From NCBI RefSeq assembly GCF_015097055.1, contig NZ_AP023366.1, forward strand, positions 1,154,501 to 1,218,500: 64,000 nucleotides of DNA, in the 5' to 3' direction. The DNA is from Effusibacillus dendaii (GTDB lineage: Bacteria; Bacillota; Bacilli; Tumebacillales; Effusibacillaceae). How positions within the stretch are numbered: the stretch's first letter is position 1; each line of letters starts with the position of its first letter. Positions 1 through 64,000 of the stretch are shown piece after piece. The translations under genes and the position numbers were made by a program. Under the pieces are notes generated by a model. That model was given only the letters and a program-made list of their open reading frames with translations. It was not told the DNA's origin and did no database searches.

Positions 1-10
1 TTTGAAAAAT

Positions 11-221
11 AAAAAACTCCCGGCCCGCATCATCTGATGCCAGGGACGAGAGTCAGTTCCCGCGGTTCCACCCCGATTGGCGTTATAAACGCCCACCTTC
101 ATTCAAAAACAGACTCCAGACCGCCGTTCATGAACCGTCCAAACCGGGCTTGCACTGTCCCCGGCTCGCTGTATTGGCAATCGTCCACTACTCCTGTCTT
201 TCACAGCCTGTATATTCGACT
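11..221 (-). promoter_or_regulatory. Glycine-type T-box riboswitch leader
   Basis: Read on the minus strand this is a tRNA-sensing leader. The T-box core GGGGTGGAACCGCG is at 74-61 and is followed at 50-11 by a terminator hairpin and T-run, so the antiterminator/terminator switch is complete. Upstream are Stem I signatures: an AGTA loop-E-type motif near 190 and the apical GGTGCAAGC-like stretch near 155-145. The specifier region reads GAAC-GGC at 129-123, and GGC is a glycine codon. Uncharged tRNA-Gly should favour readthrough. The controlled gene lies just left of the window and is most likely glyQS, because recO-glyQ-glyS is the usual order in Bacilli. The amino-acid assignment is inference from the specifier and synteny. 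Confidence 0.88.
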
Positions 222-227
222 GTTATA

Positions 228-256
228 ACTATACACATTTTCCAGACGTTCTACAA
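228..256 (-). promoter_or_regulatory. Candidate sigma-A promoter of the T-box leader
   Basis: A minus-strand -35 box TTGTAG (256-251) and -10 box TATAGT (233-228) are separated by 17 nt. Transcription would start near 221, at the base of the T-box Stem I and just past the menA stop codon. The -35 box is a weak match, so this is a moderate call. Confidence 0.5.
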
Positions 257-267
257 GTTGCTGATGT

Positions 268-1176
268 CTAACTCAACAAAATCCCGATGGCAAACAGGAT
301 GCCAAACTGCGTGTGAAGCACTGATGTGGCCTTCATGGCGGGCATCATTTGGGGTTGTGTGACACCCCGCTGAAACAATTGAATCGCTTGCATCGCTTTC
401 GGAACACTCAACAACGTCAATAGCAACCAGCTGTTACCGAGTCCAAACCAGATCATTCCGACAGTCCACAAATAGGCGATAGTAAACATACCGGCGAGAA
501 ACTTGACAGCCCCTGTTTTGCCAAGCAAAATCGCCAACGTTCTCCGACCGCCCGCAATGTCTTCTTCAATGTCGCGAATATTGTTGCCGGTCAAAATAGC
601 GGCTACCAGTATCATAACAGGAATCGATATCCATACGATGTCTGGCGTGAGTTGGCCGGTCTGGATAAAGAATGCAATACCAACGATCACAGGCCCCATA
701 AACACACCTGACGCCAGTTCTCCAAACGGCGTGTAGGCAAGCGGATAGGGACCTCCCGTGTAAAAATAGGCCACCAGCATGCTGACAACTCCAGCCAGCG
801 CCACCCACCAACTGCTTTGCCAGCAGATATAAACCCCGAGCAAGAGAGCCAGAGCAAACAGCAGATAGGCCGCACGCAGAACCGTATTTTCCGGTATGCC
901 ATGCCGCACAATCGCGCCGCCAATGCCCACTTTTTCAGGTTTATCCAAACCGCGCTTAAAATCGAAGTATTCGTTAAATGTGTTCGTTGCCGCTTGAATC
1001 AAAAGAGAGGCCACAAACATTGCCAAAAAAAGCAACACATTCACAGACCCGATCTTCCAAGCATACGCCGTGCCGACCAATACCGGAATTACAGCGGCGG
1101 TTAATGTATGCGGGCGAAACAGGTGCCACCAAACCCGCCATCCTGTTTGCTGCGGGTGGGTTGTAGCTGAAACCAT
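268..1176 (-). CDS. menA: 1,4-dihydroxy-2-naphthoate polyprenyltransferase (MenA)
   Basis: This integral membrane prenyltransferase attaches the polyprenyl tail to 1,4-dihydroxy-2-naphthoate to give demethylmenaquinone, the last-but-one step of menaquinone synthesis. The 302-residue protein has the UbiA-superfamily layout: about eight or nine hydrophobic helices and the first aspartate-rich motif in NTFNEYFDFKRGLD near residues 86-99, with a second in GNNIRDIEED near 198-207. Length is typical. The ATG has an AGGAGAG ribosome site. It sits alone between recO and the T-box leader, interrupting the usual recO-glyQS linkage. It appears to have its own promoter at 1224-1252. Confidence 0.93.
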   Translation of the reverse strand: MVSATTHPQQTGWRVWWHLFRPHTLTAAVIPVLVGTAYAWKIGSVNVLLFLAMFVASLLIQAATNTFNEYFDFKRGLDKPEKVGIGGAIVRHGIPENTVLRAAYLLFALALLLGVYICWQSSWWVALAGVVSMLVAYFYTGGPYPLAYTPFGELASGVFMGPVIVGIAFFIQTGQLTPDIVWISIPVMILVAAILTGNNIRDIEEDIAGGRRTLAILLGKTGAVKFLAGMFTIAYLWTVGMIWFGLGNSWLLLTLLSVPKAMQAIQLFQRGVTQPQMMPAMKATSVLHTQFGILFAIGILLS

Positions 1177-1223
1177 TTTTTCTCTCTCCTATCCCGACTC
1201 TTCTATCGTATGGATGAACGTGT

Positions 1224-1252
1224 ATAATAGCTTACCGACTCTATCCCGTTAA
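1224..1252 (-). promoter_or_regulatory. Candidate menA promoter
   Basis: On the minus strand TTAACG (1252-1247) and TATTAT (1229-1224) are separated by exactly 17 nt, about 50 nt upstream of the menA ATG. The -10 box matches 5 of 6 consensus bases and the -35 box 4 of 6. Confidence 0.5.
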
Positions 1253-1350
1253 TGGTATCCTATCCTCCCATGTTATCCTACCCTACAATGTTATCCTACC
1301 CTACAATGTTATCCTACCCTACAATGTTATCCTACCCTACAATGTTAGGA
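1252..1350. repeat. 18-bp tandem repeat array between recO and menA
   Basis: Four identical contiguous copies of ATGTTATCCTACCCTACA occupy 1270-1341. A diverged first copy lies at 1252-1269 and a partial copy at the right end (1342-1350). There are no spacers, so this is a minisatellite and not a CRISPR array. The minus strand reads GGGTAGGATAACAT repeatedly, directly upstream of the candidate menA promoter. The open frame across it on the plus strand is an artefact of the 18-nt period. Confidence 0.95.
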
Positions 1351-1385
1351 AAACAGATAGACGCTTGTCAACTGCTGATAATAAA

Positions 1386-1413
1386 CAAAAAACCCAGACA
1401 TCTTTCGTCTGAG
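1386..1413 (-). terminator. Rho-independent terminator after recO
   Basis: The minus strand forms CTCAGAC-GAAAGAT-GTCTGGG followed by TTTTTTG. The 7-bp stem begins 14 nt past the recO stop codon. Confidence 0.85.
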
Positions 1414-1426
1414 CCAAGAAACCCTA

Positions 1427-2176
1427 TTACAATCCAAGTTTTTCAATTTGGTCGAGGAAATGGTAGGTTTTTAAGAAAACACCGCCCTGCTCTTCCAGAT
1501 AATGCCGATTCAGTTTGCGCAGCTGCTGCTTCGCCTCGCTGCCGACTTGCAGCGAACCCAAGCGCGTAATATCAACAGACTGAAACAGACGAATCAGTTT
1601 GTACACAACCGGTTTCAGTTCCATCGCCTGCGGGTCGGAATCGTGGCAGTTGTAACAAAGCGGTCCCGACAGCCGAATGGAAAACCGGACCGCCTCCTCA
1701 ATCCGGCGGCCACAATGAGCACATACCGTGAGGTTTGGCTGAATGCCTGCCGCATAAAACATTTTCACTTCAAAAATACGCAGCAGCACTTCCGGATCTT
1801 TGCCCTCTTCCAGATAGCGCAGCATATGTAACAAAAGTGAAAATACAGCGCCGTATGGCTGTCGATCTTCCAATACCCGATCGGTTAATTCCGCCATACA
1901 AGACGCAAACGTAGAGAGTGATAAATCTTCGCGAATAGTTCGGAACGATTCGAGGAGTTCCGCCTGCGAAACGGACGGCATACCGGAGTTCCCGCCAAAC
2001 AGAAGCCAGTGGCCGCGAACAAAAGGCTGTGTGACAGAGACCAGGCGAGACTGTGGTTTGTTGGCCCCTTTGGCAAGAACTGCCAGTTTGCCGTATTTAT
2101 TTGTCAGCAGCGTAACAATTTTGTTGGTTTCCCCGTAATCGATCGCCCGAAGTACAATCGCTTCCGTTTTGTTCAA
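1427..2176 (-). CDS. recO: DNA repair protein RecO
   Basis: RecO helps load RecA in the RecFOR recombination pathway, binding single-stranded DNA, SSB and RecR. The N-terminal OB-fold signature KTEAIVLRAIDYGETNK is present. The C-terminal part carries a zinc-binding pair of CxxC motifs at residues 152/155 and 174/177. I chose the TTG codon at 2176, giving 249 aa, because family members begin immediately before KTEAIVL and an AAAAGGGG ribosome site lies 9 nt upstream. An in-frame ATG at 2209 would add 11 residues. It follows yqzL and era as in B. subtilis and ends at a clear terminator. Confidence 0.95.
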   Translation of the reverse strand: MNKTEAIVLRAIDYGETNKIVTLLTNKYGKLAVLAKGANKPQSRLVSVTQPFVRGHWLLFGGNSGMPSVSQAELLESFRTIREDLSLSTFASCMAELTDRVLEDRQPYGAVFSLLLHMLRYLEEGKDPEVLLRIFEVKMFYAAGIQPNLTVCAHCGRRIEEAVRFSIRLSGPLCYNCHDSDPQAMELKPVVYKLIRLFQSVDITRLGSLQVGSEAKQQLRKLNRHYLEEQGGVFLKTYHFLDQIEKLGL

Positions 2177-2248
2177 AGGAATGGTTCCCCTTTTCTCAAA
2201 AGATGGCATCTCGGAAGTTGTATTCGGGATTTACCTTTAAAAATCCTG

Positions 2249-2395
2249 TTACTGTTCTTCCATCACTTCTTCTTCCTCACTTTGCGCGGCTGAGATTTCC
2301 TGGTATCCCGCCGTGACAGCCTCATGCTCCTTGTACAAGAGATAAGCGTCGATCTCACCGGTCGCACAAAAGTAGCGCCATGAAAAATCTCGCAT
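2249..2395 (-). CDS. yqzL: YqzL family small protein
   Basis: This 48-residue protein begins MRDFSWRYFCATGEIDAYLL, matching the conserved core of the small YqzL family found between era and recO in Bacilli. The tail is acidic, ending EEEEVMEEQ. The ATG at 2395 is preferred over the one at 2404, because the AGAAAGG ribosome site ends at the 2404 codon and gives a 9-nt spacing only to the inner one. No biochemical function is known for the family. Position in the era-yqzL-recO run strongly supports the assignment. Confidence 0.85.
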   Translation of the reverse strand: MRDFSWRYFCATGEIDAYLLYKEHEAVTAGYQEISAAQSEEEEVMEEQ

Positions 2396-2493
2396 GCTGC
2401 TCATCCTTTCTAGGACCAGAGTGTCCGTTGTAAGGTTAGATTCTGTCGATTGAACGCCCTCTATACCATGGAAAAGTTACCATCCTAAAAATC

Positions 2494-3399
2494 CTACTCC
2501 TGATCGGTAAACCCGAAATTTCTTAACATGGTATCACGATTTCGCCAATCTTCCTTCACTTTTATCCATAATTCCAAATAGGTTTTGGAACCCAATAAAT
2601 TTTCAATATCAATACGCGCCCGTTTGCCGATTTCTTTCAGCATCGAACCGCTCTTACCGATCAGGATCGCTTTTTGCGATGAACGCTCCGTGTAAATCAC
2701 AGCGTTAATGGAAAGCAAATCCTTATCTTCCCGATACTGCATCTGTTCCACTTCCACCGCCACCGAATGCGGGATTTCTTCCCTTGTCAAATGAAGCACC
2801 TTTTCCCGAATCAGTTCTGCCACAACAAACCGCTCCGGGTGATCTGTAATCTGATCATCCGGATAATACTTGGGACCTTCCTCCAGATAGTCAAAAATCA
2901 ATTTCCGGAAACGGTCCAGATTCTCTCTTTTCAACGCGGATATCGGGATGATTTCCTGGAAAGCGCCCATATTTTTGTATGCATCTATAGATTCCAGTAA
3001 CTTTTCCTGCGAAATCGTATCAATTTTATTTATGATCAAAAATGCGGGAGTGTTCACTTTTTGGATCTGTTCGACGACAAATTGATCTCCTGGTCCCGGT
3101 TTTTCTGACGCATCTACCAACATGCAGATGAGATCCACTTCTTTTAATGTGTTGGTGGCGGTCCGAACCATATAGTCACCCAATTTGTGATGCGGTTTAT
3201 GTATACCTGGCGTATCAAGAAATACGGCCTGCCCTTCCGGCACGGTGTAGACCCCTTGAATTCGATTCCGTGTGGTTTGCGGCTTGTCTGACATGATGGC
3301 CACTTTCTGCCCGAGAATTGCATTTAACAATGTGGATTTGCCAACGTTTGGACGTCCGACAAGGGCGACAAATCCCGATTTAAAATGACTGTTCGCCAT
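2494..3399 (-). CDS. era: GTPase Era
   Basis: Era is an essential GTPase that binds the 3' end of 16S rRNA and assists 30S ribosome maturation. The 301-residue protein shows the G1 loop GRPNVGKS at residues 15-22, G3 DTPGIH near 62, the NKID base-recognition motif near 124, and a C-terminal KH RNA-binding domain from about 200, including a GSML turn. Length is typical. It starts inside the end of cdd, overlapping by 20 nt, which implies translational coupling in the ybeY-dgkA-cdd-era operon. Confidence 0.97.
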   Translation of the reverse strand: MANSHFKSGFVALVGRPNVGKSTLLNAILGQKVAIMSDKPQTTRNRIQGVYTVPEGQAVFLDTPGIHKPHHKLGDYMVRTATNTLKEVDLICMLVDASEKPGPGDQFVVEQIQKVNTPAFLIINKIDTISQEKLLESIDAYKNMGAFQEIIPISALKRENLDRFRKLIFDYLEEGPKYYPDDQITDHPERFVVAELIREKVLHLTREEIPHSVAVEVEQMQYREDKDLLSINAVIYTERSSQKAILIGKSGSMLKEIGKRARIDIENLLGSKTYLELWIKVKEDWRNRDTMLRNFGFTDQE

Positions 3400-3820
3400 G
3401 CAGATCCTCCTTCGAAAATGAGAAAGGCAGCAGTTCCCCTACCGTTGTCTGTTTAATTTGCCCATTGAGATTGGCTAGAATTACAGGAGTCTCAGGTTGG
3501 CAAAATTCGGCCAATACTTGTCGACAGGCCCCACAGGGAGAAACCGGGCGCGGCACGTCGGCAACAACCGCCACCATCCGAATCGGCCTTTTTTGTTCTG
3601 ATGCCCATTTAAAAACAGCGGTCCTTTCCGCACAGTTGGTTAACCCGTAGGAAGCGTTTTCAATGTTGCAGCCGCTTACAAGCTCGCCGTCATCCGTTAA
3701 AAGCGCAGCTCCTACGGCGAAATTGGAATAAGGGACATACGCAAGGTTGCGGGCTTGTTTGGCTGCCTCCAATACCCTGTTGGCCGTTTCGGAGCTTTCA
3801 ATCGGTTCATTTTCGCGCAT
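3380..3820 (-). CDS. cdd: Cytidine deaminase
   Basis: Cytidine deaminase converts cytidine and deoxycytidine to uridine and deoxyuridine for pyrimidine salvage. The zinc site is visible as NCAERTA (catalytic Cys and Glu) followed by PCGACRQVL, and the small tetrameric-type length of 146 aa fits. The ATG at 3820 is chosen because it has a GAGGGGTGG ribosome site. The longer frame upstream only reads through dgkA in another frame. The start overlaps the end of dgkA by 14 nt and the end overlaps era. Confidence 0.95.
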   Translation of the reverse strand: MRENEPIESSETANRVLEAAKQARNLAYVPYSNFAVGAALLTDDGELVSGCNIENASYGLTNCAERTAVFKWASEQKRPIRMVAVVADVPRPVSPCGACRQVLAEFCQPETPVILANLNGQIKQTTVGELLPFSFSKEDLHGEQSF

Positions 3821-4331
3821 CAGGCGCCACCCCTCTTTTCTCGATTGCCCGGTTGGGCGCGGATCCTCTTTTTCGCCGGATGATCGTTTGTAAGATAAAA
3901 TATAGCAGCACAACCGGCCCCAGCGCCACAAGATACCACTCGATCCCGAAAGCGGACATAGAGCGAATCCGCAGCGGCCAAATTTTGTCATGGAACACCA
4001 ACAGGCCAATAATAATCGCATGCAGCGCGGTCAACAATACGGCAGCGGCCGCCGTATCTTTTGCGATTTTGGCAAGCGGGTGGTACTCCCCGGATACCTG
4101 ATCAACGACAGATTCAATTGCCGTATTGACCAATTCTGCCCCTATCACCAGGACAATGGCAAAAAACACGAGAATGATCTCCAACCTGGATACGTTTAAC
4201 ACCAGGCAGAAGATCATTACCAGAAAGGCGATCGCAAAATGAATCTGCATATTCCTTTGCGTCGCCAGCGTATAAACAATTCCTTCTTGCGCGTAGGAGA
4301 GACTTTTGAGAAAGCCGGACAGCCAGTTCAT
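3807..4331 (-). CDS. dgkA: Diacylglycerol/undecaprenol kinase, extended C-terminus
   Basis: This small membrane kinase is of the DgkA family, which in Gram-positives mainly phosphorylates undecaprenol to recycle the cell-wall lipid carrier. The conserved [14 protein letters not shown] segment at residues 64-77 carries the catalytic glutamates, and three hydrophobic helices follow the family pattern. At 174 aa it is about 50 residues longer than B. subtilis DgkA. The extra C-terminal part contains a further hydrophobic segment near residues 136-158 and a basic tail. It overlaps ybeY by 4 nt (ATGA) and cdd by 14 nt. Confidence 0.9.
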
Positions 4332-4834
4332 TCAACCACCCTTTTCAACCCGATGCCCGTTAAAATCGCTTCTTGTCTGCCAAACATCTCTTTCTCCTGC
4401 TCTGCTGTCATATGATCGTAACCGATCAGATGCAGAAACCCGTGCACCGCTAAAAACGCCAATTCACGCTGCAGACTATGCTGATATTCTTCCGCCTGTC
4501 TGGCGGCCGTGTCCACCGAAATCACAATGTCGCCAAGCGGGGCATCGACCGCTTCTTCCTCCGGAAAGAAAATATCCGGCTCTGTGTCCAGGGATTCTTG
4601 AATCGCAAAGGATAATACATCCGTCGATGTGTCTTTTTGCCGATAAACCCGGTTGAGTTCCCGGATCCTTTCATCATCGACCAAAGACACCACCACTTCG
4701 CCTGAAACAATCGATTCATACTCGGCGGCTGCGATAACCGCGTTAGCAAGAAGCGCTTCTGCATCAAACGGAAAATTCGCATTCACTTCATTGATCACTT
4801 CTACCGTCACTCTTGTGCTTGGCTCTGAAGCCAA
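4328..4834 (-). CDS. ybeY: Endoribonuclease YbeY
   Basis: YbeY is a metal-dependent single-strand endoribonuclease involved in 16S rRNA 3'-end maturation and ribosome quality control. The signature zinc motif HxxxHxxxxxH is present as H131, H135 and H141 in [11 protein letters not shown]. Length (168 aa) is normal. It lies between the HD-domain phosphodiesterase and dgkA, with which it overlaps by 4 nt, as in the yqfF-yqfG-dgkA order of B. subtilis. Confidence 0.95.
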
Positions 4835-4894
4835 TTTATTTGCCCCCCTTCAACATCAAACGTTTAAACTGTTATGGCCCATTCCTGACTGATT

Positions 4895-6985
4895 TCATGC
4901 CGGTTTCGGCGGCTCCGGATATTCGATCCGCGCGTGATAGATGCCGTTTAATGTAATCATCAGCGCTTCCGCAATCTTGTCCAAATCTTTTAAAGTCAAA
5001 CTGCATTCATCGAGCTGTCCGTCGTTCAAGCGGTCCTTTATGATTTTGCGAATGACGGCTTCAATCCGATTCGGCGTTGGTTTGCTCATCGACCGAACCG
5101 CCGCTTCGACCGAATCACACAGCATGATCACGGCCGCTTCTTTTGTTTGCGGTTTTGGTCCCGAATAACGAAAATCGTCAACGTTTAAAGAACTGTTTTT
5201 ATCCAGTTCAAGCGCTTTGTTGTAAAAATACCACAAAACTGTGGTACCGTGATGCTGTTCACAGATGTCGCGAATCGGTTTTGGCAGACGATACTGTTCC
5301 TGCATTTCTACGCCGTCCCGAACATGTGACGTAATAATCAGGTGGGACAGACTGGGAGCCACTTTGTCGTGAGGATTCTCCCGTCCGTTTTGATTTTCAA
5401 TGAAAAACATCGGCCTTTTCGATTTTCCCACATCATGAAAGTACCCGCCGACTCGGCATAATAACGGGTCTCCGCCGACCATTTCAGCAGCCGTTTCCGC
5501 CAAATTGCCGACGATCAAACTGTGGTGGTAGGTTCCGGGCGCTTCCATCAACAGTTTCTTAAGCAGCGGATGGTTTGGATTTGACAGTTCAAGCAGGCTG
5601 ATTGGCGTTAAAATGCCAAACAGACTTTCCAAAAAGGGAAGCACTCCGATCGTCAAAATAGCTGACAACAAACCGTTAAGCAAACCGAACAGCAATGCCT
5701 GTATAAGCGCATGCCAGCTAAAGTTTGCTGACGATAACGCTTGTACAGTGGAAATCGCCAACAGATTTACGGCGGCGATTACAAACGCCGCCCGCATAAT
5801 CACCAGCCGGTGTTTCACGCGCGTTACCGCGAAAACCCCCGTCATTGAGGAAACCAAACCTACAAACAAATATTCAAACCGGAAGTCAAACAACACGGCG
5901 GTAAACATGGTAAAGATAATCGACCCGACAATCCCCAGCGACGTATCAAACAAAATGGTCAACAGCATGGTGCCCATGGCAAGCGGAGCCAAATAGCCCA
6001 TTGATTGTGTGTTTAAAGGCGCCACCAGCGAGACTATAAACATGACAAGTGCGGTCAACAGAATGACCAGAACAAGCAGCAAAAGAAGACTGTTGTTGGT
6101 CGCAAGTTTTGAGTTTGTAACTCTCAAATATACTTCTAGCATAAATAAAGAAAACAACAACAACGAAGCAAGACCTATATAAATCCGATAGTTAGGCTGC
6201 TGTTCCAGGAGTTTTAGGTCGGACAGAACGGCTAATTTGTCAGGCGTGATCATTTCACCTTTATGAACAACCAATTCGCCTTTTTGAATATGAACATCAG
6301 GTACTTTTTGCTTGGCTTGTTCCTGCAGTTCTTTGGTACTTTTCTCATCATACACCATATTCGGAGTCAACAGCGCAAGCACAACATCCCGCACGATTAC
6401 CCGCGAGTCGGTATCCAAATCAATACTTACCAACTGACTGTCCAATCCGGTTCTGGCGGTGGCCAACGAGTCTTCCGAGAACTCCTTGCCTAAGAATGAA
6501 CTCAAAAAGCGATTGGTAGTGTTGCGAATAATCGATAATTGATTTGGTGTAATGGTGATCAATTTATCCAAAATTTCTTCCCGGACGGGAATTGGAATTT
6601 TCTGCAGTTGCGCTCTTTTCTGCTCACGGGTAAGACTGTTGTCCGCAATCAGTTTCTCTGCCATCTGAAAGAGATCGCTTGCTTGCGACAAAGCCTTTTC
6701 CTCAACAGATGTATCCATTTTATATATTTTAGGCACTTGCTTGACCGCTTCATCTTTGCGCCGTTGCGTTTCCTTTGTATTAATCGCATCAGTCGGCGCT
6801 TTGATATCTTCGACGGCAATGTCCCCTACCTTGTAGTTGTAACGGGTAGGCGTAACGTTTGCGTAAAATAAGAAAAACAGAATCAGGAAAAGCATCGCGT
6901 AAATTAGGGCACGTACCGACTTGCTGCTGTTAAGCTCAGGTGCCAACGTAATCTGCCGGATATTCTTCTCCAGTTTCAATGCCAT
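4895..6985 (-). CDS. pgpH: PgpH/YqfF-type membrane HD phosphodiesterase (c-di-AMP)
   Basis: This membrane-anchored HD-domain phosphodiesterase degrades c-di-AMP in the Listeria PgpH family. The order is an N-terminal transmembrane helix near residues 25-45, a large extracytoplasmic region, a 7TM segment (7TMR-HDED type) at about 270-450, and a cytoplasmic HD domain with the HD pair in YFHDVGK and the histidines of TYHHSLIVGN. The ATG at 6985 (696 aa) is chosen because AAGGAG lies 9 nt upstream. An in-frame GTG at 7015 lacks this support. It stands between phoH and ybeY as in B. subtilis. Confidence 0.93.
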   Translation of the reverse strand: MALKLEKNIRQITLAPELNSSKSVRALIYAMLFLILFFLFYANVTPTRYNYKVGDIAVEDIKAPTDAINTKETQRRKDEAVKQVPKIYKMDTSVEEKALSQASDLFQMAEKLIADNSLTREQKRAQLQKIPIPVREEILDKLITITPNQLSIIRNTTNRFLSSFLGKEFSEDSLATARTGLDSQLVSIDLDTDSRVIVRDVVLALLTPNMVYDEKSTKELQEQAKQKVPDVHIQKGELVVHKGEMITPDKLAVLSDLKLLEQQPNYRIYIGLASLLLFSLFMLEVYLRVTNSKLATNNSLLLLLVLVILLTALVMFIVSLVAPLNTQSMGYLAPLAMGTMLLTILFDTSLGIVGSIIFTMFTAVLFDFRFEYLFVGLVSSMTGVFAVTRVKHRLVIMRAAFVIAAVNLLAISTVQALSSANFSWHALIQALLFGLLNGLLSAILTIGVLPFLESLFGILTPISLLELSNPNHPLLKKLLMEAPGTYHHSLIVGNLAETAAEMVGGDPLLCRVGGYFHDVGKSKRPMFFIENQNGRENPHDKVAPSLSHLIITSHVRDGVEMQEQYRLPKPIRDICEQHHGTTVLWYFYNKALELDKNSSLNVDDFRYSGPKPQTKEAAVIMLCDSVEAAVRSMSKPTPNRIEAVIRKIIKDRLNDGQLDECSLTLKDLDKIAEALMITLNGIYHARIEYPEPPKPA

Positions 6986-7023
6986 GTAGTTCGACTCCTT
7001 ATTTCCTTTTCCCACTTAACGCT

Positions 7024-7995
7024 TTAACTGCCCTGGTTTTTCTCACTATCCTGCGCATAAGCGGCGATGATCTTCTGAACCAAATGATGTCGTACGACAT
7101 CCTGTTCAGACAGAAATACAAAGGAGATCTCTTTGATATCACGCAAAATTCGGATTGATTCATTCAGCCCGGAAAGTTTGCCGCGGGGCAAATCAATTTG
7201 TGTGATATCTCCCGTAATCACCATTTTGGAATTAAAGCCGAGACGGGTCAGAAACATTTTCATCTGTTCCGGTGTTGTATTCTGCGCTTCATCTAAAATC
7301 ACAAACGAATCTTCCAGCGTACGTCCCCGCATGTACGCCAACGGCGCCACCTCAATGATGCCGCGTTCCATTGATTTCTGGACGTTTTCAGTCCCCAGCA
7401 CATCGTACAATGCATCGTAAAGAGGACGCAGATAGGGATCCACTTTTTCCTGTAAATCGCCCGGCAGAAAGCCAAGATTTTCCCCTGCTTCAACCGCTGG
7501 TCGAGTCAATACGATTTTGTGCACCTGACCTTTTTTCAATGCGTTCACCGCCATGACAACAGCCAGGTAGGTTTTTCCCGTACCAGCCGGGCCCACTCCA
7601 AAAACGATATCATGTTTGCGGATCGCTTGGATGTAGAAACGCTGTCCAAGTGTCTTGACGCGAATCGGTTTACCTTTTGCTGTAGCCGCAATATCCTCCG
7701 TGAACAGTTCGATCAGTTCTTCGGCAGCTCCCTGTTTCGCCATTTCGACTGCATAAACAATTTCTCTTTCGCCAATCGTCGTTCCTTTTCTGACAAGCTG
7801 TGCCAGAACATCAAACAGATGGACAAGCGTCGCCACCTCTTCTTCCGTTCCGGTGATGGAAATCTCACTGCCCCTCGCTACGATTTTGGAGGCAAAATGG
7901 TTCTCCAATTGCTTCAGATTTACGTCGTTCGGGCCAAAGATCTGAATTGCTTCCTGGTTCGATTGCAGGGAAATTTTCCGGATAACCGTATCCAA
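7024..7995 (-). CDS. phoH: PhoH-like ATPase
   Basis: This is a cytoplasmic PhoH-family P-loop ATPase, often linked to RNA metabolism beside ybeY. The 323-residue protein has an N-terminal KH-like part, a Walker A motif GPAGTGKT near residues 138-145 and a Walker B motif ILDEAQN near 235-241. The start codon is TTG at 7995 with GGAG 8-9 nt upstream; no ATG fits. It directly follows yqfD and precedes the HD phosphodiesterase with an 8-nt gap past its stop. Confidence 0.94.
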   Translation of the reverse strand: MDTVIRKISLQSNQEAIQIFGPNDVNLKQLENHFASKIVARGSEISITGTEEEVATLVHLFDVLAQLVRKGTTIGEREIVYAVEMAKQGAAEELIELFTEDIAATAKGKPIRVKTLGQRFYIQAIRKHDIVFGVGPAGTGKTYLAVVMAVNALKKGQVHKIVLTRPAVEAGENLGFLPGDLQEKVDPYLRPLYDALYDVLGTENVQKSMERGIIEVAPLAYMRGRTLEDSFVILDEAQNTTPEQMKMFLTRLGFNSKMVITGDITQIDLPRGKLSGLNESIRILRDIKEISFVFLSEQDVVRHHLVQKIIAAYAQDSEKNQGS

Positions 7996-8041
7996 ACGTT
8001 TCGCTCCTTCGTTTTTTCAATACTTAAATTGTATTATGCGG

Positions 8042-9229
8042 TTAGAATGGCTGCGATTTTCCAATATCCTCAATTGCTTCAGTTAAAACTTTTATATATA
8101 GATTACCACGCTCGATTCTCTCATGTAAAACTTTTTGGGAAACGATTCGTCCTGTTTCACCAATTTTTGCCGCAACATCGGCTGAAGAACGGGTAAGCGC
8201 CTCTTTTTTCGCTTCATCCGCTGTAAGCGTAATCCTGTCCTCCGCTGTCTCTTTCACATTCACATGGCGCCAAGTAACAGGCAGCTTATAGGAGCCGATT
8301 CGCAGTTCCTGATCGTCCGCCTGTTCTTCGAACGTGCTGAATGTATTGGTTCGGTATCCCCAAACCTGAACGGGCAAAGATCCGAATACGAGATATTCTT
8401 TGGCGTATTGTTCACCTGTGTATCTTTTTCGGACCTGGTTGAGGGGGATCGTAAGCTGGGTTGTGTACCAGATGCGGGCTTCCACCACACCCTGCGCGTG
8501 GACAGACGTTTTGCCGTCACCCAAACTGCCAGAAATTACGAGATCGCCTGGATTGACCAGTTGGCCTTTTTGAACAGTCGGGATTCCTTTTTGCACCAAC
8601 ACCCGCTCAATAATGCCTTTTTTCATGGCAATAATATTCTGCGGGTTGCTGGGGAGCGGTTTGACGGCTGGGATTTTCTCCACCACTCGAATTCGGACGT
8701 GCGTCCCCTGAATGCTGACGCCTACCCAAGACAACTCTGGCACTTTGTCCATAATTTGCTCGCGCAAAACTTCCTTTTCGGGCAGTTTGGCAATCCACGT
8801 GCCGCGGTGGATGCCGATCGAGTCAGCTGCTGCCAAAACCGTTTCCGGGGAAATTTTTTTGGTGCCCTCTACTTCAACTGACCATACTAGAGATGTCAAA
8901 GTATACAGTAAGCCCAAAAACAGAACGGCGCCAGCCAAAAACATCTTGCGGCGCCAAGCTCTTTGCCATAAAAAGGGCAGGCCCGTCCGTTTTCCGAAAT
9001 GAATTTTGCTGTTCGTTTGGCGAAGCAGCGGGATAAGTCGACGAATATCGCTGCGCAGAATCGTCATCTGAATGGATCCATTGGCGCGGTACACAATATC
9101 GCGTATCCACAACCCTTCCTGGTTGGCCAGGTTCACCAGCGAAGGCAATCGATTGCCGGTCACATTGACCACCACATATCCTTCATAAAAATCGATCAGA
9201 AATCGGCTTAACAATGTGTTTCCCCCCAT
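8042..9229 (-). CDS. yqfD: Sporulation protein YqfD
   Basis: YqfD is a sporulation membrane protein needed for efficient spore formation; its biochemical role is unknown. The 395-residue protein begins with a soluble segment, has one transmembrane helix near residues 90-112, and a long extracytoplasmic region whose start (VEVEGTKKISPETVLAAA) resembles POTRA-like folds of division proteins. Its ATG overlaps the yqfC stop in a TAATG arrangement, so the two genes are translationally coupled. Confidence 0.92.
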   Translation of the reverse strand: MGGNTLLSRFLIDFYEGYVVVNVTGNRLPSLVNLANQEGLWIRDIVYRANGSIQMTILRSDIRRLIPLLRQTNSKIHFGKRTGLPFLWQRAWRRKMFLAGAVLFLGLLYTLTSLVWSVEVEGTKKISPETVLAAADSIGIHRGTWIAKLPEKEVLREQIMDKVPELSWVGVSIQGTHVRIRVVEKIPAVKPLPSNPQNIIAMKKGIIERVLVQKGIPTVQKGQLVNPGDLVISGSLGDGKTSVHAQGVVEARIWYTTQLTIPLNQVRKRYTGEQYAKEYLVFGSLPVQVWGYRTNTFSTFEEQADDQELRIGSYKLPVTWRHVNVKETAEDRITLTADEAKKEALTRSSADVAAKIGETGRIVSQKVLHERIERGNLYIKVLTEAIEDIGKSQPF

Positions 9230-9501
9230 TACCCCAGCGTAATGCCCCGAATTTCCCCTTCAATTACAATCTCGCTTGGCAAAATATGCTTGATTGTCAA
9301 TCGTCTTCCCGTCACACGCAGTTCCCCTTGCGAATGTGATAAACGGATCATTGTATCCTTAAACTCGAGAATCCCGGTATGGTTTTCAATCGAAATCTGC
9401 ATGCCTCCGAAGAGGGTGATGCGAGGGACGTCATAAATTACGTCTTTCGGCATTTCCAAAAGATTGGCGGCATATGTTTTGACTCTTTGAAATGCGCGCA
9501 C
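9229..9501 (-). CDS. yqfC: Sporulation protein YqfC
   Basis: YqfC is a small sporulation protein paired with YqfD. The GTG at 9501 gives 90 aa starting VRAFQRVKTYAANLLEMPKD, in line with the family length of about 93 aa, and has a GGGAGG ribosome site 7-8 nt upstream. The longer open frame back to 9678 has no family resemblance. The segment DVPRITLFGG and the repeated beta-strand pattern are typical. A terminator at 9657-9685 separates it from the preceding operon, so it should have its own, probably sporulation-specific, promoter in 9502-9656, which I could not identify. Confidence 0.88.
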   Translation of the reverse strand: MRAFQRVKTYAANLLEMPKDVIYDVPRITLFGGMQISIENHTGILEFKDTMIRLSHSQGELRVTGRRLTIKHILPSEIVIEGEIRGITLG

Positions 9502-9656
9502 AGTTGCACCCTCCCATTGCTTCACATCGATATGTCGGAAACCGTTTCTTTTAGAACCATATGCGCCGGATTGGAAGGGTAGTACGAAGCCACTTCCGAT
9601 AGTGCAAATAACTGTGACACACACGCATATTTCGAAGTTATACTGTTCGACGGCAC

Positions 9657-9685
9657 AAAAAATCGGACGGTGGTTCACCGCCCGA
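9657..9685 (-). terminator. Rho-independent terminator of the floA operon
   Basis: The minus strand forms TCGGGCGGTG-AAC-CACCGTCCGA followed by TTTTTT, a 10-bp stem with one wobble. It lies downstream of the hypothetical gene at 9732-10163 and upstream of yqfC. Confidence 0.92.
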
Positions 9686-9731
9686 CTGTAAATATGCCAT
9701 GTTCCATTTTATGCACTAGGTTTTCCAACTA

Positions 9732-10163
9732 TTACCTGTTTGTTTTTCTGGCAGTTGACCAGCGATTGCGAGCCCGGGGAGGCGACAGGATTTCGGATAG
9801 GACCACGGCGCGCAACAAATCATCCCGTTTTAGCAATGGATGACTCAAATTGCGGGGGCCGCCCTGTTCCATTTGTTTCGGTTTCGGTTCCTGTTGCGGT
9901 TCCTGTTTCGGTTGCCTCATTTGTACGACGTGGCTCTGTTGTGGAACAGGGTCCACTTCTCTCTGCACCGGTCTCGTTTGAGCCGGTGTCCGATCCGGTT
10001 CGGGCAATCGGTTGCGATTTTCTCCTTGCGACATGGGGGACCATTTCCTGTGTCCACCAGGACCAAGCGGAGTGTTATCCCGTCCATCCGGCAATCTGGG
10101 AAACCCATTTTTTGCGATGTTTGCCAATACAAACACAGCCGCCAAAATTATAAGTCCGATCAC
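9732..10163 (-). CDS. Membrane-anchored proline/glutamine-rich hypothetical protein
   Basis: I do not recognise a named family. The 143-residue protein has one N-terminal hydrophobic helix (residues 2-18), a long low-complexity linker rich in Pro, Gln and charged residues (about 25-105), and a compact C-terminal motif PLLKRDDLLRAVVLSEILSPPRARN. That layout suggests a cytoplasmic tail presenting a short docking peptide. It starts at GTG with AGGTGAG upstream. It lies 14 nt after floA and before the terminator, in the position of yqfB in B. subtilis. A role linked to FloA membrane domains is possible but is only inferred from position. Confidence 0.65.
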   Translation of the reverse strand: MIGLIILAAVFVLANIAKNGFPRLPDGRDNTPLGPGGHRKWSPMSQGENRNRLPEPDRTPAQTRPVQREVDPVPQQSHVVQMRQPKQEPQQEPKPKQMEQGGPRNLSHPLLKRDDLLRAVVLSEILSPPRARNRWSTARKTNR

Positions 10164-10177
10164 GCTCAGGATCTCAC

Positions 10178-11170
10178 CTACTTTTTCGTTTGTTTATCCG
10201 GGTCATCCCCAAGTTTGGAAATAGCGCCCCGCATATCTGTGTCCGCCATAATATTTTGCATGTTCATATAATCCATGACACCTAATTTCCCTTGTCGCAA
10301 TGCCTCTGCCATCGCTTTTGGCACTTCCGATTCCGCTTCTACCACTTTGGCCCTCATCTCTTCCACATAAGCGCGCATTTCCTGTTCACGCGCTACAGCC
10401 ATAGCGCGCCGTTCTTCTGCTTTTGCCTGGGCAATGCGTTTATCTGCTTCCGCCTGATCGGTCTGCAACTGAGCGCCAATGTTTTTCCCCACATCGACGT
10501 CCGCAATGTCAATCGACAAAATTTCAAAAGCGGTACCCGCATCCAGCCCTTTGGCCAATACCGTCTTTGAAATCGAATCCGGATTTTCCAACACATCCTT
10601 ATGATTGCCGGAAGACCCGATGGTGCTGACTACCCCTTCCCCGACACGAGCCAGGATCGTTTCTTCCCCGGCGCCTCCGACCAGCCGATCAATATTGGCG
10701 CGAACCGTCACTCTTGCCCGCACCCGCACTTCGATACCGTCTTTTGCAACCGCAGAGACAATGGGAGTTTCTATCACTTTCGGATTTACGCTCATTTGCA
10801 CCGCCTGCAGAACGTCGCGGCCCGCCAGATCGATCGCCGCCGCCCGTTCAAAACCAAGCGATATATTGGCCCGTTCTGCTGCAATCAACGCATTAACTAC
10901 ACGATCCACATTGCCGCCCGCCAGATAATGGCTTTCCAACTGGTTTGTCGTAATGTTCAGGCCTGCCTTTGTCGCTTTAATAAGCGGTTCGACAATACGA
11001 GACGGAATGACTCGGCGTAATCGCATCCCCACCAACGTAAAAATGGAAATTCGAACACCGGCCGCCAAGGCGGAAATCCACAACGCAACCGGAATAAACG
11101 TCAACAGAACGGCCAAAACGATCACGGCCAAACCAATAATGACCAACAACCCAATAAACGCCTGATCCAT
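10178..11170 (-). CDS. floA: Flotillin-like protein FloA
   Basis: FloA is a flotillin that scaffolds functional membrane microdomains and influences membrane fluidity. The protein has an N-terminal hydrophobic hairpin (about residues 4-45), an SPFH domain, and an Ala/Glu-rich coiled coil (about 230-300) with repeated EAD/EER patterns for oligomerisation. The ATG at 11170 gives 330 aa, the normal length. The longer frame to 11308 only reads the hairpin repeat array upstream. It follows nfeD, its usual partner. Confidence 0.95.
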
Positions 11171-11190
11171 TTTTCCAAAACTCCTTTCAT

Positions 11191-11293
11191 AGCACGACTT
11201 GGCACCTTTGGTGCCTAAGCGTGACTTGTGCCCTTTGGGTGCATAGCGAGACCTGGCGCCTAGCGCCAAGGCGACTTGCCCCCCTTTGGGGGT
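11191..11293. repeat. Four-unit hairpin array between nfeD and floA
   Basis: Four units with a period of 25-27 bp each consist of a conserved flank (GCACGACTT, GCGTGACTT, GCGAGACCT, GGCGACTT) followed by a small inverted repeat. The hairpins are GGCACC-TTT-GGTGCC (11201-11215), GTGCCC-TTT-GGGTGC (11228-11242, two wobbles), TGGCGC-CTA-GCGCCA (11254-11268) and CCCCC-TTT-GGGGG (11280-11292). The stems differ in sequence but keep pairing, and the 3-nt loop is nearly constant. The array is transcribed as part of the nfeD-floA mRNA on the minus strand. Confidence 0.9.
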
Positions 11294-11304
11294 AGGGTAC
11301 AACG

Positions 11305-11961
11305 TCAAACTGACGGAGCGGCCGCGCCCTCCTGCCTGGAAGCAGGACGAACTACAATTCGCACCCCTTCAACATGGATAACGACAACCGAATCCCCTTT
11401 TTCAACAAAACCGCCTTCCGTTACCACATCAAACCGTTCCCCATCGATAACCACCTTACCGGCAGGGCGCAGGGGTGTAAGCGCCGTTCCTTCCCTATGC
11501 AGCAGAAACTCGTAACTTTTGGTAGGCAAATAGCCTTCTTCCTTCGTCAACTGCTGCTTTAAAATCAACTTATTCCACACCCCCCGGTTCCTGAACCGCT
11601 TAACGGTAATCCAGGTGGCAACGCCAGCCAGTATAAGAGCCAGAAAAAAAGACTGTACTCCGTATTTGGCATCTGCCACAGCGAATGCCACACTGCCTCC
11701 GATTGAGGCGATTCCGGCCACCGACAGGATGCCAAAGGAGGTAACAAAAATTTCAATCACCAATAAGACGATTCCCAATAAAAACAGCAGTATCGGTTCC
11801 CAACCGGAGTAACCCGCAAGGATCTGGCCGATAAAAAACACCGCAAACGATGCAATTCCAATTACACCTGGCAGGATAACCCCCGGGATTAGCACTTCCA
11901 CCACCAGCCCGATAAGGCCAATTGAAAGAAGAATCGGAATGATCACGGGATGGGTGAGCAT
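11305..11961 (-). CDS. NfeD family membrane protein (short form)
   Basis: NfeD proteins are membrane partners of flotillin/SPFH proteins. This 218-residue form has four or five hydrophobic helices (about residues 5-125) and a C-terminal OB-fold domain (about 150-215; [22 protein letters not shown]). It lacks the N-terminal ClpP-like protease domain of long NfeD. The B. subtilis counterpart in this position is YqeZ, which is longer, so this may be a reduced form. The ATG has an AGAAGGAG ribosome site. The gene pairs with floA, separated by the hairpin array. Confidence 0.88.
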
Positions 11962-11992
11962 GGTATCAAACTCCTTCTTGCAATTTCACCAG

Positions 11993-12020
11993 AAAAGCCA
12001 TGTGCAAAATTGCACATGGC
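11993..12020 (-). terminator. Hairpin terminator or attenuator after yqeY
   Basis: A near-perfect palindrome, GCCATGTGCA-ATTT-TGCACATGGC (minus strand), is followed by TTTT. It separates rpsU-yqeY from nfeD-floA. The short T-run suggests partial termination. Confidence 0.7.
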
Positions 12021-12030
12021 TTCATTTTTA

Positions 12031-12474
12031 TCAGGAAAGTTGAGACTGCACCAATTGGTTTACCAGTTTGCCATCCGCTCGCCCTTGCAGCTTCGGCATC
12101 AGAACAGACATCACTTTTCCCATATCCTTTTTTGAAACGGCACCAACCTCCGCAATGGAAGCCAGAACTATCTCTCGAATCTCATCTTCACTCAGTTGGG
12201 CGGGCATATAGCCCTCAATTACCGTAATTTCTTGCTTCACTTGATCAACCAAATCGGAGCGACCGGCGTCTTGAAAAGCTTGGAGGGAATCACGCCGTTG
12301 TTTCAATTCCCGGTTTAAGAGCACGAGAATATCCTCATCCGTGAGTGTTTTCCGTTGATCAATTTCCGCATTTTTGATAGCTGTACGAACTAAGCGAATG
12401 GTAGACAAGCGAACTTTATCCTTGTCCTTCATCGCCTGTTTCATATCAGCATCTAACCGTTCGACCAAGCTCAC
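12031..12474 (-). CDS. yqeY: YqeY/GatB-like domain protein
   Basis: This 147-residue protein of the YqeY family is related to the C-terminal tRNA-binding domain of GatB. It probably helps with tRNA or aminoacyl-tRNA handling, but this is unproven. Typical motifs are the N-terminal LDADMKQAMKDKDKVRLSTIR and the C-terminal DMGKVMSVLMPKLQGRADGK. It starts 15 nt after the rpsU stop codon, the standard rpsU-yqeY linkage in Bacillota. Confidence 0.93.
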   Translation of the reverse strand: MSLVERLDADMKQAMKDKDKVRLSTIRLVRTAIKNAEIDQRKTLTDEDILVLLNRELKQRRDSLQAFQDAGRSDLVDQVKQEITVIEGYMPAQLSEDEIREIVLASIAEVGAVSKKDMGKVMSVLMPKLQGRADGKLVNQLVQSQLS

Positions 12475-12489
12475 GAGGTCAATGCCCCC

Positions 12490-12666
12490 TTAGTATTTCT
12501 TTTTCTTGCGAGCGGCCTCGGACTTTTTCTTCCGAGCAACACTTGGTTTCTCGTAGTGTTTACGCTTTTTGATCTCAGCAAGGATGCCGTCTTTTGCAGT
12601 GGCCCGTTTAAAACGACGAAGTGCACTGTCCAAAGATTCATTTTTGCGAACCCGAACTTCAGACAC
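12490..12666 (-). CDS. rpsU: 30S ribosomal protein S21
   Basis: S21 is a small basic ribosomal protein of the 30S platform, acting near the anti-Shine-Dalgarno end of 16S rRNA. The 58 residues read [20 protein letters not shown] and end with the strongly basic ARKKKKY tail, typical of S21. The start is GTG at 12666 with GGAGGG 7 nt upstream. It is the first gene of the conserved operon and is preceded by a strong promoter at 12745-12773. Confidence 0.96.
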
Positions 12667-12744
12667 TTAATTTCCCTCCCTCCAACTTGCCAAACACCTG
12701 CTCCAAGTCAGCATGATGCACGTCAAGAAAGTTTATCACGCCAA

Positions 12745-12773
12745 ATTATACTGGATAACAGGACAGCAGTCAA
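12745..12773 (-). promoter_or_regulatory. Strong sigma-A promoter of rpsU
   Basis: The minus strand has TTGACT (12773-12768), a 17-nt spacer and a perfect TATAAT (12750-12745), about 80 nt upstream of the rpsU GTG. Confidence 0.85.
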
Positions 12774-12859
12774 CTTGCCTATCCCGAAAAATGGGGTACC
12801 CACCGCTTCCAAAGCATGATAAAATATAGTACACCTCATTTTGACAAAGGGGGGATTCG

Positions 12860-13240
12860 ATGTTTCGGCTTGGTCAAAAAGTTATTGTTGTCAACGATTC
12901 GTTCGAACAAAATTTACCGATCGGCGAATATGGATATATTATCGGCCGTGATCGCAGTTCAGACAGCGCTTTTGATTATGTGGTTCGGATCCCTAAATCC
13001 GATAAACACTATTATGTGGCCGCTGCAGACATTGAACTGGAAGAAGTGTTGATTCAAAAACAGGCGGCTGAAATTGAACGGCAGGCGTTGATCGATTATG
13101 CACTGGCAACCGGCAACAAACAATTGTTTGAAGAGTTGGTCGGCAAAAAACAGCCATCGGACGAAAAGGAAGCTGTCAACGATGACACATTAAAACCGGA
13201 AGAATTTATCCGGAAAGTGAATGTGAATGCGTGGATTTAG
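12860..13240 (+). CDS. IDEAL-domain protein
   Basis: The 126-residue protein starts 13 nt after an AAGGGGGG ribosome site. The N-terminal half (about 1-62) looks like a small beta-barrel, with FRLGQKVIVVND and IGEYGYIIGRD strands. It is followed by a segment LIDYALATGNKQLFEELV (about 76-93) that fits the short IDEAL motif found in several small Bacillota proteins. The C-terminus is acidic. Function is unknown. It is transcribed divergently from rpsU and ends at a terminator. The IDEAL assignment rests on motif resemblance only. Confidence 0.68.
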   Translation: MFRLGQKVIVVNDSFEQNLPIGEYGYIIGRDRSSDSAFDYVVRIPKSDKHYYVAAADIELEEVLIQKQAAEIERQALIDYALATGNKQLFEELVGKKQPSDEKEAVNDDTLKPEEFIRKVNVNAWI

Positions 13241-13242
13241 AG

Positions 13243-13275
13243 AAAGAGCCCTTGTTCGTTGAGGGCTCTTTAATT
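13243..13275 (+). terminator. Terminator after the IDEAL-domain gene
   Basis: AAAGAGCCCT-TGTTCGTTG-AGGGCTCTTT forms a 10-bp stem directly after the stop codon, with an A-tract and T-tract that allow bidirectional action. Confidence 0.85.
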
Positions 13276-13297
13276 AGCCGGGACAGGACGAATCTTC

Positions 13298-13636
13298 ATG
13301 ATTTTGTATAAACAAGGGAGTCAGATTCTGCTCCCTATCGAAATAAAGAAAGCCGATCATTTTGCAGGTCGTCTGGCAGGTTTGATGTTTCGCCGGGAAT
13401 TGCAGTCGAAAACCGGCTTATGGCTGGTTCCGTGCAACTCGGTCCATATGTTTTTTATGCGTTTTCCGATTGACGCGGTTTTCCTGGACGACCGGAATCG
13501 GGTGGTCAAACTGGCGGCAAATCTTCCTCCCTGGTCCTTCATCCCGCCCGTTCGCAAAGCCCATTCCGTATTGGAACTGGCTGCTGGCACCATCGACAAC
13601 TTTCAGATTGAAGAAGGGGACCGAATTGTGGTCTAA
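13298..13636 (+). CDS. DUF192 family protein
   Basis: This 112-residue DUF192 protein has a fold and function that are poorly understood. Family signatures are GRLAGLMFRREL (about residues 24-35), the HMFFMRFPIDAVFLD core (about 50-64) and the closing VLELAAGTI. There is no signal peptide, so it is cytoplasmic. It lies alone on the plus strand, and its end is 9 nt from the end of the convergent methyltransferase gene. Confidence 0.88.
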   Translation: MILYKQGSQILLPIEIKKADHFAGRLAGLMFRRELQSKTGLWLVPCNSVHMFFMRFPIDAVFLDDRNRVVKLAANLPPWSFIPPVRKAHSVLELAAGTIDNFQIEEGDRIVV

Positions 13637-13645
13637 GCAGGGATG

Positions 13646-15007
13646 CTACGCCCGGCTTCGCACTTCATAAATGGCAAATTTTAAATAATGCCCTTCTTCC
13701 ACCCCGACGATCTCCGGATGGTCTTTACCCGCTCCGCTCCAATGCACCAGCCGCAAAATCTTCTTCGCGTCAAGCGCCGCCTGCTGAATCACTTCCTTAA
13801 ACAGATCCGGCCGCATGTGGTACGAACAGCTGGCAGTCACCAGAAAACCGCCGTCGCGTACCAGCCTCATTCCGTTCAGATTGATGTCTTTATAGCCCCG
13901 GCAGGCCCCTTCGACCGCTGACTTCGTTTTGGCAAAAGCGGGCGGATCCAGAATCACAACATCCCACAAGCTCCCTTTCTGCACCTGTTCACGCAAGTAA
14001 TCGAACGCATTCGCCACTACAAAATCGACCCGGTGCAAAAACCCGTTCATCGTCACATTGCGTTTTGCCGTTTCGATGGCATGTTCGGAAATGTCGAGGC
14101 AGGTAACTTTTTTGGCGCCGTGTTTACAGGCGTTCAACGTAAACGAGCCGGTATGGGAGAAACATTCCAGCACTTCCGCACCGTCCCAGAACGGGTTTTT
14201 GATCACTTTTCCCCGTTTGTCCACCGGACGAACCACCGGCTCTGCCTGTTCATCCACCATCGGTTCGATTCCTGGCCGGATTGACCCATCCCGTTGCCGC
14301 AGCGGCTGCCCGTCCGCTCCCATCGGCAGCAATTGAATGCCGTTTGCTTTCCCCCATCCAGTCATAAGCGGCGCAACAGCGGCCCGATTCTCTCTTTGAT
14401 CGAAGAAAAATCCGGTTTTCTGTCCCTCGACAATATCGACGATGTACCGGAGTCCGTTTTCCACAATTTCCACTTCTCTTGGCACATCGCCCCAGAGGGG
14501 GCCCGTACGCTGCTCAAGTCCCTCCAATTCACGGATTGGGACATCGCTTCGTTCATAGATTCCTTTCGGTTGAAATACATTCACCAGAGCAGACACCAAT
14601 TGATCGCGACGAATTTCAATGCCAATCGAAAGGATTTGGACGACAAGCTGATCTGCAAACTTATCCACCACCACACCCGGCAAAAAATCAGCTTCGCCGT
14701 ATACAACCCGACAGGCGTTGGTATCCTCCAGCATGCGTTGCCGATATTCCCATGCGTCTCGTATCCGGCTTTCAAAAAACGATTGGTCAATCGACTCCTT
14801 ATTGTCATATGTAAATACCCGAACCGCCAGTTGGGAGTTCAGATTGATCGGTCCTTTCGCCAAAAAGTGCCCCGAATGATTATAAATCTCCACGATTTCA
14901 CCTGGCTCCGGATCTCCCTCTATCCGTTCGATTTCATTTCGATAAACCCAGGGATGCCCTTGCTCCAATCTTTTTTTTCGTTTCCGGTGCAGAAACACTT
15001 TTGTCAT
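13646..15007 (-). CDS. RlmI/RlmK-type 23S rRNA methyltransferase with an insertion
   Basis: This is an S-adenosylmethionine-dependent class I methyltransferase of the RlmI family (m5C of 23S rRNA in E. coli; target here inferred). It has an N-terminal PUA domain (about 1-75) containing the family PWVYRNEI motif, a central ferredoxin-like part with GQKTGFFFDQRENR (195-208), and a Rossmann core with LECFSHTGSFTLNA (280-293) and the catalytic-loop motif LDPPAFAK. Residues of about 216-275 form an extra segment, rich in Gly, Pro and charged residues, exactly between the DQR motif and the SAM-binding loop, where relatives are continuous. This explains the 453-aa length against about 395. Confidence 0.88.
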   Translation of the reverse strand: MTKVFLHRKRKKRLEQGHPWVYRNEIERIEGDPEPGEIVEIYNHSGHFLAKGPINLNSQLAVRVFTYDNKESIDQSFFESRIRDAWEYRQRMLEDTNACRVVYGEADFLPGVVVDKFADQLVVQILSIGIEIRRDQLVSALVNVFQPKGIYERSDVPIRELEGLEQRTGPLWGDVPREVEIVENGLRYIVDIVEGQKTGFFFDQRENRAAVAPLMTGWGKANGIQLLPMGADGQPLRQRDGSIRPGIEPMVDEQAEPVVRPVDKRGKVIKNPFWDGAEVLECFSHTGSFTLNACKHGAKKVTCLDISEHAIETAKRNVTMNGFLHRVDFVVANAFDYLREQVQKGSLWDVVILDPPAFAKTKSAVEGACRGYKDINLNGMRLVRDGGFLVTASCSYHMRPDLFKEVIQQAALDAKKILRLVHWSGAGKDHPEIVGVEEGHYLKFAIYEVRSRA

Positions 15008-15143
15008 CCGATATTCCTCCCGTCAAGGCCGACTGTCCTGCTGTTTTCGCTATGTATCAGACAGGCGTATGCATGTCCGGCAGACATGTGCCATAGAATG
15101 TACCAATGTTTGCAAACTATAGTCTACCCGATGGAGGAACGAT

Positions 15144-16073
15144 ATGTATACGTTTCTTTTCTTTTTGGCAATGGGAATGGCCATTTTTCTGGTCGGAATC
15201 TGGTGCTTGCGGCACGGATTGGAACGGATGGCGAGCGACCGTTTACCATCGATCCTGAAACGGTTTGTAAAAACGCCTACACGCGGCATGTTGACCGGCA
15301 TTATAGTGACCGCTCTGTTGAACAGTTCGGCTGCCGTAACGGTCATTACCATCGGCTTTGTGTCGGCCGGAACGATCTCATTTGCCGATTCGCTTGGCAT
15401 CATTCTCGGTTCCAACATCGGAACCACATTTACCACACAGTTGATCGCCTGGAATCCGCAGGAAATGATATTGCCGATTGTCATAATTGGAATTCTGCTA
15501 TGGTTTATGCTAAAAGGAGAAAAACGTTTTGCAGGGTTGTCCGTTTTTGGTTTTGGCATCACATTGTTCGGTTTAAACACGATGATTCACTCGCTGGCGC
15601 CCGTCGGGGAAACAGACTGGTTCCGGGATATATTGGCAGCCGCTTCTGGCAATCCGCTGTATGGCGTAATGGCCGGGGCAGGATTAACCGCTCTCGTGCA
15701 AAGTTCGACCGCAACAACCGCACTTACCATGGCGCTGGCATCGCAAGGACTGATCGATCTGGCAGGTGCGATTGCAATCGTTCTTGGCAACAATATCGGA
15801 ACCTGCATAACCGCCGTTCTCGCTTCGCTTGGCAGTCCGTTGGCCGCGAAACGGGTCGCGGTTTCTCACGTTTTGCTGAATGTGGCAGGCGTGGCCGCTT
15901 TTTTGCCGTTTCTCAACCTGTTTACGAAGTTTGTTGAGCTGTTTGGCGCCTCTCCCGCTGTACAGGTTGCCAATGCGCATATGTGGTTTAATGTGATTTC
16001 GTCGTTCGCCATTTGGCCATTTACGCGAATGTTCGCGGTGTTGATCGAATGGTTGGTGCCGGAGCTCCGCTGA
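15144..16073 (+). CDS. Na/Pi-cotransporter II-related membrane protein (YqeW-like)
   Basis: This 309-residue integral membrane protein belongs to the sodium/phosphate cotransporter II-like family. The inverted-repeat signature is visible in the two QSS-type motifs, LLNSSAAVTVIT (about 59-70) and LVQSSTATTALTMA (about 187-200), each followed by a GSNIGTT or GNNIGTC loop. About eight hydrophobic helices can be counted. The C-terminal PhoU-like domain of longer family members is absent. In B. subtilis the yqeW gene occupies this neighbourhood between yqeV and rpsU. The substrate may be phosphate, but this is not shown by the sequence. Confidence 0.88.
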   Translation: MYTFLFFLAMGMAIFLVGIWCLRHGLERMASDRLPSILKRFVKTPTRGMLTGIIVTALLNSSAAVTVITIGFVSAGTISFADSLGIILGSNIGTTFTTQLIAWNPQEMILPIVIIGILLWFMLKGEKRFAGLSVFGFGITLFGLNTMIHSLAPVGETDWFRDILAAASGNPLYGVMAGAGLTALVQSSTATTALTMALASQGLIDLAGAIAIVLGNNIGTCITAVLASLGSPLAAKRVAVSHVLLNVAGVAAFLPFLNLFTKFVELFGASPAVQVANAHMWFNVISSFAIWPFTRMFAVLIEWLVPELR

Positions 16074-16082
16074 GCAGATTCC

Positions 16083-16850
16083 TTACCTCAAATGTCCTGC
16101 CGCCTGGACAGCCACTCCTGACAAGGGGAGCATATTGTGAATCTGACGGGCAAACTCCAAAGCGTGCGGGCCGTCCCCGTGAATGCAAACGGTATCCGCT
16201 TTGATCGATACATCGATTCCTTGCTGCGACGTCACTTTTCCCTCTTTAATCATACGGACAACCTGCTGAACCGCTTTCTGACCGTCTGTGATCAAGGCGT
16301 CAGGCTGACGGCGGGGGGTCAATGATCCATCCTGTTGATACGTCCGATCAGCAAACACTTCACTGGCCGTGCGCAACCCAATCGCTTCTCCCGCTTGAAT
16401 CAGTTCACTCCCGGACAAGCCGAACAAAATCAGCTGCGGATCCACATTGTAAATCGCCTGTGCGATTGCATCCGCCAGTTTTCGATTCTTGGCCGCCATA
16501 TTATAGAACGCTCCATGCGGTTTTACATGCTGCAGGGAAGCTCCCGCCGCTTTTACAAACCCATACAGGGCGCCGATTTGATAAACTACCAGGTCATACG
16601 CCTCTTGCGGCGAAATATCTATATTGCGCCGACCGAATCCGATCAGATCGGGCAGTCCGGGATGCGCGCCGACTGCGACCCCTTTTTGCAAAGCAAGTTC
16701 CACCGTTTTCTTCATTGTACCCGGGTCTCCCGCATGGAACCCACAGGCGATGTTAGCGGAGGTAACAAACTCCAAAATCTGTTCATCATTTCCCATTCGG
16801 TACGCTCCGAAACTTTCTCCCATATCACAATTCAAATCAATCCGGTACAC
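16083..16850 (-). CDS. pxpA: 5-oxoprolinase subunit A (LamB/YcsF)
   Basis: PxpA acts with PxpBC in the ATP-dependent opening of 5-oxo-L-proline (pyroglutamate), a damage product of glutamine and glutamate, to glutamate. The 255-residue protein starts with the family signature [17 protein letters not shown] and contains [14 protein letters not shown] (about 33-46) and [10 protein letters not shown]. It overlaps the end of pxpC by 19 nt and is the last gene of the five-gene run Nudix-deoC-pxpB-pxpC-pxpA. Confidence 0.94.
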
Positions 16851-17851
16851 CTGTCTTCCCCCCTTGCATCCAAACGGAATTTGATTCCCTGCCGCAAAAT
16901 CCCGATTTCTCTTTCACGCAAACGATACAACTCCTGCGCCTGTGACAGCGAGATTTCTTCAAACCGAATCCGTTCGCCCGGTGTCACTTGCGCCAAAATG
17001 GGCAGATCGACAGTTGCGACCTGTGCGATTTTGGGATATCCACCGGTTGTCTGCCGATCGGCCAGCAGGATAATCGGATTGCCCTCTGCCGGAACCTGCA
17101 CAGTTCCTGCCGCGACCGCTTCCGAAATCAATTCTTTTGGCTCTGACAATGCCAATTGAGGCCCTGACAGCCGATATCCCATCCGGTCCGACTGCGGTGT
17201 AACCTGAAACGACGCAGCAAAAAACTGCTGTTGGATGTCTTTCGCAAACCAGTCAAACTCACCGCCGCGCATCACGCGCACAGTTGGGTTTTTTCCGTAT
17301 TTCGGCCTGATTCGGGTATCTACAAACCAACCGGCGAAAAAACGGCCTTCCCGCTCCCGCCATTCTGCAGCCTCCCACATGGACCGGCAGCCAATCGGCA
17401 ACACATCGCCTTCCCGTAACGCCCTTCCGTAAAATCCACCGATGCCCGCACGCAGATAGGTACTGCGACTGCCCATGACAACCGGCACGTCAAACCCGCC
17501 TGCCACCGCCAAATAGGCACGGCAGCCCGTTTGCGGCGAACCAAACTGCAGCAAACTGCCTTGTTTCACCCATACGGGACGCCAATCTGGAATGGGCTGC
17601 CCATCGATCTTCGGAGACAAGTTACCGCCACAGATCGCGATTACACAATCCTTCTGAAAACGGATCGTTGGACCCATCAGAGTGATTTCAAGCGCTGCCT
17701 CCCGCTCGTCGTTGCCAACCAACAGATTGGCGATCCGCAACGCAAACGGATCCATCGCGCCGCTCACAATTACCCCGTGTTTCTGCTGTCCGAGCCTCCC
17801 CAGATCCTGGACAGTGGTCAATAGTCCCGGACGGATCACCTGAATGCTCAA
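16832..17851 (-). CDS. pxpC: 5-oxoprolinase subunit C
   Basis: PxpC (AHS2/KipA-like, biotin-carboxylase-related fold) forms the PxpBC kinase-like part of 5-oxoprolinase. It starts at TTG 17851 with GGAGGGG upstream. This start overlaps the pxpB stop (TTGA) and puts the protein beginning at the family-typical [17 protein letters not shown]. Family motifs are [12 protein letters not shown] and [13 protein letters not shown]. Length is 339 aa. The in-frame extension to 17896 lies within pxpB and lacks support. Confidence 0.92.
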
Positions 17852-18606
17852 TTCCGCCCCTCCTCCCACTTCGACTCGCCGGAAACCACCGACCACCGTT
17901 CATATTCCTCCGGTGTGATCGCACGAAAATGAACCACATCTCCCGCCTGCAGCAAACTGGGCGAATCATCAGCAGGCCGGAACAGAGCCAGTGGAGTACG
18001 GCCGATCAATTGCCAGCCGCCTGGTGTTCCGATCGGGTAAACGCCTGTCTGGCTCCCCGCAATCCCCACCGAACCGGCCGGTATCGACAAGCGCGGTGCG
18101 GAACGGCGAGGCGCAGCGATTTTTTGCGACATACCGCCCAAATAGGGAAATCCGGGTGCAAAGCCGATCATATACACCAGATATTCCCCATTTGTGTGAA
18201 TTTCGATCACATCTTCGGTTGTCAATCCGTTATGTTCCGCCACAAAATCCAGATCCGGCCCAAATTCACCGCCGTAACAAACGGGAATTTCAACAATACG
18301 CGGAGATTCTTTCGTTGCATTCGGAAGCTCTTCCATCATTTGTTCCAGTTCCTCACAAACGCTTGAAAAATCGATCGCCAGCGGATCATAAAACACGGTC
18401 AACGTGGTAAACGCCGGTATGTATTCGACCATCCCCGGCAGTGGGCGCAGGTCAAGCCATTCTGCAAGCGATCTCACTTTTCGCTGGGTGGTGAGATCGA
18501 TCACATTGCCAAAGCTGACAATCACCGCCGAATCCCCAAGGGCTGTCAGCCGGAAAGAATCTGTCAAACCTTTTTGCAAATTTCCAGTTGCCACTTCCAC
18601 TTCCAT
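17848..18606 (-). CDS. pxpB: 5-oxoprolinase subunit B
   Basis: PxpB (AHS1/KipI-like) pairs with PxpC to activate 5-oxoproline with ATP. The 252-residue protein carries the signature GFAPGFPYLGGM (about residues 148-159) and PAGSVGIAGSQTGVYP, with a C-terminal GGWQLIGRTP. In B. subtilis the homologue was first described as the sporulation kinase inhibitor KipI, so a regulatory role is conceivable, but the complete pxpBCA set favours metabolism. It is 30 nt downstream of deoC. Confidence 0.93.
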   Translation of the reverse strand: MEVEVATGNLQKGLTDSFRLTALGDSAVIVSFGNVIDLTTQRKVRSLAEWLDLRPLPGMVEYIPAFTTLTVFYDPLAIDFSSVCEELEQMMEELPNATKESPRIVEIPVCYGGEFGPDLDFVAEHNGLTTEDVIEIHTNGEYLVYMIGFAPGFPYLGGMSQKIAAPRRSAPRLSIPAGSVGIAGSQTGVYPIGTPGGWQLIGRTPLALFRPADDSPSLLQAGDVVHFRAITPEEYERWSVVSGESKWEEGRN

Positions 18607-18636
18607 TCGCCCCCATCCAGCAAAGCGAAAATTGAT

Positions 18637-19419
18637 TTAATAACCGGCAGTGGACGATTGCCCAGCTACTATCGCCACAGAAGCGCTTGCTCCGATACGG
18701 GTGGCGCCTGCCTTCAACATCTGAAGGGCCGCATCCCGATTTCGAATGCCGCCTGACGCCTTAACCCCCATGGTCGGGCCGACAACCGCGCGCATCAATT
18801 GTATGTCTTCAATCAAAGCGCCGAAATGGCTGAACCCGGTTGATGTTTTGACAAAATCGGCTCCCGCCCGCTGTGCCAGCAGACAGGCAATCACCTTCTC
18901 CCGGTCGGTCAACAGGCAAGTTTCCAGTATCACTTTCACCACTGTCGATGTCCCAGCGGGAGAATCTGCAGTCTCCTTCGCCGCTTTTACAACCGATTCG
19001 ATATCCTGCAGCACTTCGATCAAACGATTTGACTTTAACAGCCCAACGGGTATGACCATATCCAATTCAGACGCACCTTGCTGAACCGCCGTTTTCGTTT
19101 CAAACGATTTGACGGCAGAACTTGTGGCACCGAGTGGAAATCCAACTACCGTGCATACTTTTACATCAGTGCCTTTCAGCTCCTCAACAGCGATAGGCAC
19201 AAACAGGGGATTGATGCAGACAGACGCAAAATGGTGCGCAACCGCTTCCCCGCACAATTGGCGAATTTGCATAGGAGTCGCGTCCGGTTTTAACAGGGTA
19301 TGGTCGATTGCAGAGGCTAATTTTTCCGGTGGAATCGGGTGAAACTCCCCCGCTTCCAGAATAACCGGTCCGATCACCTCTTCCAGTTGGGAACGCACCG
19401 CATCGATCAGATCTTTCAT
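18637..19419 (-). CDS. deoC: Deoxyribose-phosphate aldolase
   Basis: DeoC splits 2-deoxyribose 5-phosphate into glyceraldehyde 3-phosphate and acetaldehyde in deoxynucleoside salvage. The 260-residue class I aldolase shows [11 protein letters not shown], the Schiff-base lysine segment FVKTSTGF (about 175-182) and VKASGGIR (about 204-211). An N-terminal extension of about 40 residues is present compared with the minimal 220-aa enzymes. Its ATG overlaps the Nudix stop by 4 nt. Confidence 0.94.
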
Positions 19420-19847
19420 CGTCGTTCCCCCCGTAAACGGTTTACCGCCCTTTCCAGGATCACATGATTATTGTCATATCCCTGCTTCGTATGGAGAGGC
19501 AGTACATCGTCAAGCGGCAACCAAATCACGTCTTTAATTTCCTCAACCTGCGCTTTTGTATCGCCAGATACCGCTCTCATCAGATAATAAGTCACCTGTT
19601 TTGTAATCATGCCTTTACCGGACGTTTCAAATTGAAAGGATATGACTCCCAGAGGGTCGCCTTCGATTTCTGCCTGGATGCCGGTTTCCTCGAAAACTTC
19701 GCGGACGGCCGCATCCTTTTCCGTTTCCCCCTCTTCCACGTGGCCTTTGGGCAGGGTTATTTTGCCAAACCGGTCCTGAATCAACAGGATTTTCGTATTT
19801 CCGTCCTGTTTTTTATACACTACGCCGCCTGCCGAATATTCCTTCAT
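19416..19847 (-). CDS. Nudix hydrolase
   Basis: This is a Nudix (MutT-like) pyrophosphohydrolase of 143 aa. The Nudix box is complete and spans about residues 35-57: G-HVEEGE, then [12 protein letters not shown]. The start [13 protein letters not shown] is a common beginning for the AP4A/ADP-ribose-type subgroup. Substrate cannot be told from sequence. It is the first gene of the Nudix-deoC-pxpBCA run and overlaps deoC by 4 nt. Confidence 0.9.
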
Positions 19848-19978
19848 TCTTTCACCCCTGTCCGTCCGATTATTGAAAGCTTGTCCGTTTCCGGTTATTT
19901 TTCTGTATGATCCCTAAGCAGACGCATGGAACTTGTGGTATAAATATCCGAAAAAAATGAATTTCCGTCAATACTCGA

Positions 19979-20009
19979 TAAAAAAAAGCTGCCCTCCCTT
20001 GGACAGCCC
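19979..20009 (-). terminator. Terminator downstream of the nitroreductase remnant
   Basis: The minus strand forms GCTGTCC-AAGGGA-GGGCAGC followed by seven T residues. Confidence 0.85.
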
Positions 20010-20093
20010 GTATCTTACGAAAAACCCCTCCTGAATCCGCAACCTCACCTGAATAAACAACCTTACCCGACTCGTGCAGCCGTTTGATTCGGA

Positions 20094-20336
20094 TTAAAAA
20101 CCGTTGTACGTAGTCACTTCGGAAACAGAATACCGCATTTTGCGCGGGTTGCTCTCCTCTTTAGCCGGTCCGATCGTGATAATCATAACCGGAATGTATT
20201 GTTCGGGAATGTTAAACTCTTTGCGAACCGCTTCCGGGTCGAATCCGATCATTGGGCAGGTGCCGTATCCCAAATCCTTTGCTGCCAACATGAGTGCTGT
20301 TGAACTTGCTCCATGTTTCGCGGTACCGCATGTCTA
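20094..20336 (-). pseudogene. Nitroreductase family, C-terminal remnant
   Basis: About 75 codons resemble the C-terminal third of an NAD(P)H nitroreductase: HGASSTALMLAAKDLGYGTC, then MIGFDPEAVRKEFNIP and a conserved IGPAKEESNPR end. Going upstream the frame meets a stop codon after about eight more codons, and the FMN-binding N-terminal half is missing. The 95 bp up to mtaB contain no recognisable remainder. The terminator at 19979-20009 belonged to this gene. The 583-bp gap between mtaB and the Nudix gene otherwise shows nothing. Confidence 0.8.
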
Positions 20337-20430
20337 GGAATATACATAGCATGGCCCGCCAGTGATTTTGGTTATAAAGAAAAGGACGACACACATATAC
20401 AAATGCATCTCGTCCCAGATAACAGGAACC

Positions 20431-21810
20431 TCACGCCTCTACTGTTTCCAATTGTATCAATCCTGATTCCTGCAGCGGTTGCGGCTCCACAGTGGACCGG
20501 AACGTCAACTGTTCCACGAACGTCCCTTTCGACACGTCAGCAAACGCTTCGTCCAACCGGACACTGACCAATTGACCGAGCATGTCCGGGTGGCCGCGGA
20601 ACCCGATTTTGATATAGTTGTCGGAGAATCCTTCCAGCAGACCGTCAGCGTTAATTTCTTCCGGAATCACCTGCAGCGTTTCGCCGATATAACGGCTTGA
20701 GTAGGAAATCTGCAGTTCGTTCGCCAACTCAATCAGCTTCGCTACGCGTTCTTCTTTTACCGCTTCCGCAACCTGATCGCTGTATTTGGCAGCTGGCGTG
20801 CCTTTTCGCTGCGAGTATGGGAATACATGCAGATCGGCAAACCACTGATTTTTGATAAAATCGTACGTCTCTCTGAAATGTTCATCCGTTTCGCCAGGGA
20901 ATCCTACAATCACGTCACTTGTAACCGCCAGATCCGGCAGTGCTTTACGCAGTTCCACCAATTTGGCTGCGAACTCTTCCACCGTATACTTGCGGTTCAT
21001 CCGATCCAGCACAAAATTGGATCCGGCCTGCAGCGGAATGTGCAGATGACGGCAGACTTTTTGCGAACGAGTCAGCACATCGAGCATTCGGTCGTCGATC
21101 TCGCTCGCTTCAATCGAAGAAATTCGGATGCGTCCAAGCCCTTCCACTTTTGTTTCCAAATCAACAAGCAGGTCTGAAAGTGTATAACCGTCCAGATCGT
21201 CCCCGTACCCGCCTGTATGGATACCCGACAGAACAATTTCCTGATAGCCCGCATCGACCAGTTTTTGTGCTTGCAAAATCACGTTTTCCGGCTTACGGCT
21301 GCGGATAAAACCACGTGAGTAGGGGATGATGCAAAATGTGCAAAAGTTGTTGCAGCCTTCCTGGATTTTCAGGAAGGCCCGTGTATGTCCCTGAAAATCC
21401 GGCACGTCCAACTCTTCAAACTCCCGCTGACGGCGGACGGAAGACACCACTTTCAACGGATGTTTCTCCGCCTGCACCCGTTCCGTCAACTCGACAATCT
21501 GATCGCGATTTTGCGTGCCAATCACCAAATCAACACCAGGAATCGCCAAAATTTCATCGGGTGCCATTTGCGCGTAACAGCCGGTTACAACGACCGTCGC
21601 ATTTTCATTGCGGCGAATGGCGCGGCGAATCATCTGCCGCGATTTTTTGTCGCCCGTATCGGTCACGGTGCATGTATTAATGACATAAATATCGGCAATA
21701 TCCTGAAAATCAACCTGTGTGTATCCCTGCTGTTTAAACAGGTTCCAGATCGCTTCCGTATCATACGAATTGACTTTACAACCTAATGTGTGAAATGCAA
21801 CTGTGGACAT
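20431..21810 (-). CDS. mtaB: tRNA (N6-L-threonylcarbamoyladenosine-37) methylthiotransferase MtaB
   Basis: This radical SAM methylthiotransferase converts t6A37 to ms2t6A in ANN-decoding tRNAs. The 459-residue protein has an N-terminal UPF0004 domain with cysteines at HTLGCKVN, GCYAQ and NTCTVT for one [4Fe-4S] cluster. The radical SAM CxxxCxxC motif is in EGCNNFCTFCIIPYSRG (about 151-167), and a C-terminal TRAM domain follows. It corresponds to B. subtilis YqeV and sits 6 nt after rsmE, as there. Confidence 0.95.
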   Translation of the reverse strand: MSTVAFHTLGCKVNSYDTEAIWNLFKQQGYTQVDFQDIADIYVINTCTVTDTGDKKSRQMIRRAIRRNENATVVVTGCYAQMAPDEILAIPGVDLVIGTQNRDQIVELTERVQAEKHPLKVVSSVRRQREFEELDVPDFQGHTRAFLKIQEGCNNFCTFCIIPYSRGFIRSRKPENVILQAQKLVDAGYQEIVLSGIHTGGYGDDLDGYTLSDLLVDLETKVEGLGRIRISSIEASEIDDRMLDVLTRSQKVCRHLHIPLQAGSNFVLDRMNRKYTVEEFAAKLVELRKALPDLAVTSDVIVGFPGETDEHFRETYDFIKNQWFADLHVFPYSQRKGTPAAKYSDQVAEAVKEERVAKLIELANELQISYSSRYIGETLQVIPEEINADGLLEGFSDNYIKIGFRGHPDMLGQLVSVRLDEAFADVSKGTFVEQLTFRSTVEPQPLQESGLIQLETVEA

Positions 21811-21816
21811 CTTATT

Positions 21817-22629
21817 TCACCCTCCCATCTGTCCGTAGTGATATAAAATAATCGCGGCGGCTACCAGCCCCGCTGTTTCTGTCCGTAAAATACGGGGTCC
21901 CAGTGTAACAGGACGGGCCCCCTGCTGTGTTGCCAACAACACTTCCTGCGGATCAAAACCGCCTTCCGGCCCAATCAAAAGAGCGATCGAGCGGGCCTGC
22001 GGAAACCCGTTCAAGACCGCACGCAAGCTGTCACAAGCCAGTATTTGCGGCTTGTCGCCCAACCCCGACTCGCCATCAAGTTGCCGTTCTCTGTCTGATA
22101 AGGGCTGCCCCTCATACGCCAACAGCACCAAATCGTAGGAATCGGATTTTTGCAACAACCACTCTTTGAGCGTTGTCACTTCCGCAATTTCAGGTATGAT
22201 CAACCGGTGCGCCTGTTCGGCAGCCTCTTTTGCGATCCGCTGCCAGCGGTCGCGCCGTTTGTGTTCTTTTTTGGCGTCGTAATTGACGATCGTGCGAATC
22301 GTTTCGACGGGGACAAAATCGGATACACCCGCTTCTGTTCCTTTTTGCACAATCAAATCCATTTTATCACTTTTCGGCAGTCCTTGAACGAGTGTAATTT
22401 TTACCTCCGGTTCCGATTGTTCCTGCAACGTTTCCACAATCTCGCCGAATACTGCATCTGCCGCAAAATCGGTCAACTGCACACGATAGGAAACTTCATT
22501 CCCCGCCGCGCAAATAATCAAATCGCCCGGTTCAAACCGCATGACGCGCGTGATATGTTTGACATCATCGCCGCTAATCCGCACCTGCTGCCCCTGTATA
22601 TCCTCTGGTGAAATAAAATAGCGCTGCAT
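21817..22629 (-). CDS. rsmE: 16S rRNA (uracil1498-N3)-methyltransferase RsmE
   Basis: RsmE is a SPOUT methyltransferase that modifies U1498 of 16S rRNA. It has an N-terminal PUA-like domain (MQRYFISPEDIQG, DDVKHITRVMR) and the SPOUT knot with LLIGPEGGFDPQE (about 222-234) and LGPRILRTETA (about 247-257). The ATG at 22629 (270 aa) is used because of the AGGTGG ribosome site and family length. The frame extending to 22701 runs back into prmA. Confidence 0.94.
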   Translation of the reverse strand: MQRYFISPEDIQGQQVRISGDDVKHITRVMRFEPGDLIICAAGNEVSYRVQLTDFAADAVFGEIVETLQEQSEPEVKITLVQGLPKSDKMDLIVQKGTEAGVSDFVPVETIRTIVNYDAKKEHKRRDRWQRIAKEAAEQAHRLIIPEIAEVTTLKEWLLQKSDSYDLVLLAYEGQPLSDRERQLDGESGLGDKPQILACDSLRAVLNGFPQARSIALLIGPEGGFDPQEVLLATQQGARPVTLGPRILRTETAGLVAAAIILYHYGQMGG

Positions 22630-22649
22630 GGTTCTTCCACCTGTTCGTT

Positions 22650-23591
22650 CTATTTCCGGCCCACAATAACCGCCCAATCCTGGCTGGTCTGCAAATCGCA
22701 AATCTGAAACCCTGTTTTCTCCATTTCCGCGCGGATCCAGTCGGCTTTTTCCTGAATAATGCCGGATGCGATAAAAATCCCGTCCGTTTCCAGCAACCGG
22801 AACGCATCTTCAATCATCTGCACGACAATTTCCGCCAAAATATTGGCTACGATCAGATTGGCAGGGCCTTCAACGCCTTTCAGCAAGTCGTTTGTCCTGA
22901 CTGTCACCCAGTCTTCCACCTGATTTTGCGCCACATTGTCGGCTGCCACTTTGACAGCCACCGGATCCAGGTCCAGTGCCAGCACCGATGCCGCGCCCAA
23001 TTTTGCGCAGGCGATGGAAAGAATGGCCGACCCGGTTCCCACATCGATCACTCGCGCCCCTGCAGGCAGCCAATTTTCCAACATTTGAAGACAAAGCGCC
23101 GTGGTCGCATGCGTGCCAGTCCCAAACGCCATGCCGGGATCCAGTTCGATCACCAGTTCAGCAGGAGTTGGCTCATAAGGTTCCCAAGTCGGCCTGATGG
23201 TCAGCCGGTCGGTTACCCTTACAGGTTTAAAAAATTGTTTCCAGGCGTTTGCCCAATCTTCTTCCTCTACTTCCTTCGTCCTGATATCGCCGCGACCAAT
23301 GTCCAGGCCATAATCGGCAAACAGCGCGAGCTCTTTTTTTATGTTGGACAAAAGCGTTTCGATATTGGCAAACTCCGAATAGTAGGCGCTGACGCGTGCG
23401 CCTTCTTTCGGAACCAGATCGTCTTCAATCACATACCAGTTGCCGTAGGGATTTTGGCGGATCGTTTCGAGGTCGTGCGGGTCTTCGATGGCCACACCAG
23501 CCGCCCCCAAACGGGTCAACAACTCCGACACCGCTTCGCTTGCCTCGTGTGAGGTCCAAACGGTCACTTCCGTATATTTCACAAAAATCAC
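22650..23591 (-). CDS. prmA: Ribosomal protein L11 methyltransferase
   Basis: PrmA trimethylates lysines and the N-terminus of ribosomal protein L11. The 313-residue protein has the typical small N-terminal substrate domain (about 1-95), then a Rossmann core with PGMAFGTGTHATT (about 151-163), IDVGTGSAILSIA and the catalytic-loop NILAEI. In B. subtilis prmA follows dnaJ. Here the upstream side is an unrelated accessory region and a candidate promoter at 23613-23641 takes over. Confidence 0.95.
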   Translation of the reverse strand: MIFVKYTEVTVWTSHEASEAVSELLTRLGAAGVAIEDPHDLETIRQNPYGNWYVIEDDLVPKEGARVSAYYSEFANIETLLSNIKKELALFADYGLDIGRGDIRTKEVEEEDWANAWKQFFKPVRVTDRLTIRPTWEPYEPTPAELVIELDPGMAFGTGTHATTALCLQMLENWLPAGARVIDVGTGSAILSIACAKLGAASVLALDLDPVAVKVAADNVAQNQVEDWVTVRTNDLLKGVEGPANLIVANILAEIVVQMIEDAFRLLETDGIFIASGIIQEKADWIRAEMEKTGFQICDLQTSQDWAVIVGRK

Positions 23592-23612
23592 CCCAGAAAA
23601 GAATCACCCCTC

Positions 23613-23641
23613 ATCTTACACAAGATTGGGGTGAAAGGCAA
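23613..23641 (-). promoter_or_regulatory. Candidate prmA promoter
   Basis: The minus strand shows TTGCCT (23641-23636), a 17-nt spacer and TAAGAT (23618-23613), 22 nt upstream of the prmA ATG. Such a promoter is needed because the usual dnaK-dnaJ operon is absent upstream. Confidence 0.45.
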
Positions 23642-23672
23642 ATAGGGTCAAGTTAGACGGTTTAAGGTTCTC

Positions 23673-23852
23673 TTATTTTAAGATTGGATTCACGAAATCA
23701 ACGATAACAAATGCATCGTTATCTCCATCACGGTCAAACCGGATCATAAGTTCATTAACACCGCTGACGTTAACTGTAGCATCCGTGTGCGTACCGCCAT
23801 TTGACACTTTGTTTTGCCAGATCAGTTTTCCATCTCCATTGGTAAAAAAAGG
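23673..23852 (-). pseudogene. NPCBM-like carbohydrate-binding domain, C-terminal remnant
   Basis: About 60 codons on the minus strand read TNGDGKLIWQNKVSNGG, then TVNVSGVNELMIRFDRDGDN and end AFVIVDFVNPILK-stop. The pattern resembles the C-terminal half of a galactose-binding-like NPCBM module of a secreted protein. Upstream the frame is closed by stop codons, and no start or signal peptide is present. The family call is by pattern only. This fills the 346-bp gap between prmA and the LysM-CAP gene. Confidence 0.55.
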
Positions 23853-23937
23853 TTTACCAATTCAGTTCCATTTTTAAAGTTTTGAATCTGTTTTTATGTT
23901 AGACTGAGTTCTACTTTCGACAATGGGAGGGAGCAGA

Positions 23938-24753
23938 ATGAATAAAATCGCGAAGCGGATTGCAGCCATTGCAGCAGCAGGTTTACTGATTGGCACGGGA
24001 ACGGCTAGTGCGGCAACGTACAGCAGTTACCAGACACCCATTACGATTAAAACAAATTGGATCTGGTCCGGTACCGAGATTCCAAACATAATTAGCGGTA
24101 ATTTGTACACAGTAAAGACAGGGGATACGTTGTGGAAAATCGCAACGTCTCATCATACAACGGTAGCCTCTTTGATGAAAACAAACGGATTGAAATCTAC
24201 AACGATTTTTCCGGGACAATTTCTGCTGATCCCGTCCAATTCAAATACACCGTTAAAACAAGGAAGTGCAGCGGCTCCAGTGCCGGTGAAACCGACTACA
24301 CCTACTGCACCGCAGCCAGCGCCTGCAACTCCTTCTAAACCGACGACTTCTACTTCTGCACAGACCTACCCACAGCAAGTATTGGATGTACTCCAAATGG
24401 TGAACAACGAGCGTGCCAAAAACGGATTGTCTGCATTAACGATTGATCCGCTTTTGCAAAAGGACGCTATGATCAAAGCGCAAGATATGCGGGACAAGCA
24501 TTACTTTGACCATCAGTCGCCGACCTATGGATCGCCGTTTGATCTGATGAAATCGCTCGGCATCACCTATTCGTATGCAGGCGAAAACATTGCAGCCGGA
24601 CAACAAACTGCGCAAGCGGTTATGAACGACTGGATGAATTCGTCCGGGCACCGCGCCAATATTCTAAATCCCAACTACACCAAAATCGGAATCGGCTATG
24701 TGACCGGTGGCGATTTCGGTACCTATTGGACACAGGAATTTATTCGTCCGTAA
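23938..24753 (+). CDS. Secreted LysM-CAP domain protein (YkwD-like)
   Basis: This secreted protein has a LysM peptidoglycan-binding domain and a CAP (SCP/PR1) domain. From the ATG at 23938 (GGGAGG upstream) it has a signal peptide (1-25, cleaved after TASA), LysM at about 55-99 (YTVKTGDTLWKIATSHH), a Pro/Thr linker (about 112-142) and the CAP domain at about 146-269. CAP-conserved residues are visible in FDHQSP, GENIAAG and SSGHRANIL. Such proteins occur in spore coats or cell walls of Bacilli. The enzymatic role is unclear. It stands alone between gene remnants. Confidence 0.92.
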   Translation: MNKIAKRIAAIAAAGLLIGTGTASAATYSSYQTPITIKTNWIWSGTEIPNIISGNLYTVKTGDTLWKIATSHHTTVASLMKTNGLKSTTIFPGQFLLIPSNSNTPLKQGSAAAPVPVKPTTPTAPQPAPATPSKPTTSTSAQTYPQQVLDVLQMVNNERAKNGLSALTIDPLLQKDAMIKAQDMRDKHYFDHQSPTYGSPFDLMKSLGITYSYAGENIAAGQQTAQAVMNDWMNSSGHRANILNPNYTKIGIGYVTGGDFGTYWTQEFIRP

Positions 24754-24807
24754 GGGATGTAAGGTTGGAGCAAGCGAATATAGAGATTGCGAAATGAAAG
24801 AGGATGA

Positions 24808-24842
24808 ACGGGGCCCCCAGATAGGGGGTTCTCGTTTTTTTA
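24808..24842 (+). terminator. Terminator after the LysM-CAP gene
   Basis: GAAC-GGGG-CCCCC-AGATA-GGGGG-TTC is followed by TTTTTTT, about 60 nt past the stop codon. Confidence 0.8.
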
Positions 24843-24987
24843 TTAGGGAGTAAGGTGAAGGGGACTACTCTAACTGGTTACTCCTGAAAAAGTCATTTTT
24901 CTCTAAACGTGCCTACTATATACAGTGTTTTTATGAATGGTTTAACACTAAATGTAGTATATACCGATTAGAAATTTCTATTTTTTC

Positions 24988-25330
24988 AGGGGAAACTAAT
25001 TAGAATTTATGTCAATGACCTTGACACCCGCTATTAATTTTTACAAGAACTTACCAAACACTCCGTGGGTATGAGATTTAAAATGCCGCTAAATAAATTC
25101 GAAATTGCTTCAGTCGGTGATGTATTAATCATTAGTGGTGAAGAAGAGAATTTGACCCCTTTTAAGCAAACAACGGCGACATTTTTAGTGGATTCCTAGA
25201 TGAATACAAAGTTTTTTTAGAAAGCATCGGTGCAATCATTTTGTGAGGTCCTTCACCAGTACCAACTGGGAAGAATATGACTGTTCAACATCCAGATAGA
25301 ACAATTATTGAATATGTTGAACATCTTTAA
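24988..25330 (+). pseudogene. VOC/glyoxalase-fold protein, decayed gene
   Basis: In the plus direction the codons give KLIRIYVNDLDTRY, then an in-frame TAA (25035-25037), then HSVGMRFKMPLNKFEIASVG and DVLIISGEEENLTPF up to TTATFLVDS. The frame then shifts by one base to LDEYKVFLESIGAIIL, meets a TGA, and ends in NMTVQHPDRTIIEYVEHL-stop. This covers a single VOC-superfamily domain with two nonsense codons and one frameshift, and no good start is left. The flanking 24843-24987 holds an imperfect TATATAC/GTATATA inverted repeat and no gene. Confidence 0.78.
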
Positions 25331-25420
25331 TTCTGTACATTTATTCTAACGGGGGCGATAGTTCAATAAACGAGGTAACATCTCAGCTGTCTCGCGCAGA
25401 GGTTCCAGAAGAAATTAAAC

Positions 25421-25459
25421 AACCTTAGCCCGGTACAATACCGAACTAAGGCTGTTGCC
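25421..25459 (-). terminator. Long hairpin downstream of the MHS transporter gene
   Basis: CAGCCTTAGTTCGGT-ATTGT-ACCGGGCTAAGGTTG (minus strand) forms a long stem with a few mismatches, followed by TTTAATTT. It lies 217 nt past the transporter stop codon. The rest of 25331-25675 shows no gene I can support. Confidence 0.55.
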
Positions 25460-25675
25460 TAGAAGAGCTTGTTTTCAGTATGTCTACTGGACGAGGTAAC
25501 TTCATTTCACGGCAGCCTTTTGTTTGTGTTTTCAACTCTCGATCCCGTTCTAACCAGAATTTAAAGTCAGTTTATTCAAACGAGTCTGCTTCGTTAGTAG
25601 ATATGGATCGTCTTCCGCAGAATAGAATCCGTTTACCCCAGGAGTTTTTGGAACCTGCAGGCATGAAGGCGCTCC

Positions 25676-26971
25676 TCAGCTCCCCACGTTTTCCACACTT
25701 TCATCATAATGCGTGTTTACCATTGTTCTAGTACCTGGTAAAAAGAAGCAAAATACCAGGGAAAGTGCAAGCCCCGCCATCATGAATCCACCGAATATCA
25801 AAGGCGATGGGCCAAATGATTTCGCCATTGGGGTCCACATCATAGGTCCAAAACCAACAATCGCTGCCGCTACCTGATATCCGACCGACAACCCGGTGTA
25901 TCGGACTTTGGCCGGAAAGAGTTCAGAGAATAATGTACCTTGTGTAGAAAAAACAGCCCCCCAGGTGATACCGAGCACGACCACCTGCATAAAGTACAGC
26001 CAGCCGGCCCCTTCTCTGATCATTGTAAAATAAGGGACCGCGAGAAGGAATAGAAGGATCAAACCTCCTATATAGATGAATTTCCGGCCGATAAAATCAG
26101 AAAGGTAACCAAAAAGTGGGATGGTAACAAGCATTGTTGCGCAACCAATGGTGAGAGCGGTTAAGGCTACATCGCGGGAGTACCCCAAATAAACAGTGGC
26201 ATAGACAAGCACAAACGACATGGTAAATACGTTCATGAACCCGTCACCAATTTTCAGGCCAATTGCACGCAACACATTTCTCCAATCGTTGCGAAATGTT
26301 TCGATAAAGGGCACCTTCGCAAGATCTCCGCTTGCCTTCTGCTTTTGAAAGGCTGGGGTTTCCTCTACCCCGCTCCGGACCCAGATCGCCAGAGCAATGA
26401 GGACACCGCTTAAAAGGAAGGGAATCCGCCATCCCCAGGTAATAAACTGGTTATTTGTAGTTAAAGAACTAGCGAGCGTAAAACTGAGGGACCCGGTAAC
26501 CAGACCGATAGGAACTCCTAACTGGGGAATTGAACCGTAAAGCCCACGAACTCCCTTCGGTGCAGATTCTGTTGCCAACAGGATGGCTCCACCCCATTCA
26601 CCACCTAATGCAATGCCCTGGATAAGCCGCAGGATAACCAATAAAATCGGAGCCAACAGGCCCACTTGTGCATAAGTAGGGAGAAGACCAATAAGCATCG
26701 AACTGCCTCCCATACCAACAAGCGTAAAAATGAGCGCCGCCTTTCGCCCTATGCGATCCCCCATGTGACCGAACAGGGCGCTGCCGATCGGCCGGGCGGC
26801 ATAACCTGCTCCGAAGGTGACAAATGCGAGAAGAAGTGAAATTGCAGGATCTTGATTGGGAAAAAACAGTTTGGAAAAAACCAAGCCAGTGGCCGTTCCA
26901 TATAAATAGAAATCATACCATTCGATGACCGAACCAACCAGACTGGCGAAGAGAACGCGGCTTTTGTTCAT
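25676..26971 (-). CDS. MHS-family MFS transporter
   Basis: This 12-helix major facilitator of the metabolite:H+ symporter (MHS) family belongs with shikimate, alpha-ketoglutarate and benzoate-type carriers. The protein (431 aa from ATG 26971, AAGGGG upstream) begins with the family-typical SVIEWYDFYLYGTATGLVF and has the loop signature HMGDRIGRKAALIF (about 73-86). It follows the ligase-thiolase-DUF35 genes on the same strand and so probably imports the carboxylic acid they activate. The substrate is unknown. Confidence 0.88.
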   Translation of the reverse strand: MNKSRVLFASLVGSVIEWYDFYLYGTATGLVFSKLFFPNQDPAISLLLAFVTFGAGYAARPIGSALFGHMGDRIGRKAALIFTLVGMGGSSMLIGLLPTYAQVGLLAPILLVILRLIQGIALGGEWGGAILLATESAPKGVRGLYGSIPQLGVPIGLVTGSLSFTLASSLTTNNQFITWGWRIPFLLSGVLIALAIWVRSGVEETPAFQKQKASGDLAKVPFIETFRNDWRNVLRAIGLKIGDGFMNVFTMSFVLVYATVYLGYSRDVALTALTIGCATMLVTIPLFGYLSDFIGRKFIYIGGLILLFLLAVPYFTMIREGAGWLYFMQVVVLGITWGAVFSTQGTLFSELFPAKVRYTGLSVGYQVAAAIVGFGPMMWTPMAKSFGPSPLIFGGFMMAGLALSLVFCFFLPGTRTMVNTHYDESVENVGS

Positions 26972-27046
26972 AGATCTTACCCCTTTACATATCCACTGGC
27001 AGTAACCTGCCGTAATAGTTTTGAAATACACCCAATAGCATTCTTT

Positions 27047-27352
27047 TTATTCAAACCAATAAACGGAGTCATCCATTCTATGAAGTTCAACCCTTTGATC
27101 AATGGCTGGCTGCCCCCCAACAAGACGACCTGTAACTCGAGGACCTTCATCTAAGTCCACTAAAATAATGTGATAAGGAGCTTGTGAAGCAAACTTTTCT
27201 GGTGCTATATAGATCGTTGTAAAGGAATAAATTTTACCTGTTCCACTTACCTTGGTTTCAACTAGTTCCTCACTGTAGCAATGAGGACAAACATACTTGG
27301 GAGGAACGGAGACGTTTTTACAACCTTCACAAGATAATAATGTCATATCCAT
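27047..27352 (-). CDS. DUF35 zinc-ribbon/OB-fold acyl-CoA-associated protein
   Basis: This 101-residue protein has the rubredoxin-like zinc ribbon CEGC...CPHC (residues 8-11 and 22-25) followed by an OB-fold (GKIYSFTTIY, VTGRLVGG). DUF35 proteins form complexes with SCP2-type thiolases, retro-aldolases or MaoC hydratases and bind acyl-CoA. Its start lies 2 nt past the thiolase stop codon, which supports a complex of the two products. It is a partner or regulatory subunit and is not itself catalytic. Confidence 0.9.
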   Translation of the reverse strand: MDMTLLSCEGCKNVSVPPKYVCPHCYSEELVETKVSGTGKIYSFTTIYIAPEKFASQAPYHIILVDLDEGPRVTGRLVGGQPAIDQRVELHRMDDSVYWFE

Positions 27353-27354
27353 GA

Positions 27355-28491
27355 TTACATCCCCTTTCCTTCAAAAATGTGGACAATCGAATACGCTCCA
27401 GTTCCCCCTAGATTTTGCGCCAATCCAATTCTCGCTCTTTCGACTTGATTGACCGATGTCCCTCGGAGTTGACTTACAATTTGTACAATTTGGGATACAC
27501 CTGTAGCTCCAATCGGATGACCACGCGAGAGTAACCCTCCACTCGTGTTGACAGGGACCTTCCCACCATGTTTTGTTAAACCATTTTCAATGGCTTTCCA
27601 CCCGGATCCTTTTTCAAAGAAACCTAAATCTTCAATAGCCAGAATCTCGGTCATGGCGAAACAATCATGAAGTTCTACTACATCAATGTCGTCCGGACCA
27701 AGCCCTGCTCGTTCATATGCCTGGCGTGCGCTTTCCCGAATAGCCCCGATACTTAATAGGTCGGGAATATCCTGCATAAGCGGTGGTCCTGATGCTTGAC
27801 CGGATGCAATTACTTTAATCCCTTGATCTCCCGCGGTAATAACGACAGCTGCCGCTCCATCGGTAATCGGTGAACAGTGGAATAAACCAAGAGGTGCCGT
27901 GACTGGATGCGCCTGCATGATTTCTTCCAGTGTGGTTTCTTTTCTAAACTGTGCCTTCGGATTATTCATGGCATACTCTCGATTTTTCAGGGCAACCATG
28001 GCAAGGTGTTCTTTACCCGCTCCGTACTCGTACATATATCGATTTGCAACAACCCCAAAAAATCCCGGGAAAGTGAGACCCGATACTCCTTCATTTGAAT
28101 CATTATCCATCGCCGAATTAATCGCTTGAGTAACCAGGCTTGTAGGTGCATGGGTCATTTTCTCAACACCTACAACTAGCACAGTATTATATATACCTGC
28201 AGCTACCATCTGATAAGCTTGACGGAATGCAATGCCCCCGGATGCACAGGCACCTTCTGTTTTTGCTGCTGGTATAGATCCTAATCCTAGTTCTCTAGCT
28301 AAGATTGAACCCATAATTTCCTGTCCCGCTAACTGTCCGCCTAGAAAATTCCCTACATAAATCGCATCTACCTTAGGCCTTCCCGCATCCAACAATGCCT
28401 CACGGCAAGCCGCTAAAGCAAGTGATTTTAAGGAAGATTCATGCTTTCCAAATCTGGTCATCCCCAATCCCGTAACAGAAACATTCCTCAT
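27355..28491 (-). CDS. SCP2-type thiolase (acetyl-CoA acyltransferase-like)
   Basis: This thiolase of the sterol carrier protein X group (378 aa) would cleave 3-ketoacyl-CoA or catalyse a retro-aldol step on an acyl-CoA. The nucleophilic cysteine lies in EGACASGGIAFRQ (about 80-92), an ELHDCFA motif is near 271-277, and the catalytic histidine is in RGHPIGATG (about 322-330). Coupling to DUF35 resembles the steroid side-chain retro-aldolase pair Ltp2-ChsH2, although here the cysteine is retained. It lies 80 nt after the CoA ligase gene in the same direction. Confidence 0.9.
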   Translation of the reverse strand: MRNVSVTGLGMTRFGKHESSLKSLALAACREALLDAGRPKVDAIYVGNFLGGQLAGQEIMGSILARELGLGSIPAAKTEGACASGGIAFRQAYQMVAAGIYNTVLVVGVEKMTHAPTSLVTQAINSAMDNDSNEGVSGLTFPGFFGVVANRYMYEYGAGKEHLAMVALKNREYAMNNPKAQFRKETTLEEIMQAHPVTAPLGLFHCSPITDGAAAVVITAGDQGIKVIASGQASGPPLMQDIPDLLSIGAIRESARQAYERAGLGPDDIDVVELHDCFAMTEILAIEDLGFFEKGSGWKAIENGLTKHGGKVPVNTSGGLLSRGHPIGATGVSQIVQIVSQLRGTSVNQVERARIGLAQNLGGTGAYSIVHIFEGKGM

Positions 28492-28571
28492 ACCTTACCC
28501 TCCAATATTCTTTCTATCCCAATGCCAGACGCTACTATCATCACCTCCACGATACTTGACTTCACTTATAC

Positions 28572-30146
28572 CTAAGAATTTGCTTTGAATCCTTCTTCAT
28601 TTCTTTGCCGTAGAACTTGTTTCTGAATCTTTCCGACTGAGGTACGAGGAAATTCAGAAATAAACTCAATGGAATCCGGAACTTTGAATTTTGCCAATCG
28701 TTCACGACAGTAGGAAAGGAGCTCCTCTTCTGATATGTCATGATTATTATGTAAAATGACATAAGCCTTAATCGCTTCATCGCGCATCGGATCGGGAATG
28801 CCAATTACGGCTGCTTCATATACACTCGGATGTTCTGCAAGAACACTCTCAACCTCGTTTGCCGCAACATTTTCGCCTGCTCGTTTAATCATATCCTTAA
28901 TTCGGTCAACAAAGTAAAAGTAACCGTCATCGTCAATCCGTGCATTATCTCCTGTGTACAGCCATCCATCTCTCAGTGCTTCTGCCGTTGCCACCGGGTT
29001 CTTAAAATACCCTTTCATCAAAGTACGACCCGGTATTCCTTTCACAACGATTTGTCCCACTTGCCCTGTAGGTACTTCCTTTCCTTCTTCATCAACCACT
29101 TTCACTTCATAACCAATAGTCGGCCTGCCGATACTCATGTTTTTACGGATCCCATCTATAGGATTCATCAAGGGAACTCCAACGGTTTCCGTCATTCCGT
29201 ACATCTGTAATAAAGAAACATTATACTTGTCCTCAAACATCGTTAATTGCTCCTGTGTAACCGATTGAGCGAACCAGATGATCCTTAATGAATTATCTTG
29301 GTCTGCAGGATCATAATTCTGGGCGAGAATCATCCTGATCGGTGCAGCAAATAAAGAGCCGACCGTCGCCCCAAGTCGTTTTGCCTGTTTGAAATAACGG
29401 GAAGCACTAAACCGCTCTGTAATCGCAATGCTAGCCCCTACAACAAAGGCTGACATAGCCGAATAGTATTGGGCATTACCATGAAACAGAGGAAGAACTA
29501 TGAATTGCCTATCATCTGGTGATAAGCGAATTGACTTTGACATCACTTCTCCTGTAAACAGGTAGTTCGCGTGAGTGATCTGAACCCCTTTAGGCTTGGA
29601 TGTGGTGCCCGATGTATAAAGCATTGCAGCAACATCTTCCGAATCCAAAGGAATTTTTGGAATTTCTGGCTTAGCTTTTGCTATCAACTGATTCATGTTT
29701 TGATCTACATAATCGTCCCCTTCATAACGGGTCAGCAGAATTTCCTGCAGATGCGGTAATCTGCTACGTATACCTGTGAACTTTTCCAAATACTCTTCTT
29801 CTGTGATAAGTAAAATGGATTCCGAGTGATTCAAGACATACTCCATTTCGTCTGCTGTGGATAAAATATTCGTTGGAACCATAATGGCTCCGATATTAGC
29901 CAAGGCAAACCATGAGGTCATAAATTCCAGACAATTTGGCAGGTGCAATGTTACATGATTCCCTTTCGTTACACCAAGATCCAAGAATACTCGACTCAGA
30001 CGATTGACTTGATCAGCAAATTCGCCATAAGTTAATTTAAAATTCCTTTGCTCTTGATCCTCAAAAAGGAGAAAAGTTTTATCCCGATGCATAGCGGTTT
30101 TCTCATTTAATAAATCGCGCAGAGTTTTATTTCCAATAATGTCCAC
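28572..30146 (-). CDS. AMP-forming acyl-CoA ligase (CaiC-like)
   Basis: This ANL-superfamily ligase activates a carboxylic acid to its CoA thioester through an acyl-adenylate. In 524 residues it shows the P-loop MLYTSGTTSKPKGV (about 171-184), GMTETVG, the TGDNARIDDDGYFYFVDR hinge region and the catalytic lysine in SVGKIQKQ near 510. Resemblance is to crotonobetaine/carnitine-CoA and medium-chain ligases, but substrate is not determined. The start is GTG at 30146 with AAGGAGG 5 nt upstream. Its promoter carries a 16-bp operator and the leader carries a cre site. Confidence 0.92.
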   Translation of the reverse strand: MDIIGNKTLRDLLNEKTAMHRDKTFLLFEDQEQRNFKLTYGEFADQVNRLSRVFLDLGVTKGNHVTLHLPNCLEFMTSWFALANIGAIMVPTNILSTADEMEYVLNHSESILLITEEEYLEKFTGIRSRLPHLQEILLTRYEGDDYVDQNMNQLIAKAKPEIPKIPLDSEDVAAMLYTSGTTSKPKGVQITHANYLFTGEVMSKSIRLSPDDRQFIVLPLFHGNAQYYSAMSAFVVGASIAITERFSASRYFKQAKRLGATVGSLFAAPIRMILAQNYDPADQDNSLRIIWFAQSVTQEQLTMFEDKYNVSLLQMYGMTETVGVPLMNPIDGIRKNMSIGRPTIGYEVKVVDEEGKEVPTGQVGQIVVKGIPGRTLMKGYFKNPVATAEALRDGWLYTGDNARIDDDGYFYFVDRIKDMIKRAGENVAANEVESVLAEHPSVYEAAVIGIPDPMRDEAIKAYVILHNNHDISEEELLSYCRERLAKFKVPDSIEFISEFPRTSVGKIQKQVLRQRNEEGFKANS

Positions 30147-30189
30147 AGTATCCTCCTTAACCGCATTAAGCGGAATTCATTACCCACAA

Positions 30190-30203
30190 TGAAAGCGCTC
30201 TCA
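30190..30203 (-). promoter_or_regulatory. cre site (CcpA) in the ligase leader
   Basis: TGAAAGCGCTCTCA agrees at every defined position with the Bacillus cre consensus TGWAANCGNTNWCA. It lies 44 nt upstream of the ligase GTG and downstream of its promoter, where CcpA would act as a roadblock under good carbon supply. Confidence 0.72.
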
Positions 30204-30245
30204 CGCGAGCGAATAAAGCACATATTGAAATTACAAACCACAGTC

Positions 30246-30261
30246 AGAGACTATAGTCTCT
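30246..30261. promoter_or_regulatory. Perfect 16-bp palindrome, likely TetR operator
   Basis: AGAGACTATAGTCTCT is a perfect palindrome placed 8 nt downstream of the -10 box of the ligase promoter, across the expected transcription start. The TetR gene at 30487 is transcribed divergently from the same 340-bp gap. Confidence 0.7.
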
Positions 30262-30268
30262 TAAGGGA

Positions 30269-30297
30269 ATTCTAGATTAACCATTTTAATTTGTCAA
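30269..30297 (-). promoter_or_regulatory. Sigma-A promoter of the acyl-CoA ligase operon
   Basis: The minus strand has a perfect TTGACA (30297-30292), 17 nt and TAGAAT (30274-30269). Transcription would begin near the palindromic operator, leaving a leader of roughly 115 nt that contains the cre site. Confidence 0.82.
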
Positions 30298-30486
30298 TAT
30301 ATTTCAAATCTTACATAACTTATTCTTTTTATAATGTAGTTCAAAAATCTAGGTTTTGGCTCTAAAACATGCATGCAAATATACTTCATGTTAAAATGAT
30401 CAAAAAATACCTCTAATAATAAATAGACAACCTATTTCCGCAATTTTAATTTCATGAATTCTCAGTTTTTAAAAAGGAGAATTGTA

Positions 30487-31086
30487 ATGTCGCATTTAAC
30501 TCCCAGACAGATAAAAGCCCAACAAACGAAAAAGAGAATACTGGAAACTGCTTTGGATCTTTTTAGCAAAAAAGGGTTCGATCACGTCACTGTTGATGAA
30601 ATTGTAAATAAAAGCAAGACATCAAAGGGTGCGTTTTATGTACACTTTAAATCAAAATACGAGATCTTCCTTGAAAAGTTCAAAGAAATTGATGACTTCT
30701 ATGCTACTTTTATTCGGTCACTACCTGCAGGAACAAGCTCTCATGAAAAAATACTTCGTTTAACTGAATCCCAAATGATTTATCTAAGAGATTGCTTGGG
30801 AAAAGATCTGATAAGGACTGTTTATATGAGCGCCTTAATTCCGAATCCGGCTAATTACTTCTCGAATACGGACAGGGAACTCTATAAGATTGTTCATTCA
30901 TTTGTTAAAGAAGGACAGGAAGCAGGAGAAATCAAAAAAGAGCTTTCATCCAGTGAGATTACCATGTTGATTACTCGCTGTATGCGTGGAACACTTTACG
31001 ATTGGTGTTTGTTTGAAGAAAGTTTTGATCTATTAGCTGAAAGTCAAAAGTTCATCCGCGTTGTTTTAGCAGGAATAAAGGCGTAA
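30487..31086 (+). CDS. TetR/AcrR family transcriptional regulator
   Basis: The 199-residue TetR-type repressor starts at ATG 30487, with AAAAAGGAG 7-8 nt upstream, in preference to ATG 30454. The helix-turn-helix is at about residues 12-58 (ILETALDLFSKKGFDHVTVD, then SKGAFYVHFKSKYEIF). The C-terminal ligand domain is helical and diverse. Position opposite the CoA ligase operon and next to a perfect palindrome suggests it controls that operon in response to an acyl-CoA or the free acid. It resembles FadR-like repressors of fatty acid breakdown only in layout. Confidence 0.9.
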   Translation: MSHLTPRQIKAQQTKKRILETALDLFSKKGFDHVTVDEIVNKSKTSKGAFYVHFKSKYEIFLEKFKEIDDFYATFIRSLPAGTSSHEKILRLTESQMIYLRDCLGKDLIRTVYMSALIPNPANYFSNTDRELYKIVHSFVKEGQEAGEIKKELSSSEITMLITRCMRGTLYDWCLFEESFDLLAESQKFIRVVLAGIKA

Positions 31087-31137
31087 TCTACTGTGTTTTG
31101 AAACTGAGAAGGTTACAAGCATGGAAAAAAGGTTACC

Positions 31138-31251
31138 TTACATTTTATGAACGGCTTGTCCATATTTGCTTACATCTTCTTTTGCATATTTCAAAACTTC
31201 ACCAACGAAAAACTTGCATTCAAAGCGATTGTAACGCCGTTCTTTTGACAT
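31138..31251 (-). other. Short unassigned reading frame
   Basis: A 37-codon minus-strand frame begins MSKERRYNRFECKFFVGEVL and ends GQAVHKM. It lies directly downstream of the sigK remnant. No ribosome site is visible, and the frame continues upstream without an obvious start. It may be the tail of an unrelated decayed gene. I cannot assign a function. Confidence 0.2.
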
Positions 31252-31261
31252 CGTTTCGTGT

Positions 31262-31401
31262 TTACAACGTGTTGACAATGTGCACCACCAGCCACAGGTT
31301 ATGTTCAATCAGTACATTACGGAGTTTTCGTCACCTACGGTCATCAGCGTGAGGTGTTTCTCTTCATCCGTTTCGGGGAGCGGTTGAGGAAATGCATTGG
31401 A
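31262..31401 (-). pseudogene. Remnant of the N-terminal part of sigma-K (sigK)
   Basis: The minus strand encodes SNAFPQPLPETDEEKHLTLM-TVGDE, then after a one-base frameshift LRNVLIEHNLWLVVHIVNTL-stop. This matches region 1.2-2.1 of the mother-cell sporulation sigma factor SigK (in B. subtilis NNAFPQPL, MAKGDE and LIEHNLRLVAHIVKKF, from memory). Only about 45 codons survive; the core-binding and DNA-binding regions are missing. It occupies most of the 397-bp gap between the TetR gene and the dehydratase genes. A functional sigK must exist elsewhere if the organism sporulates. Confidence 0.8.
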
Positions 31402-31483
31402 ACATGGCGCCACGTCCCCAGATTCGGAGTTGGATTCTTTTTTAGGAGATGAAAGAGTTGTGATTGCCTGAGATCAGCGCCCT

Positions 31484-31930
31484 TCACAATGCGGGTAACG
31501 TGAAATACGGGAGTTTAATTTCGGCTCGGCCAGGAGCACAAATTTCGCCGTTTTGGTTGATCTCTTGTAAGTCCACCACCACAATTCCGCTACCGTCCTC
31601 CCTTTTCTTCTCTACAACGATTCCATGACAAGTTAAAATATCGCCCGGAACTGCGAACCGTTTAACAGTAACCGTTAAACTCTTTAATTCTCCGCAGGGC
31701 CCGGCCCAATCCGTACAAAGTTGGGTAAGAAAAGCACCATGCAAATGGGATTGAACCAGGACATCCGGATACCCTTCTTCTTTGGCGTAATTTTGATCGT
31801 AATGAATGCGATGTGCATTCCAAGTAATTGCGCTATAACGGAATAGTTTCACATACGTTGGTTTTCTTATCAGCGGCGGCAATTGATAACCCACTTCCAC
31901 TTGCTCGAAAGTTGGAGTACGCGCAGTCAT
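31484..31930 (-). CDS. MaoC-like enoyl-CoA hydratase/dehydratase
   Basis: This 148-residue hot-dog-fold protein has the hydratase-2-like segment SAITWNAHRIHYDQNYAKEE (about 33-52), which carries the Asp and His usual in R-specific hydratases, followed by a GYPDVLVQSHLHGAFL helix. It is paired with the related gene immediately upstream (27-nt gap). Together they probably form a heterodimeric 3-hydroxyacyl-CoA dehydratase. The pair may serve the CoA ligase-thiolase-DUF35 pathway lying beyond the sigK remnant. Confidence 0.85.
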   Translation of the reverse strand: MTARTPTFEQVEVGYQLPPLIRKPTYVKLFRYSAITWNAHRIHYDQNYAKEEGYPDVLVQSHLHGAFLTQLCTDWAGPCGELKSLTVTVKRFAVPGDILTCHGIVVEKKREDGSGIVVVDLQEINQNGEICAPGRAEIKLPYFTLPAL

Positions 31931-31957
31931 TATCCGTTCACCTCCTTGATTGCGTCT

Positions 31958-32503
31958 CTAACGCGCAATCATAGTTCTTGTACAAATGCTAAGGATCTGA
32001 TCTTTCTCAACCCGGTATATGTTCTTTATGGATAAAAAAGCGATCAAACCTTTACTCCCACGTTTGCTATAGGTATCAATAACCTCTGATGTTAAATAAA
32101 CATGGGTTCCTGCGACAAGTGGCTTGAAAAACCGCATTTCTTCCCCACCGCCCATGATTCGAATTCCCTGAAAACTTTGCGGAAGAAATCCTTCACTCTG
32201 ATGCGTACCATCACGGTTTAAATTTTCATCTGTTTCGCCTACACCCCAATCCACAATTGACGCCAAAAGATCAGGCGGTGCTATAATATCGGGATAACCG
32301 TGGTTTTGTGCAAATTCTTTATCATAGTATAAAGGGTTTTCATCCCCAACAGTTAGCGCATAGCGACGGATTAACATTGACGTTACTTGACCCAGATACA
32401 CCTCGTTTTTAGTTCCAATTAAGGTTTGGAAATACTCGGCAATCTGCTCAACGACGACATATCGTTTACCTCCAGCAATTGTCAGTCGGTTATCACTTTT
32501 CAT
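31958..32503 (-). CDS. FAS1-like dehydratase, MaoC N-terminal type
   Basis: This 181-residue hot-dog protein is of the FAS1-like dehydratase type. It has a YALTVGDENPLYYDKEFAQN motif (about 49-68) and a helix beginning HGYPDIIAPPDLLAS, followed by MGGGEEMRFFKPLVAGTHV. It lacks a convincing catalytic Asp-His pair like that of its downstream partner, as is common in the non-catalytic half of heterodimers. Its ATG overlaps the 3' end of modB by 11 nt, an unexpected union of molybdate transport and acyl-CoA genes. Confidence 0.84.
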   Translation of the reverse strand: MKSDNRLTIAGGKRYVVVEQIAEYFQTLIGTKNEVYLGQVTSMLIRRYALTVGDENPLYYDKEFAQNHGYPDIIAPPDLLASIVDWGVGETDENLNRDGTHQSEGFLPQSFQGIRIMGGGEEMRFFKPLVAGTHVYLTSEVIDTYSKRGSKGLIAFLSIKNIYRVEKDQILSICTRTMIAR

Positions 32504-33158
32504 ATTCCGGTCTTCGGATTTTATGGATAGAACTTAATAAAAGAAAAGACAATACCATAATGGAGAGTATCCAATAAGACGCGAGTCTGATATTTCCGGA
32601 CTCGGATGCCATGTAAATAGCTGTGGGAATCGTTTCGGTTTTTCCGGGAATAACCCCCGCAAACATCAACGTAGCCCCAAATTCGCCAATTCCCCTGGCA
32701 AAGCCGAACATATATCCCGATAACAGGAATCTCCACGCCAAAGGGAGAGTTATATGCCGAAAGACTAGCCATTCACTTGCCCCCGCGGATCGAAACGTAT
32801 CCTCTAAATCCTTATTCACGGATTCAAAACCGGTTTTCAGAGTCTGGTAGACAAGTGGAAACGCTACAACAGCAGCCGCAACTACGGCTGCCCACCAGGT
32901 AAAAACGATTGGTACGCCAAAGAGCCACTCAATAAAATGTCCCAACCAACTATTTTTACCAAACAGAAAAAGAAGCCCGAATCCTATAACGGTTGGCGGA
33001 AGGACGAGGGGAAGCATCAAAATGGTCTCAACAAGTAACTTCCCCTTAAATTTGCGGCGAGCCATCCCCCAAGCAAAGACAATTGCGAAAGCGAATGCGA
33101 TAACACTTGCCAAAAGCGTAACCTGTACAGAGATTACAACAGGCGACCAGAAATCCAT
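32493..33158 (-). CDS. modB: Molybdate ABC transporter permease
   Basis: This is the inner-membrane permease of a ModABC-type molybdate importer, 221 aa, with five to six hydrophobic helices. The EAA loop with the invariant glycine is visible in DTFRSAGASEWLVFRHITLPLA (about 139-160). It directly abuts modA (stop and start share a base). No modC ATPase gene follows; the next gene is a dehydratase. Confidence 0.93.
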   Translation of the reverse strand: MDFWSPVVISVQVTLLASVIAFAFAIVFAWGMARRKFKGKLLVETILMLPLVLPPTVIGFGLLFLFGKNSWLGHFIEWLFGVPIVFTWWAAVVAAAVVAFPLVYQTLKTGFESVNKDLEDTFRSAGASEWLVFRHITLPLAWRFLLSGYMFGFARGIGEFGATLMFAGVIPGKTETIPTAIYMASESGNIRLASYWILSIMVLSFLLLSSIHKIRRPEYEK

Positions 33159-33982
33159 TATTTTTTCACCTCTGTCTCGAAGCCATACTTGGTAAAGAGG
33201 GCGGTTGCTTCCGATTCGCGTAACCAGTTATACAGGGTTTGGGCCTCTTTTACATGCTTGGAGTTTTTCGTAATTCCAATTGGATAGAGAATGGGGGAAT
33301 GGGTTTTTTCGTCAGCGGTTGCCGCGATCTTGACTTTGTCTGAAGAAGCGGCATCCGTTTTATAAACGATACCGGCGTCCACATTTCCGGTTTCCACGTA
33401 AGCAAGAACTTGGCGAACATCTTTTGCATAAACGAATTTTGCCTGTAAGCTTTCCCAAATGCCGATTTGGGTAAGGGTTTGCTTTGCATATGTGCCAGCG
33501 GGAACCGATTCCGGTTCCCCTATCGCAATCTTCTTGACGGATTGATTTTTCAGATCCGCAAATGTTCTGATTTCCGATTTGGATTCTTTCGAAACGATCA
33601 ATACAAGCTTATTGGCTAATAAGTCCGTTTCATTCTGTGGATCGATCAGATTCTTCTGAATCAATTCGTCCATCTGTTTGGCACCAGCGGAGATGAATAT
33701 ATCGGCTGGCGCCCCTTGTTCAATTTGTCGCTGCAGGGTACCTGAAGATCCGTAGCTGATAACAAGTTTTTGACCGGGATGCGAAGACTCGTATTTAGGG
33801 GCCAGTTCCTTCATGACGTCCCCTAAACTTGCAGCGGCCAATACGTACAATTCAACAGTGGGAGCTTGCTTTTTTCCGGAGTTCTGATTGTCGGAAGCCC
33901 CCTGTTGAGAAATGCAACCTACAATTGACCCAAGCAGCACTAACGTGGCGGTGATTGATGCAAAACGTCCGATTCGATTCAT
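33158..33982 (-). CDS. modA: Molybdate ABC transporter substrate-binding lipoprotein
   Basis: This is a lipoprotein that captures molybdate or tungstate. The signal peptide ends in lipobox IVGC, with Cys23. The mature part follows the ModA pattern: LYVLAAASLGDVMKELAPKYE (about 46-66), SYGSSGTLQRQIEQGAPADIFIS and later VDAGIVYKTDA. Length (274 aa) is normal. It lies 5 nt after the mocA-like gene and shares a junction base with modB. Confidence 0.94.
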   Translation of the reverse strand: MNRIGRFASITATLVLLGSIVGCISQQGASDNQNSGKKQAPTVELYVLAAASLGDVMKELAPKYESSHPGQKLVISYGSSGTLQRQIEQGAPADIFISAGAKQMDELIQKNLIDPQNETDLLANKLVLIVSKESKSEIRTFADLKNQSVKKIAIGEPESVPAGTYAKQTLTQIGIWESLQAKFVYAKDVRQVLAYVETGNVDAGIVYKTDAASSDKVKIAATADEKTHSPILYPIGITKNSKHVKEAQTLYNWLRESEATALFTKYGFETEVKK

Positions 33983-33987
33983 TGACT

Positions 33988-34617
33988 TTATCCCTTTCTC
34001 ACGTCAAAAATCCTTAACAGTCTCTGATAATCTTCCGGTGTATCAATATCAAGCAAAATTCCTGGATCCTCCACTGGAACCAGATAGTGACTTGTAGCCA
34101 GATTAATGATCCGTCTGCCTCCTTCATCACCTTCCAGCTTGTGAAACAAAGAAAATAACCGGTTGGAAAAAAACACGGGATGTCCGCTTTTATTGAAAAA
34201 TGAGGGCTGTACAACAAAATCCCCTTGGTGGGAAACAAGGAAGTGCGTTGCCCGATCAAACACTATTTTTATAGTTTCATCAGAAATCAATGGCTGATCC
34301 GCTAGAAACACCATCATACCATCCAGCTCATTTACACTCTCTACTGCAACTTTTAAAGCTGCACTCTGTCCCTCTTTATACATCCTGTTGATTTTCCATT
34401 CACACCTTGGATCTTCGATGTGGATCCGATTCATGATTTCTTCGGATTGGTTTCCGATAATTACACAAATTTTCTCGAAAGGCAGCGGAAGGAGTTTTCG
34501 AATGATATACTCCAACAGTGTCACTCCTTGCAGCAGCAAAAGCTGTTTGGCGGTGCCCATTCGTTTGGACATTCCGGAAGCTAGAACCACCGCCGCAATT
34601 CGACTGTTCGTTTTCAT
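33988..34617 (-). CDS. Molybdenum cofactor cytidylyl/guanylyltransferase (MocA/MobA-like)
   Basis: This nucleotidyltransferase of the MobA-like NTP-transferase family (209 aa) begins with the signature AAVVLASGMSKRMGTAKQLL (about 8-27) and has the metal-binding VFLADQPLI segment near 103-111. It probably adds CMP to molybdopterin for xanthine-dehydrogenase-type enzymes, given the neighbouring xdhC and coxL-like sequences. ATG 34617 is supported by AAGGTG. An upstream in-frame start at 34650 is possible. Confidence 0.87.
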   Translation of the reverse strand: MKTNSRIAAVVLASGMSKRMGTAKQLLLLQGVTLLEYIIRKLLPLPFEKICVIIGNQSEEIMNRIHIEDPRCEWKINRMYKEGQSAALKVAVESVNELDGMMVFLADQPLISDETIKIVFDRATHFLVSHQGDFVVQPSFFNKSGHPVFFSNRLFSLFHKLEGDEGGRRIINLATSHYLVPVEDPGILLDIDTPEDYQRLLRIFDVRKG

Positions 34618-34639
34618 ACTTTTCACCTTGGTGATAGAC

Positions 34640-35146
34640 TCATATCCCACAGACGAAAGCCACTGGAACCCTTTTGCTCTCTATTCTATCATGAATACTT
34701 CCGTTTCTTTCACGAAGAAATTTTGGTGAACGGTTATTTTTTACCGCCAGCAACTCAGCCACAATGCTTAAAGCTACTTCCTCCGCAGTTTCTGAGCCGA
34801 GGTTCAAGCCGATCGGCGCATATATCCGGTGTCGAATCTGGTCTAAAGACGCTGCATCGATTCGCAACAGCTCACTGAGAATTTTCTCGGTTCTTTGTTT
34901 GGGCCCCAGGAATCCAAAATATTTGACAGGCTTCCGATAACAGGCCTGGAATGCCGCAGCATCGCTATGAATTCGATGTGACATGAACAAAACATAATCG
35001 TCAGCCAGCAGGGATAATTTTTCACCGTATTCGTCCGGAAATGCATGAATCAATCCGGTCGCGCACGGAAAACGGTCATGGTTAAGAAATTGTGATCTTT
35101 GATCGACAATCGTTACTTCAAAACCCGTTTGAGCGGCAAACTCCTA
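34640..35146 (-). pseudogene. XdhC-like molybdenum enzyme maturation factor, 5'-truncated
   Basis: The Rossmann domain of an XdhC/CoxI-family maturation factor is readable from about 35146: EFAAQTGFEVTIVDQRSQFL, then HDRFPCATGLIHAFPDEY and further to KYFGFLGPKQRTEKIL. There is no start codon; the N-terminal half and the GAGHIG-type loop that should precede EFAAQTGF are gone. The sequence passes directly into the truncated coxL-like gene in another frame, so a deletion fused the two. An internal ATG at 35053 leaves only 137 residues. Confidence 0.8.
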
Positions 35147-36096
35147 ATGATACCCTCTTCATTAAAGGCTACTTCCACATCAAAGATTCGATCGGGACCG
35201 TGCATATCGCCAGCTCGCATATTCTCAAGACGGTCTTCAATAAATCTGACAGGCACTCCGTAACGTCTGGCCAAATAACCGGTAAGAACGGTATGTTTGA
35301 TTCCCCGTTTTACACCGTAACTGCCTCCGACGTCGACATCATAATGGACACGAACGCCATTGAGGGGGATATCAAGAGCGGAAGAAATTTGTTCCGCATA
35401 TTGCGGCATTTGAATCGATGCCCAAACATCAAGAATTTGATTGCCTTCATCCCATTTGGCGACAACACCAAAAGTTTCAAGCGGAACGGTTGAGTTCCGA
35501 TTCCAGCGATAGCGGGCCTTCACTTTATAAGGTGAAGCCCTAAAATCACCCTCTACGTCACCCCAAACAAACTTCCTTTGCCACATGATGTTACAGGAGT
35601 GGGCACTATGTACAAGCGGAGCGTCCGGTTTCATTGCTTCTTCCGGATCGATGACAAATGGAAGCGGTTCATATTCGACCCGGACTAGTTCAGCCGCGTC
35701 TTCAGCAATATATCGATCGTCAGCCAGGACTGCTGCTACCCATTCCCCTGCGTACCTCGTTTCTTCGTAAGCCAATGGACGCCAATGAACCCCGGGAATA
35801 TCCAAATACTGCCTGAGCGGCTTGGTTCCCCTTGCAATGTCCTCACCGGTAATCACTGCGATGACACCGGGAACTTTTAGCGCTTCTCTCGTATCAATAG
35901 ATACGATTTTTGCATGAGCGTGCGGACTCGCTACCAAAGCCACATGTTTCATCCCCTGCAGCTTCACGTCGGCAACGTACCTTCCTTTTCCCATAACGAA
36001 ACGATAGTTTTCAACCGGCGGTTTTTTCTTGCCAATCCATCGATATTGTTTCGGTTCACTTGCCAACTTCTTCACCCCGCAATTTTTGTGCTGCAA
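35113..36096 (-). pseudogene. Xanthine dehydrogenase/CoxL-type molybdopterin subunit, 3'-truncated
   Basis: The 327 codons correspond to the first 40% of a molybdenum hydroxylase large subunit of about 780 residues. The aldehyde oxidase/xanthine dehydrogenase a/b hammerhead domain is present (GKGRYVADVKLQGMKHVALV, PHAHAKIVSIDT). The beginning of the Mo-binding domain is also there (STVPLETFGVVAKWDE, DVDVGGSYGVKRG). After EEGIIRSL the reading frame runs into xdhC sequence and stops. The Moco-coordinating C-terminal domains are missing, so the enzyme cannot be active. The start is probably TTG 36096 or GTG 36075. Confidence 0.82.
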
Positions 36097-36124
36097 GTTG
36101 TACAGATTCCACTCTCTTTTACTT

Positions 36125-36772
36125 TTATTTAGAGGCGGATGTGATGAGTTCTATCAACTGGTTCGCTGTTAAAATATGCGCAAACCGGTTGCCCAAACTT
36201 GTAAAAACAGCTCTTGACATATCCTCTGCAGTATAAGCTCCGAATCCAATGTCTTCATAATCACGTGTGGTATTTAAATCGACAGGCAGAAACACTTTGA
36301 TATCTCGATGGAATGCATCGCGGGCTGTTGATTCGCAGCAATTATTTAAAACCGTTCCTGTAATAATGAGCGAATCGATATGATTTGCTTTGAGATGTTG
36401 TTCCAAATTTGTGTTGTAAAAGGCACTAAATCGATTCTTCTTGATCAACCCATCCATCCAATCCCATTCTAAACCACGAAAAATCTGAGTTCCTGTACTT
36501 CCCTCAGACAATGATTTCAACGCACGTGAATCTTTGCCGGATGAAATAGAAATTCCTAATAATCCGACGTCACTCAGGTCTGGCTTTATTACATGTACAG
36601 TCCAAATAACTGGAATACGGAATTGTCTGCAGACACGTATTAAGCGGTTCATTTTAGACACCGACTGTAACGCTCCCGTAACTGCAAGCGGGTAAGTCGG
36701 ATCCACAAATGCGTTTTGCATATCAATCACAAGTAAAGCTGTAGAACGCAAATGAAACGGATAATATGGCAC
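36125..36772 (-). CDS. Isochorismatase-family cysteine hydrolase
   Basis: This 215-residue cysteine hydrolase of the isochorismatase superfamily has the catalytic Asp in LLVIDMQNAF (about 13-22), a Lys near IKPDL, and the nucleophilic Cys in GTVLNNCCESTARDA (about 139-153), preceded by the cis-peptide region. Family members hydrolyse amides such as nicotinamide, maleamate or N-carbamoylsarcosine. Its position beside a Rieske oxygenase, alcohol dehydrogenase and MFS carrier suggests a catabolic amidase, but substrate is unknown. Confidence 0.86.
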   Translation of the reverse strand: MPYYPFHLRSTALLVIDMQNAFVDPTYPLAVTGALQSVSKMNRLIRVCRQFRIPVIWTVHVIKPDLSDVGLLGISISSGKDSRALKSLSEGSTGTQIFRGLEWDWMDGLIKKNRFSAFYNTNLEQHLKANHIDSLIITGTVLNNCCESTARDAFHRDIKVFLPVDLNTTRDYEDIGFGAYTAEDMSRAVFTSLGNRFAHILTANQLIELITSASK

Positions 36773-36824
36773 AACTCTCCCTCCCTGATTTACAAAAGCG
36801 TATTTCCATTTTTACAGGATCCTT

Positions 36825-36863
36825 ATTAAAAATTGGCAAAACTGCACGCAAGTGCCTGTTTTG
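36825..36863 (-). terminator. Terminator of the ACS-type MFS gene
   Basis: GGCAAAAC and GTTTTGCC form a perfect 8-bp outer stem around an inner GCAC/GTGC pairing. On the minus strand it is followed by AATTTTTAAT, 52 nt past the transporter stop codon. Confidence 0.85.
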
Positions 36864-36914
36864 CCGTGTCGAATACATAGTATTTGTTTTTAATGCAATT
36901 ATCGGTATGTTCCT

Positions 36915-38204
36915 TCAGTATCCTCTTCTTTTAAGGACAATAAAGCATCCGGAAGCTAGAATACTGACTACAACAAGAAACATAAATGAATATAGATATG
37001 TTCCATTGCCCACTTTGATTAAAGCTCCCATGATTGTGGGGCCAAAAGCAGAAAGTATACTCGCAATCCCCATCATTAAAGCGTTTTCACGACCAATTCG
37101 GTTTGTAACAGATAAGCTGTGCGTAATACCGTGCGATATAAGCGTTGTAATATTAACCATAACAATCGCTAAGCATACCAGAAGAACATCGACCATTACC
37201 GAGTCAATCAAAGCGGCTAAAATGAAGCATGTTGCAATACCCCAAAAACTTCTCAGACCCCAAATTGCCTTTTTTCGCGTTTTATCGATTTGCCTACCGG
37301 TATAGATAACTACAAATATAGATATTCCGTATGCCAGCAACATATAATAGCTCGTAGCTTGACGACTGAAATGTTTAGCAATCGATAAATAACTCGGGAA
37401 CCATGTCGCCAGACCAAAGAATGCAAAAAGAGTCGCTGTATTTGTCAGGACAACCATCCAAAAACTCAATGATTTTAAAACCCCGTTATTACTGCTATTG
37501 TTGGATGAAGGATATGTTAATTGATCACTCTCAATATAATGTAATTCTTCTGGTGAGACGCGCTTATCATCAGTTGGACTTTCTTTTAAAATAAATCCAA
37601 AAAGAGGCAAGCAAACAACAATTGCTAAAAACGTTAAGGACCAGAAAACACCACGCCAATTGAATATTTCCAAAAGAAAATCAATTACAAATCCTGAAAT
37701 GGCAGGTCCTATAATTGTGCCGTTAATCCAAAATGATTTTGCACGCCCGCGTTCACTTAATGGAAACCATCGAGCTGTCAGTGAATTTGATAACGGCCAA
37801 AGTGCAGCCTCAGATACTCCAAGGATAATTCTTGATATCAATAATACGGTAAAATTTGGAGCCAAGGCCGCAATTCCTGTACTTAATCCCCAGAGAAACA
37901 GGGCTATACACCCGCACCTTTTCGCTCCGAACTTATCGACTAAAGGACCCCAAAAGAAAAACCCAATACCATATGAAAATAATAATGCTGATACTAGTGT
38001 GCCAACCAACGCCGGATTGTTGGTCAGATGCATATCGATTAAAAAAGTTTTGTTTGTTGCGATAATACCTACGCCTATTTTATCTAACATATTTACAATC
38101 CAGACCAATAATAGAATAGGAATGACCGTTTTCCAACGAACAGATGTTTTTTTAATTTGTAAAGATGATACTACCGCTTTCGTATTTATTCTTACATTTT
38201 CCAC
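36915..38204 (-). CDS. MFS transporter, anion:cation symporter (ACS) type
   Basis: This 12-helix major facilitator (429 aa) starts at GTG 38204, with GAGGTG upstream. An in-frame ATG at 38258 lacks a ribosome site. ACS-type features are the WIVNMLDKIGVGIIA first helix, FFFWGPLVDKFGAKR and the FPLSERGRAKSFW motif. Carriers of this group import hexuronates, phthalate or other organic anions. Clustering with the Rieske oxygenase and Zn-alcohol dehydrogenase suggests uptake of their aromatic or acidic substrate. Composition is AT-richer than in region 1. Confidence 0.88.
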   Translation of the reverse strand: MENVRINTKAVVSSLQIKKTSVRWKTVIPILLLVWIVNMLDKIGVGIIATNKTFLIDMHLTNNPALVGTLVSALLFSYGIGFFFWGPLVDKFGAKRCGCIALFLWGLSTGIAALAPNFTVLLISRIILGVSEAALWPLSNSLTARWFPLSERGRAKSFWINGTIIGPAISGFVIDFLLEIFNWRGVFWSLTFLAIVVCLPLFGFILKESPTDDKRVSPEELHYIESDQLTYPSSNNSSNNGVLKSLSFWMVVLTNTATLFAFFGLATWFPSYLSIAKHFSRQATSYYMLLAYGISIFVVIYTGRQIDKTRKKAIWGLRSFWGIATCFILAALIDSVMVDVLLVCLAIVMVNITTLISHGITHSLSVTNRIGRENALMMGIASILSAFGPTIMGALIKVGNGTYLYSFMFLVVVSILASGCFIVLKRRGY

Positions 38205-38411
38205 AAAATCACCTCTGTAAAAAATAGTTGATAGTATAGCTATTGATTCGATCCGCATTACGAAAATTAATTAATTTGTATTCAATTTATTTTTTAAATA
38301 TACTGAATATTCTAGATATGTCCGTTCCTGTGGATCGCCTTTACAAAAAATGGCTCGTTTAGAGTTCTCACGTAACAATTCCCCAATTTGTCGCTCTCAA
38401 TGTCCCATCCT

Positions 38412-39506
38412 TTACAACCACGGTGAGACAGTAACTAACAACGGAAAAGGTTCCCCCTCCCCTCCAGCAGTCTTTAACGCCAAATCAGTGTCGCTTAGTT
38501 TATAATTATGTGAATTCATGATAGAGAGAGGAAATTTTCCGGAAGAGACAAAATCTACCGCCATTTGTACCGAATGATAACTGTGTCCGCGAACCCCTTT
38601 AACAGTGAGAGTTTTATTGTAAATTACATCTAGATCAAGTTCGTTGAAAGGTTGGTTTTTCAAGGCCCCCAATAAAACGGTGCCCCGTGTTTTTGCCACT
38701 TCGAATGAAGAGATGACAGGTTCTGTTCCTCCGCTCGTTACGTCAATAACCAGATCGGCCATTTTTCCACCCGTTATTTCAGCAACCCTCTTAATCAGAT
38801 CTTCCGAAGAAACATTAATTGTATAATCGGCCCCTAATTCCCTAGCAAGTTCTAAACGTTTTTGACTGCTGTTTCTTCCAGTAACAATTACAGTCTCAGC
38901 TCCTGCTGCCTTTGCCGCCAAAGCGCATGCAAGCCCCTGTTGACCAGGTCCTTGGATAACAACAACATCGCCGGGTCCAACCCCTCCTATAATCCTCATC
39001 CATTCAAATCCGTTGGATAAGGGTAATGTCAATGCCGCTTCAACCGGTGGTACATGAGGTGGCAGTTTGTGCATAACGGCATTCGGATGAAGATACATAT
39101 ATTGACTGAATCCACCGTAGAGAGCTGGAGCTGCACTAATTGGGGTAGCACCGTATCGGATGCCGCCGATTCTCGGATCTGTGTCAGCACATAAACGATA
39201 AAACCCGGACCGGCACATTTCACAATGCCCACAAGGAATGTATTCCTCCATGACGACACGGTCTCCCACTGCTACTCCCCATCGTGTGGACGCTATATCC
39301 CCAATTTTGTGTATGTGCCCCACTACATGATGCCCTAAAATCATTGGAGATTTTAATTTTCTATAATAAGAAACATCTGTGCCGCAGACACCAACGATTT
39401 CCACCTTTAAAATACCCGCATCTTGCGTGATATCAGGCAACTCAAACTGATGTATCTCCGTATGTTTACTATTTGTTGCTACGGCAGCGAATGATTTTTC
39501 AGACAT
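38412..39506 (-). CDS. Zinc-dependent MDR alcohol dehydrogenase
   Basis: This medium-chain dehydrogenase has 364 aa. The structural zinc cysteines C92, C95, C98 and C106 are present, as are the catalytic-zinc ligands Cys41 (VCGTD) and His59. The usual GHE triad reads GHH here (H60 replaces the Glu). The NAD(P)-binding region has VVIQGPGQQGLACALAAKAAG (about 182-202). It would oxidise an alcohol or polyol in the cluster with the Rieske enzyme, from which it is separated by 37 nt. The 207-bp gap downstream holds nothing recognisable. Confidence 0.9.
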   Translation of the reverse strand: MSEKSFAAVATNSKHTEIHQFELPDITQDAGILKVEIVGVCGTDVSYYRKLKSPMILGHHVVGHIHKIGDIASTRWGVAVGDRVVMEEYIPCGHCEMCRSGFYRLCADTDPRIGGIRYGATPISAAPALYGGFSQYMYLHPNAVMHKLPPHVPPVEAALTLPLSNGFEWMRIIGGVGPGDVVVIQGPGQQGLACALAAKAAGAETVIVTGRNSSQKRLELARELGADYTINVSSEDLIKRVAEITGGKMADLVIDVTSGGTEPVISSFEVAKTRGTVLLGALKNQPFNELDLDVIYNKTLTVKGVRGHSYHSVQMAVDFVSSGKFPLSIMNSHNYKLSDTDLALKTAGGEGEPFPLLVTVSPWL

Positions 39507-39543
39507 ATAAATCCACCTTCAAACTAAAGAGTTAATGGGAATA

Positions 39544-40824
39544 TTAAACAGCCTCAAAATCTTTTTCTGTTAATTTTAAAGCATCCTTTGCCCCTTCCTG
39601 GAAGGGTATACCCTTTGGAAGTAAGATGGAGGCTGCACGAACCTTATGGCTCTCGGGATCCAAACCAGGCAATTGCTCTCCCTTGTTTATAGTATTTACT
39701 GCGTTTAATAGACAGCGGCGAGCTTTTATAATGGCGGTATCACTAGTTCCTAATGATTCTTGCGATCGGTCGACAATAGGACCCGCACTTACTTGAACCG
39801 CATGATCTTCCATTCCGACACCAAAAATGCCGGCAAACGATTCGCCTCTTTTTTGCATTTCCCGATCAATAAGGAAACTATTTTCTTTATTCGCTACTGT
39901 ACGGAAGGTGCCAGGAATCAATTTTGCGTGAATGCCAGCACCAGATTTCATCTGTTCTATTTCCTGTTCTGTTAGATCACGACCAGGTGTCCAGCTCCAA
40001 CTCCACACCCAACAATTTTCATCATCAATAGGTACCCAGGCATGCCCTCCACGTGGAGCACCCCCGAAAGGAGGAATCATGGTATACCAAGGCATAATAA
40101 ACTGTGTAATCCTCCAATAAAAATGATCATCATCTGCGGTTCGCCTTGCCCCAATCAACAGTCCGTAATCGGTATCCGCCACCTCAAAGCGTGGTGCAGA
40201 ATCTTTAGCCAATAGTGACGTACTGCTACTTTTACTGGAAACCCCCAAACCGCCAACTGAACCTGAATGAAGAATGGATACATGACTAGAATCAATGCCG
40301 CCCTCCAACGCTTGAAAGTAATTACACTCCTGAATTTTTTTCGAGATATATCTTTGACTATCGGAAACCATCATCCATTCTTGCACAGGTAATTCCGGTT
40401 TGTGTTCGGGTGGACCCATATATGTCCAAATAACCCCACCACGTTCCTCACAAGGATACGATTTAATTTTTATTTTATTTTTGAAATTACTTTCGGGTGG
40501 TTCAGACGGTAAATCAACGCAATTTCCGTCAATATCAAATTTCCATCCGTGATAGGCACATCGAAGACCACACTGTTCATTTCGACCGTAAAATAAGGAT
40601 ACTTTTCGATGCGGACAGTACTCGTCAACTAATCCAATTTTCCCATCGGTATCACGAAACGCGATTAATTCCTCATGTAAGAGTTTGACTCGTACTGGAG
40701 GACAATCCCGAAAGGGAAGTTCCTCTGCCATAAGGGCTGGAATCCAGTATCTTCTGAGCACCTCTCCCATTGGGGTTCCTGGACCGGTTCTGGTTAATGT
40801 TTGGTTGTCCTGACAAGATAACAT
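39544..40824 (-). CDS. Rieske non-heme iron oxygenase, alpha subunit (phthalate dioxygenase-like)
   Basis: This aromatic-ring oxygenase of the Rieske type has 426 aa. The [2Fe-2S] ligands are C70-P-H72 and C89-x2-H92 (CPHR and CAYHGW). The mononuclear iron site is GGIDSSHVSILH with D178 or the bridging Asp, H181 and H186. The long single-component alpha subunit, starting QTLTRTGPGTPMGEVLRRYW, resembles phthalate 4,5-dioxygenase and related O-demethylases. No reductase gene is nearby, so electrons must come from another locus. The ATG at 40824 follows AGGAGG. Upstream in-frame codons to 40953 are non-conserved. Confidence 0.92.
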   Translation of the reverse strand: MLSCQDNQTLTRTGPGTPMGEVLRRYWIPALMAEELPFRDCPPVRVKLLHEELIAFRDTDGKIGLVDEYCPHRKVSLFYGRNEQCGLRCAYHGWKFDIDGNCVDLPSEPPESNFKNKIKIKSYPCEERGGVIWTYMGPPEHKPELPVQEWMMVSDSQRYISKKIQECNYFQALEGGIDSSHVSILHSGSVGGLGVSSKSSSTSLLAKDSAPRFEVADTDYGLLIGARRTADDDHFYWRITQFIMPWYTMIPPFGGAPRGGHAWVPIDDENCWVWSWSWTPGRDLTEQEIEQMKSGAGIHAKLIPGTFRTVANKENSFLIDREMQKRGESFAGIFGVGMEDHAVQVSAGPIVDRSQESLGTSDTAIIKARRCLLNAVNTINKGEQLPGLDPESHKVRAASILLPKGIPFQEGAKDALKLTEKDFEAV

Positions 40825-41071
40825 TATCCATTTGCCTCCTGTTTTTGATGTATCGTTATTTGCATTGTTATGCAAAAATACAGAACTTTCAAATTGATTG
40901 TTCTTATCCCACCTATACAAAAAATTAATAGTCCTATTTTTAGCCATTAACATATTCTATAAGATCAATTAAAATCATCAATTTGAGGAGTGTAGGTCTT
41001 GTGTATATAATCAATCCTGTAAACTGTTGATTATTTATGATTAGGTTTCTTATGAAAGAGGGTTTACATCT

Positions 41072-41314
41072 ATGAATGATAAGGAACTTGAAGAGCTGAT
41101 TTTGAAATGCTATAGAGGAAAAACAGTTGCCATCCTGGGTTACCGTGAGAATGGGGGGCGGCAGCGGGCGCATTTTTTAAAGAATCGGGGAATTAATGTA
41201 ATTATTGGTCTTCGAATTGGTGACGAATGCTGGGAGGAAGCAAAAAAAGACGGTTTTAAAGTGTTACCGGTTTGGGAGGCGGCTGAACAAGCTCAAGTCG
41301 CTCAAGTTTGGTAA
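41072..41314 (+). pseudogene. Ketol-acid reductoisomerase (IlvC) N-terminal fragment
   Basis: The 80-codon frame resembles the start of the IlvC Rossmann domain: LKCYRGKTVAILGYRENGGR, then NVIIGLRIGDECWEEAKKDG and FKVLPVWEAAEQA. The family glycine loop GYGSQGHA is altered to GYRENGGR, and the sequence stops before the NADPH-domain end; no IlvC-like sequence follows. It is a truncated copy, or less likely a small NAD-domain protein of its own. It lies on the opposite strand between the Rieske and LysR genes. Confidence 0.7.
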
Positions 41315-41359
41315 TGGCAAAGGGGGATTTTCGGCGCCCAGGAGTGAACATGGACATTG

Positions 41360-42253
41360 TTACAATCGGGAAAATATCCGTTTAGAAGTTTTTATTATGA
41401 TGTCTTTTATTTCCTGATGTAAATCAGTACGAAAAATTAAATAAATGGGTGTTGGGGGAAGAGATTTCCGAAGGTCCAGTTTTATAAGCTTTCCACTTTG
41501 CAATTCTTCTTGCACAATAATATTTTGTAAAAAGGCAATGCCTAATCCTTTTCTGACCATCATTTTTAGCCATCCCACATTGCTGATTTCGACCTGCTTA
41601 TATTCTTTTAAACGGTTTTTTTCCAGAAACTGCTCAATGATTTTCGTTGTAACAAATTCACGATTGTAGACGATAATACGTTCATTCTCTAAATCTGATG
41701 GAGAAACCTTATCCAATTTCGTTAGCCGGTGATCAGGTGCACACACCAGAATATTTTGTTCGTTTGCAATCTTTACCATCGAAAGGTCTTCGCAGCTTTT
41801 CTCTGGCTGGATGTAAGCAAATCCAATATCTGCTTCTCCGAGTCGGATTTCTTGAATGATCTGTTCCGTGACACTGATTTTTACCGGAAATTCAAAATTC
41901 GGAAAGCAATCATATAGCACCTTTAATACTTCGGGCATTATTTCTACACCCATGTGATTCGGACAGGAAATTTTTATTTTTTCTCGTTCCATAGGGTTTT
42001 CCTTGAGAATTTCCTGCCCTTTTTGAATGAGTTGAAAGGCCTCCTGAAAATAGGGATAAATTTTTTCTCCCGCTTGTGTCAACGCTATTTTCTTACCATT
42101 CTCCCGTTCGAATAACGTAGTATTCAGATGCTGCTCAAGCTGTTGGATACGAATGCTAATGGTAGGTTGGCTAATATATAAGGCATCAGCTGCCGCTGAA
42201 AAACTCCCCTTGTTTATTACCATTAGGAATGCCTCTATATTTTTCAACTCCAC
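41360..42253 (-). CDS. LysR-family transcriptional regulator
   Basis: This 297-residue LysR-type regulator has the N-terminal winged helix at about 1-60 (EAFLMVINKGSFSAAADALY, ISQPTISIRIQQLE) and a periplasmic-binding-like effector domain at about 88-295. It is on the same strand and upstream of the Rieske-dehydrogenase-MFS genes, separated by the ilvC fragment, and is the best candidate to control them. Alternatively it could respond to the lar cluster downstream of its promoter side. The 249-bp gap upstream shows no clear operator. Confidence 0.9.
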   Translation of the reverse strand: MELKNIEAFLMVINKGSFSAAADALYISQPTISIRIQQLEQHLNTTLFERENGKKIALTQAGEKIYPYFQEAFQLIQKGQEILKENPMEREKIKISCPNHMGVEIMPEVLKVLYDCFPNFEFPVKISVTEQIIQEIRLGEADIGFAYIQPEKSCEDLSMVKIANEQNILVCAPDHRLTKLDKVSPSDLENERIIVYNREFVTTKIIEQFLEKNRLKEYKQVEISNVGWLKMMVRKGLGIAFLQNIIVQEELQSGKLIKLDLRKSLPPTPIYLIFRTDLHQEIKDIIIKTSKRIFSRL

Positions 42254-42502
42254 AGTTATGCCATCTCCCTAGTAAATGATCAACACCCTATTACTATCGA
42301 TAGTAAAATGCGCCTACTGAGGTCTGATTTTCAAGTCCATTCTCTACTCTTACTATATAACATTAGAGTTGGTTTAATAAATAAAAATTTAGAATTCACT
42401 GAAATTAACGGTCGCTATTCCAGACAACTGAATTATTCTCTTGCACCGGTATCGTCTGAACAGCCTGGATTTTGAATTCTTTGTCATGATGCTGGTTATT
42501 CA

Positions 42503-43798
42503 TTAGCCATTCTGTTGCATCGCTGCCTGAAGCACCGTCTGAAACGCAATTCCATGCTGCCTGGCCAACTCCGCCACATCTTCGTATTCGGGAGCTTCAT
42601 GCACCAATCGGTCCGCGAGGAAAGCCTGCTTGACCCGAACCTGTCCATAGGGGGTTACCGCGATCCTGAACTTCCTGTCCAGAATACGACGAGTCCATTG
42701 GGATCTTCGAACGCCAAGTGTGGTAGTCTCCCTCAGCAGCAGTTCCTCGCACATATCGGATACTTCTGGTGTGACAAGGACAGTTACAAGAATACCCGGC
42801 CTGCTTTTCTTCATATAGACCGATGTAAAATAGACGTCCAGGGCTCCTGCGTCAAACAATCTTTGCATTGCAAATCCTAAAGCCTCACCGGTAATATCGT
42901 CCATTTGGGCTTCCAGAATAAAAATCGATTCCCGCTCTACCCGTGTTACTTGCAGATCGGAGACGCTGTTGGTTGGTGCAGGTCTGACCAACAATGCACG
43001 CAATACGTTCGGATGATCAAACTCTTTCTCACCAGCACCGTACCCGATTTTCTCGATCTGCATCGAACCGATATGGCCGAATTTGGTGGCAAGCGCTTTC
43101 AGTATGCCGGCTCCGGTAGGTGTGGTCAGTTCCCCTTGTGCTTCCAATTGTGCGAGCGGAATCCCTTTCAGAAGTTCGGCCGTTGCCGGAGCGGGTATCG
43201 GATAGAACCCGTGAGCCATTCTTACCATGCCGTGTCCGGTAGGAACGGGGGAAGCATGAATTTCGTCAATGCCTAGGCTTTCCAGAGCCAGACAGACTCC
43301 AATCGTATCCAAAATCGAATCCATCGCACCCACTTCATGGAAATGCACCTCTGCAGGATCGATCCCATGAATCCTGCCTTCCGCTTCGGCAATCACCCGA
43401 AAGATTGCTGTACTGCGTTCCTTTACGCGTGGCGGCAAATCACTGTTTTCGATCATGGCCAGTATTTCGGCTGCCGGACGGTGATGGTGGTCATGATCGT
43501 GATGGTGGTCATGATCGTGATGGTGGTCATGATCGTGATGGTGGTCATGATCGTGATGGTGGTCATGATCGTGATGGTGGTCATGATCGTGATGGTGGTC
43601 GGAGCTGATCTTCAGATGCAATTTCTTGGCTGCAATTCCCCGCTTGGTTACTGTGTCAACGCGCATCTCGAAAGAATCGATCGGCAAACGCTTCAAATGT
43701 TCGATTATGTACGAAAGATCCGCCCCGAGATCAATCAAGGCGGCTAAGGTCATATCCCCCGAAATTCCAGATATGCAATCGAGATACAATATATTCAT
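42503..43798 (-). CDS. larC: Nickel-pincer cofactor nickel chelatase LarC with a His-rich insert
   Basis: LarC is the CTP-dependent nickel insertase that completes the nickel-pincer nucleotide (NPN) cofactor. The 431-residue protein begins LYLDCISGISGDMTLAALID and contains HFHEVGAMDSILD and PAPATAELLKG motifs. It is one continuous protein, unlike the frameshift-fused larC1-larC2 of Lactiplantibacillus plantarum. Residues 68-106 are six HHHDHD repeats plus HHH, a likely nickel-storage loop, encoded by an 18-bp tandem repeat. Its start overlaps the larB stop by 4 nt. Confidence 0.95.
   Translation of the reverse strand: MNILYLDCISGISGDMTLAALIDLGADLSYIIEHLKRLPIDSFEMRVDTVTKRGIAAKKLHLKISSDHHHDHDHHHDHDHHHDHDHHHDHDHHHDHDHHHDHDHHHRPAAEILAMIENSDLPPRVKERSTAIFRVIAEAEGRIHGIDPAEVHFHEVGAMDSILDTIGVCLALESLGIDEIHASPVPTGHGMVRMAHGFYPIPAPATAELLKGIPLAQLEAQGELTTPTGAGILKALATKFGHIGSMQIEKIGYGAGEKEFDHPNVLRALLVRPAPTNSVSDLQVTRVERESIFILEAQMDDITGEALGFAMQRLFDAGALDVYFTSVYMKKSRPGILVTVLVTPEVSDMCEELLLRETTTLGVRRSQWTRRILDRKFRIAVTPYGQVRVKQAFLADRLVHEAPEYEDVAELARQHGIAFQTVLQAAMQQNG
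43481..43601. repeat. 18-bp tandem repeat inside larC
   Basis: Six perfect contiguous copies of GTGATGGTGGTCATGATC (43481-43588) and a partial seventh encode the HHHDHD repeats on the minus strand. The 18-nt unit keeps the frame, so copy-number slippage changes the His loop length without breaking larC. Confidence 0.96.
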
Positions 43799-44475
43799 TG
43801 AGCACCGGCCTCCAGCACCAATTGTTGTATGATTGCAGCCGAGTAACCCGCACCGAATCCGTTGTCGATATTGACGACCGTAACCCCGACTGCGCAGGAA
43901 GTCATCATCGACAAGAGCGGTGTCAATCCCTGAAAATGTGCTCCGTATCCCACTGAAGTCGGGACAGCAATAACGGGTCTCCGCACCATTCCTCCGACAA
44001 CACTGGCCAGTGCGCCTTCCATACCGGCCACAACAATCAGCACCTGAGCCTCCTGCAGCTTGTCCCGGTAAGCAAGCAAACGGTCTATGCCGGCCACGCC
44101 CACATCATATATCCGTGTCACCTGACATCCCATCCACTCCGCCGTGCCAGCCGCCTCTTCCGCTACCGGCAGGTCGGATGTTCCGGCACAAAGAACAAAC
44201 ACCTTTCCTTTATACTTGCGTGTGGATTGGCCATAGGACAGAAGACGCGATACATCATCAAAATTCGCCTCTGCAAAATCCGCCTGGATTGCTTTTGCCA
44301 TTTCCGAAGTTGCACGGGTTACCAACGCCCGCCCATGAGCCTGCACCAGCCGCCCAAAAATCTTCCGAACTTGTTCCACTGTTTTCCCCTGGCCAAAAAT
44401 CACTTCCGGATATCCGGTTCTCGCTTCCCTGTCAATATCCAATTTACAAAATCCCAAATCTTCAAAAGAGCTCAT
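43795..44475 (-). CDS. larB: Nickel-pincer cofactor carboxylase/hydrolase LarB
   Basis: LarB carboxylates and hydrolyses nicotinic acid adenine dinucleotide, giving pyridinium-3,5-biscarboxylic acid mononucleotide, the first NPN step. The 226-residue protein has the PurE-like core VLCAGTSDLPVAEEA (about 93-107), VIAVPTSVGYGAHF, and the catalytic cysteine in SCAVGVTVVNIDNGFGAG near 193. It is coupled to larC by a 4-nt overlap, and the larE stop is 13 nt upstream of its start. Confidence 0.95.
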   Translation of the reverse strand: MSSFEDLGFCKLDIDREARTGYPEVIFGQGKTVEQVRKIFGRLVQAHGRALVTRATSEMAKAIQADFAEANFDDVSRLLSYGQSTRKYKGKVFVLCAGTSDLPVAEEAAGTAEWMGCQVTRIYDVGVAGIDRLLAYRDKLQEAQVLIVVAGMEGALASVVGGMVRRPVIAVPTSVGYGAHFQGLTPLLSMMTSCAVGVTVVNIDNGFGAGYSAAIIQQLVLEAGAQ

Positions 44476-44488
44476 TGGCTTTCTCCCA

Positions 44489-45298
44489 TCACAATACCTT
44501 AAGCAGATTTTCGTTCATTGAACCGCTTCGATATCCCTGCAGGTCCAATGTTACATACGTAAATCCCTCTGCTTTTAGAATTTCTGTTATTTCGTTCGCC
44601 CTATCCAGCACTTTGATGAATTCCTCACGGGGTACCTCAATCCGAGCGATCGTATCATGATGACGGATTCTTAACTGACGGAATCCCATTGTCCGCAGCG
44701 CTTCTTCGCCCCGGTCAAGCTGCTCCACTTTCTCCAGAGTGATCAGGCTGCCATAGGGAATCCGGGAGGACAAGCAGGCGAACGACGGTTTATCCCAATT
44801 GGGGAGCCCCATATCGCGGGCCAATTGTCTCAGTTCCTCCTTATACAATTGTGCTTCCTGCAGAACACTGCGAATTTTGTATTCTTTTGCAGCTTTACGA
44901 CCGGGACGGTAATCGCCCAAATCATCCATATTCGCTCCGTCAAGAATCCAGGGAATCCCTCTCTCTGTTGCCAATGAAGTTAGACTGTTATATAGACCGG
45001 CTTTGCAATGGTAACAGCGATCCGGATTGTTCGCCACAAAATCGGGATTTTCCATCTCCCGGATTTGGATGATTTCATGACGGGCCCCCAAATGTTTTGC
45101 CAACTCGATCGCTTCGTTCAATTCCCGATCGGGAAACGTTTCGGAGGCAGCCGTTACCGCCAACACCTTATTCCCCAGCTCTTCCAGCGCTCTTGCCAAA
45201 ACAAACGTGGAATCGATTCCCGCCGAAAAAGCCACGACCACCTGATCCATTTCGCGCAGGATTTCCCCCAACCGATCGTTTTTTGCCCGAAGATCCAT
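44489..45298 (-). CDS. larE: Nickel-pincer cofactor sulfur transferase LarE
   Basis: LarE is a PP-loop ATPase that sulfurates the pincer nucleotide. From ATG 45298 (AAGGAGAGG upstream) it has 269 aa, with the PP-loop FSAGIDSTFV at 24-33. Cys175 in ACLSSRIPYG is equivalent to the sacrificial Cys176 of L. plantarum. Two further cysteines lie at 95 and 98 (RCYHCK). Together with larB and larC it makes the full NPN assembly set. A 57-nt gap follows the 2-hydroxyacid dehydrogenase gene. Confidence 0.95.
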   Translation of the reverse strand: MDLRAKNDRLGEILREMDQVVVAFSAGIDSTFVLARALEELGNKVLAVTAASETFPDRELNEAIELAKHLGARHEIIQIREMENPDFVANNPDRCYHCKAGLYNSLTSLATERGIPWILDGANMDDLGDYRPGRKAAKEYKIRSVLQEAQLYKEELRQLARDMGLPNWDKPSFACLSSRIPYGSLITLEKVEQLDRGEEALRTMGFRQLRIRHHDTIARIEVPREEFIKVLDRANEITEILKAEGFTYVTLDLQGYRSGSMNENLLKVL

Positions 45299-45354
45299 CG
45301 TATCCTCTCCTTGGTACACGATTGAATTAAGAGTACCGAAAAACTATCCAGTTG

Positions 45355-46347
45355 TCACTTCTGATTGGTGTCATACACTTCCGGATTTACTGCGTGGTTC
45401 AGCTTCCGACCCGAAAGTCCCGCCAAAATGTTTTCCGCCGCCATTACCGCCATTTGGGTACGAGTGGCAATACTCGCGCTTCCTATATGGGGCAGAACGA
45501 CCACATTTTGCAGAGTAAGCAGCGGGTGATCAGGCGAGATGGGCTCGTTTTCAAAAACATCCAGTCCGGCCGCCCAAATTTTCCCCGATGCCAAAGCCTG
45601 ATACAGTGCTTGTTCGTCCACATTCGTTCCACGGGATGTATTTATAAATACGGCATTAGGCTTCATTAGATTTAATTCTTTTTCGCCGATCATCCGATAC
45701 GTTTCCGGGGTCGATGGAGAAAGGAGTACAACAAAGTCAGATTCCTTCAGCAGCATCTCCAATGAACAGTAACGGGCTTCCAACCGCTTTTCCACCTCTG
45801 GCCGACGATTTCGGTTATGGTAAAGAACATTCATGTCAAATCCACGGGCACGTTTGGCGACTGCCTCCCCGATACGGCCCATGCCAATAATTCCGATCGT
45901 GGCGCCAGATATATCCTGTCCGCTCATGAGCATCGTACCCCAGCTTTTCCAGCGTCCCTCCCGAATATAGTCCATACCTTCGACAATTCTTCTGGCAGTG
46001 GCCATCAGTAGCGCAAAAGTAAGATCGGCCGTTGTTTCTGTAAGAATTCCCGGTGTATGACCGACCGGAATCTTTCTTTTGTTGGCTTCTGTTATATCAA
46101 TATTGTCGAAACCCACCGCCATCGTGCTGACCACTTTCAGTTTCGATGCATGGTCGAACACTTCCTTGTCGATTCGATCTGCCACATTGGTGAAAATGGC
46201 TGCGGCATCAGCCACTTCCTGCAGCAGAATGTCCCTTGGCATCGGCTCGTCGCCGGAATGCCACATGAAGATATCCGCTTCTTTCTTCAGCATCTCTTTT
46301 GCTGCATCCGGAATCATTCTGGTGATTACCACTTTCTGTTTCATCAT
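45355..46347 (-). CDS. D-isomer-specific 2-hydroxyacid dehydrogenase
   Basis: This NAD(P)-dependent dehydrogenase (330 aa) is of the glyoxylate/hydroxypyruvate reductase type. It has the Rossmann motif IGIIGMGRIGEAVAKRA (about 150-166), the catalytic Arg in NTSRGTNVDE, a Glu in DVFENEP, and His in LPHIGSAS. It would interconvert a 2-ketoacid and a D-2-hydroxyacid, fitting a sugar-acid pathway. Start ATG 46347 follows GGGAGGGGG. A terminator precedes it, so it may head a separate 2-HADH-larE-larB-larC transcript or be read through. Confidence 0.92.
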   Translation of the reverse strand: MMKQKVVITRMIPDAAKEMLKKEADIFMWHSGDEPMPRDILLQEVADAAAIFTNVADRIDKEVFDHASKLKVVSTMAVGFDNIDITEANKRKIPVGHTPGILTETTADLTFALLMATARRIVEGMDYIREGRWKSWGTMLMSGQDISGATIGIIGMGRIGEAVAKRARGFDMNVLYHNRNRRPEVEKRLEARYCSLEMLLKESDFVVLLSPSTPETYRMIGEKELNLMKPNAVFINTSRGTNVDEQALYQALASGKIWAAGLDVFENEPISPDHPLLTLQNVVVLPHIGSASIATRTQMAVMAAENILAGLSGRKLNHAVNPEVYDTNQK

Positions 46348-46392
46348 GTTCCTCCCCCTCCCGTAAAGAAGAAAAATTTCCTCCAATACGCT

Positions 46393-46420
46393 AAAAAAGG
46401 AACAGCCGCAGGGCTGTCCC
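46393..46420 (-). terminator. Terminator after pdxA
   Basis: GGGACAGCC-CTGC-GGCTGTTCC followed by TTTTTT on the minus strand, 8 nt past the pdxA stop codon. Confidence 0.92.
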
Positions 46421-46428
46421 CAAAGTCT

Positions 46429-47433
46429 CTACAAAGCCCGCTTGGGCGCCAGTTCGATCGCCTGACGGATCGCCTCTTTCAAGCTCAACTCGTCCGCAAT
46501 CCCTTTGCCCGCAATATCGAAGGCGGTACCGTGGTCCACGCTGGTACGGATAATAGGCAGTCCGACAGTGATATTGACCCCCGCTTCCAATCCAAGCACT
46601 TTCACCGGCCCGTGTCCCTGGTCATGATACATCGCCACGACAATATCAAAATCTCCCCGGGTGGCTCGGAAAAACAGGGTATCCGCCGGCAGCGGCCCCA
46701 CTGCATCGATCCCTTCTTTTTGCGCCTGTTCAACAGCGGGCACTATTTTTTCCTCTTCTTCCCCGTATCCGAACAAACCGTTCTCACCCGCATGCGGATT
46801 AATGCCGCATACGGCAATTCGCGGTTTTTCGTACCCGGCTTTCTGCAGTGTGTCATGAGCCAATTTGATTACTGTATATACCCGCTTCGGATTGATTTTC
46901 TTAACCGCATCGATCAGGCCAATATGCGTGGTCACATGAATCACTTTCAGATTTGGTGCGGACAGCATCATCGAGTAGTCTTCCGTATTCGTGAGTTCCG
47001 CGAGGATTTCCGTATGTCCGGGATATATGTGACCTGCCTTATGCAGGGCCTCCTTATTCAAGGGAGCGGTACAAATCGCGTCAATTTGTCCCTCCTGGGC
47101 CAAATGAATGGCTTTCTGCAAGTATCGGAACGCCGCATTCCCCGCTTCAGCCGATATTTTACCGAAGGGAAGATCGATCGGCAGTAAATCAAGATCGATA
47201 CAGTCGACCGTTCCATATTCAAACGCTGCATCATCTGCCGATTCGATGGTTCGGACTTGCAGGTTCGCATTGACGATTTGATTGGCCTGTACCAGCCGTT
47301 TCGCGTCCCCGATAACAAACGGTCTGCAGGTTTCATACACAGCTCGGTCGTTCAGCGCTTTGATTATGATTTCAGGACCAACACCCGCACCGTCGCCCAT
47401 GGTAATTCCAATGACCGGTTTCAAATTCGACAT
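46429..47433 (-). CDS. PdxA2-type 4-phosphate acid-sugar dehydrogenase
   Basis: This PdxA-family metal-dependent, NAD-linked beta-decarboxylating dehydrogenase has 334 aa. It shows GITMGDGAGVGPEII (about 9-23), PGHTEILAELT, HVTTHIGLIDAV and MYHDQGHGPVK, which contain the divalent-metal histidines and Asp. PdxA itself makes pyridoxine, but placement next to a DUF1537 kinase marks the PdxA2 subgroup, which oxidises 4-phospho-threonate or erythronate to dihydroxyacetone phosphate and CO2. Start ATG 47433 follows AAAGGAG. The frame back to 47481 enters the repeat element. Confidence 0.9.
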   Translation of the reverse strand: MSNLKPVIGITMGDGAGVGPEIIIKALNDRAVYETCRPFVIGDAKRLVQANQIVNANLQVRTIESADDAAFEYGTVDCIDLDLLPIDLPFGKISAEAGNAAFRYLQKAIHLAQEGQIDAICTAPLNKEALHKAGHIYPGHTEILAELTNTEDYSMMLSAPNLKVIHVTTHIGLIDAVKKINPKRVYTVIKLAHDTLQKAGYEKPRIAVCGINPHAGENGLFGYGEEEEKIVPAVEQAQKEGIDAVGPLPADTLFFRATRGDFDIVVAMYHDQGHGPVKVLGLEAGVNITVGLPIIRTSVDHGTAFDIAGKGIADELSLKEAIRQAIELAPKRAL

Positions 47434-47458
47434 CAGGAGGGGTCTCCTTTCTTTTCTT

Positions 47459-47550
47459 AAAGAAAACTTGGCTTTCGCCAAGCCTTTGGCGCAGGCGGAA
47501 GCCTAGTTACACTTATGTCGATAGGATAAAATTTATAAATTCCTATCGAC
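47459..47550 (+). repeat. Palindromic intergenic repeat, copy A
   Basis: The copy reads AAAGAAAACTTGGC-TTTC-GCCAAGCC, then a GCGCAGGCG stretch, CTAGTTACACTTAT, and a terminal palindrome GTCGATAGGA...TCCTATCGAC with an AT-rich centre. About 90 bp are shared with copy B at 56031-56119. The palindrome end abuts the stop codon of the iron alcohol dehydrogenase gene at 47551. Confidence 0.92.
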
Positions 47551-48753
47551 CTAGAAAGCTTTGCGCAAAAGCTCCTCAAATCCTTTCTGCGTAGGAACGC
47601 GCGGATTGTTGCGAATCAGGCGGTCAATCGGCAATGCCTTCTCTGCAATTTCAGGAATATCCTGTTCCTTGATTCCGATTTGGGACAAACGGGTCGGCAG
47701 CCCGATCTCCTCAAGCAGGTTGAGAACCGCCCTGGAAGCTGCCAGTGCCGCCTCTTTTTGTTCCATGTCCGCAACATTCAGTTTAAACGCACGGGCGATG
47801 TTTACCATTTTTTCCGGAACCACGGCAGTGTTGTATTCCATGACGTATGGCAGCAGCAGACCCGTTACTTCCCCGTGCGGCGATTTGACCAGTCCACCGA
47901 TAGGATAAGCAAGGGCATGCGCCGCAGCAGTACCCGCATTGGAAAATGCCATCCCTGCCAATAAGCTTCCCAGCAGCATATTGGCACGCGCTTCCAAATT
48001 GCTTCCTTGCTGCACAGCCAAAGTCAGGTTATCCGCAATCAATTCGATCGCCTGCAAGGCGAGACCGTCACTGATCGGGAGCGAACCTTTAAAAAGCAGG
48101 TTCCCTTGCGCCTGAATATATTTGTAGTCCTTGGCCGTGTAGGCTTCTATTGCATGCGACAACGCGTCAATGCCGGAGCATGCCGTTACATAGGGCGGCA
48201 AGCCGACTGTCAGCTCCGGATCAAGCAGCGCAACGGCAGGCCGTAAATAGTTGTCAGAAATCCCCACCTTAATGTTGTTTTCCACGTCGGTCAAAACGGC
48301 AACAGACGTTACTTCCGATCCAGTGCCCGCCGTTGTTGGAATGGCAACCAAAGGAGCAATTGGACCGGGGACTTTGTGTTCACCAAAATAATCTGACGGC
48401 TGCCCACCATGAGCCATCAGCAGGGCCACCACTTTTGCAAGGTCAATACTGCTTCCGCCGCCCAGACCAATAATCGCGTCTACACTGATTTGCGACTTTG
48501 CAAAATCAAAGCATTCAAGCGCTGTGTTTACCGGCGGCTCCGGAACGGCCTTGTCATACAGAACTGTCGTGTAGTCGGCAGACTGCAACAACGACAATAC
48601 ACGATCCGCAATCCCTGCCTGCTTAATTCCGGCGTCGGTAACCAACAGCACGTTTTTCGCTTTCAGCCTTTTCAACACCGAGTCCAATTCCTGAATCGCA
48701 CCATTCCCGAAGACAATTTGCTGTGTCGAGAAAAATTCCCAAGTGTTTCGCAT
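47551..48753 (-). CDS. Iron-containing alcohol dehydrogenase (first)
   Basis: This group III metal-dependent alcohol dehydrogenase has 400 aa from ATG 48753. It has an NAD-binding part with IIGLGGGSSIDLAK (about 92-105) and metal ligands in the segments DALSHAIEAY and AHALAYPIGG...SPHGE. Asp and three His are expected, and all are visible. It probably oxidises a short hydroxyacid or alcohol or reduces the matching aldehyde. It sits between the LarA-like gene and pdxA in the acid-sugar cluster. It shares only family-level similarity with the enzyme at 56121-57278. Confidence 0.92.
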   Translation of the reverse strand: MRNTWEFFSTQQIVFGNGAIQELDSVLKRLKAKNVLLVTDAGIKQAGIADRVLSLLQSADYTTVLYDKAVPEPPVNTALECFDFAKSQISVDAIIGLGGGSSIDLAKVVALLMAHGGQPSDYFGEHKVPGPIAPLVAIPTTAGTGSEVTSVAVLTDVENNIKVGISDNYLRPAVALLDPELTVGLPPYVTACSGIDALSHAIEAYTAKDYKYIQAQGNLLFKGSLPISDGLALQAIELIADNLTLAVQQGSNLEARANMLLGSLLAGMAFSNAGTAAAHALAYPIGGLVKSPHGEVTGLLLPYVMEYNTAVVPEKMVNIARAFKLNVADMEQKEAALAASRAVLNLLEEIGLPTRLSQIGIKEQDIPEIAEKALPIDRLIRNNPRVPTQKGFEELLRKAF

Positions 48754-48814
48754 ACTATTCACCCTACTCCTCATTTTCCTCGAATCCTGTAACTTCTGCC
48801 CGTATCCTGTACGG

Positions 48815-50068
48815 TTATATTTCCAGATAGCCGTCTGGATCGAATTGGATCTCTTGCGGTTCTCCTACAATCTCCACATGATGCAGTTGTTCCATCTCTG
48901 GCACTAGTGCTTCCGAAACATAAAGCTGCTCCAGATGCAGAGTGTTAGGAATGAACATGATTCTTGCCTGCTCGGGCGCCACTCCCCAGTTCGCCCGCAG
49001 AGCGGCAGACAGCGCTTCCCGGTCGTTCTCCATTACAATCGGTATGGCCGCACGCTGCAGGAAGGTGCTTGTCACCACGTTTTCGTTCATTTTCTGAAAA
49101 TCGATTTTTTCAAAAAGCCGTTTGGTCGTGAGGTCCGCCAATCCAATTCCAAGCGCGTTGCCATGCGATTCTTCGCTTACGTCGCTGGCAATGATATATT
49201 TGATTCGTGGCGATTGTGGTTCTTCAACCCCAAGTATGCGGATTCTGCCAATTATGTTCGTATCCATGCCGGTACCGCTGTAATTTTTGCCGATTTCTCC
49301 CACCCACAGCACGTCTATCTCTTCGACGGGCAGTTTCGGCATCAAGGCGGAAGATTGCGCCAGCAAGGCTCTTTCTCTTTCAGGAATTTCCCGCGTCGGA
49401 ATCGCCTCAATTAGAGCTGTCTGTTCAAACGCGTTTTCAACGATCGCAACTCCGCATAGGATGTTGGCTTTCTCAAACACCACTTTGGCTACTTCAGGCA
49501 TGGTGTCACGGATCCCTTTGACGCCGTAGCTGTGAATCAGCAGCGCCTGCTTATGTTTGCCAAGGCCAATGGCAGCCATCTTCATCAGACCGCTTTCAAT
49601 TCCAATCGGCGACTTAAAATCGGTATGGACTTTGACACGTCCCATCAGTAGGATGCCATCCGCTTCCCACGCATGTTTGTCGATATAGACGGGCATGCCG
49701 TCGGAGGTGTTTCCAATATGAACTACTTCCATGGAAGAAAGGATGGGAGCGCCGCAAAACTCCTCTGTAATTCCCAGGCTTTCCAAAACTTCCACCTGAC
49801 CTTCCGCAGTGGCTCCTCCATGACTGCCCATTGACGGTACGATGAACGGCTGAGCTCCAAGCTTCTTCAACTCATTTGCTACAGCCCTGACTATCACATG
49901 GATGTTGGCGATACCCCGACTTCCAGCCGTTATCGCAATCCGCATGCCGGGGGTAATCTGTCTGGACAACCCCACCGCGGACAACTGCTGGGAAATTGCT
50001 GTATCAATATCCTCAACAACCGGTCCCTGGAAGTGCTGCCTGACCTTCACCATTCTTGGAAACTTCAT
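48815..50068 (-). CDS. LarA-like nickel-pincer-dependent racemase/epimerase homologue
   Basis: This 417-residue protein is of the LarA (DUF2088) superfamily. The N-terminal part has ITAGSRGIANIHVIVRAV (about 47-64) and SMGSHGGATAEG. The central part has KVHTDFKSPIGIESGLMKM and KHKQALLIHSYG. Lys163 and His179 are 16 residues apart, as are the cofactor-binding Lys184 and nickel-ligand His200 of L. plantarum LarA (from memory), and His83 and His148 are candidate acid/base residues. With larCBE in the same cluster it should be an NPN enzyme acting on the C2 of a hydroxyacid. It overlaps the kinase gene by 4 nt. Confidence 0.85.
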   Translation of the reverse strand: MKFPRMVKVRQHFQGPVVEDIDTAISQQLSAVGLSRQITPGMRIAITAGSRGIANIHVIVRAVANELKKLGAQPFIVPSMGSHGGATAEGQVEVLESLGITEEFCGAPILSSMEVVHIGNTSDGMPVYIDKHAWEADGILLMGRVKVHTDFKSPIGIESGLMKMAAIGLGKHKQALLIHSYGVKGIRDTMPEVAKVVFEKANILCGVAIVENAFEQTALIEAIPTREIPERERALLAQSSALMPKLPVEEIDVLWVGEIGKNYSGTGMDTNIIGRIRILGVEEPQSPRIKYIIASDVSEESHGNALGIGLADLTTKRLFEKIDFQKMNENVVTSTFLQRAAIPIVMENDREALSAALRANWGVAPEQARIMFIPNTLHLEQLYVSEALVPEMEQLHHVEIVGEPQEIQFDPDGYLEI

Positions 50069-51384
50069 TGGATACGGCGCTCCCTTCTGAATGAATTGAT
50101 TTTATTTACAGCGTGGATCAACGAGTCAGGAGTGCCAAATGCTCCCGCTTTCGTAACTACCGGAAGAGAATCTGCGTCACCGCCTACGATGAGGGATAGA
50201 GGAATCCCTTCTTCCACTTCGTCAAGAATCAATAACGCCTGCACATTCAAATGCTTGCATGTTCTGAACGCGATGTCCCCGCCGGTAAGGGCCAACCCTT
50301 GTAATTTTCTTGCAGCAGATATACGAGCAGCGATTTCACCAAGCGAGTCCGCTATTTGGTTACCCGCTTGGAGCCCGTCGGTTCCGTTTTGCCGGATCCA
50401 ATGTTCAACGGATTTCCTTGTCTTCTCGCCAACTTGCGTGGTAAGGACGGGGCTTTTTCCAGAATCTATGACAGCAATTACATCATTGATAAGCTTTTCC
50501 CGATTGTCTGCTGAACCCTCCAGCAACTGCAGCGGATCAACCGGGACAAGTTGAAAATCGGCCTGTTCAGACAGTGCTTCAATTTGCCTTCTTGTAACGT
50601 CATTCACGCTGCCTGCCACGACAAACGCAGGAAAGTGATCGTCTGTTACTGTTTGTGGTCGCGAGATCCGACCGTGCCTTGTCTGTGGAATTGTCCCGGA
50701 CATCGCGTGAGCCAATCCGGCTGATCCCACCCATAAAACCTTTAAAGGCAACTTTGACACCGCATCTGCAACTGCTTTCAAATCGGCTTCCGAGCAACTG
50801 TCAAACACCAAAACCTGTATGTTGGCAGCTACCTGATTTTTGATGTAATCCTGCAACTCGCTGACAGACTTCCGTATTTGTCTCAAGTCCACATGTCCCA
50901 CCGATCTGTTTGTTTGTGTTCCCAACAAAGTCGGGATATGCGACTCGGTTACAGGGCATTTGGGATCCCGGGAAATCTCCGAATCTTCCAACAACAAATG
51001 GTTCACCAGGTGGTACCCGCCGACGGTCAACCGCTTATTTCTTGGATAAGCCGGGGCCACGACAGCAAGATCAAACGGCACATTGTCCATCAATGCGTCG
51101 ATTTCCGCCCCGATATTCCCTCGCATGGTGGAATCGATCTTTTTGTAGACATAACGGACACGGTTCAGGTCAATTTTTTTACAGAACTGTTCGGTCTTCG
51201 AATAGGCCTCACGCACACCTAACGACCTGGTTTCCACATTGAAAACCCGTACATCCGCCTCATCCATCATGGTACAAAAATCTGCATCAAACAGAGTGAT
51301 GGTGCGGAATCCTTGCTTTGCGAATTGAAGCCCCGCATCATTGGATCCTGTCAAATCATCCGCGATAATGACGAGTTGGGTCAA
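50065..51384 (-). CDS. Four-carbon acid-sugar kinase (DUF1537)
   Basis: This kinase of the DUF1537 family (439 aa) phosphorylates the 4-hydroxyl of threonate- or erythronate-type acids. N-terminal motif IIADDLTGSNDAGLQFAKQG (about 6-25) and C-terminal LTGGDIAFRTCKHL plus GIPLSLIVGGDADSLPVVTKAG are characteristic. In known pathways the product goes to a PdxA2, and here a PdxA-like gene lies in the same direction. It is the first gene of the cluster after the regulator and overlaps the LarA-like gene by 4 nt (ATGA). Confidence 0.93.
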   Translation of the reverse strand: MTQLVIIADDLTGSNDAGLQFAKQGFRTITLFDADFCTMMDEADVRVFNVETRSLGVREAYSKTEQFCKKIDLNRVRYVYKKIDSTMRGNIGAEIDALMDNVPFDLAVVAPAYPRNKRLTVGGYHLVNHLLLEDSEISRDPKCPVTESHIPTLLGTQTNRSVGHVDLRQIRKSVSELQDYIKNQVAANIQVLVFDSCSEADLKAVADAVSKLPLKVLWVGSAGLAHAMSGTIPQTRHGRISRPQTVTDDHFPAFVVAGSVNDVTRRQIEALSEQADFQLVPVDPLQLLEGSADNREKLINDVIAVIDSGKSPVLTTQVGEKTRKSVEHWIRQNGTDGLQAGNQIADSLGEIAARISAARKLQGLALTGGDIAFRTCKHLNVQALLILDEVEEGIPLSLIVGGDADSLPVVTKAGAFGTPDSLIHAVNKINSFRRERRIQ

Positions 51385-51421
51385 ACGGCTTCATCACCTA
51401 CTTTATGTAAATAGTAAACAC

Positions 51422-51440
51422 ATATGAATAGTCTTCATAT
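51422..51440. promoter_or_regulatory. Inverted repeat upstream of the acid-sugar cluster
   Basis: ATATGAA-TAGTC-TTCATAT is a perfect 7-bp inverted repeat 38 nt upstream of the kinase ATG. It is a candidate operator for the PrpR_N regulator encoded next to it. Confidence 0.5.
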
Positions 51441-51510
51441 TCAACGATACTTGATAACGATGCAAAATTCAACCACCACAAAACCGGACATTCGTTTCAT
51501 TTTGCAACAT

Positions 51511-53376
51511 TCATTCTGTTTCTTTGATTTTCCGCCAAAGCGTAGATCGGTTGATGCCTAGTCTTTTCGCGGCTTTTGACTGGTTGTAATCCTCTTCTGC
51601 CAGTACCCGGCTGATAATTTCCTTTTCGATTTGTTCCAGGGTTTTCCCCGCTATATCCAACGCAACATCGGAATGGACCCCTTCCTTTTCGAAAGACAGC
51701 TCATCCAATATGGACCTTACATCTTCCTCCCGAATGAAATGTTCTTTAGCCGCGATACACATTTTGCGTACGACATTTTTTAACTCCTGGACATTTCCCG
51801 GCCAGTTGGATTCCTTCAGGCGGCTCATGACCTCCGGCCGAATTCCCACGATCTGCTTGCCGAGGATAGGATTGAAAGAAGCGATAAACCAACGCGCCAA
51901 CTCTTCCAAATCTTCTTTCCGGTCACGCAATGGCGGAATCGAAAGAGTCCCCTGATTCATAAGGTGATAGAGGTCTTCTCTGAATTCTCCCTTTACAACA
52001 GAATCCTGAAGGCTTTTCCCGTTCGCCGCGATCAATCTTACATCGAACTGGAAACTGCTTTTCCCCTTGACACGCATAAGCTTCTTTTCCTCAAGTACAT
52101 GGATCAGTTTTGCCTGCAGTGTGATCGGCATCTTGCCAATTTCATCTATAAACAAGGTACCGCCGTCGGCCAATTCGAAAACACCCGGTTTTACACGGTT
52201 GCCTTCATAACCGAACAGTTCACATTCCAGCTGTTCCTCTTTGTAGGCTTCACAGTTCAGGAAAACAAAAGGAAATTCATGACGGTCTGAAGCATTATGA
52301 ATCGCCTCGGCGATACTCGTTTTGCCGGTGCCCGGCTCGCCATAAATCAGGATCGGCAGATCATTTCTGCTGTATTGTTTTGCGATCTTTACAGTCTCTT
52401 GCATACGGGGAGATTTATGCACCAGATGGTTGAAATGCATGCGCGCTTTGTATCCGCTGTCGGCGAGCCTGTTCCGGATTCGGCTCTCCACCCTTTGCAG
52501 CTTGCGCAACGTTTGCAGAAATGCAACCGCTCCGTTTCCGCCGCGCAAGGAAATCGGCTGCTTGCTCACTACCACTTCTTCGCCGTTAAGCGTCACTACC
52601 TCTTCCTCTCTATGACCGAGAGTCAAAATCGATTCAAAGTTGAGATGAGGATCAACCTCTCCCGCTTTTCGCCCGCTTACTTCAGCCGCTTTCTGGCTGA
52701 AAAATTCTTCCGCTTTCCGGTTGAATGCATAAATTTTACCCTCACTGTCAACCGCCACAATGCCCTCTCTGCAGGAATCTACCAGCGCCGCAAACATTTC
52801 CCTTGATGCTTTCTCTTTCTTCACATAATAGGAAAGATGCTCCGCGTCACGGATTGATTCCAAAACCGCTTCCTTGCCGGAAGTGATCAGAATGGAATTG
52901 ATGCCATGTTGGGCAGCGATCGAAGTGGAAATCACGTCTCCGATAATCACCTCAATCCCCTGTCCGATCGCCTCACGGATCCTGCTTTCCACTTCTCTCT
53001 CTTCCTGAATGGGAAAAAAGGTCAGGTTCATATCGAGTAAATCACCGATCACGTCCGCACCCTGGATGATATTGAGGTAGCTCATCAAGCCGATTTTGCC
53101 GGGATACCCCTTTACAAGCGTCAATGTTCGCATAATATCGTATCCCGATACCTTGACCTCAACCACCGGAAGCTTGCAGTGTTCCCGCAACAACAGAGCC
53201 GTAGCGCCCCGGCTGATGATTACCTCATACCCTTCGCTCTCCAATTTCTGAGCAAGCGCCAACCCCTTATAAAGATCTCCCACTTCGACATGGATGTCAG
53301 AATCCAATTCTTCACTCACTTCAAGGAACAGATCTTTAAACCCCTGGTAGGGTGCAATCACTAATATTTTAGCCAT
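51511..53376 (-). CDS. PrpR_N-PAS-AAA+-HTH regulator lacking GAFTGA
   Basis: This enhancer-binding-protein-like regulator has 621 aa from ATG 53376 (AAGGGG upstream). Order: PrpR_N sensor (about 1-180), PAS (about 195-290), AAA+ with Walker A GEPGTGKT (346-353) and Walker B TLFIDEIG (407-414), arginine-finger region FREDLYHLM, and a C-terminal Fis-type helix-turn-helix (NQSKAAKRLGINRSTLWRKI). After ELFGYEG (386-392) the GAFTGA loop that touches sigma-54 is missing; the sequence goes straight to GVFELADGG. It lies upstream of and in line with the acid-sugar cluster and is its likely regulator. Confidence 0.92.
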   Translation of the reverse strand: MAKILVIAPYQGFKDLFLEVSEELDSDIHVEVGDLYKGLALAQKLESEGYEVIISRGATALLLREHCKLPVVEVKVSGYDIMRTLTLVKGYPGKIGLMSYLNIIQGADVIGDLLDMNLTFFPIQEEREVESRIREAIGQGIEVIIGDVISTSIAAQHGINSILITSGKEAVLESIRDAEHLSYYVKKEKASREMFAALVDSCREGIVAVDSEGKIYAFNRKAEEFFSQKAAEVSGRKAGEVDPHLNFESILTLGHREEEVVTLNGEEVVVSKQPISLRGGNGAVAFLQTLRKLQRVESRIRNRLADSGYKARMHFNHLVHKSPRMQETVKIAKQYSRNDLPILIYGEPGTGKTSIAEAIHNASDRHEFPFVFLNCEAYKEEQLECELFGYEGNRVKPGVFELADGGTLFIDEIGKMPITLQAKLIHVLEEKKLMRVKGKSSFQFDVRLIAANGKSLQDSVVKGEFREDLYHLMNQGTLSIPPLRDRKEDLEELARWFIASFNPILGKQIVGIRPEVMSRLKESNWPGNVQELKNVVRKMCIAAKEHFIREEDVRSILDELSFEKEGVHSDVALDIAGKTLEQIEKEIISRVLAEEDYNQSKAAKRLGINRSTLWRKIKETE

Positions 53377-53430
53377 AGGAACCCCTTGCTTTTTTACGCA
53401 ACAGTTAGATTGTTGCATTTTGATACACCC

Positions 53431-53459
53431 AGTATACAGAAAAAAGGGGACCGATTCAA
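53431..53459 (-). promoter_or_regulatory. Sigma-A-type promoter of the PrpR_N regulator
   Basis: TTGAAT (53459-53454), 17 nt and TATACT (53436-53431) on the minus strand, 55 nt upstream of the regulator ATG. Confidence 0.6.
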
Positions 53460-53463
53460 TCGG
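53440..53463 (-). terminator. Weak terminator after the YitT-like gene
   Basis: CCGAT-TGA-ATCGG followed by TCCCCTTTTTT on the minus strand. The stem is only 5 bp, and it overlaps the regulator promoter. Confidence 0.4.
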
Positions 53464-53488
53464 ACTTGCTTGTCATGGGGACTGGACT

Positions 53489-54091
53489 TTATGCACTTCT
53501 CTGCAGATTTTTGGTTGCCGATTTTGCTTTCAGCAGGGCACTTACCGTAAAAACCCCCAAGGAACTGAAAGCGGTCAACAGCAGCGAAAACAAAGTTTCG
53601 CGCGCACCCACCACGAAAAACCCCAAAGGAAAAACGGATGAGTCGATAAGAAAAATCGATCTACTTAGTGACCAACCGTATCTTTGGTGTACCATTTTTC
53701 CCAGCAATGATCCTCCCCCCAGACTCGCATTGAAGTGGGCCAATACCCCCAACGCAGTTCCCATCCAGAACCCACCCACAATGCTTCCCACCCACACGTT
53801 GTGAACTCCAAAGCGCAGCAGCGGATTCTGCAGCACCCCGATAACGAGAGAGGAAACAGCCATACAAACAACCGAATTGTAAAACAGGTTTCTGTAGAAC
53901 AGAAAGGCCAGTAAAAACAGCGGGAGATTCAAAAGAAAGATTCCCAAGCCGATATTGAGGCCAAACACATAATACGCCATCAGACTTAGACCTGTCATAC
54001 CGCCGTTCATGATTTTGTTGGGTACGGCGAACAACAAATTGCCTACAGCGAAGAACACAATCGTTATGAATATATACAAGTAGTTTTTCAT
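53489..54091 (-). CDS. YitT-family membrane protein, short form
   Basis: This integral membrane protein of 200 aa has about five or six hydrophobic helices. The N-terminal FFAVGNLLFAVPNKIMNGGMTG (about 14-35) and the LGGGSLLG segment near 124-131 fit the YitT (DUF161) family. The soluble DUF2179 domain usually found at the C-terminus is absent. Function of the family is not established. It is the last gene of the operon, 28 nt after the 3-hydroxyacyl-CoA dehydrogenase. Confidence 0.82.
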   Translation of the reverse strand: MKNYLYIFITIVFFAVGNLLFAVPNKIMNGGMTGLSLMAYYVFGLNIGLGIFLLNLPLFLLAFLFYRNLFYNSVVCMAVSSLVIGVLQNPLLRFGVHNVWVGSIVGGFWMGTALGVLAHFNASLGGGSLLGKMVHQRYGWSLSRSIFLIDSSVFPLGFFVVGARETLFSLLLTAFSSLGVFTVSALLKAKSATKNLQRSA

Positions 54092-54119
54092 TCCGCTTCC
54101 TTCTGTCTGAATTTGAATG

Positions 54120-55076
54120 TTAATAGTTTCTACGCTCGTTTTTGAGATCTTTCTTGATCCATTCGATCAGTTCTCTTTCACGTTCTTCATTCATGCGGCG
54201 GGACAATTCCGGGGTCCATTGATAAAATCCGGCCCCGGTTTTCTGACCGAATTTCCCTTCTTCTGCGAGTCTGCGCATCGTTTCCAACGAGCCTTTCGCG
54301 GTGCTGAGGTCGGGGAACAAATAGCTGGAGATTGAATGAAAAACGTCGAGTCCTCCCATGTCAGCAGTCATAAACGGTCCGGTTACCGGAAGGCGTCGGC
54401 CGATGCCGTAGCGGACAGCCGCATCGATGTCTTCCATCTTGGCAACACCCTGCTCAAGCAAATATTGCGCTTCGCGAAACAACGCGTATTGCAGCCGGTT
54501 GCCGATCGATCCCAGAACGTCTTTTTGAACCAAAATCGGCTTTTTATTCATCGCGTTCAACAGCTTCAGAGAGCGGTCAATTGTATCCTGCGACGTCTTT
54601 TCTCCACGCACCACTTCGACCAGCGGGATCAGGTGGGCCGGATTCCAGAAATGGGTTACGATCGTACGCCCGGCATGAACGGTTTGCAGAGCGATCTCTG
54701 TCGGACTCAGACCGGATGTGTTGCTGGCCAGCACCACATGGGGCGGACACTGCCGATCCAGTTTTCTGAACAGATCCTGTTTGAGGGAGAGAATCTCGGG
54801 GACCGCCTCAATGATAAACGTAGCGTCCGCAATACACTCTTCCATCGATAGGGTAAACTGAACGCGAGCTTCCATCTGAACGCGTTCCTCGCTTCTGATG
54901 ATATCATAATTCTGCAAAACATCCAGTCTTTCGGCTACTCCTTCACGTCCTCTCGTCAGATCTTCCTCACTGTTCCCCCAAACCTTGATATCCAATCCGG
55001 ACCATACGGCGGCAACGGCAATCGAATGCCCCATCGTTCCCGCGCCCAGAATGGAAACTCTTTCTGCAGCAGGCAT
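54120..55076 (-). CDS. 3-hydroxyacyl-CoA dehydrogenase family protein
   Basis: This NAD-dependent L-3-hydroxyacyl-CoA dehydrogenase-type protein has 318 aa from ATG 55076; GTG 55079 is equally possible, with AGGAGG upstream. It has an N-terminal Rossmann fold VSILGAGTMGHSIAVAAVW (about 7-25), the catalytic His in VTHFWNPAHLIPLVEVV (about 133-149) and a C-terminal helical domain with DIDAAVRYGIGRRLP. Short-chain members include lambda-crystallin/L-gulonate dehydrogenases and carnitine dehydrogenase, so a small hydroxyacid substrate is as likely as an acyl-CoA. It follows the SDR gene closely. Confidence 0.88.
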   Translation of the reverse strand: MPAAERVSILGAGTMGHSIAVAAVWSGLDIKVWGNSEEDLTRGREGVAERLDVLQNYDIIRSEERVQMEARVQFTLSMEECIADATFIIEAVPEILSLKQDLFRKLDRQCPPHVVLASNTSGLSPTEIALQTVHAGRTIVTHFWNPAHLIPLVEVVRGEKTSQDTIDRSLKLLNAMNKKPILVQKDVLGSIGNRLQYALFREAQYLLEQGVAKMEDIDAAVRYGIGRRLPVTGPFMTADMGGLDVFHSISSYLFPDLSTAKGSLETMRRLAEEGKFGQKTGAGFYQWTPELSRRMNEERERELIEWIKKDLKNERRNY

Positions 55077-55103
55077 CACTGTTCTTTCCTCCTTTACAAT
55101 CAA

Positions 55104-55871
55104 TCAGATAGCCGTCCAGCCGCCGTCTACACGAATCGTGTCGCCTGTAACAAAATTGGCCAGATCGGAAGCAAGATACAAAACAGCGCCCGTTACGTCA
55201 GATGGAGCCGCCAGCTTGCCCAAAGGAATGCGACCAAGCACGTCCTTTCGAAAATCCTCGTCCGCGAGCATTTTGGAGGTCAGTTCTGTTTCAATGAAGG
55301 TAGGAGCAACCGCATTCACCTTAATGTTGTATGGGGCCCACTCAATGGCCAACGCTTTTGTCAGCTGCACAGCGCCGCCTTTGCTGGAACAATAAGCCGC
55401 TCTTTTTATGTAGCCTACAAACGCCATTTGCGACACAATGTTGATAATTTTGCCCCACTGCTGCGGGATCATATAGTTCCCTGCCCGCTGTGACGCGAAA
55501 AAAGTCCCTTTCAGATTGGTGTCAAGAATACGGTCCCAATCCCCTTCTGTTACTTCCAACGCAGGCTTTGCAATGTTGATTCCCGCGTTATTGACCAAAA
55601 TATCGATGCCACCCAGGCGAGAAACCGCTTCATCCACCATGTGGTAAACGCTGGCAACATCCTGCATGTCTGCAGAGAGATAGGAGCAATCAGGCTGGAA
55701 AGCCTTGATCTCCTCCGTTGTCTTCGCCAACACCGACTCATCCCGGCCTGTTATCACAATCCGGGAACCAAGCTTGGCAAAAGCCAGTGCAATATCCCGG
55801 CCGATCCCTTTGCTGCCGCCCGTAATCAACACCCTTTTCCCTTTCAATTCCGAAAAATAAGACATTTCCAT
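55104..55871 (-). CDS. SDR-family oxidoreductase
   Basis: This classical short-chain dehydrogenase/reductase of 255 aa has the cofactor motif ITGGSKGIGRDIALAF (about 17-32), NNAGIN (about 92-97), a catalytic Ser region, the YCSSKGG (Tyr-x3-Lys) active site near 157-163, and the C-terminal GDTIRVDGGW. The resemblance is to gluconate 5-dehydrogenase and FabG-like enzymes; substrate is unknown. It lies between the iron alcohol dehydrogenase and the 3-hydroxyacyl-CoA dehydrogenase. A terminator and repeat copy B separate it from the upstream genes. Confidence 0.92.
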   Translation of the reverse strand: MEMSYFSELKGKRVLITGGSKGIGRDIALAFAKLGSRIVITGRDESVLAKTTEEIKAFQPDCSYLSADMQDVASVYHMVDEAVSRLGGIDILVNNAGINIAKPALEVTEGDWDRILDTNLKGTFFASQRAGNYMIPQQWGKIINIVSQMAFVGYIKRAAYCSSKGGAVQLTKALAIEWAPYNIKVNAVAPTFIETELTSKMLADEDFRKDVLGRIPLGKLAAPSDVTGAVLYLASDLANFVTGDTIRVDGGWTAI

Positions 55872-55990
55872 TCACCCCTTGTTCCGGTTTATCAACTTTC
55901 TGATAGGTTAGGCGTTCCAAACTTCGTCGGATTCGAACTCGTCTTCTTTCTACGTTTATGCGTACCAACCTGCCTCCATCTCTTTCACAA

Positions 55991-56024
55991 AGAAAAATGG
56001 GTACCCCATAGCACGGAGGTACCC
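55991..56024 (-). terminator. Hairpin terminator after repeat copy B
   Basis: GGGTACC-TCCGTGCTATG-GGGTACCC (minus strand) with an ATTTTTC tail, between the iron alcohol dehydrogenase and the SDR gene. Confidence 0.7.
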
Positions 56025-56030
56025 TATTCA

Positions 56031-56119
56031 GTCGATAGGATTTATAAATTTTATCCTATCGACATAAGGGCAACTAGGGTTCGCCTGCGCTTAGGCTTGG
56101 CGAAGCCAAGTTTTCTTTA
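56031..56119 (-). repeat. Palindromic intergenic repeat, copy B
   Basis: On the minus strand it reads AAAGAAAACTTGGCTTCGCCAAGCC in two paired halves, then TAAGCGCAGGCG, CTAGTTGCCCTTAT, and the palindrome GTCGATAGGA...TCCTATCGAC. It matches copy A nearly throughout, with small substitutions and indels. Here the AAAGAAAAC end, not the palindrome, lies next to the stop codon of the iron alcohol dehydrogenase at 56121. Confidence 0.92.
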
Positions 56120-56120
56120 T

Positions 56121-57278
56121 TTATACTCCTGCGTAAGCTTCACGATAGATTTGTTCAATCTCTCGGATGGTCAGCCAGCGCGGATTGTTGTTTAACAGAC
56201 GGTCCACCTTGCTTGCTTCTTCCGCCAAAGCCGGAATGTCCGCCTCCGTCAAGCCTTTCACTTCTTTCATTTTCGGAATTCCGACGTCTTCCGAAAGTTT
56301 TGCCATCGCTTGAACCGCACGGTCTGCCGCTTCGCGCAGGGAAAGACCTTCTACATTCTCTCCCATCGCTTTTGCCACTTCCGCAAATTTTTCAATGTTC
56401 GAGACCACATTGTATTTCATCACATAAGGGAGCAGCATCGAATTGGATACGCCATGTGTGACATGAAACTTTCCGCCGAGCGGATATGCAAGTGCGTGGA
56501 CGGCGCCTACCCCCGCATTGCCGAGTGAAATACCAGCCAGCAGACTGCCCATCGCCATATCTTCCCGCGCTTTGATGTCTTTTCCGTTATATACGGCCTT
56601 GCGAAGTGAGCGGGAGATCACCTTGATCGCTTGAAGTGCAATTCCGTCGGTCAGTTCGCTGGCCCGAATGGCGGTATACGATTCAACTGCGTGCACCAGC
56701 GCGTCCATGCCGGATGCCGCAGTCACACCCGGCGGGCAAGTCACAGTCATGCCCGCGTCAACAATCGCCACATCAGGTAAAAGAAACGGACTTACGATTC
56801 CCTTCTTCACATTGTCACGAATATCCGTAAAGATCGCGTTGTAAGTCACTTCGCTGCCGGTACCCGATGTGGTGGGAATCAATATAAAAGGAATTCCTTT
56901 GTTTTTAACCTTTTCGATGCCAATAAAATCGCGCACATCCTCGTTATTGGTCATCATAATCGAAAGGACTTTCGTGATATCGAGAGCGGACCCGCCTCCG
57001 ACACCTACAAATAAATCGTAGCCCTTTCCTTTGATTTTCCCTGCCATTTCTTCGAGATTTTCAAACGGAGGCTCGGGTATCACTTCATCGATAATATCGA
57101 ACGAGATGCCGCCAAAGTGTTCGGTTACTTTTGTGACAAGACCTGTTTGATTAATGATCTTATCGGTAATAACAAGAATTTTCGTTGCTCCGAGCTTTTT
57201 CGCTTCAATTCCGACTTGCGAAACCGATCCTACTCCTGTGATGAGAACGCCAGGCGCTCGAAAAAATGATAAACTCAT
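56121..57278 (-). CDS. Iron-containing alcohol dehydrogenase (second)
   Basis: This group III iron-dependent alcohol dehydrogenase has 385 aa. It has the dinucleotide motif VGVGGGSALDITK (about 91-103), TTSGTGSEVT, and metal ligands in DALVHAVESY and VHALAYPLGG...VTHG. Enzymes of this group oxidise 1,2- or 1,3-diols or reduce small aldehydes. It lies 15 nt after the aldehyde dehydrogenase gene. The pair suggests alcohol to aldehyde to acid conversion of the substrate imported by the Liv-type system. Confidence 0.93.
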   Translation of the reverse strand: MSLSFFRAPGVLITGVGSVSQVGIEAKKLGATKILVITDKIINQTGLVTKVTEHFGGISFDIIDEVIPEPPFENLEEMAGKIKGKGYDLFVGVGGGSALDITKVLSIMMTNNEDVRDFIGIEKVKNKGIPFILIPTTSGTGSEVTYNAIFTDIRDNVKKGIVSPFLLPDVAIVDAGMTVTCPPGVTAASGMDALVHAVESYTAIRASELTDGIALQAIKVISRSLRKAVYNGKDIKAREDMAMGSLLAGISLGNAGVGAVHALAYPLGGKFHVTHGVSNSMLLPYVMKYNVVSNIEKFAEVAKAMGENVEGLSLREAADRAVQAMAKLSEDVGIPKMKEVKGLTEADIPALAEEASKVDRLLNNNPRWLTIREIEQIYREAYAGV

Positions 57279-57293
57279 GACCGCAGCCCCCTA

Positions 57294-58727
57294 TTAAGAA
57301 AGTCGAATTCCGATAAATTTGGTTTCCATCATGTCGTCGATGGCGAATTTCACGCCCTCTTTGCCAATTCCGCTTTGTTTGACTCCGCCATATGGAATAT
57401 GGTCATAGCGAACGGTTGAAATCTCGTTGATCCACACACCGCCCGTTTCAAGCTGATCCGCAAGACGGAATGCACGGTCGATATCTTTTGTGAACACACC
57501 TGCTTGCAGCCCATAATCGGAGTTATTCGCAGCTGCGATCACTTCCTCTTCTGTTTCGAATGGAATGACGCAAACAAGCGGAGCGAACACTTCTTGACAG
57601 ACTACTTTCATAGCAGGTTCCACGTCGACCAGTACGGTTGGCAAATAGCTTTGCCCCTCACGTTTTCCTCCTGTGAGCACCCTTGCTCCCTGTTTTACCG
57701 CCTCATCAACCCACGCTTCGATGCGGTTTGCAGCGTCCTGAGTGATCATTGGACCGACATCGGTTGTCTCATCAAGGGGATTTCCTACCTTGAGCGTTTC
57801 GACAAGCGGAATGAATTTATCAAGAAAGGATTGATACACATCTGTTTGAACATAAATTCGTTGAACGGAAATGCAGGCTTGACCCGCAAAAGAAAATCCG
57901 CCTTTCACCATGCTCGTTGCCGCAAGATCCAGATTCGCATCTGCAAAGATGATATTCGGCGAGTTGGAGCCAAGTTCAAGTGTGACTTTCTTGTTTCCAG
58001 CCATTTCTTTAATTTTGAATCCAACAGGGCCGCTGCCGGTGAATGTTACTTTTTTCACCAGAGGATGCGTAACGAGCGGTTCTCCTAATGCAACCCCGGT
58101 TCCCATAACAATGTTAAGCGCACCCTTTGGAAGACCTGCCTTATCGAAAATCTCAGCCAGCAAAATTGAGCTGAGAGGAGTTTTTTCAGCCGGTTTTAAC
58201 ACAACAGTATTTCCAGCGGCAAATGCTGGCGCTAATTTATGCAGCACCAAATTAAGCGGGAAGTTAAACGGCGTGATCGCCAATACAACTCCAAGCGGGT
58301 ATTTCTTTGACATGCCGATCCGGTTTTCGCCGCCAACCGCAGCGTCAAGCGGGATCAATTCTCCGACAATGTTTTTTGCTTCTTCACTGGCAAAACGCAG
58401 AACTTGCACGGCGCGCCCTACTTCTCCCCGCGCATCGCGGATCGGTTTTCCCGCTTCTTGCGACAATAAAGCAGCAAAGCGTTCCGAATCACTTTCGATC
58501 AGATCCGCCGCTTTCCGGAGGATTCTGGAACGTTCATGAGCGGGAAGTTGCTTCATAGTGTCATGAAATACACGATGAGCGACCTCTACCGCCTGATTGG
58601 CATCTTCCAACGTGGCAAAATCTATCGTTCCAATCAATTCCTGGTTATAGGGATTGTGTACTTCAAACGAAGTGCGTCCTCCCCCTACAAGCATTTCACC
58701 GTTAATGAATGAACCAAATCGATACAT
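57294..58727 (-). CDS. NAD(P)-dependent aldehyde dehydrogenase
   Basis: This aldehyde dehydrogenase of 477 aa has the Rossmann segment FTGSGPVGFKI (about 226-236), the catalytic Glu in LELGSNSPNIIFAD (about 247-260) and the catalytic Cys in FAGQACISVQRIY (about 275-287). The closest-looking groups are lactaldehyde/glycolaldehyde- and non-phosphorylating glyceraldehyde 3-phosphate dehydrogenases. It lies between livF (14-nt gap) and the iron alcohol dehydrogenase, which makes a diol- or aldehyde-derived substrate likely. Confidence 0.93.
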   Translation of the reverse strand: MYRFGSFINGEMLVGGGRTSFEVHNPYNQELIGTIDFATLEDANQAVEVAHRVFHDTMKQLPAHERSRILRKAADLIESDSERFAALLSQEAGKPIRDARGEVGRAVQVLRFASEEAKNIVGELIPLDAAVGGENRIGMSKKYPLGVVLAITPFNFPLNLVLHKLAPAFAAGNTVVLKPAEKTPLSSILLAEIFDKAGLPKGALNIVMGTGVALGEPLVTHPLVKKVTFTGSGPVGFKIKEMAGNKKVTLELGSNSPNIIFADANLDLAATSMVKGGFSFAGQACISVQRIYVQTDVYQSFLDKFIPLVETLKVGNPLDETTDVGPMITQDAANRIEAWVDEAVKQGARVLTGGKREGQSYLPTVLVDVEPAMKVVCQEVFAPLVCVIPFETEEEVIAAANNSDYGLQAGVFTKDIDRAFRLADQLETGGVWINEISTVRYDHIPYGGVKQSGIGKEGVKFAIDDMMETKFIGIRLS

Positions 58728-58741
58728 TCTGTTTGCCCCCT

Positions 58742-59446
58742 CTACATTCCCAAGAATGCTTTTTTGACGTGTTCATTGTTGAGCAGATCCGTTCCCGGCC
58801 CTTCCAGTGAGATCGATCCATTTTCCAATACATAGGAACGATCCACGATTTGCAGTGTCTGTTTCACGTTTTGCTCGACAAGCATAATGGTGATTCCGCG
58901 CTTGCTGATTTGCCGGATCAATTGAAAAAGCTGCTTCACCAGCAAAGGTGACAGGCCAAGCGAAGGTTCGTCAAACATCAACAGTTTCGGCCGGCTCATG
59001 AGGGCGCGTCCGATTGCGACCATCTGTTGTTCACCGCCGCTTAAAGTTTTAGCAATCTGGTTCTCTCTTTCTTTCAGGCGCGGAAGCAGTTGATAGATTT
59101 CCTCCAATGTTTCCCGGCGGTGCTTTTTCGCTTCCGGAATGGTAGATCCCAGCAGAAGATTATCCTTTACCGTCATCAGCGGGAACAAACGCCTTCCTTC
59201 CGGAACCTGGGCAATTCCAAGGCCCACTCGCTCATGCGCCGGAACAGCGGTAATATCCTTGCCCTGAAATTCAACGGTTCCACTCGTTAAATTCCGCATT
59301 CCGGAAATCGCGTTAATCAGCGTTGATTTTCCGGCGCCATTACTTCCGACGATGCTAACAATTTCTCCTTCGGCAACTTGCAAGCTGACTCCGCTCAATG
59401 CTTGCATGCCGCCGTAGTGCACAGATAAATGGTTGACTTTAAGCAT
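58742..59446 (-). CDS. livF: Branched-chain-type ABC transporter ATPase LivF
   Basis: This is the second ATPase of a HAAT (Liv)-type importer, 234 aa. It has Walker A GSNGAGKS (about 34-41), the signature LSGGEQQM (about 135-142), Walker B LLMFDEPSLGLSP and the H-loop replaced by the usual LivF pattern MLVEQN. The ATG at 59446 overlaps the livG stop by 8 nt. Substrate specificity is set by the binding protein and need not be an amino acid. Confidence 0.94.
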   Translation of the reverse strand: MLKVNHLSVHYGGMQALSGVSLQVAEGEIVSIVGSNGAGKSTLINAISGMRNLTSGTVEFQGKDITAVPAHERVGLGIAQVPEGRRLFPLMTVKDNLLLGSTIPEAKKHRRETLEEIYQLLPRLKERENQIAKTLSGGEQQMVAIGRALMSRPKLLMFDEPSLGLSPLLVKQLFQLIRQISKRGITIMLVEQNVKQTLQIVDRSYVLENGSISLEGPGTDLLNNEHVKKAFLGM

Positions 59447-60164
59447 GAACTTCACCCCCAAGATATGCTTCGATTACAACCGGATCCTGGGTTACTTCTT
59501 GCGGGGTTCCTTCCGCAATCTGTTCACCGTAAGAGATAACCAAAACACGTTCGCAAAGCTGCATAACGGCTCGCATGACATGCTCAATCATTAAAATGGT
59601 TACGCCGGATTGACGAATTTCCCGAATCAGTTTGACTGCATCATCGACCTCACTCGGAGTAAGTCCGGCAAGCACTTCATCCAATAACAGCAACTTTGGC
59701 CCGGTAGCGAGTGCTTTGGCAATCTCGAGACGCTTTCGATCCACAATCGTAAGATTTTTTGCAAGAACATCTTTATTTCTTCCAAGCCCTACTTTCTCTA
59801 CGACCTCTTCCGCTTTCTCCAAAGCGGCTTTGCGGTTATTGGTTCTTGCGAACGCTCCGACAGCCACATTGTAAAGGACCGACTTGTTGCCAAACGGTTT
59901 TACAATCTGAAACGTTCTGCCGATCCCTTCATGACAAAGATCGTACGGCTGCTTGCCTGTGATTTCTTTTCCGTTGTATACGATCGAGCCGCTATCCGGC
60001 TTAATATAACCGGAAATTTGGTTAAAAAGCGTCGATTTGCCGGCGCCATTTGGACCGATAACTCCGTAAATCTGCCCCTCGTGAACGGAAAGAGTCAAAT
60101 TTTTTGTTACGGTCAGTCCACCGAATTTTTTATTGAGATCTTTGATTTGTAAGAGTGCGCTCAT
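59439..60164 (-). CDS. livG: Branched-chain-type ABC transporter ATPase LivG
   Basis: This is the first ATPase of the importer, 241 aa, with Walker A GPNGAGKS (about 36-43), Walker B LLLDEVLAGLTP and the H-loop in ILMIEHVM. The ABC signature reads AKNLTIVDRKRLE, typical of LivG, in which the canonical LSGGQ is degenerate. It begins inside livM (35-nt overlap) and ends inside livF, an arrangement typical of strict co-translation. Confidence 0.94.
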   Translation of the reverse strand: MSALLQIKDLNKKFGGLTVTKNLTLSVHEGQIYGVIGPNGAGKSTLFNQISGYIKPDSGSIVYNGKEITGKQPYDLCHEGIGRTFQIVKPFGNKSVLYNVAVGAFARTNNRKAALEKAEEVVEKVGLGRNKDVLAKNLTIVDRKRLEIAKALATGPKLLLLDEVLAGLTPSEVDDAVKLIREIRQSGVTILMIEHVMRAVMQLCERVLVISYGEQIAEGTPQEVTQDPVVIEAYLGGEVHA

Positions 60165-61143
60165 CGAATCCCTTCCGCTCCTTCCCCTTTAACAGAAGAT
60201 TTTGCAACGGTTCCGCAATTCCTTTCGGATAAAACAGAATTACAAATGCTACGATGATCCCGTAAATTACGAGATGAAGTCCTGGAATGGTGTCTCCTAG
60301 CGTCACACGCGTAATCTCTCCAATTGTGGTAAGGAAAATCGAACCCACGAACGGTCCAAAAACGGTGCCGATTCCGCCTACAATGCTTAAGAAAACCATT
60401 TGTGACGACAGGCCGGGGCCCGCTACCGTATCAGGCAGAAGATACATCGTGAGTTGACCGAAGAATGTGCCCCCGATACCTGTAAAAAAGCCGGAGATCG
60501 CCGCTGCATAAAGCTTTACACGAGCTGTGTTAATACCGAGGGCTTTTGCAGCTTCTTCGTCTTCGCGCAAGGCGGTCAGATAGAAACCGAGTTTGGAGCG
60601 GTCAATGTACCAGGCAACAAGCAGAATAACCGCCAAAAACACAAAAATAATATAGTAATAGGGTAATTTGTCTACAAATTGAAAATCAAGGAATGTGGCA
60701 TCGCTTTTATATGGAATGACAATTCCCTCTGAGGCGCCCAGATCGATTTTTCCTATATGCTTTACAGTATTCAGGATGGTAAGCAATCCGCCCGAAAACG
60801 CAATGGTCGCAATTGCATAATAGGCTCCTTTTAGTTTAAAGGTAGGAATCCCGATCAGGACGGCAACAATCGCGCTGATGATTCCACCTATAAGCATTCC
60901 TATCCACGGAGTCAGTCCGGCATGAATAAAAAGGAGGGAAGAAACATATCCGCCTATTGCCATAAAGGCAGAGTGGCCAAAACTTAATTGTCCCGCGAAA
61001 CCGCCGACAATGTTCCAAGCAGTCGCCAGATAGGCGAATAATAGAATGTTGATGCAAGCGAGTAAAATATAATCATCTGTAACAAAGGCTGGTAAAATAA
61101 GAAACACAATTGCGGCAACGAGCAGAGGTATCGATTTTTTCAT
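60130..61143 (-). CDS. livM: Branched-chain-type ABC transporter permease LivM
   Basis: This permease of 337 aa has about eight or nine hydrophobic helices. Family motifs are NIVGGFAGQLSFGHSAFMAIGGY (in two parts, about 44-66) and the cytoplasmic coupling loop ALREDEEAAKALGINTARVKL (about 192-212). ATG 61143 follows AAGGAG. It abuts livH, whose stop codon lies 15 nt upstream. Confidence 0.94.
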   Translation of the reverse strand: MKKSIPLLVAAIVFLILPAFVTDDYILLACINILLFAYLATAWNIVGGFAGQLSFGHSAFMAIGGYVSSLLFIHAGLTPWIGMLIGGIISAIVAVLIGIPTFKLKGAYYAIATIAFSGGLLTILNTVKHIGKIDLGASEGIVIPYKSDATFLDFQFVDKLPYYYIIFVFLAVILLVAWYIDRSKLGFYLTALREDEEAAKALGINTARVKLYAAAISGFFTGIGGTFFGQLTMYLLPDTVAGPGLSSQMVFLSIVGGIGTVFGPFVGSIFLTTIGEITRVTLGDTIPGLHLVIYGIIVAFVILFYPKGIAEPLQNLLLKGKERKGFDERTLTNQRSQ

Positions 61144-61158
61144 CAGATTCACTCCTTT

Positions 61159-62034
61159 TTACCAGTCGTGCGGAGAGCCAAAAAGTCCGCTGGGACGAAT
61201 AAACAAGAAAATCAGAAATCCGTAAAGAACGATCATAGGAGACAACGTGTAAGGCACAAATAAAGAGGACACGGATTCTACGATCCCGATAAGAAGTCCT
61301 CCAATAATAGCCCCCGGAATGCTGCCAAGACCTCCCAGAACAACTGTAACAAACGCCGTTGTTCCAAATAACGATCCGATAGCCGGGTACAACTGATTGA
61401 AAGGAAGTAACGCGACGCCCGCAGCGCCTAACAAAGCCATACCTGTTCCAAATGCAATGCTAAATGTTTTATCAACCGAAATTCCCATTAATTTGGCCGC
61501 GTTCCGGTCTTGCCCAACCGCACGGATTCTGCGCCCCATTTCGGTCCGATTCATGAAAAGATAGAACAATAAGGTGACGATGGCACACAGAAAAAAAGCA
61601 TAGAGCTTTGGTGTGTTAATAATAATGGAACCAAGTTGAATCGTTTCACCCGAGAACGATGATTTCGCTACCCGGTAATCCGCCTTAAACACAGCAAGAA
61701 ACCCATTTTCAATCACAATTGAAATAGCTGCGGTTAATAAAAGAGCGGAAATCGGTTCTCGAACATCCTGCTCTTTATTCAATACGGGTTGAATCAGCCA
61801 CCTATTGGTTGCATATCCGATCACAAACATGGCCGGAACTACGATCAGCAATGTCAGATAGGGATGCAGACCCAGGTAAGTAATCCCGAAATACGAAATA
61901 AACATTGCCACCATTAAAAAAGTTCCATGTCCAAAGTTGATCACGCGCATAATTCCGAAAATGAGAGTCAAACCAAGCGCAATCAAACCGTAGACGCTGC
62001 CCATTAAGATTCCTTGTACAACAGCCTGAAGCAA
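61159..62034 (-). CDS. livH: Branched-chain-type ABC transporter permease LivH
   Basis: This permease of 291 aa has eight hydrophobic helices. The start VVQGILMGSVYGLIALGLTL and the segment RVINFGHGTFLMVAMF (about 30-45) are LivH hallmarks, as is the coupling loop MGRRIRAVGQDRNAAKLMGI. It is preceded by a terminator-like hairpin at 62059-62081, which probably lowers its expression relative to the binding protein. Confidence 0.94.
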   Translation of the reverse strand: MLQAVVQGILMGSVYGLIALGLTLIFGIMRVINFGHGTFLMVAMFISYFGITYLGLHPYLTLLIVVPAMFVIGYATNRWLIQPVLNKEQDVREPISALLLTAAISIVIENGFLAVFKADYRVAKSSFSGETIQLGSIIINTPKLYAFFLCAIVTLLFYLFMNRTEMGRRIRAVGQDRNAAKLMGISVDKTFSIAFGTGMALLGAAGVALLPFNQLYPAIGSLFGTTAFVTVVLGGLGSIPGAIIGGLLIGIVESVSSLFVPYTLSPMIVLYGFLIFLFIRPSGLFGSPHDW

Positions 62035-62058
62035 TGCGATGTCCTCCTCTCTTGGTTT

Positions 62059-62081
62059 AAAAAGGGCGGGTACACCCGCCC
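62059..62081 (-). terminator. Intra-operon terminator/attenuator after the binding-protein gene
   Basis: GGGCGGGT-GT-ACCCGCCC followed by TTTTT on the minus strand, a perfect 8-bp GC-rich stem between the substrate-binding protein and livH. This is a common device to keep binding protein in excess of permease. Confidence 0.92.
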
Positions 62082-62121
62082 AATTGGTTCAACAATGAAG
62101 ATGCCTCGAAAGAAGCTTTGA

Positions 62122-63390
62122 TTATTCAGCTTTATACGGGAATACAAGAGTTGCACCTTGACGGGCGTCGGCTTCCGGATATACCGTTACACGCTCAATT
62201 TTGCCATTGATTTTCTGGAATTGCGCGATAACAAGTGACGGATCCGGTAAAGTTTGCGTGTCGTCAAAATGCATTGTCTTTGTATAGATCGTTGTTGGGC
62301 CGGATGTAATATTGGTTGCTTTCAACGCTTCCCTCAGTTTGTCGCTGTCTGTAGACTTGGCACGCTCCAAAGCGTCTGCGATCGTGTAAATACCCGCGTA
62401 TTCCTTAATCTGTTCGCCGGATGGATGCACCCCAAACTTATCAACAAACTTCTTGTCCAGTTCTTTGCTGCCTGGACGGTTCACATCCGGTTCCCAAGCG
62501 GAAACGTCAAGCCAGTTTACAGCATCTTCCCCAGCGTTCTTCAGGAATTGTGGATCCGCTGTACCACCCGAAGTCGCAAGAAACACCTTCGGCTTTACTT
62601 GCTGTTGCTTAAAGCCCTTTGCTAAGAGAGTTCCGTCTTGCACATACGAAACCATCAATACCACGTCCGGATTTGCATTCTTCACTTTAGTTACAACCGG
62701 CGTCAAATCAGTCGCTTTCCGGTCGTACGCTTCATCCACCACGATGCTGTAACCGTTCTTAGGAAGTTCTTCTTTCCAGTACTTCGCCACACCTTGTCCC
62801 CAGGATGAGTTTTCGTATACGAGAGCAACCGATTTCAGATCTGACTTTTTCTTCATGTCGTTTAAAAATTGAATTTGAGTTTTTACACGCATCGACGATG
62901 TATCCGCAATCCGGAACACATATTTGAGTCCGCGTGCGGTGATCAAATCGTCAGATGGTACACTCGCAAACCAAATTTTCTTCTGCTTTTCCGCTTCTTG
63001 GCTGGCAGGGATGGTCATGCCCGATTGGTAAGCCCCGGTCAGCAATGCCACCTTTTCTTGCGTAATCAGACGGGAAGTTTCCGATTGCGCGACTTGCTGA
63101 TTGCCTTGCGAGTCTCCCCACACGACCTGGAGTTTTGCCCCATTCATGCTTTTGATGCCGCCTTTTTCATTAATCTCGTCGACCGCAAGTTGTATTGCTT
63201 TTTTGGATTGGTCGCCGAGTGGTGCTGCGTCACCGGTTAGCGGGAGAATGGCACCGATTTTGATCGTGCTGGAATCGGTGGAGCTTGGGTTGCTCGCAGC
63301 TTGCTGCTTGCCGCAACCAAGCAAACTGATTGACAGCAGCGAACCTGCAGCCACCAAAGCCAGTGATTTTCTGAAAATCTCTTTCTTCAC
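62122..63390 (-). CDS. Liv-type ABC transporter substrate-binding lipoprotein
   Basis: This extracytoplasmic solute receptor of the HAAT family has 422 aa from GTG 63390 (AAGGGGG upstream). The signal peptide ends with lipobox SLLGC and the lipid-anchored Cys26. The mature protein starts IKIGAILPLTGDAAPLGDQS and has two periplasmic-binding lobes, with LVYENSSWGQGVAKYW in the middle. Clusters of this type serve amino acids, amides, aromatics or other small acids. The adjoining dehydrogenases favour a hydroxylated or alcohol-derived compound. Confidence 0.92.
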   Translation of the reverse strand: MKKEIFRKSLALVAAGSLLSISLLGCGKQQAASNPSSTDSSTIKIGAILPLTGDAAPLGDQSKKAIQLAVDEINEKGGIKSMNGAKLQVVWGDSQGNQQVAQSETSRLITQEKVALLTGAYQSGMTIPASQEAEKQKKIWFASVPSDDLITARGLKYVFRIADTSSMRVKTQIQFLNDMKKKSDLKSVALVYENSSWGQGVAKYWKEELPKNGYSIVVDEAYDRKATDLTPVVTKVKNANPDVVLMVSYVQDGTLLAKGFKQQQVKPKVFLATSGGTADPQFLKNAGEDAVNWLDVSAWEPDVNRPGSKELDKKFVDKFGVHPSGEQIKEYAGIYTIADALERAKSTDSDKLREALKATNITSGPTTIYTKTMHFDDTQTLPDPSLVIAQFQKINGKIERVTVYPEADARQGATLVFPYKAE

Positions 63391-63440
63391 AGTTAAGAAC
63401 CCCCTTGCATGATCTTGGAAATGTATGTTCAACGACTGAA

Positions 63441-63471
63441 TTTGAATACATATCCTGAATACGTATTCAAA
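63441..63471. promoter_or_regulatory. Nested palindromes upstream of the Liv operon, likely LacI operator
   Basis: TGAATACGTATTCA (63456-63469) is a perfect 14-bp palindrome with a central CG as in LacI-family operators. It is nested within a wider perfect inverted repeat, TTTGAATAC (63441-63449) and GTATTCAAA (63463-63471). It lies about 65 nt upstream of the binding-protein GTG, next to a LacI-type gene. Confidence 0.62.
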
Positions 63472-63490
63472 TCCAGGCCGGAGAAACCAA

Positions 63491-63504
63491 TGTATGCGCT
63501 TTCA
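63491..63504. promoter_or_regulatory. Possible cre site upstream of the Liv operon
   Basis: TGTATGCGCTTTCA differs from the cre consensus TGWAANCGNTNWCA at one position. It lies upstream of the LacI-type palindromes, about 100 nt before the binding-protein start. Confidence 0.45.
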
Positions 63505-63533
63505 TAAGCGGCGTTAATCGTCTTTCGTTACCC

Positions 63534-64000
63534 TCATCTCTTTGGACCGGTAGTTTTACGAACGACCAGTTCAGGTTGAAGAATAATTTGTCTCGGATGG
63601 TCCGGGTCAACACCCTGCTCAATCATCTCAATGAGATTTTCGGCCGCGATTTCACCCATCCTGAATTTATGGTGACCGATACTTGTTAACTGGATGGCGT
63701 GATGGGAAGCCATCCGAATGTCATCGATTCCCGCAAGACTCACATCCTCCGGTATTCGCAATCCCAGTGAAAGCACTGCATCCATGCAGGAAAACGCCAT
63801 TGCGTCCGTCGCGCAAAGAATTGCAGTAGGCGGGTTGCTCATATGCATGAGCTTCAACGTAATTTTTTCGACTTCGGATGAACTTGTATCACAAACGTGG
63901 AACAAATCCGGTTCCAGAGAAAGTCCCGCTTCGTTCAACGCTTTTTCAACCCCAATTTTACGTTCAAGAAAAGTTGAAATATTTGTTTCTCCCGAAATGA
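63534..64000 (-). CDS. LacI-family transcriptional regulator (C-terminal part)
   Basis: The 3' part of a LacI/GalR-type repressor is present; the gene continues beyond the right edge of the window, so the DNA-binding domain is not seen. Readable parts are SGETNISTFLERKIGVEKAL, PTAILCATDAMAFSCMDAVLSLGL, the family DVSLAGIDDI turn and the end LQPELVVRKTTGPKR. These fit the sugar-binding periplasmic-binding-protein-like domain. It is the first gene of the Liv-dehydrogenase group and probably acts at the palindromes in 63441-63471. Confidence 0.88.
   Translation of the reverse strand, partial: ISGETNISTFLERKIGVEKALNEAGLSLEPDLFHVCDTSSSEVEKITLKLMHMSNPPTAILCATDAMAFSCMDAVLSLGLRIPEDVSLAGIDDIRMASHHAIQLTSIGHHKFRMGEIAAENLIEMIEQGVDPDHPRQIILQPELVVRKTTGPKR

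Follow-up and report, generated by a model that had tools for sequence, protein, structure and literature searches.

The hairpin array between nfeD and floA, in a window of 64,000 nucleotides that is the whole stretch of DNA analysed here, resembles a mobile repeat with an unusual choice of site more closely than it does a device made for one operon. It is probably, though far from certainly, one copy of a dispersed, non-autonomous, REP-like element built of head-to-tail hairpins and mobile as a single strand. Proteobacteria are the hosts in which REP-like elements are best known. In Bacillota, a family of covarying hairpins arranged head to tail at the edges of Shine-Dalgarno (SD) sequences would illustrate how a mobile repeat can front many genes with the same structure, and offers a natural test of targeting versus selection as the source of that placement. 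It also means that perfectly compensated stems at one locus are no proof of a dedicated RNA device there. We found no prior description of this family in open-access text.

The hairpin array and its units

Four hairpins stand in tandem on the + strand (11188-11300), with constant flanks and different stems, as the initial annotation had described (Table 1). Both strands of the region fold better than shuffled sequences (z -3.6 to -4.5), and together with the unit-model matches in this genome, about 70 of them, this places the pattern far beyond chance. The inner stems are GGCACC-TTT-GGTGCC in unit 1, TGTGCCC-TTT-GGGTGCA in unit 2, TGGCGC-CTA-GCGCCA in unit 3 and CCCCC(C)TTT-GGGGG in unit 4. 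All had been called fully compensated, which holds for units 1 and 3; unit 2 contains two adjacent G.T pairs, and unit 4, which lacks the outer flank helix, has one G.T pair. The hairpins are also longer than the 25-27 bp at first assigned to them. Read inwards, each unit starts with its outer helix of 4 bp and a bulged A; a short 2-3-bp helix, a bulged base, a variable 6-bp stem and a small loop follow. The 4-nt flanks pair too, and each tetrad is common to two neighbouring hairpins, as in units 1 and 2. For unit 1, RNA and DNA parameters predict the same fold, whichever strand is folded. No Rfam family matched the array at gathering score, the best weak match (13.4 bits) lying far under threshold, and a known RNA family was ruled out on this ground.

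Table 1. Features of the nfeD-floA region (window coordinates)
Feature	Position	Strand	Evidence or remark
Whole inserted hairpin array, CATAG tag to GGGTACAA	11188..11302	+	Absent from the nfeD-floA spacer of G001, G002, G003
TAG tag directly 5' of unit 1	11190..11192	+	Sequence; (A/T)TAG precedes most B units (ATAG 33, TTAG 8)
Unit 1, type B: CACG-A-CTT-GGCACC-TTT-GGTGCC-T-AAG-CGTG	11193..11223	+	R1 match 47 bits, E 2.1e-11
Unit 2, type A: CGTG-A-CTTGTGCCC-TTT-GGGTGCATAG-CGAG	11220..11250	+	R1 match 42.4 bits, genome 1165720-1165750
Unit 3, type B: CGAG-A-CC-TGGCGC-CTA-GCGCCA-AGG-CGAC	11247..11275	+	R1 match 22.2 bits, genome 1165747-1165775
Unit 4, degenerate end unit GACTTGCCCCCCTTTGGGGGTAGGGTACAA	11272..11302	+	Sequence, direct repeat family D1
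Shine-Dalgarno of floA abutting the array; AAAGGAGT on mRNA, ACTCCTTT on + strand	11180..11187	-	
floA coding sequence, 330 aa	10181..11170	-	
nfeD coding sequence	11305..11961	-	Stop codon 2 nt past the array

Both nfeD and floA are transcribed from the - strand. The floA frame is open across the entire array (window 11168-11308), and automatic annotation may place the start inside the repeat; the 376-aa frame that reaches 11308 through the array is not a likely start.

Two unit types of ~27 nt each alternate within the family, B with a variable stem and A nearly constant (GACTTGTGCCCTTTGGGTGCATAGC). The basic unit is a B and then an A hairpin in the same orientation on one strand, ~54 bp in all, following the order (A/T)TAG - B - A and often ending in GGGTAC. 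A covariance model, R1, was built from 42 distinct units. In the alignment of these units 93.2% of pair cells are paired, compared with 70.6% in shuffles and 18-55% in slid controls, and two-sided changes occur at 11 of the 13 pairs. An alignment of 95 matches agrees with this result, having itself been fitted to the structure; both alignments together give 89.9-93.2% paired cells versus 68-71% in shuffles, with two-sided changes at 11-12 of 13 pairs. Covariation was thus found where the initial annotation had named its absence as the mark of a chance cluster. The flank tetrads covary as well: 76 candidate units include CACG/CGTG 20 times, CGTG/CACG 7 times, and CGCG/CGCG and CGAG/CGAG 14 times each, and CACG/CACG never. 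The CGAG/CGAG flanks possibly form tandem G.A pairs. The two bases next to the flank tetrad change together in the same way (CT/AG, CC/GG, TC/GA).

Structure is therefore kept while sequence changes, and to that extent the earlier claim of selection for structure stands. Selection itself is plausible but short of proof, since hairpin stems can also be made and repaired by template switching (PMC8794818). Uncompensated stems also occur (loci L011, L012 and L034). Bulges and non-Watson-Crick pairs persist, which argues against arm copying as the whole explanation. On the + strand the non-Watson-Crick cells comprise 33 G.T and 22 G.A versus 4 A.C, favouring this strand, antisense to floA, as the one that folds; we take this as moderate evidence, and for the array between nfeD and floA we infer the same strand, antisense to both genes. 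Type A units, which share a common descent, and CGAG flanks account for most of the preference, which gained no support when B units were considered alone.

Insertions of a dispersed family at Shine-Dalgarno edges

A DNA search with the array returned ~50 dispersed matches in the 3.45-Mb genome. The genome-wide covariance search proposed in the initial annotation did find further units, R1 giving 72 matches at E <= 1 (~70 units, the weakest of which may be chance) in 37 arrays. These arrays are dispersed, multicopy and mostly intergenic. A chance cluster of inverted repeats has no point in its favour that we could find and is refuted by the number of model matches, the strong covariation and the copies in other families; we give it a negligible probability. 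Nor is an RNA device of the nfeD-floA transcript, as first proposed, supported, given that the array is absent from this spacer in three congeners and that units also turn up in dozens of unrelated loci, within other repeats, as in-frame parts of genes and in rRNA operons. The alternative first named, a hairpin-templated repeat mechanism, may apply.

Of the genus, four genomes were examined, and all contain units. Across the class, conservative scoring places them in 17 of 399 genomes, including several genera of family f33 and one genome each from f12, f21 and f26; two of the 17, from f20, carry a different, larger palindrome. Melghirimyces thermohalophilus carries an array. A search of plasmids, phages and viral contigs gave no unit match. 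In G124 and G283 the unit model matches a different, larger palindrome, and these hits were not counted as members; both genomes hold many copies of a large unrelated palindromic repeat with core GCGACCCTGCAGCTTTGCTGTAG, which matches the model weakly (L133, L134, L149, L151).

The nfeD-floA spacers of three congeners (G001, G002 and G003), and those of members of another family of the order, are short and without the array, and the array is therefore an insertion. When 12 other sites of the host genome were compared with congeners, 11 had no family-1 array and one, 3105749, was occupied in G002 with fewer units. Tandem 54-bp dimers occur at locus L003. The clearest empty site is 248384, where CTCC is followed by TTATTGATATCC in G002 versus CTCC, then ACAGC...GGGTACA, then TTACTGGTATCC here. 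This join shows that nothing was duplicated or lost, and the insertion consists of units alone. It is the only empty site clean enough to exclude target duplication, the other pairs being too diverged. Neither terminal inverted repeats nor target duplication were found at 248384 or at nfeD-floA; terminal inverted repeats appear only in the shell of the copies in G020.

The insertions share an address. CTCC lies <=12 nt from the array 5' end, in element orientation, in 17 of 27 non-rRNA arrays, with 0.9 expected (P ~4e-19); under a lenient null that allows a 25% chance of the motif in each 12-nt leader slot, the same count still gives P ~3e-5. In 12 arrays exactly one base separates CTCC from (T/C)AG. 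All CTCC junctions were read by eye. The motif is complementary to the Shine-Dalgarno core of the downstream gene, and array orientation follows that gene. This includes 2870752 and 3318860, where the genes run against the fork direction inferred from rRNA operon orientation, and replication strand was rejected as the cause of orientation because these two arrays follow the gene against the fork. The 90-bp family of the same genome served as a control and has the motif or its complement at the left end in 2 of 26 copies. Placement at the SD edge is clear only in the host's genus (G001 has CTCC at 4 of 14 arrays, by hand count) and is rare in other families, where arrays lie mostly inside other repeats.

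Fixed orientation, a motif on one strand and no duplication at the clearest site together make these insertions resemble single-strand transposition of the IS200/IS605/REP kind. In the mechanism that we propose, the + strand would fold as single-stranded DNA, and an enzyme would cut it and join it to the 3' side of CTCC, which is complementary to the SD core. Insertions would therefore have an end at a ribosome-binding site; they would all take one orientation and leave the target unduplicated, which is also the pattern of IS200/IS605 and REP. Tandem duplication of the B-A dimer would let arrays gain and lose units, and stems would drift with their pairing retained. On the mRNA the hairpins would come immediately before the SD, where they may influence stability or translation as a by-product; an effect of the array on floA expression is possible. 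Only tentatively do we suggest that the family is a mobile single-stranded DNA hairpin element with the SD complement as its integration motif, one that would supply many unrelated genes with a hairpin leader of the same type.

G001 and G002 have unrelated hairpin repeats at the same SD-edge positions, which could reflect tolerance or selection instead of a target. One account of this kind treats the arrays as neutral repeats without SD targeting. They would insert widely, the copies that do least harm, between stop codon or promoter and the SD, would survive, and template switching would compensate the stems. The capacity of template switching to create and repair hairpins (PMC8794818), the uncompensated stems and the different repeat families at the same spots all agree with it. 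However, it does not sit well with base-level precision, that is, the one-base gap from CTCC to (T/C)AG that 12 arrays show and the low P under the 25% null, nor with the lack of such placement in the 90-bp family, nor with the persistence of covarying flank tetrads, G.T pairs and bulges, all of which would be lost if arms were simply copied. We consider it unlikely. A functional account, in which the arrays are mRNA leader elements whose hairpins upstream of the SD tune translation or protect the transcript and are placed and kept by selection, seems to us slightly less likely still. It would fit the 17 of 27 arrays that abut an SD in one orientation, the other hairpin repeats that take the same spots in relatives, the occupation of 3105749 in two species and the strong folding of the mRNA strand. 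Against this, arrays are absent at nearly all orthologous positions in congeners, the downstream genes have no evident common function, units also lie in rRNA operons, other repeats and coding genes, and the type A unit in mRNA sense has A.C mismatches where the opposite strand has G.T.

A hairpin repeat, CTATCCCGCGTTG...CTTAGCGGGGTTTCC (L165 in G002, with L032, L039, L040 and L081), lies at an SD edge in G002 where the host genome has a family-1 array. The same repeat also occurs in rRNA/tRNA spacers.

Relation to known mobile hairpins

A mobile REP-like element is the reading that we prefer. No REP transposase was found in the host genome. Its Y1 genes are IS200/IS605 TnpA and remnants (NCBIfam), under the REP transposase cut-off. 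No units border these genes, one array lying 1.5 kb from a TnpA remnant with an unrelated gene between, and units have no similarity to the ends of the genome's own IS200-type element. We accordingly rejected any connection, within this genome, with a RAYT or with IS200/IS605 ends. G266 has a RAYT without adjacent units, and four genomes (G093, G203, G212 and G374) carry arrays and no Y1 gene.

The units share with REP/REPIN/RAYT systems their form as 20-40 bp palindromes dispersed in many copies, a tag (GTAG in REP, (A/T)TAG in the units) immediately 5' of the hairpin, a stem bulge, variable stems and occasional in-frame copies, for example in UvrD-type helicases (PMC3733652, PMC8266576). E. 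coli REP requires the bulge and the GTAG tag (PMC8266576). The tags before units are ATAG 33, TAAG 10, TTAG 8 and GTAG 1, with only TAG in common with the GTAG of REP. REPs are mainly head-to-head dimers, whereas the units here run head to tail as B-A, with a flank helix common to neighbouring hairpins and no RAYT in the genome. The arrays lie at the SD of the downstream gene, unlike REPs, which lie near the 3' end of upstream genes and at varying distance from downstream ones (PMC3733652). The host group also differs, being Bacillota here; the word Firmicutes is absent from that survey (PMC3733652).

IS200/IS605 elements (IS608, ISDra2) and their transposase-less derivatives have two hairpins of the same orientation on one strand, with a bulge, and insert on the 3' side of a short invariant motif, which is retained at the left flank (PMC5934647), the counterpart here being CTCC in 17 of 27 of the host's own arrays. 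IS608 inserts precisely 3' of TTAC (PMC5934647). Unlike these elements, the units contain no transposase gene, and CTCC is not general in the arrays of other families. To our knowledge, a CTCC motif has no report for IS200/IS605 elements. We would say that the element works like REP and IS200/IS605 and stop short of calling it either; the resemblance is one of grammar, and membership fails on the tag, RAYT, Y1 adjacency and the carriers without Y1.

BOX elements of Streptococcus pneumoniae are likewise modular repeats of Bacillota that vary in the number of inner modules, insert into each other and are likely co-transcribed with their neighbours, but they have terminal inverted repeats and target duplications (PMC3049150), neither of which was seen for the units at 248384 and nfeD-floA. 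In-frame copies in two G001 proteins recall Rickettsia palindromic elements, and CGTC-tagged REPs, too, have no dedicated transposase known (PMC3733652). The units differ from both in tag and sequence and form no head-to-head dimers.

Units within rRNA operons, genes and other repeats

Some arrays occupy leaders or spacers of rRNA operons. The rRNA-leader array (L017, L025-L029, L015) has AGTCGTTCTTTG on both sides, resembling the B-unit end (AGTCGTGCTATG), and these borders could be a duplication or a recombination site. Two genes of G001 (L141, L198) contain in-frame copies, both adding the peptide TSRVTAA(E/K)LPDRA, and the two-unit period of 54 nt preserves the reading frame. Judged from a reading of their sequences, these genes appear to encode a helicase like PcrA/UvrD and a protein like those with a LUD domain.

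The 90-bp family (TAAAGAAAACTTGGC...CTTATGTCGATAGGA...TCCTATCGAC) is a separate composite repeat without SD placement. It has ~45 copies in the genome, with varying internal hairpin modules; copies lie in the window at 47459-47550 and 56031-56118, and the family is represented by loci L042-L071. The initial annotation had suspected kinship with these elements. There is no sign of shared descent, the unit model giving no match in 24 loci of the 90-bp family, and identity was thereby ruled out; the association is one of nesting, with units inside 90-bp-type elements at 2316935 and 2352940 of the host genome and also in G374 and G266. In the distant 2.4-Mb genome G020, a B-A dimer lies inside an element of ~190 bp with terminal inverted repeats GGCTTGTATGTTCTA...TAGAACATACAAGCC (L080, L085, L088, L090, L092, L094, L095, L097 and L099).

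Such nesting raises the possibility that the units are ends or debris of a terminal-inverted-repeat transposon or of the 90-bp family, with no mobility of their own. We regard this as very improbable, for such a shell is missing from most arrays here, the 24 loci of the 90-bp family give no match to the unit model and the insertion at 248384 is made of units alone.

A third hairpin, CCCACCAAAGTG...CACTTTGGTGGG, occurs in 90-bp elements, in B-unit loops and alone at an SD edge in G001 (host loci L052, L053, L056 and L057; G001 loci L089, L096, L205 and L163), so that hairpins are nested in hairpins.
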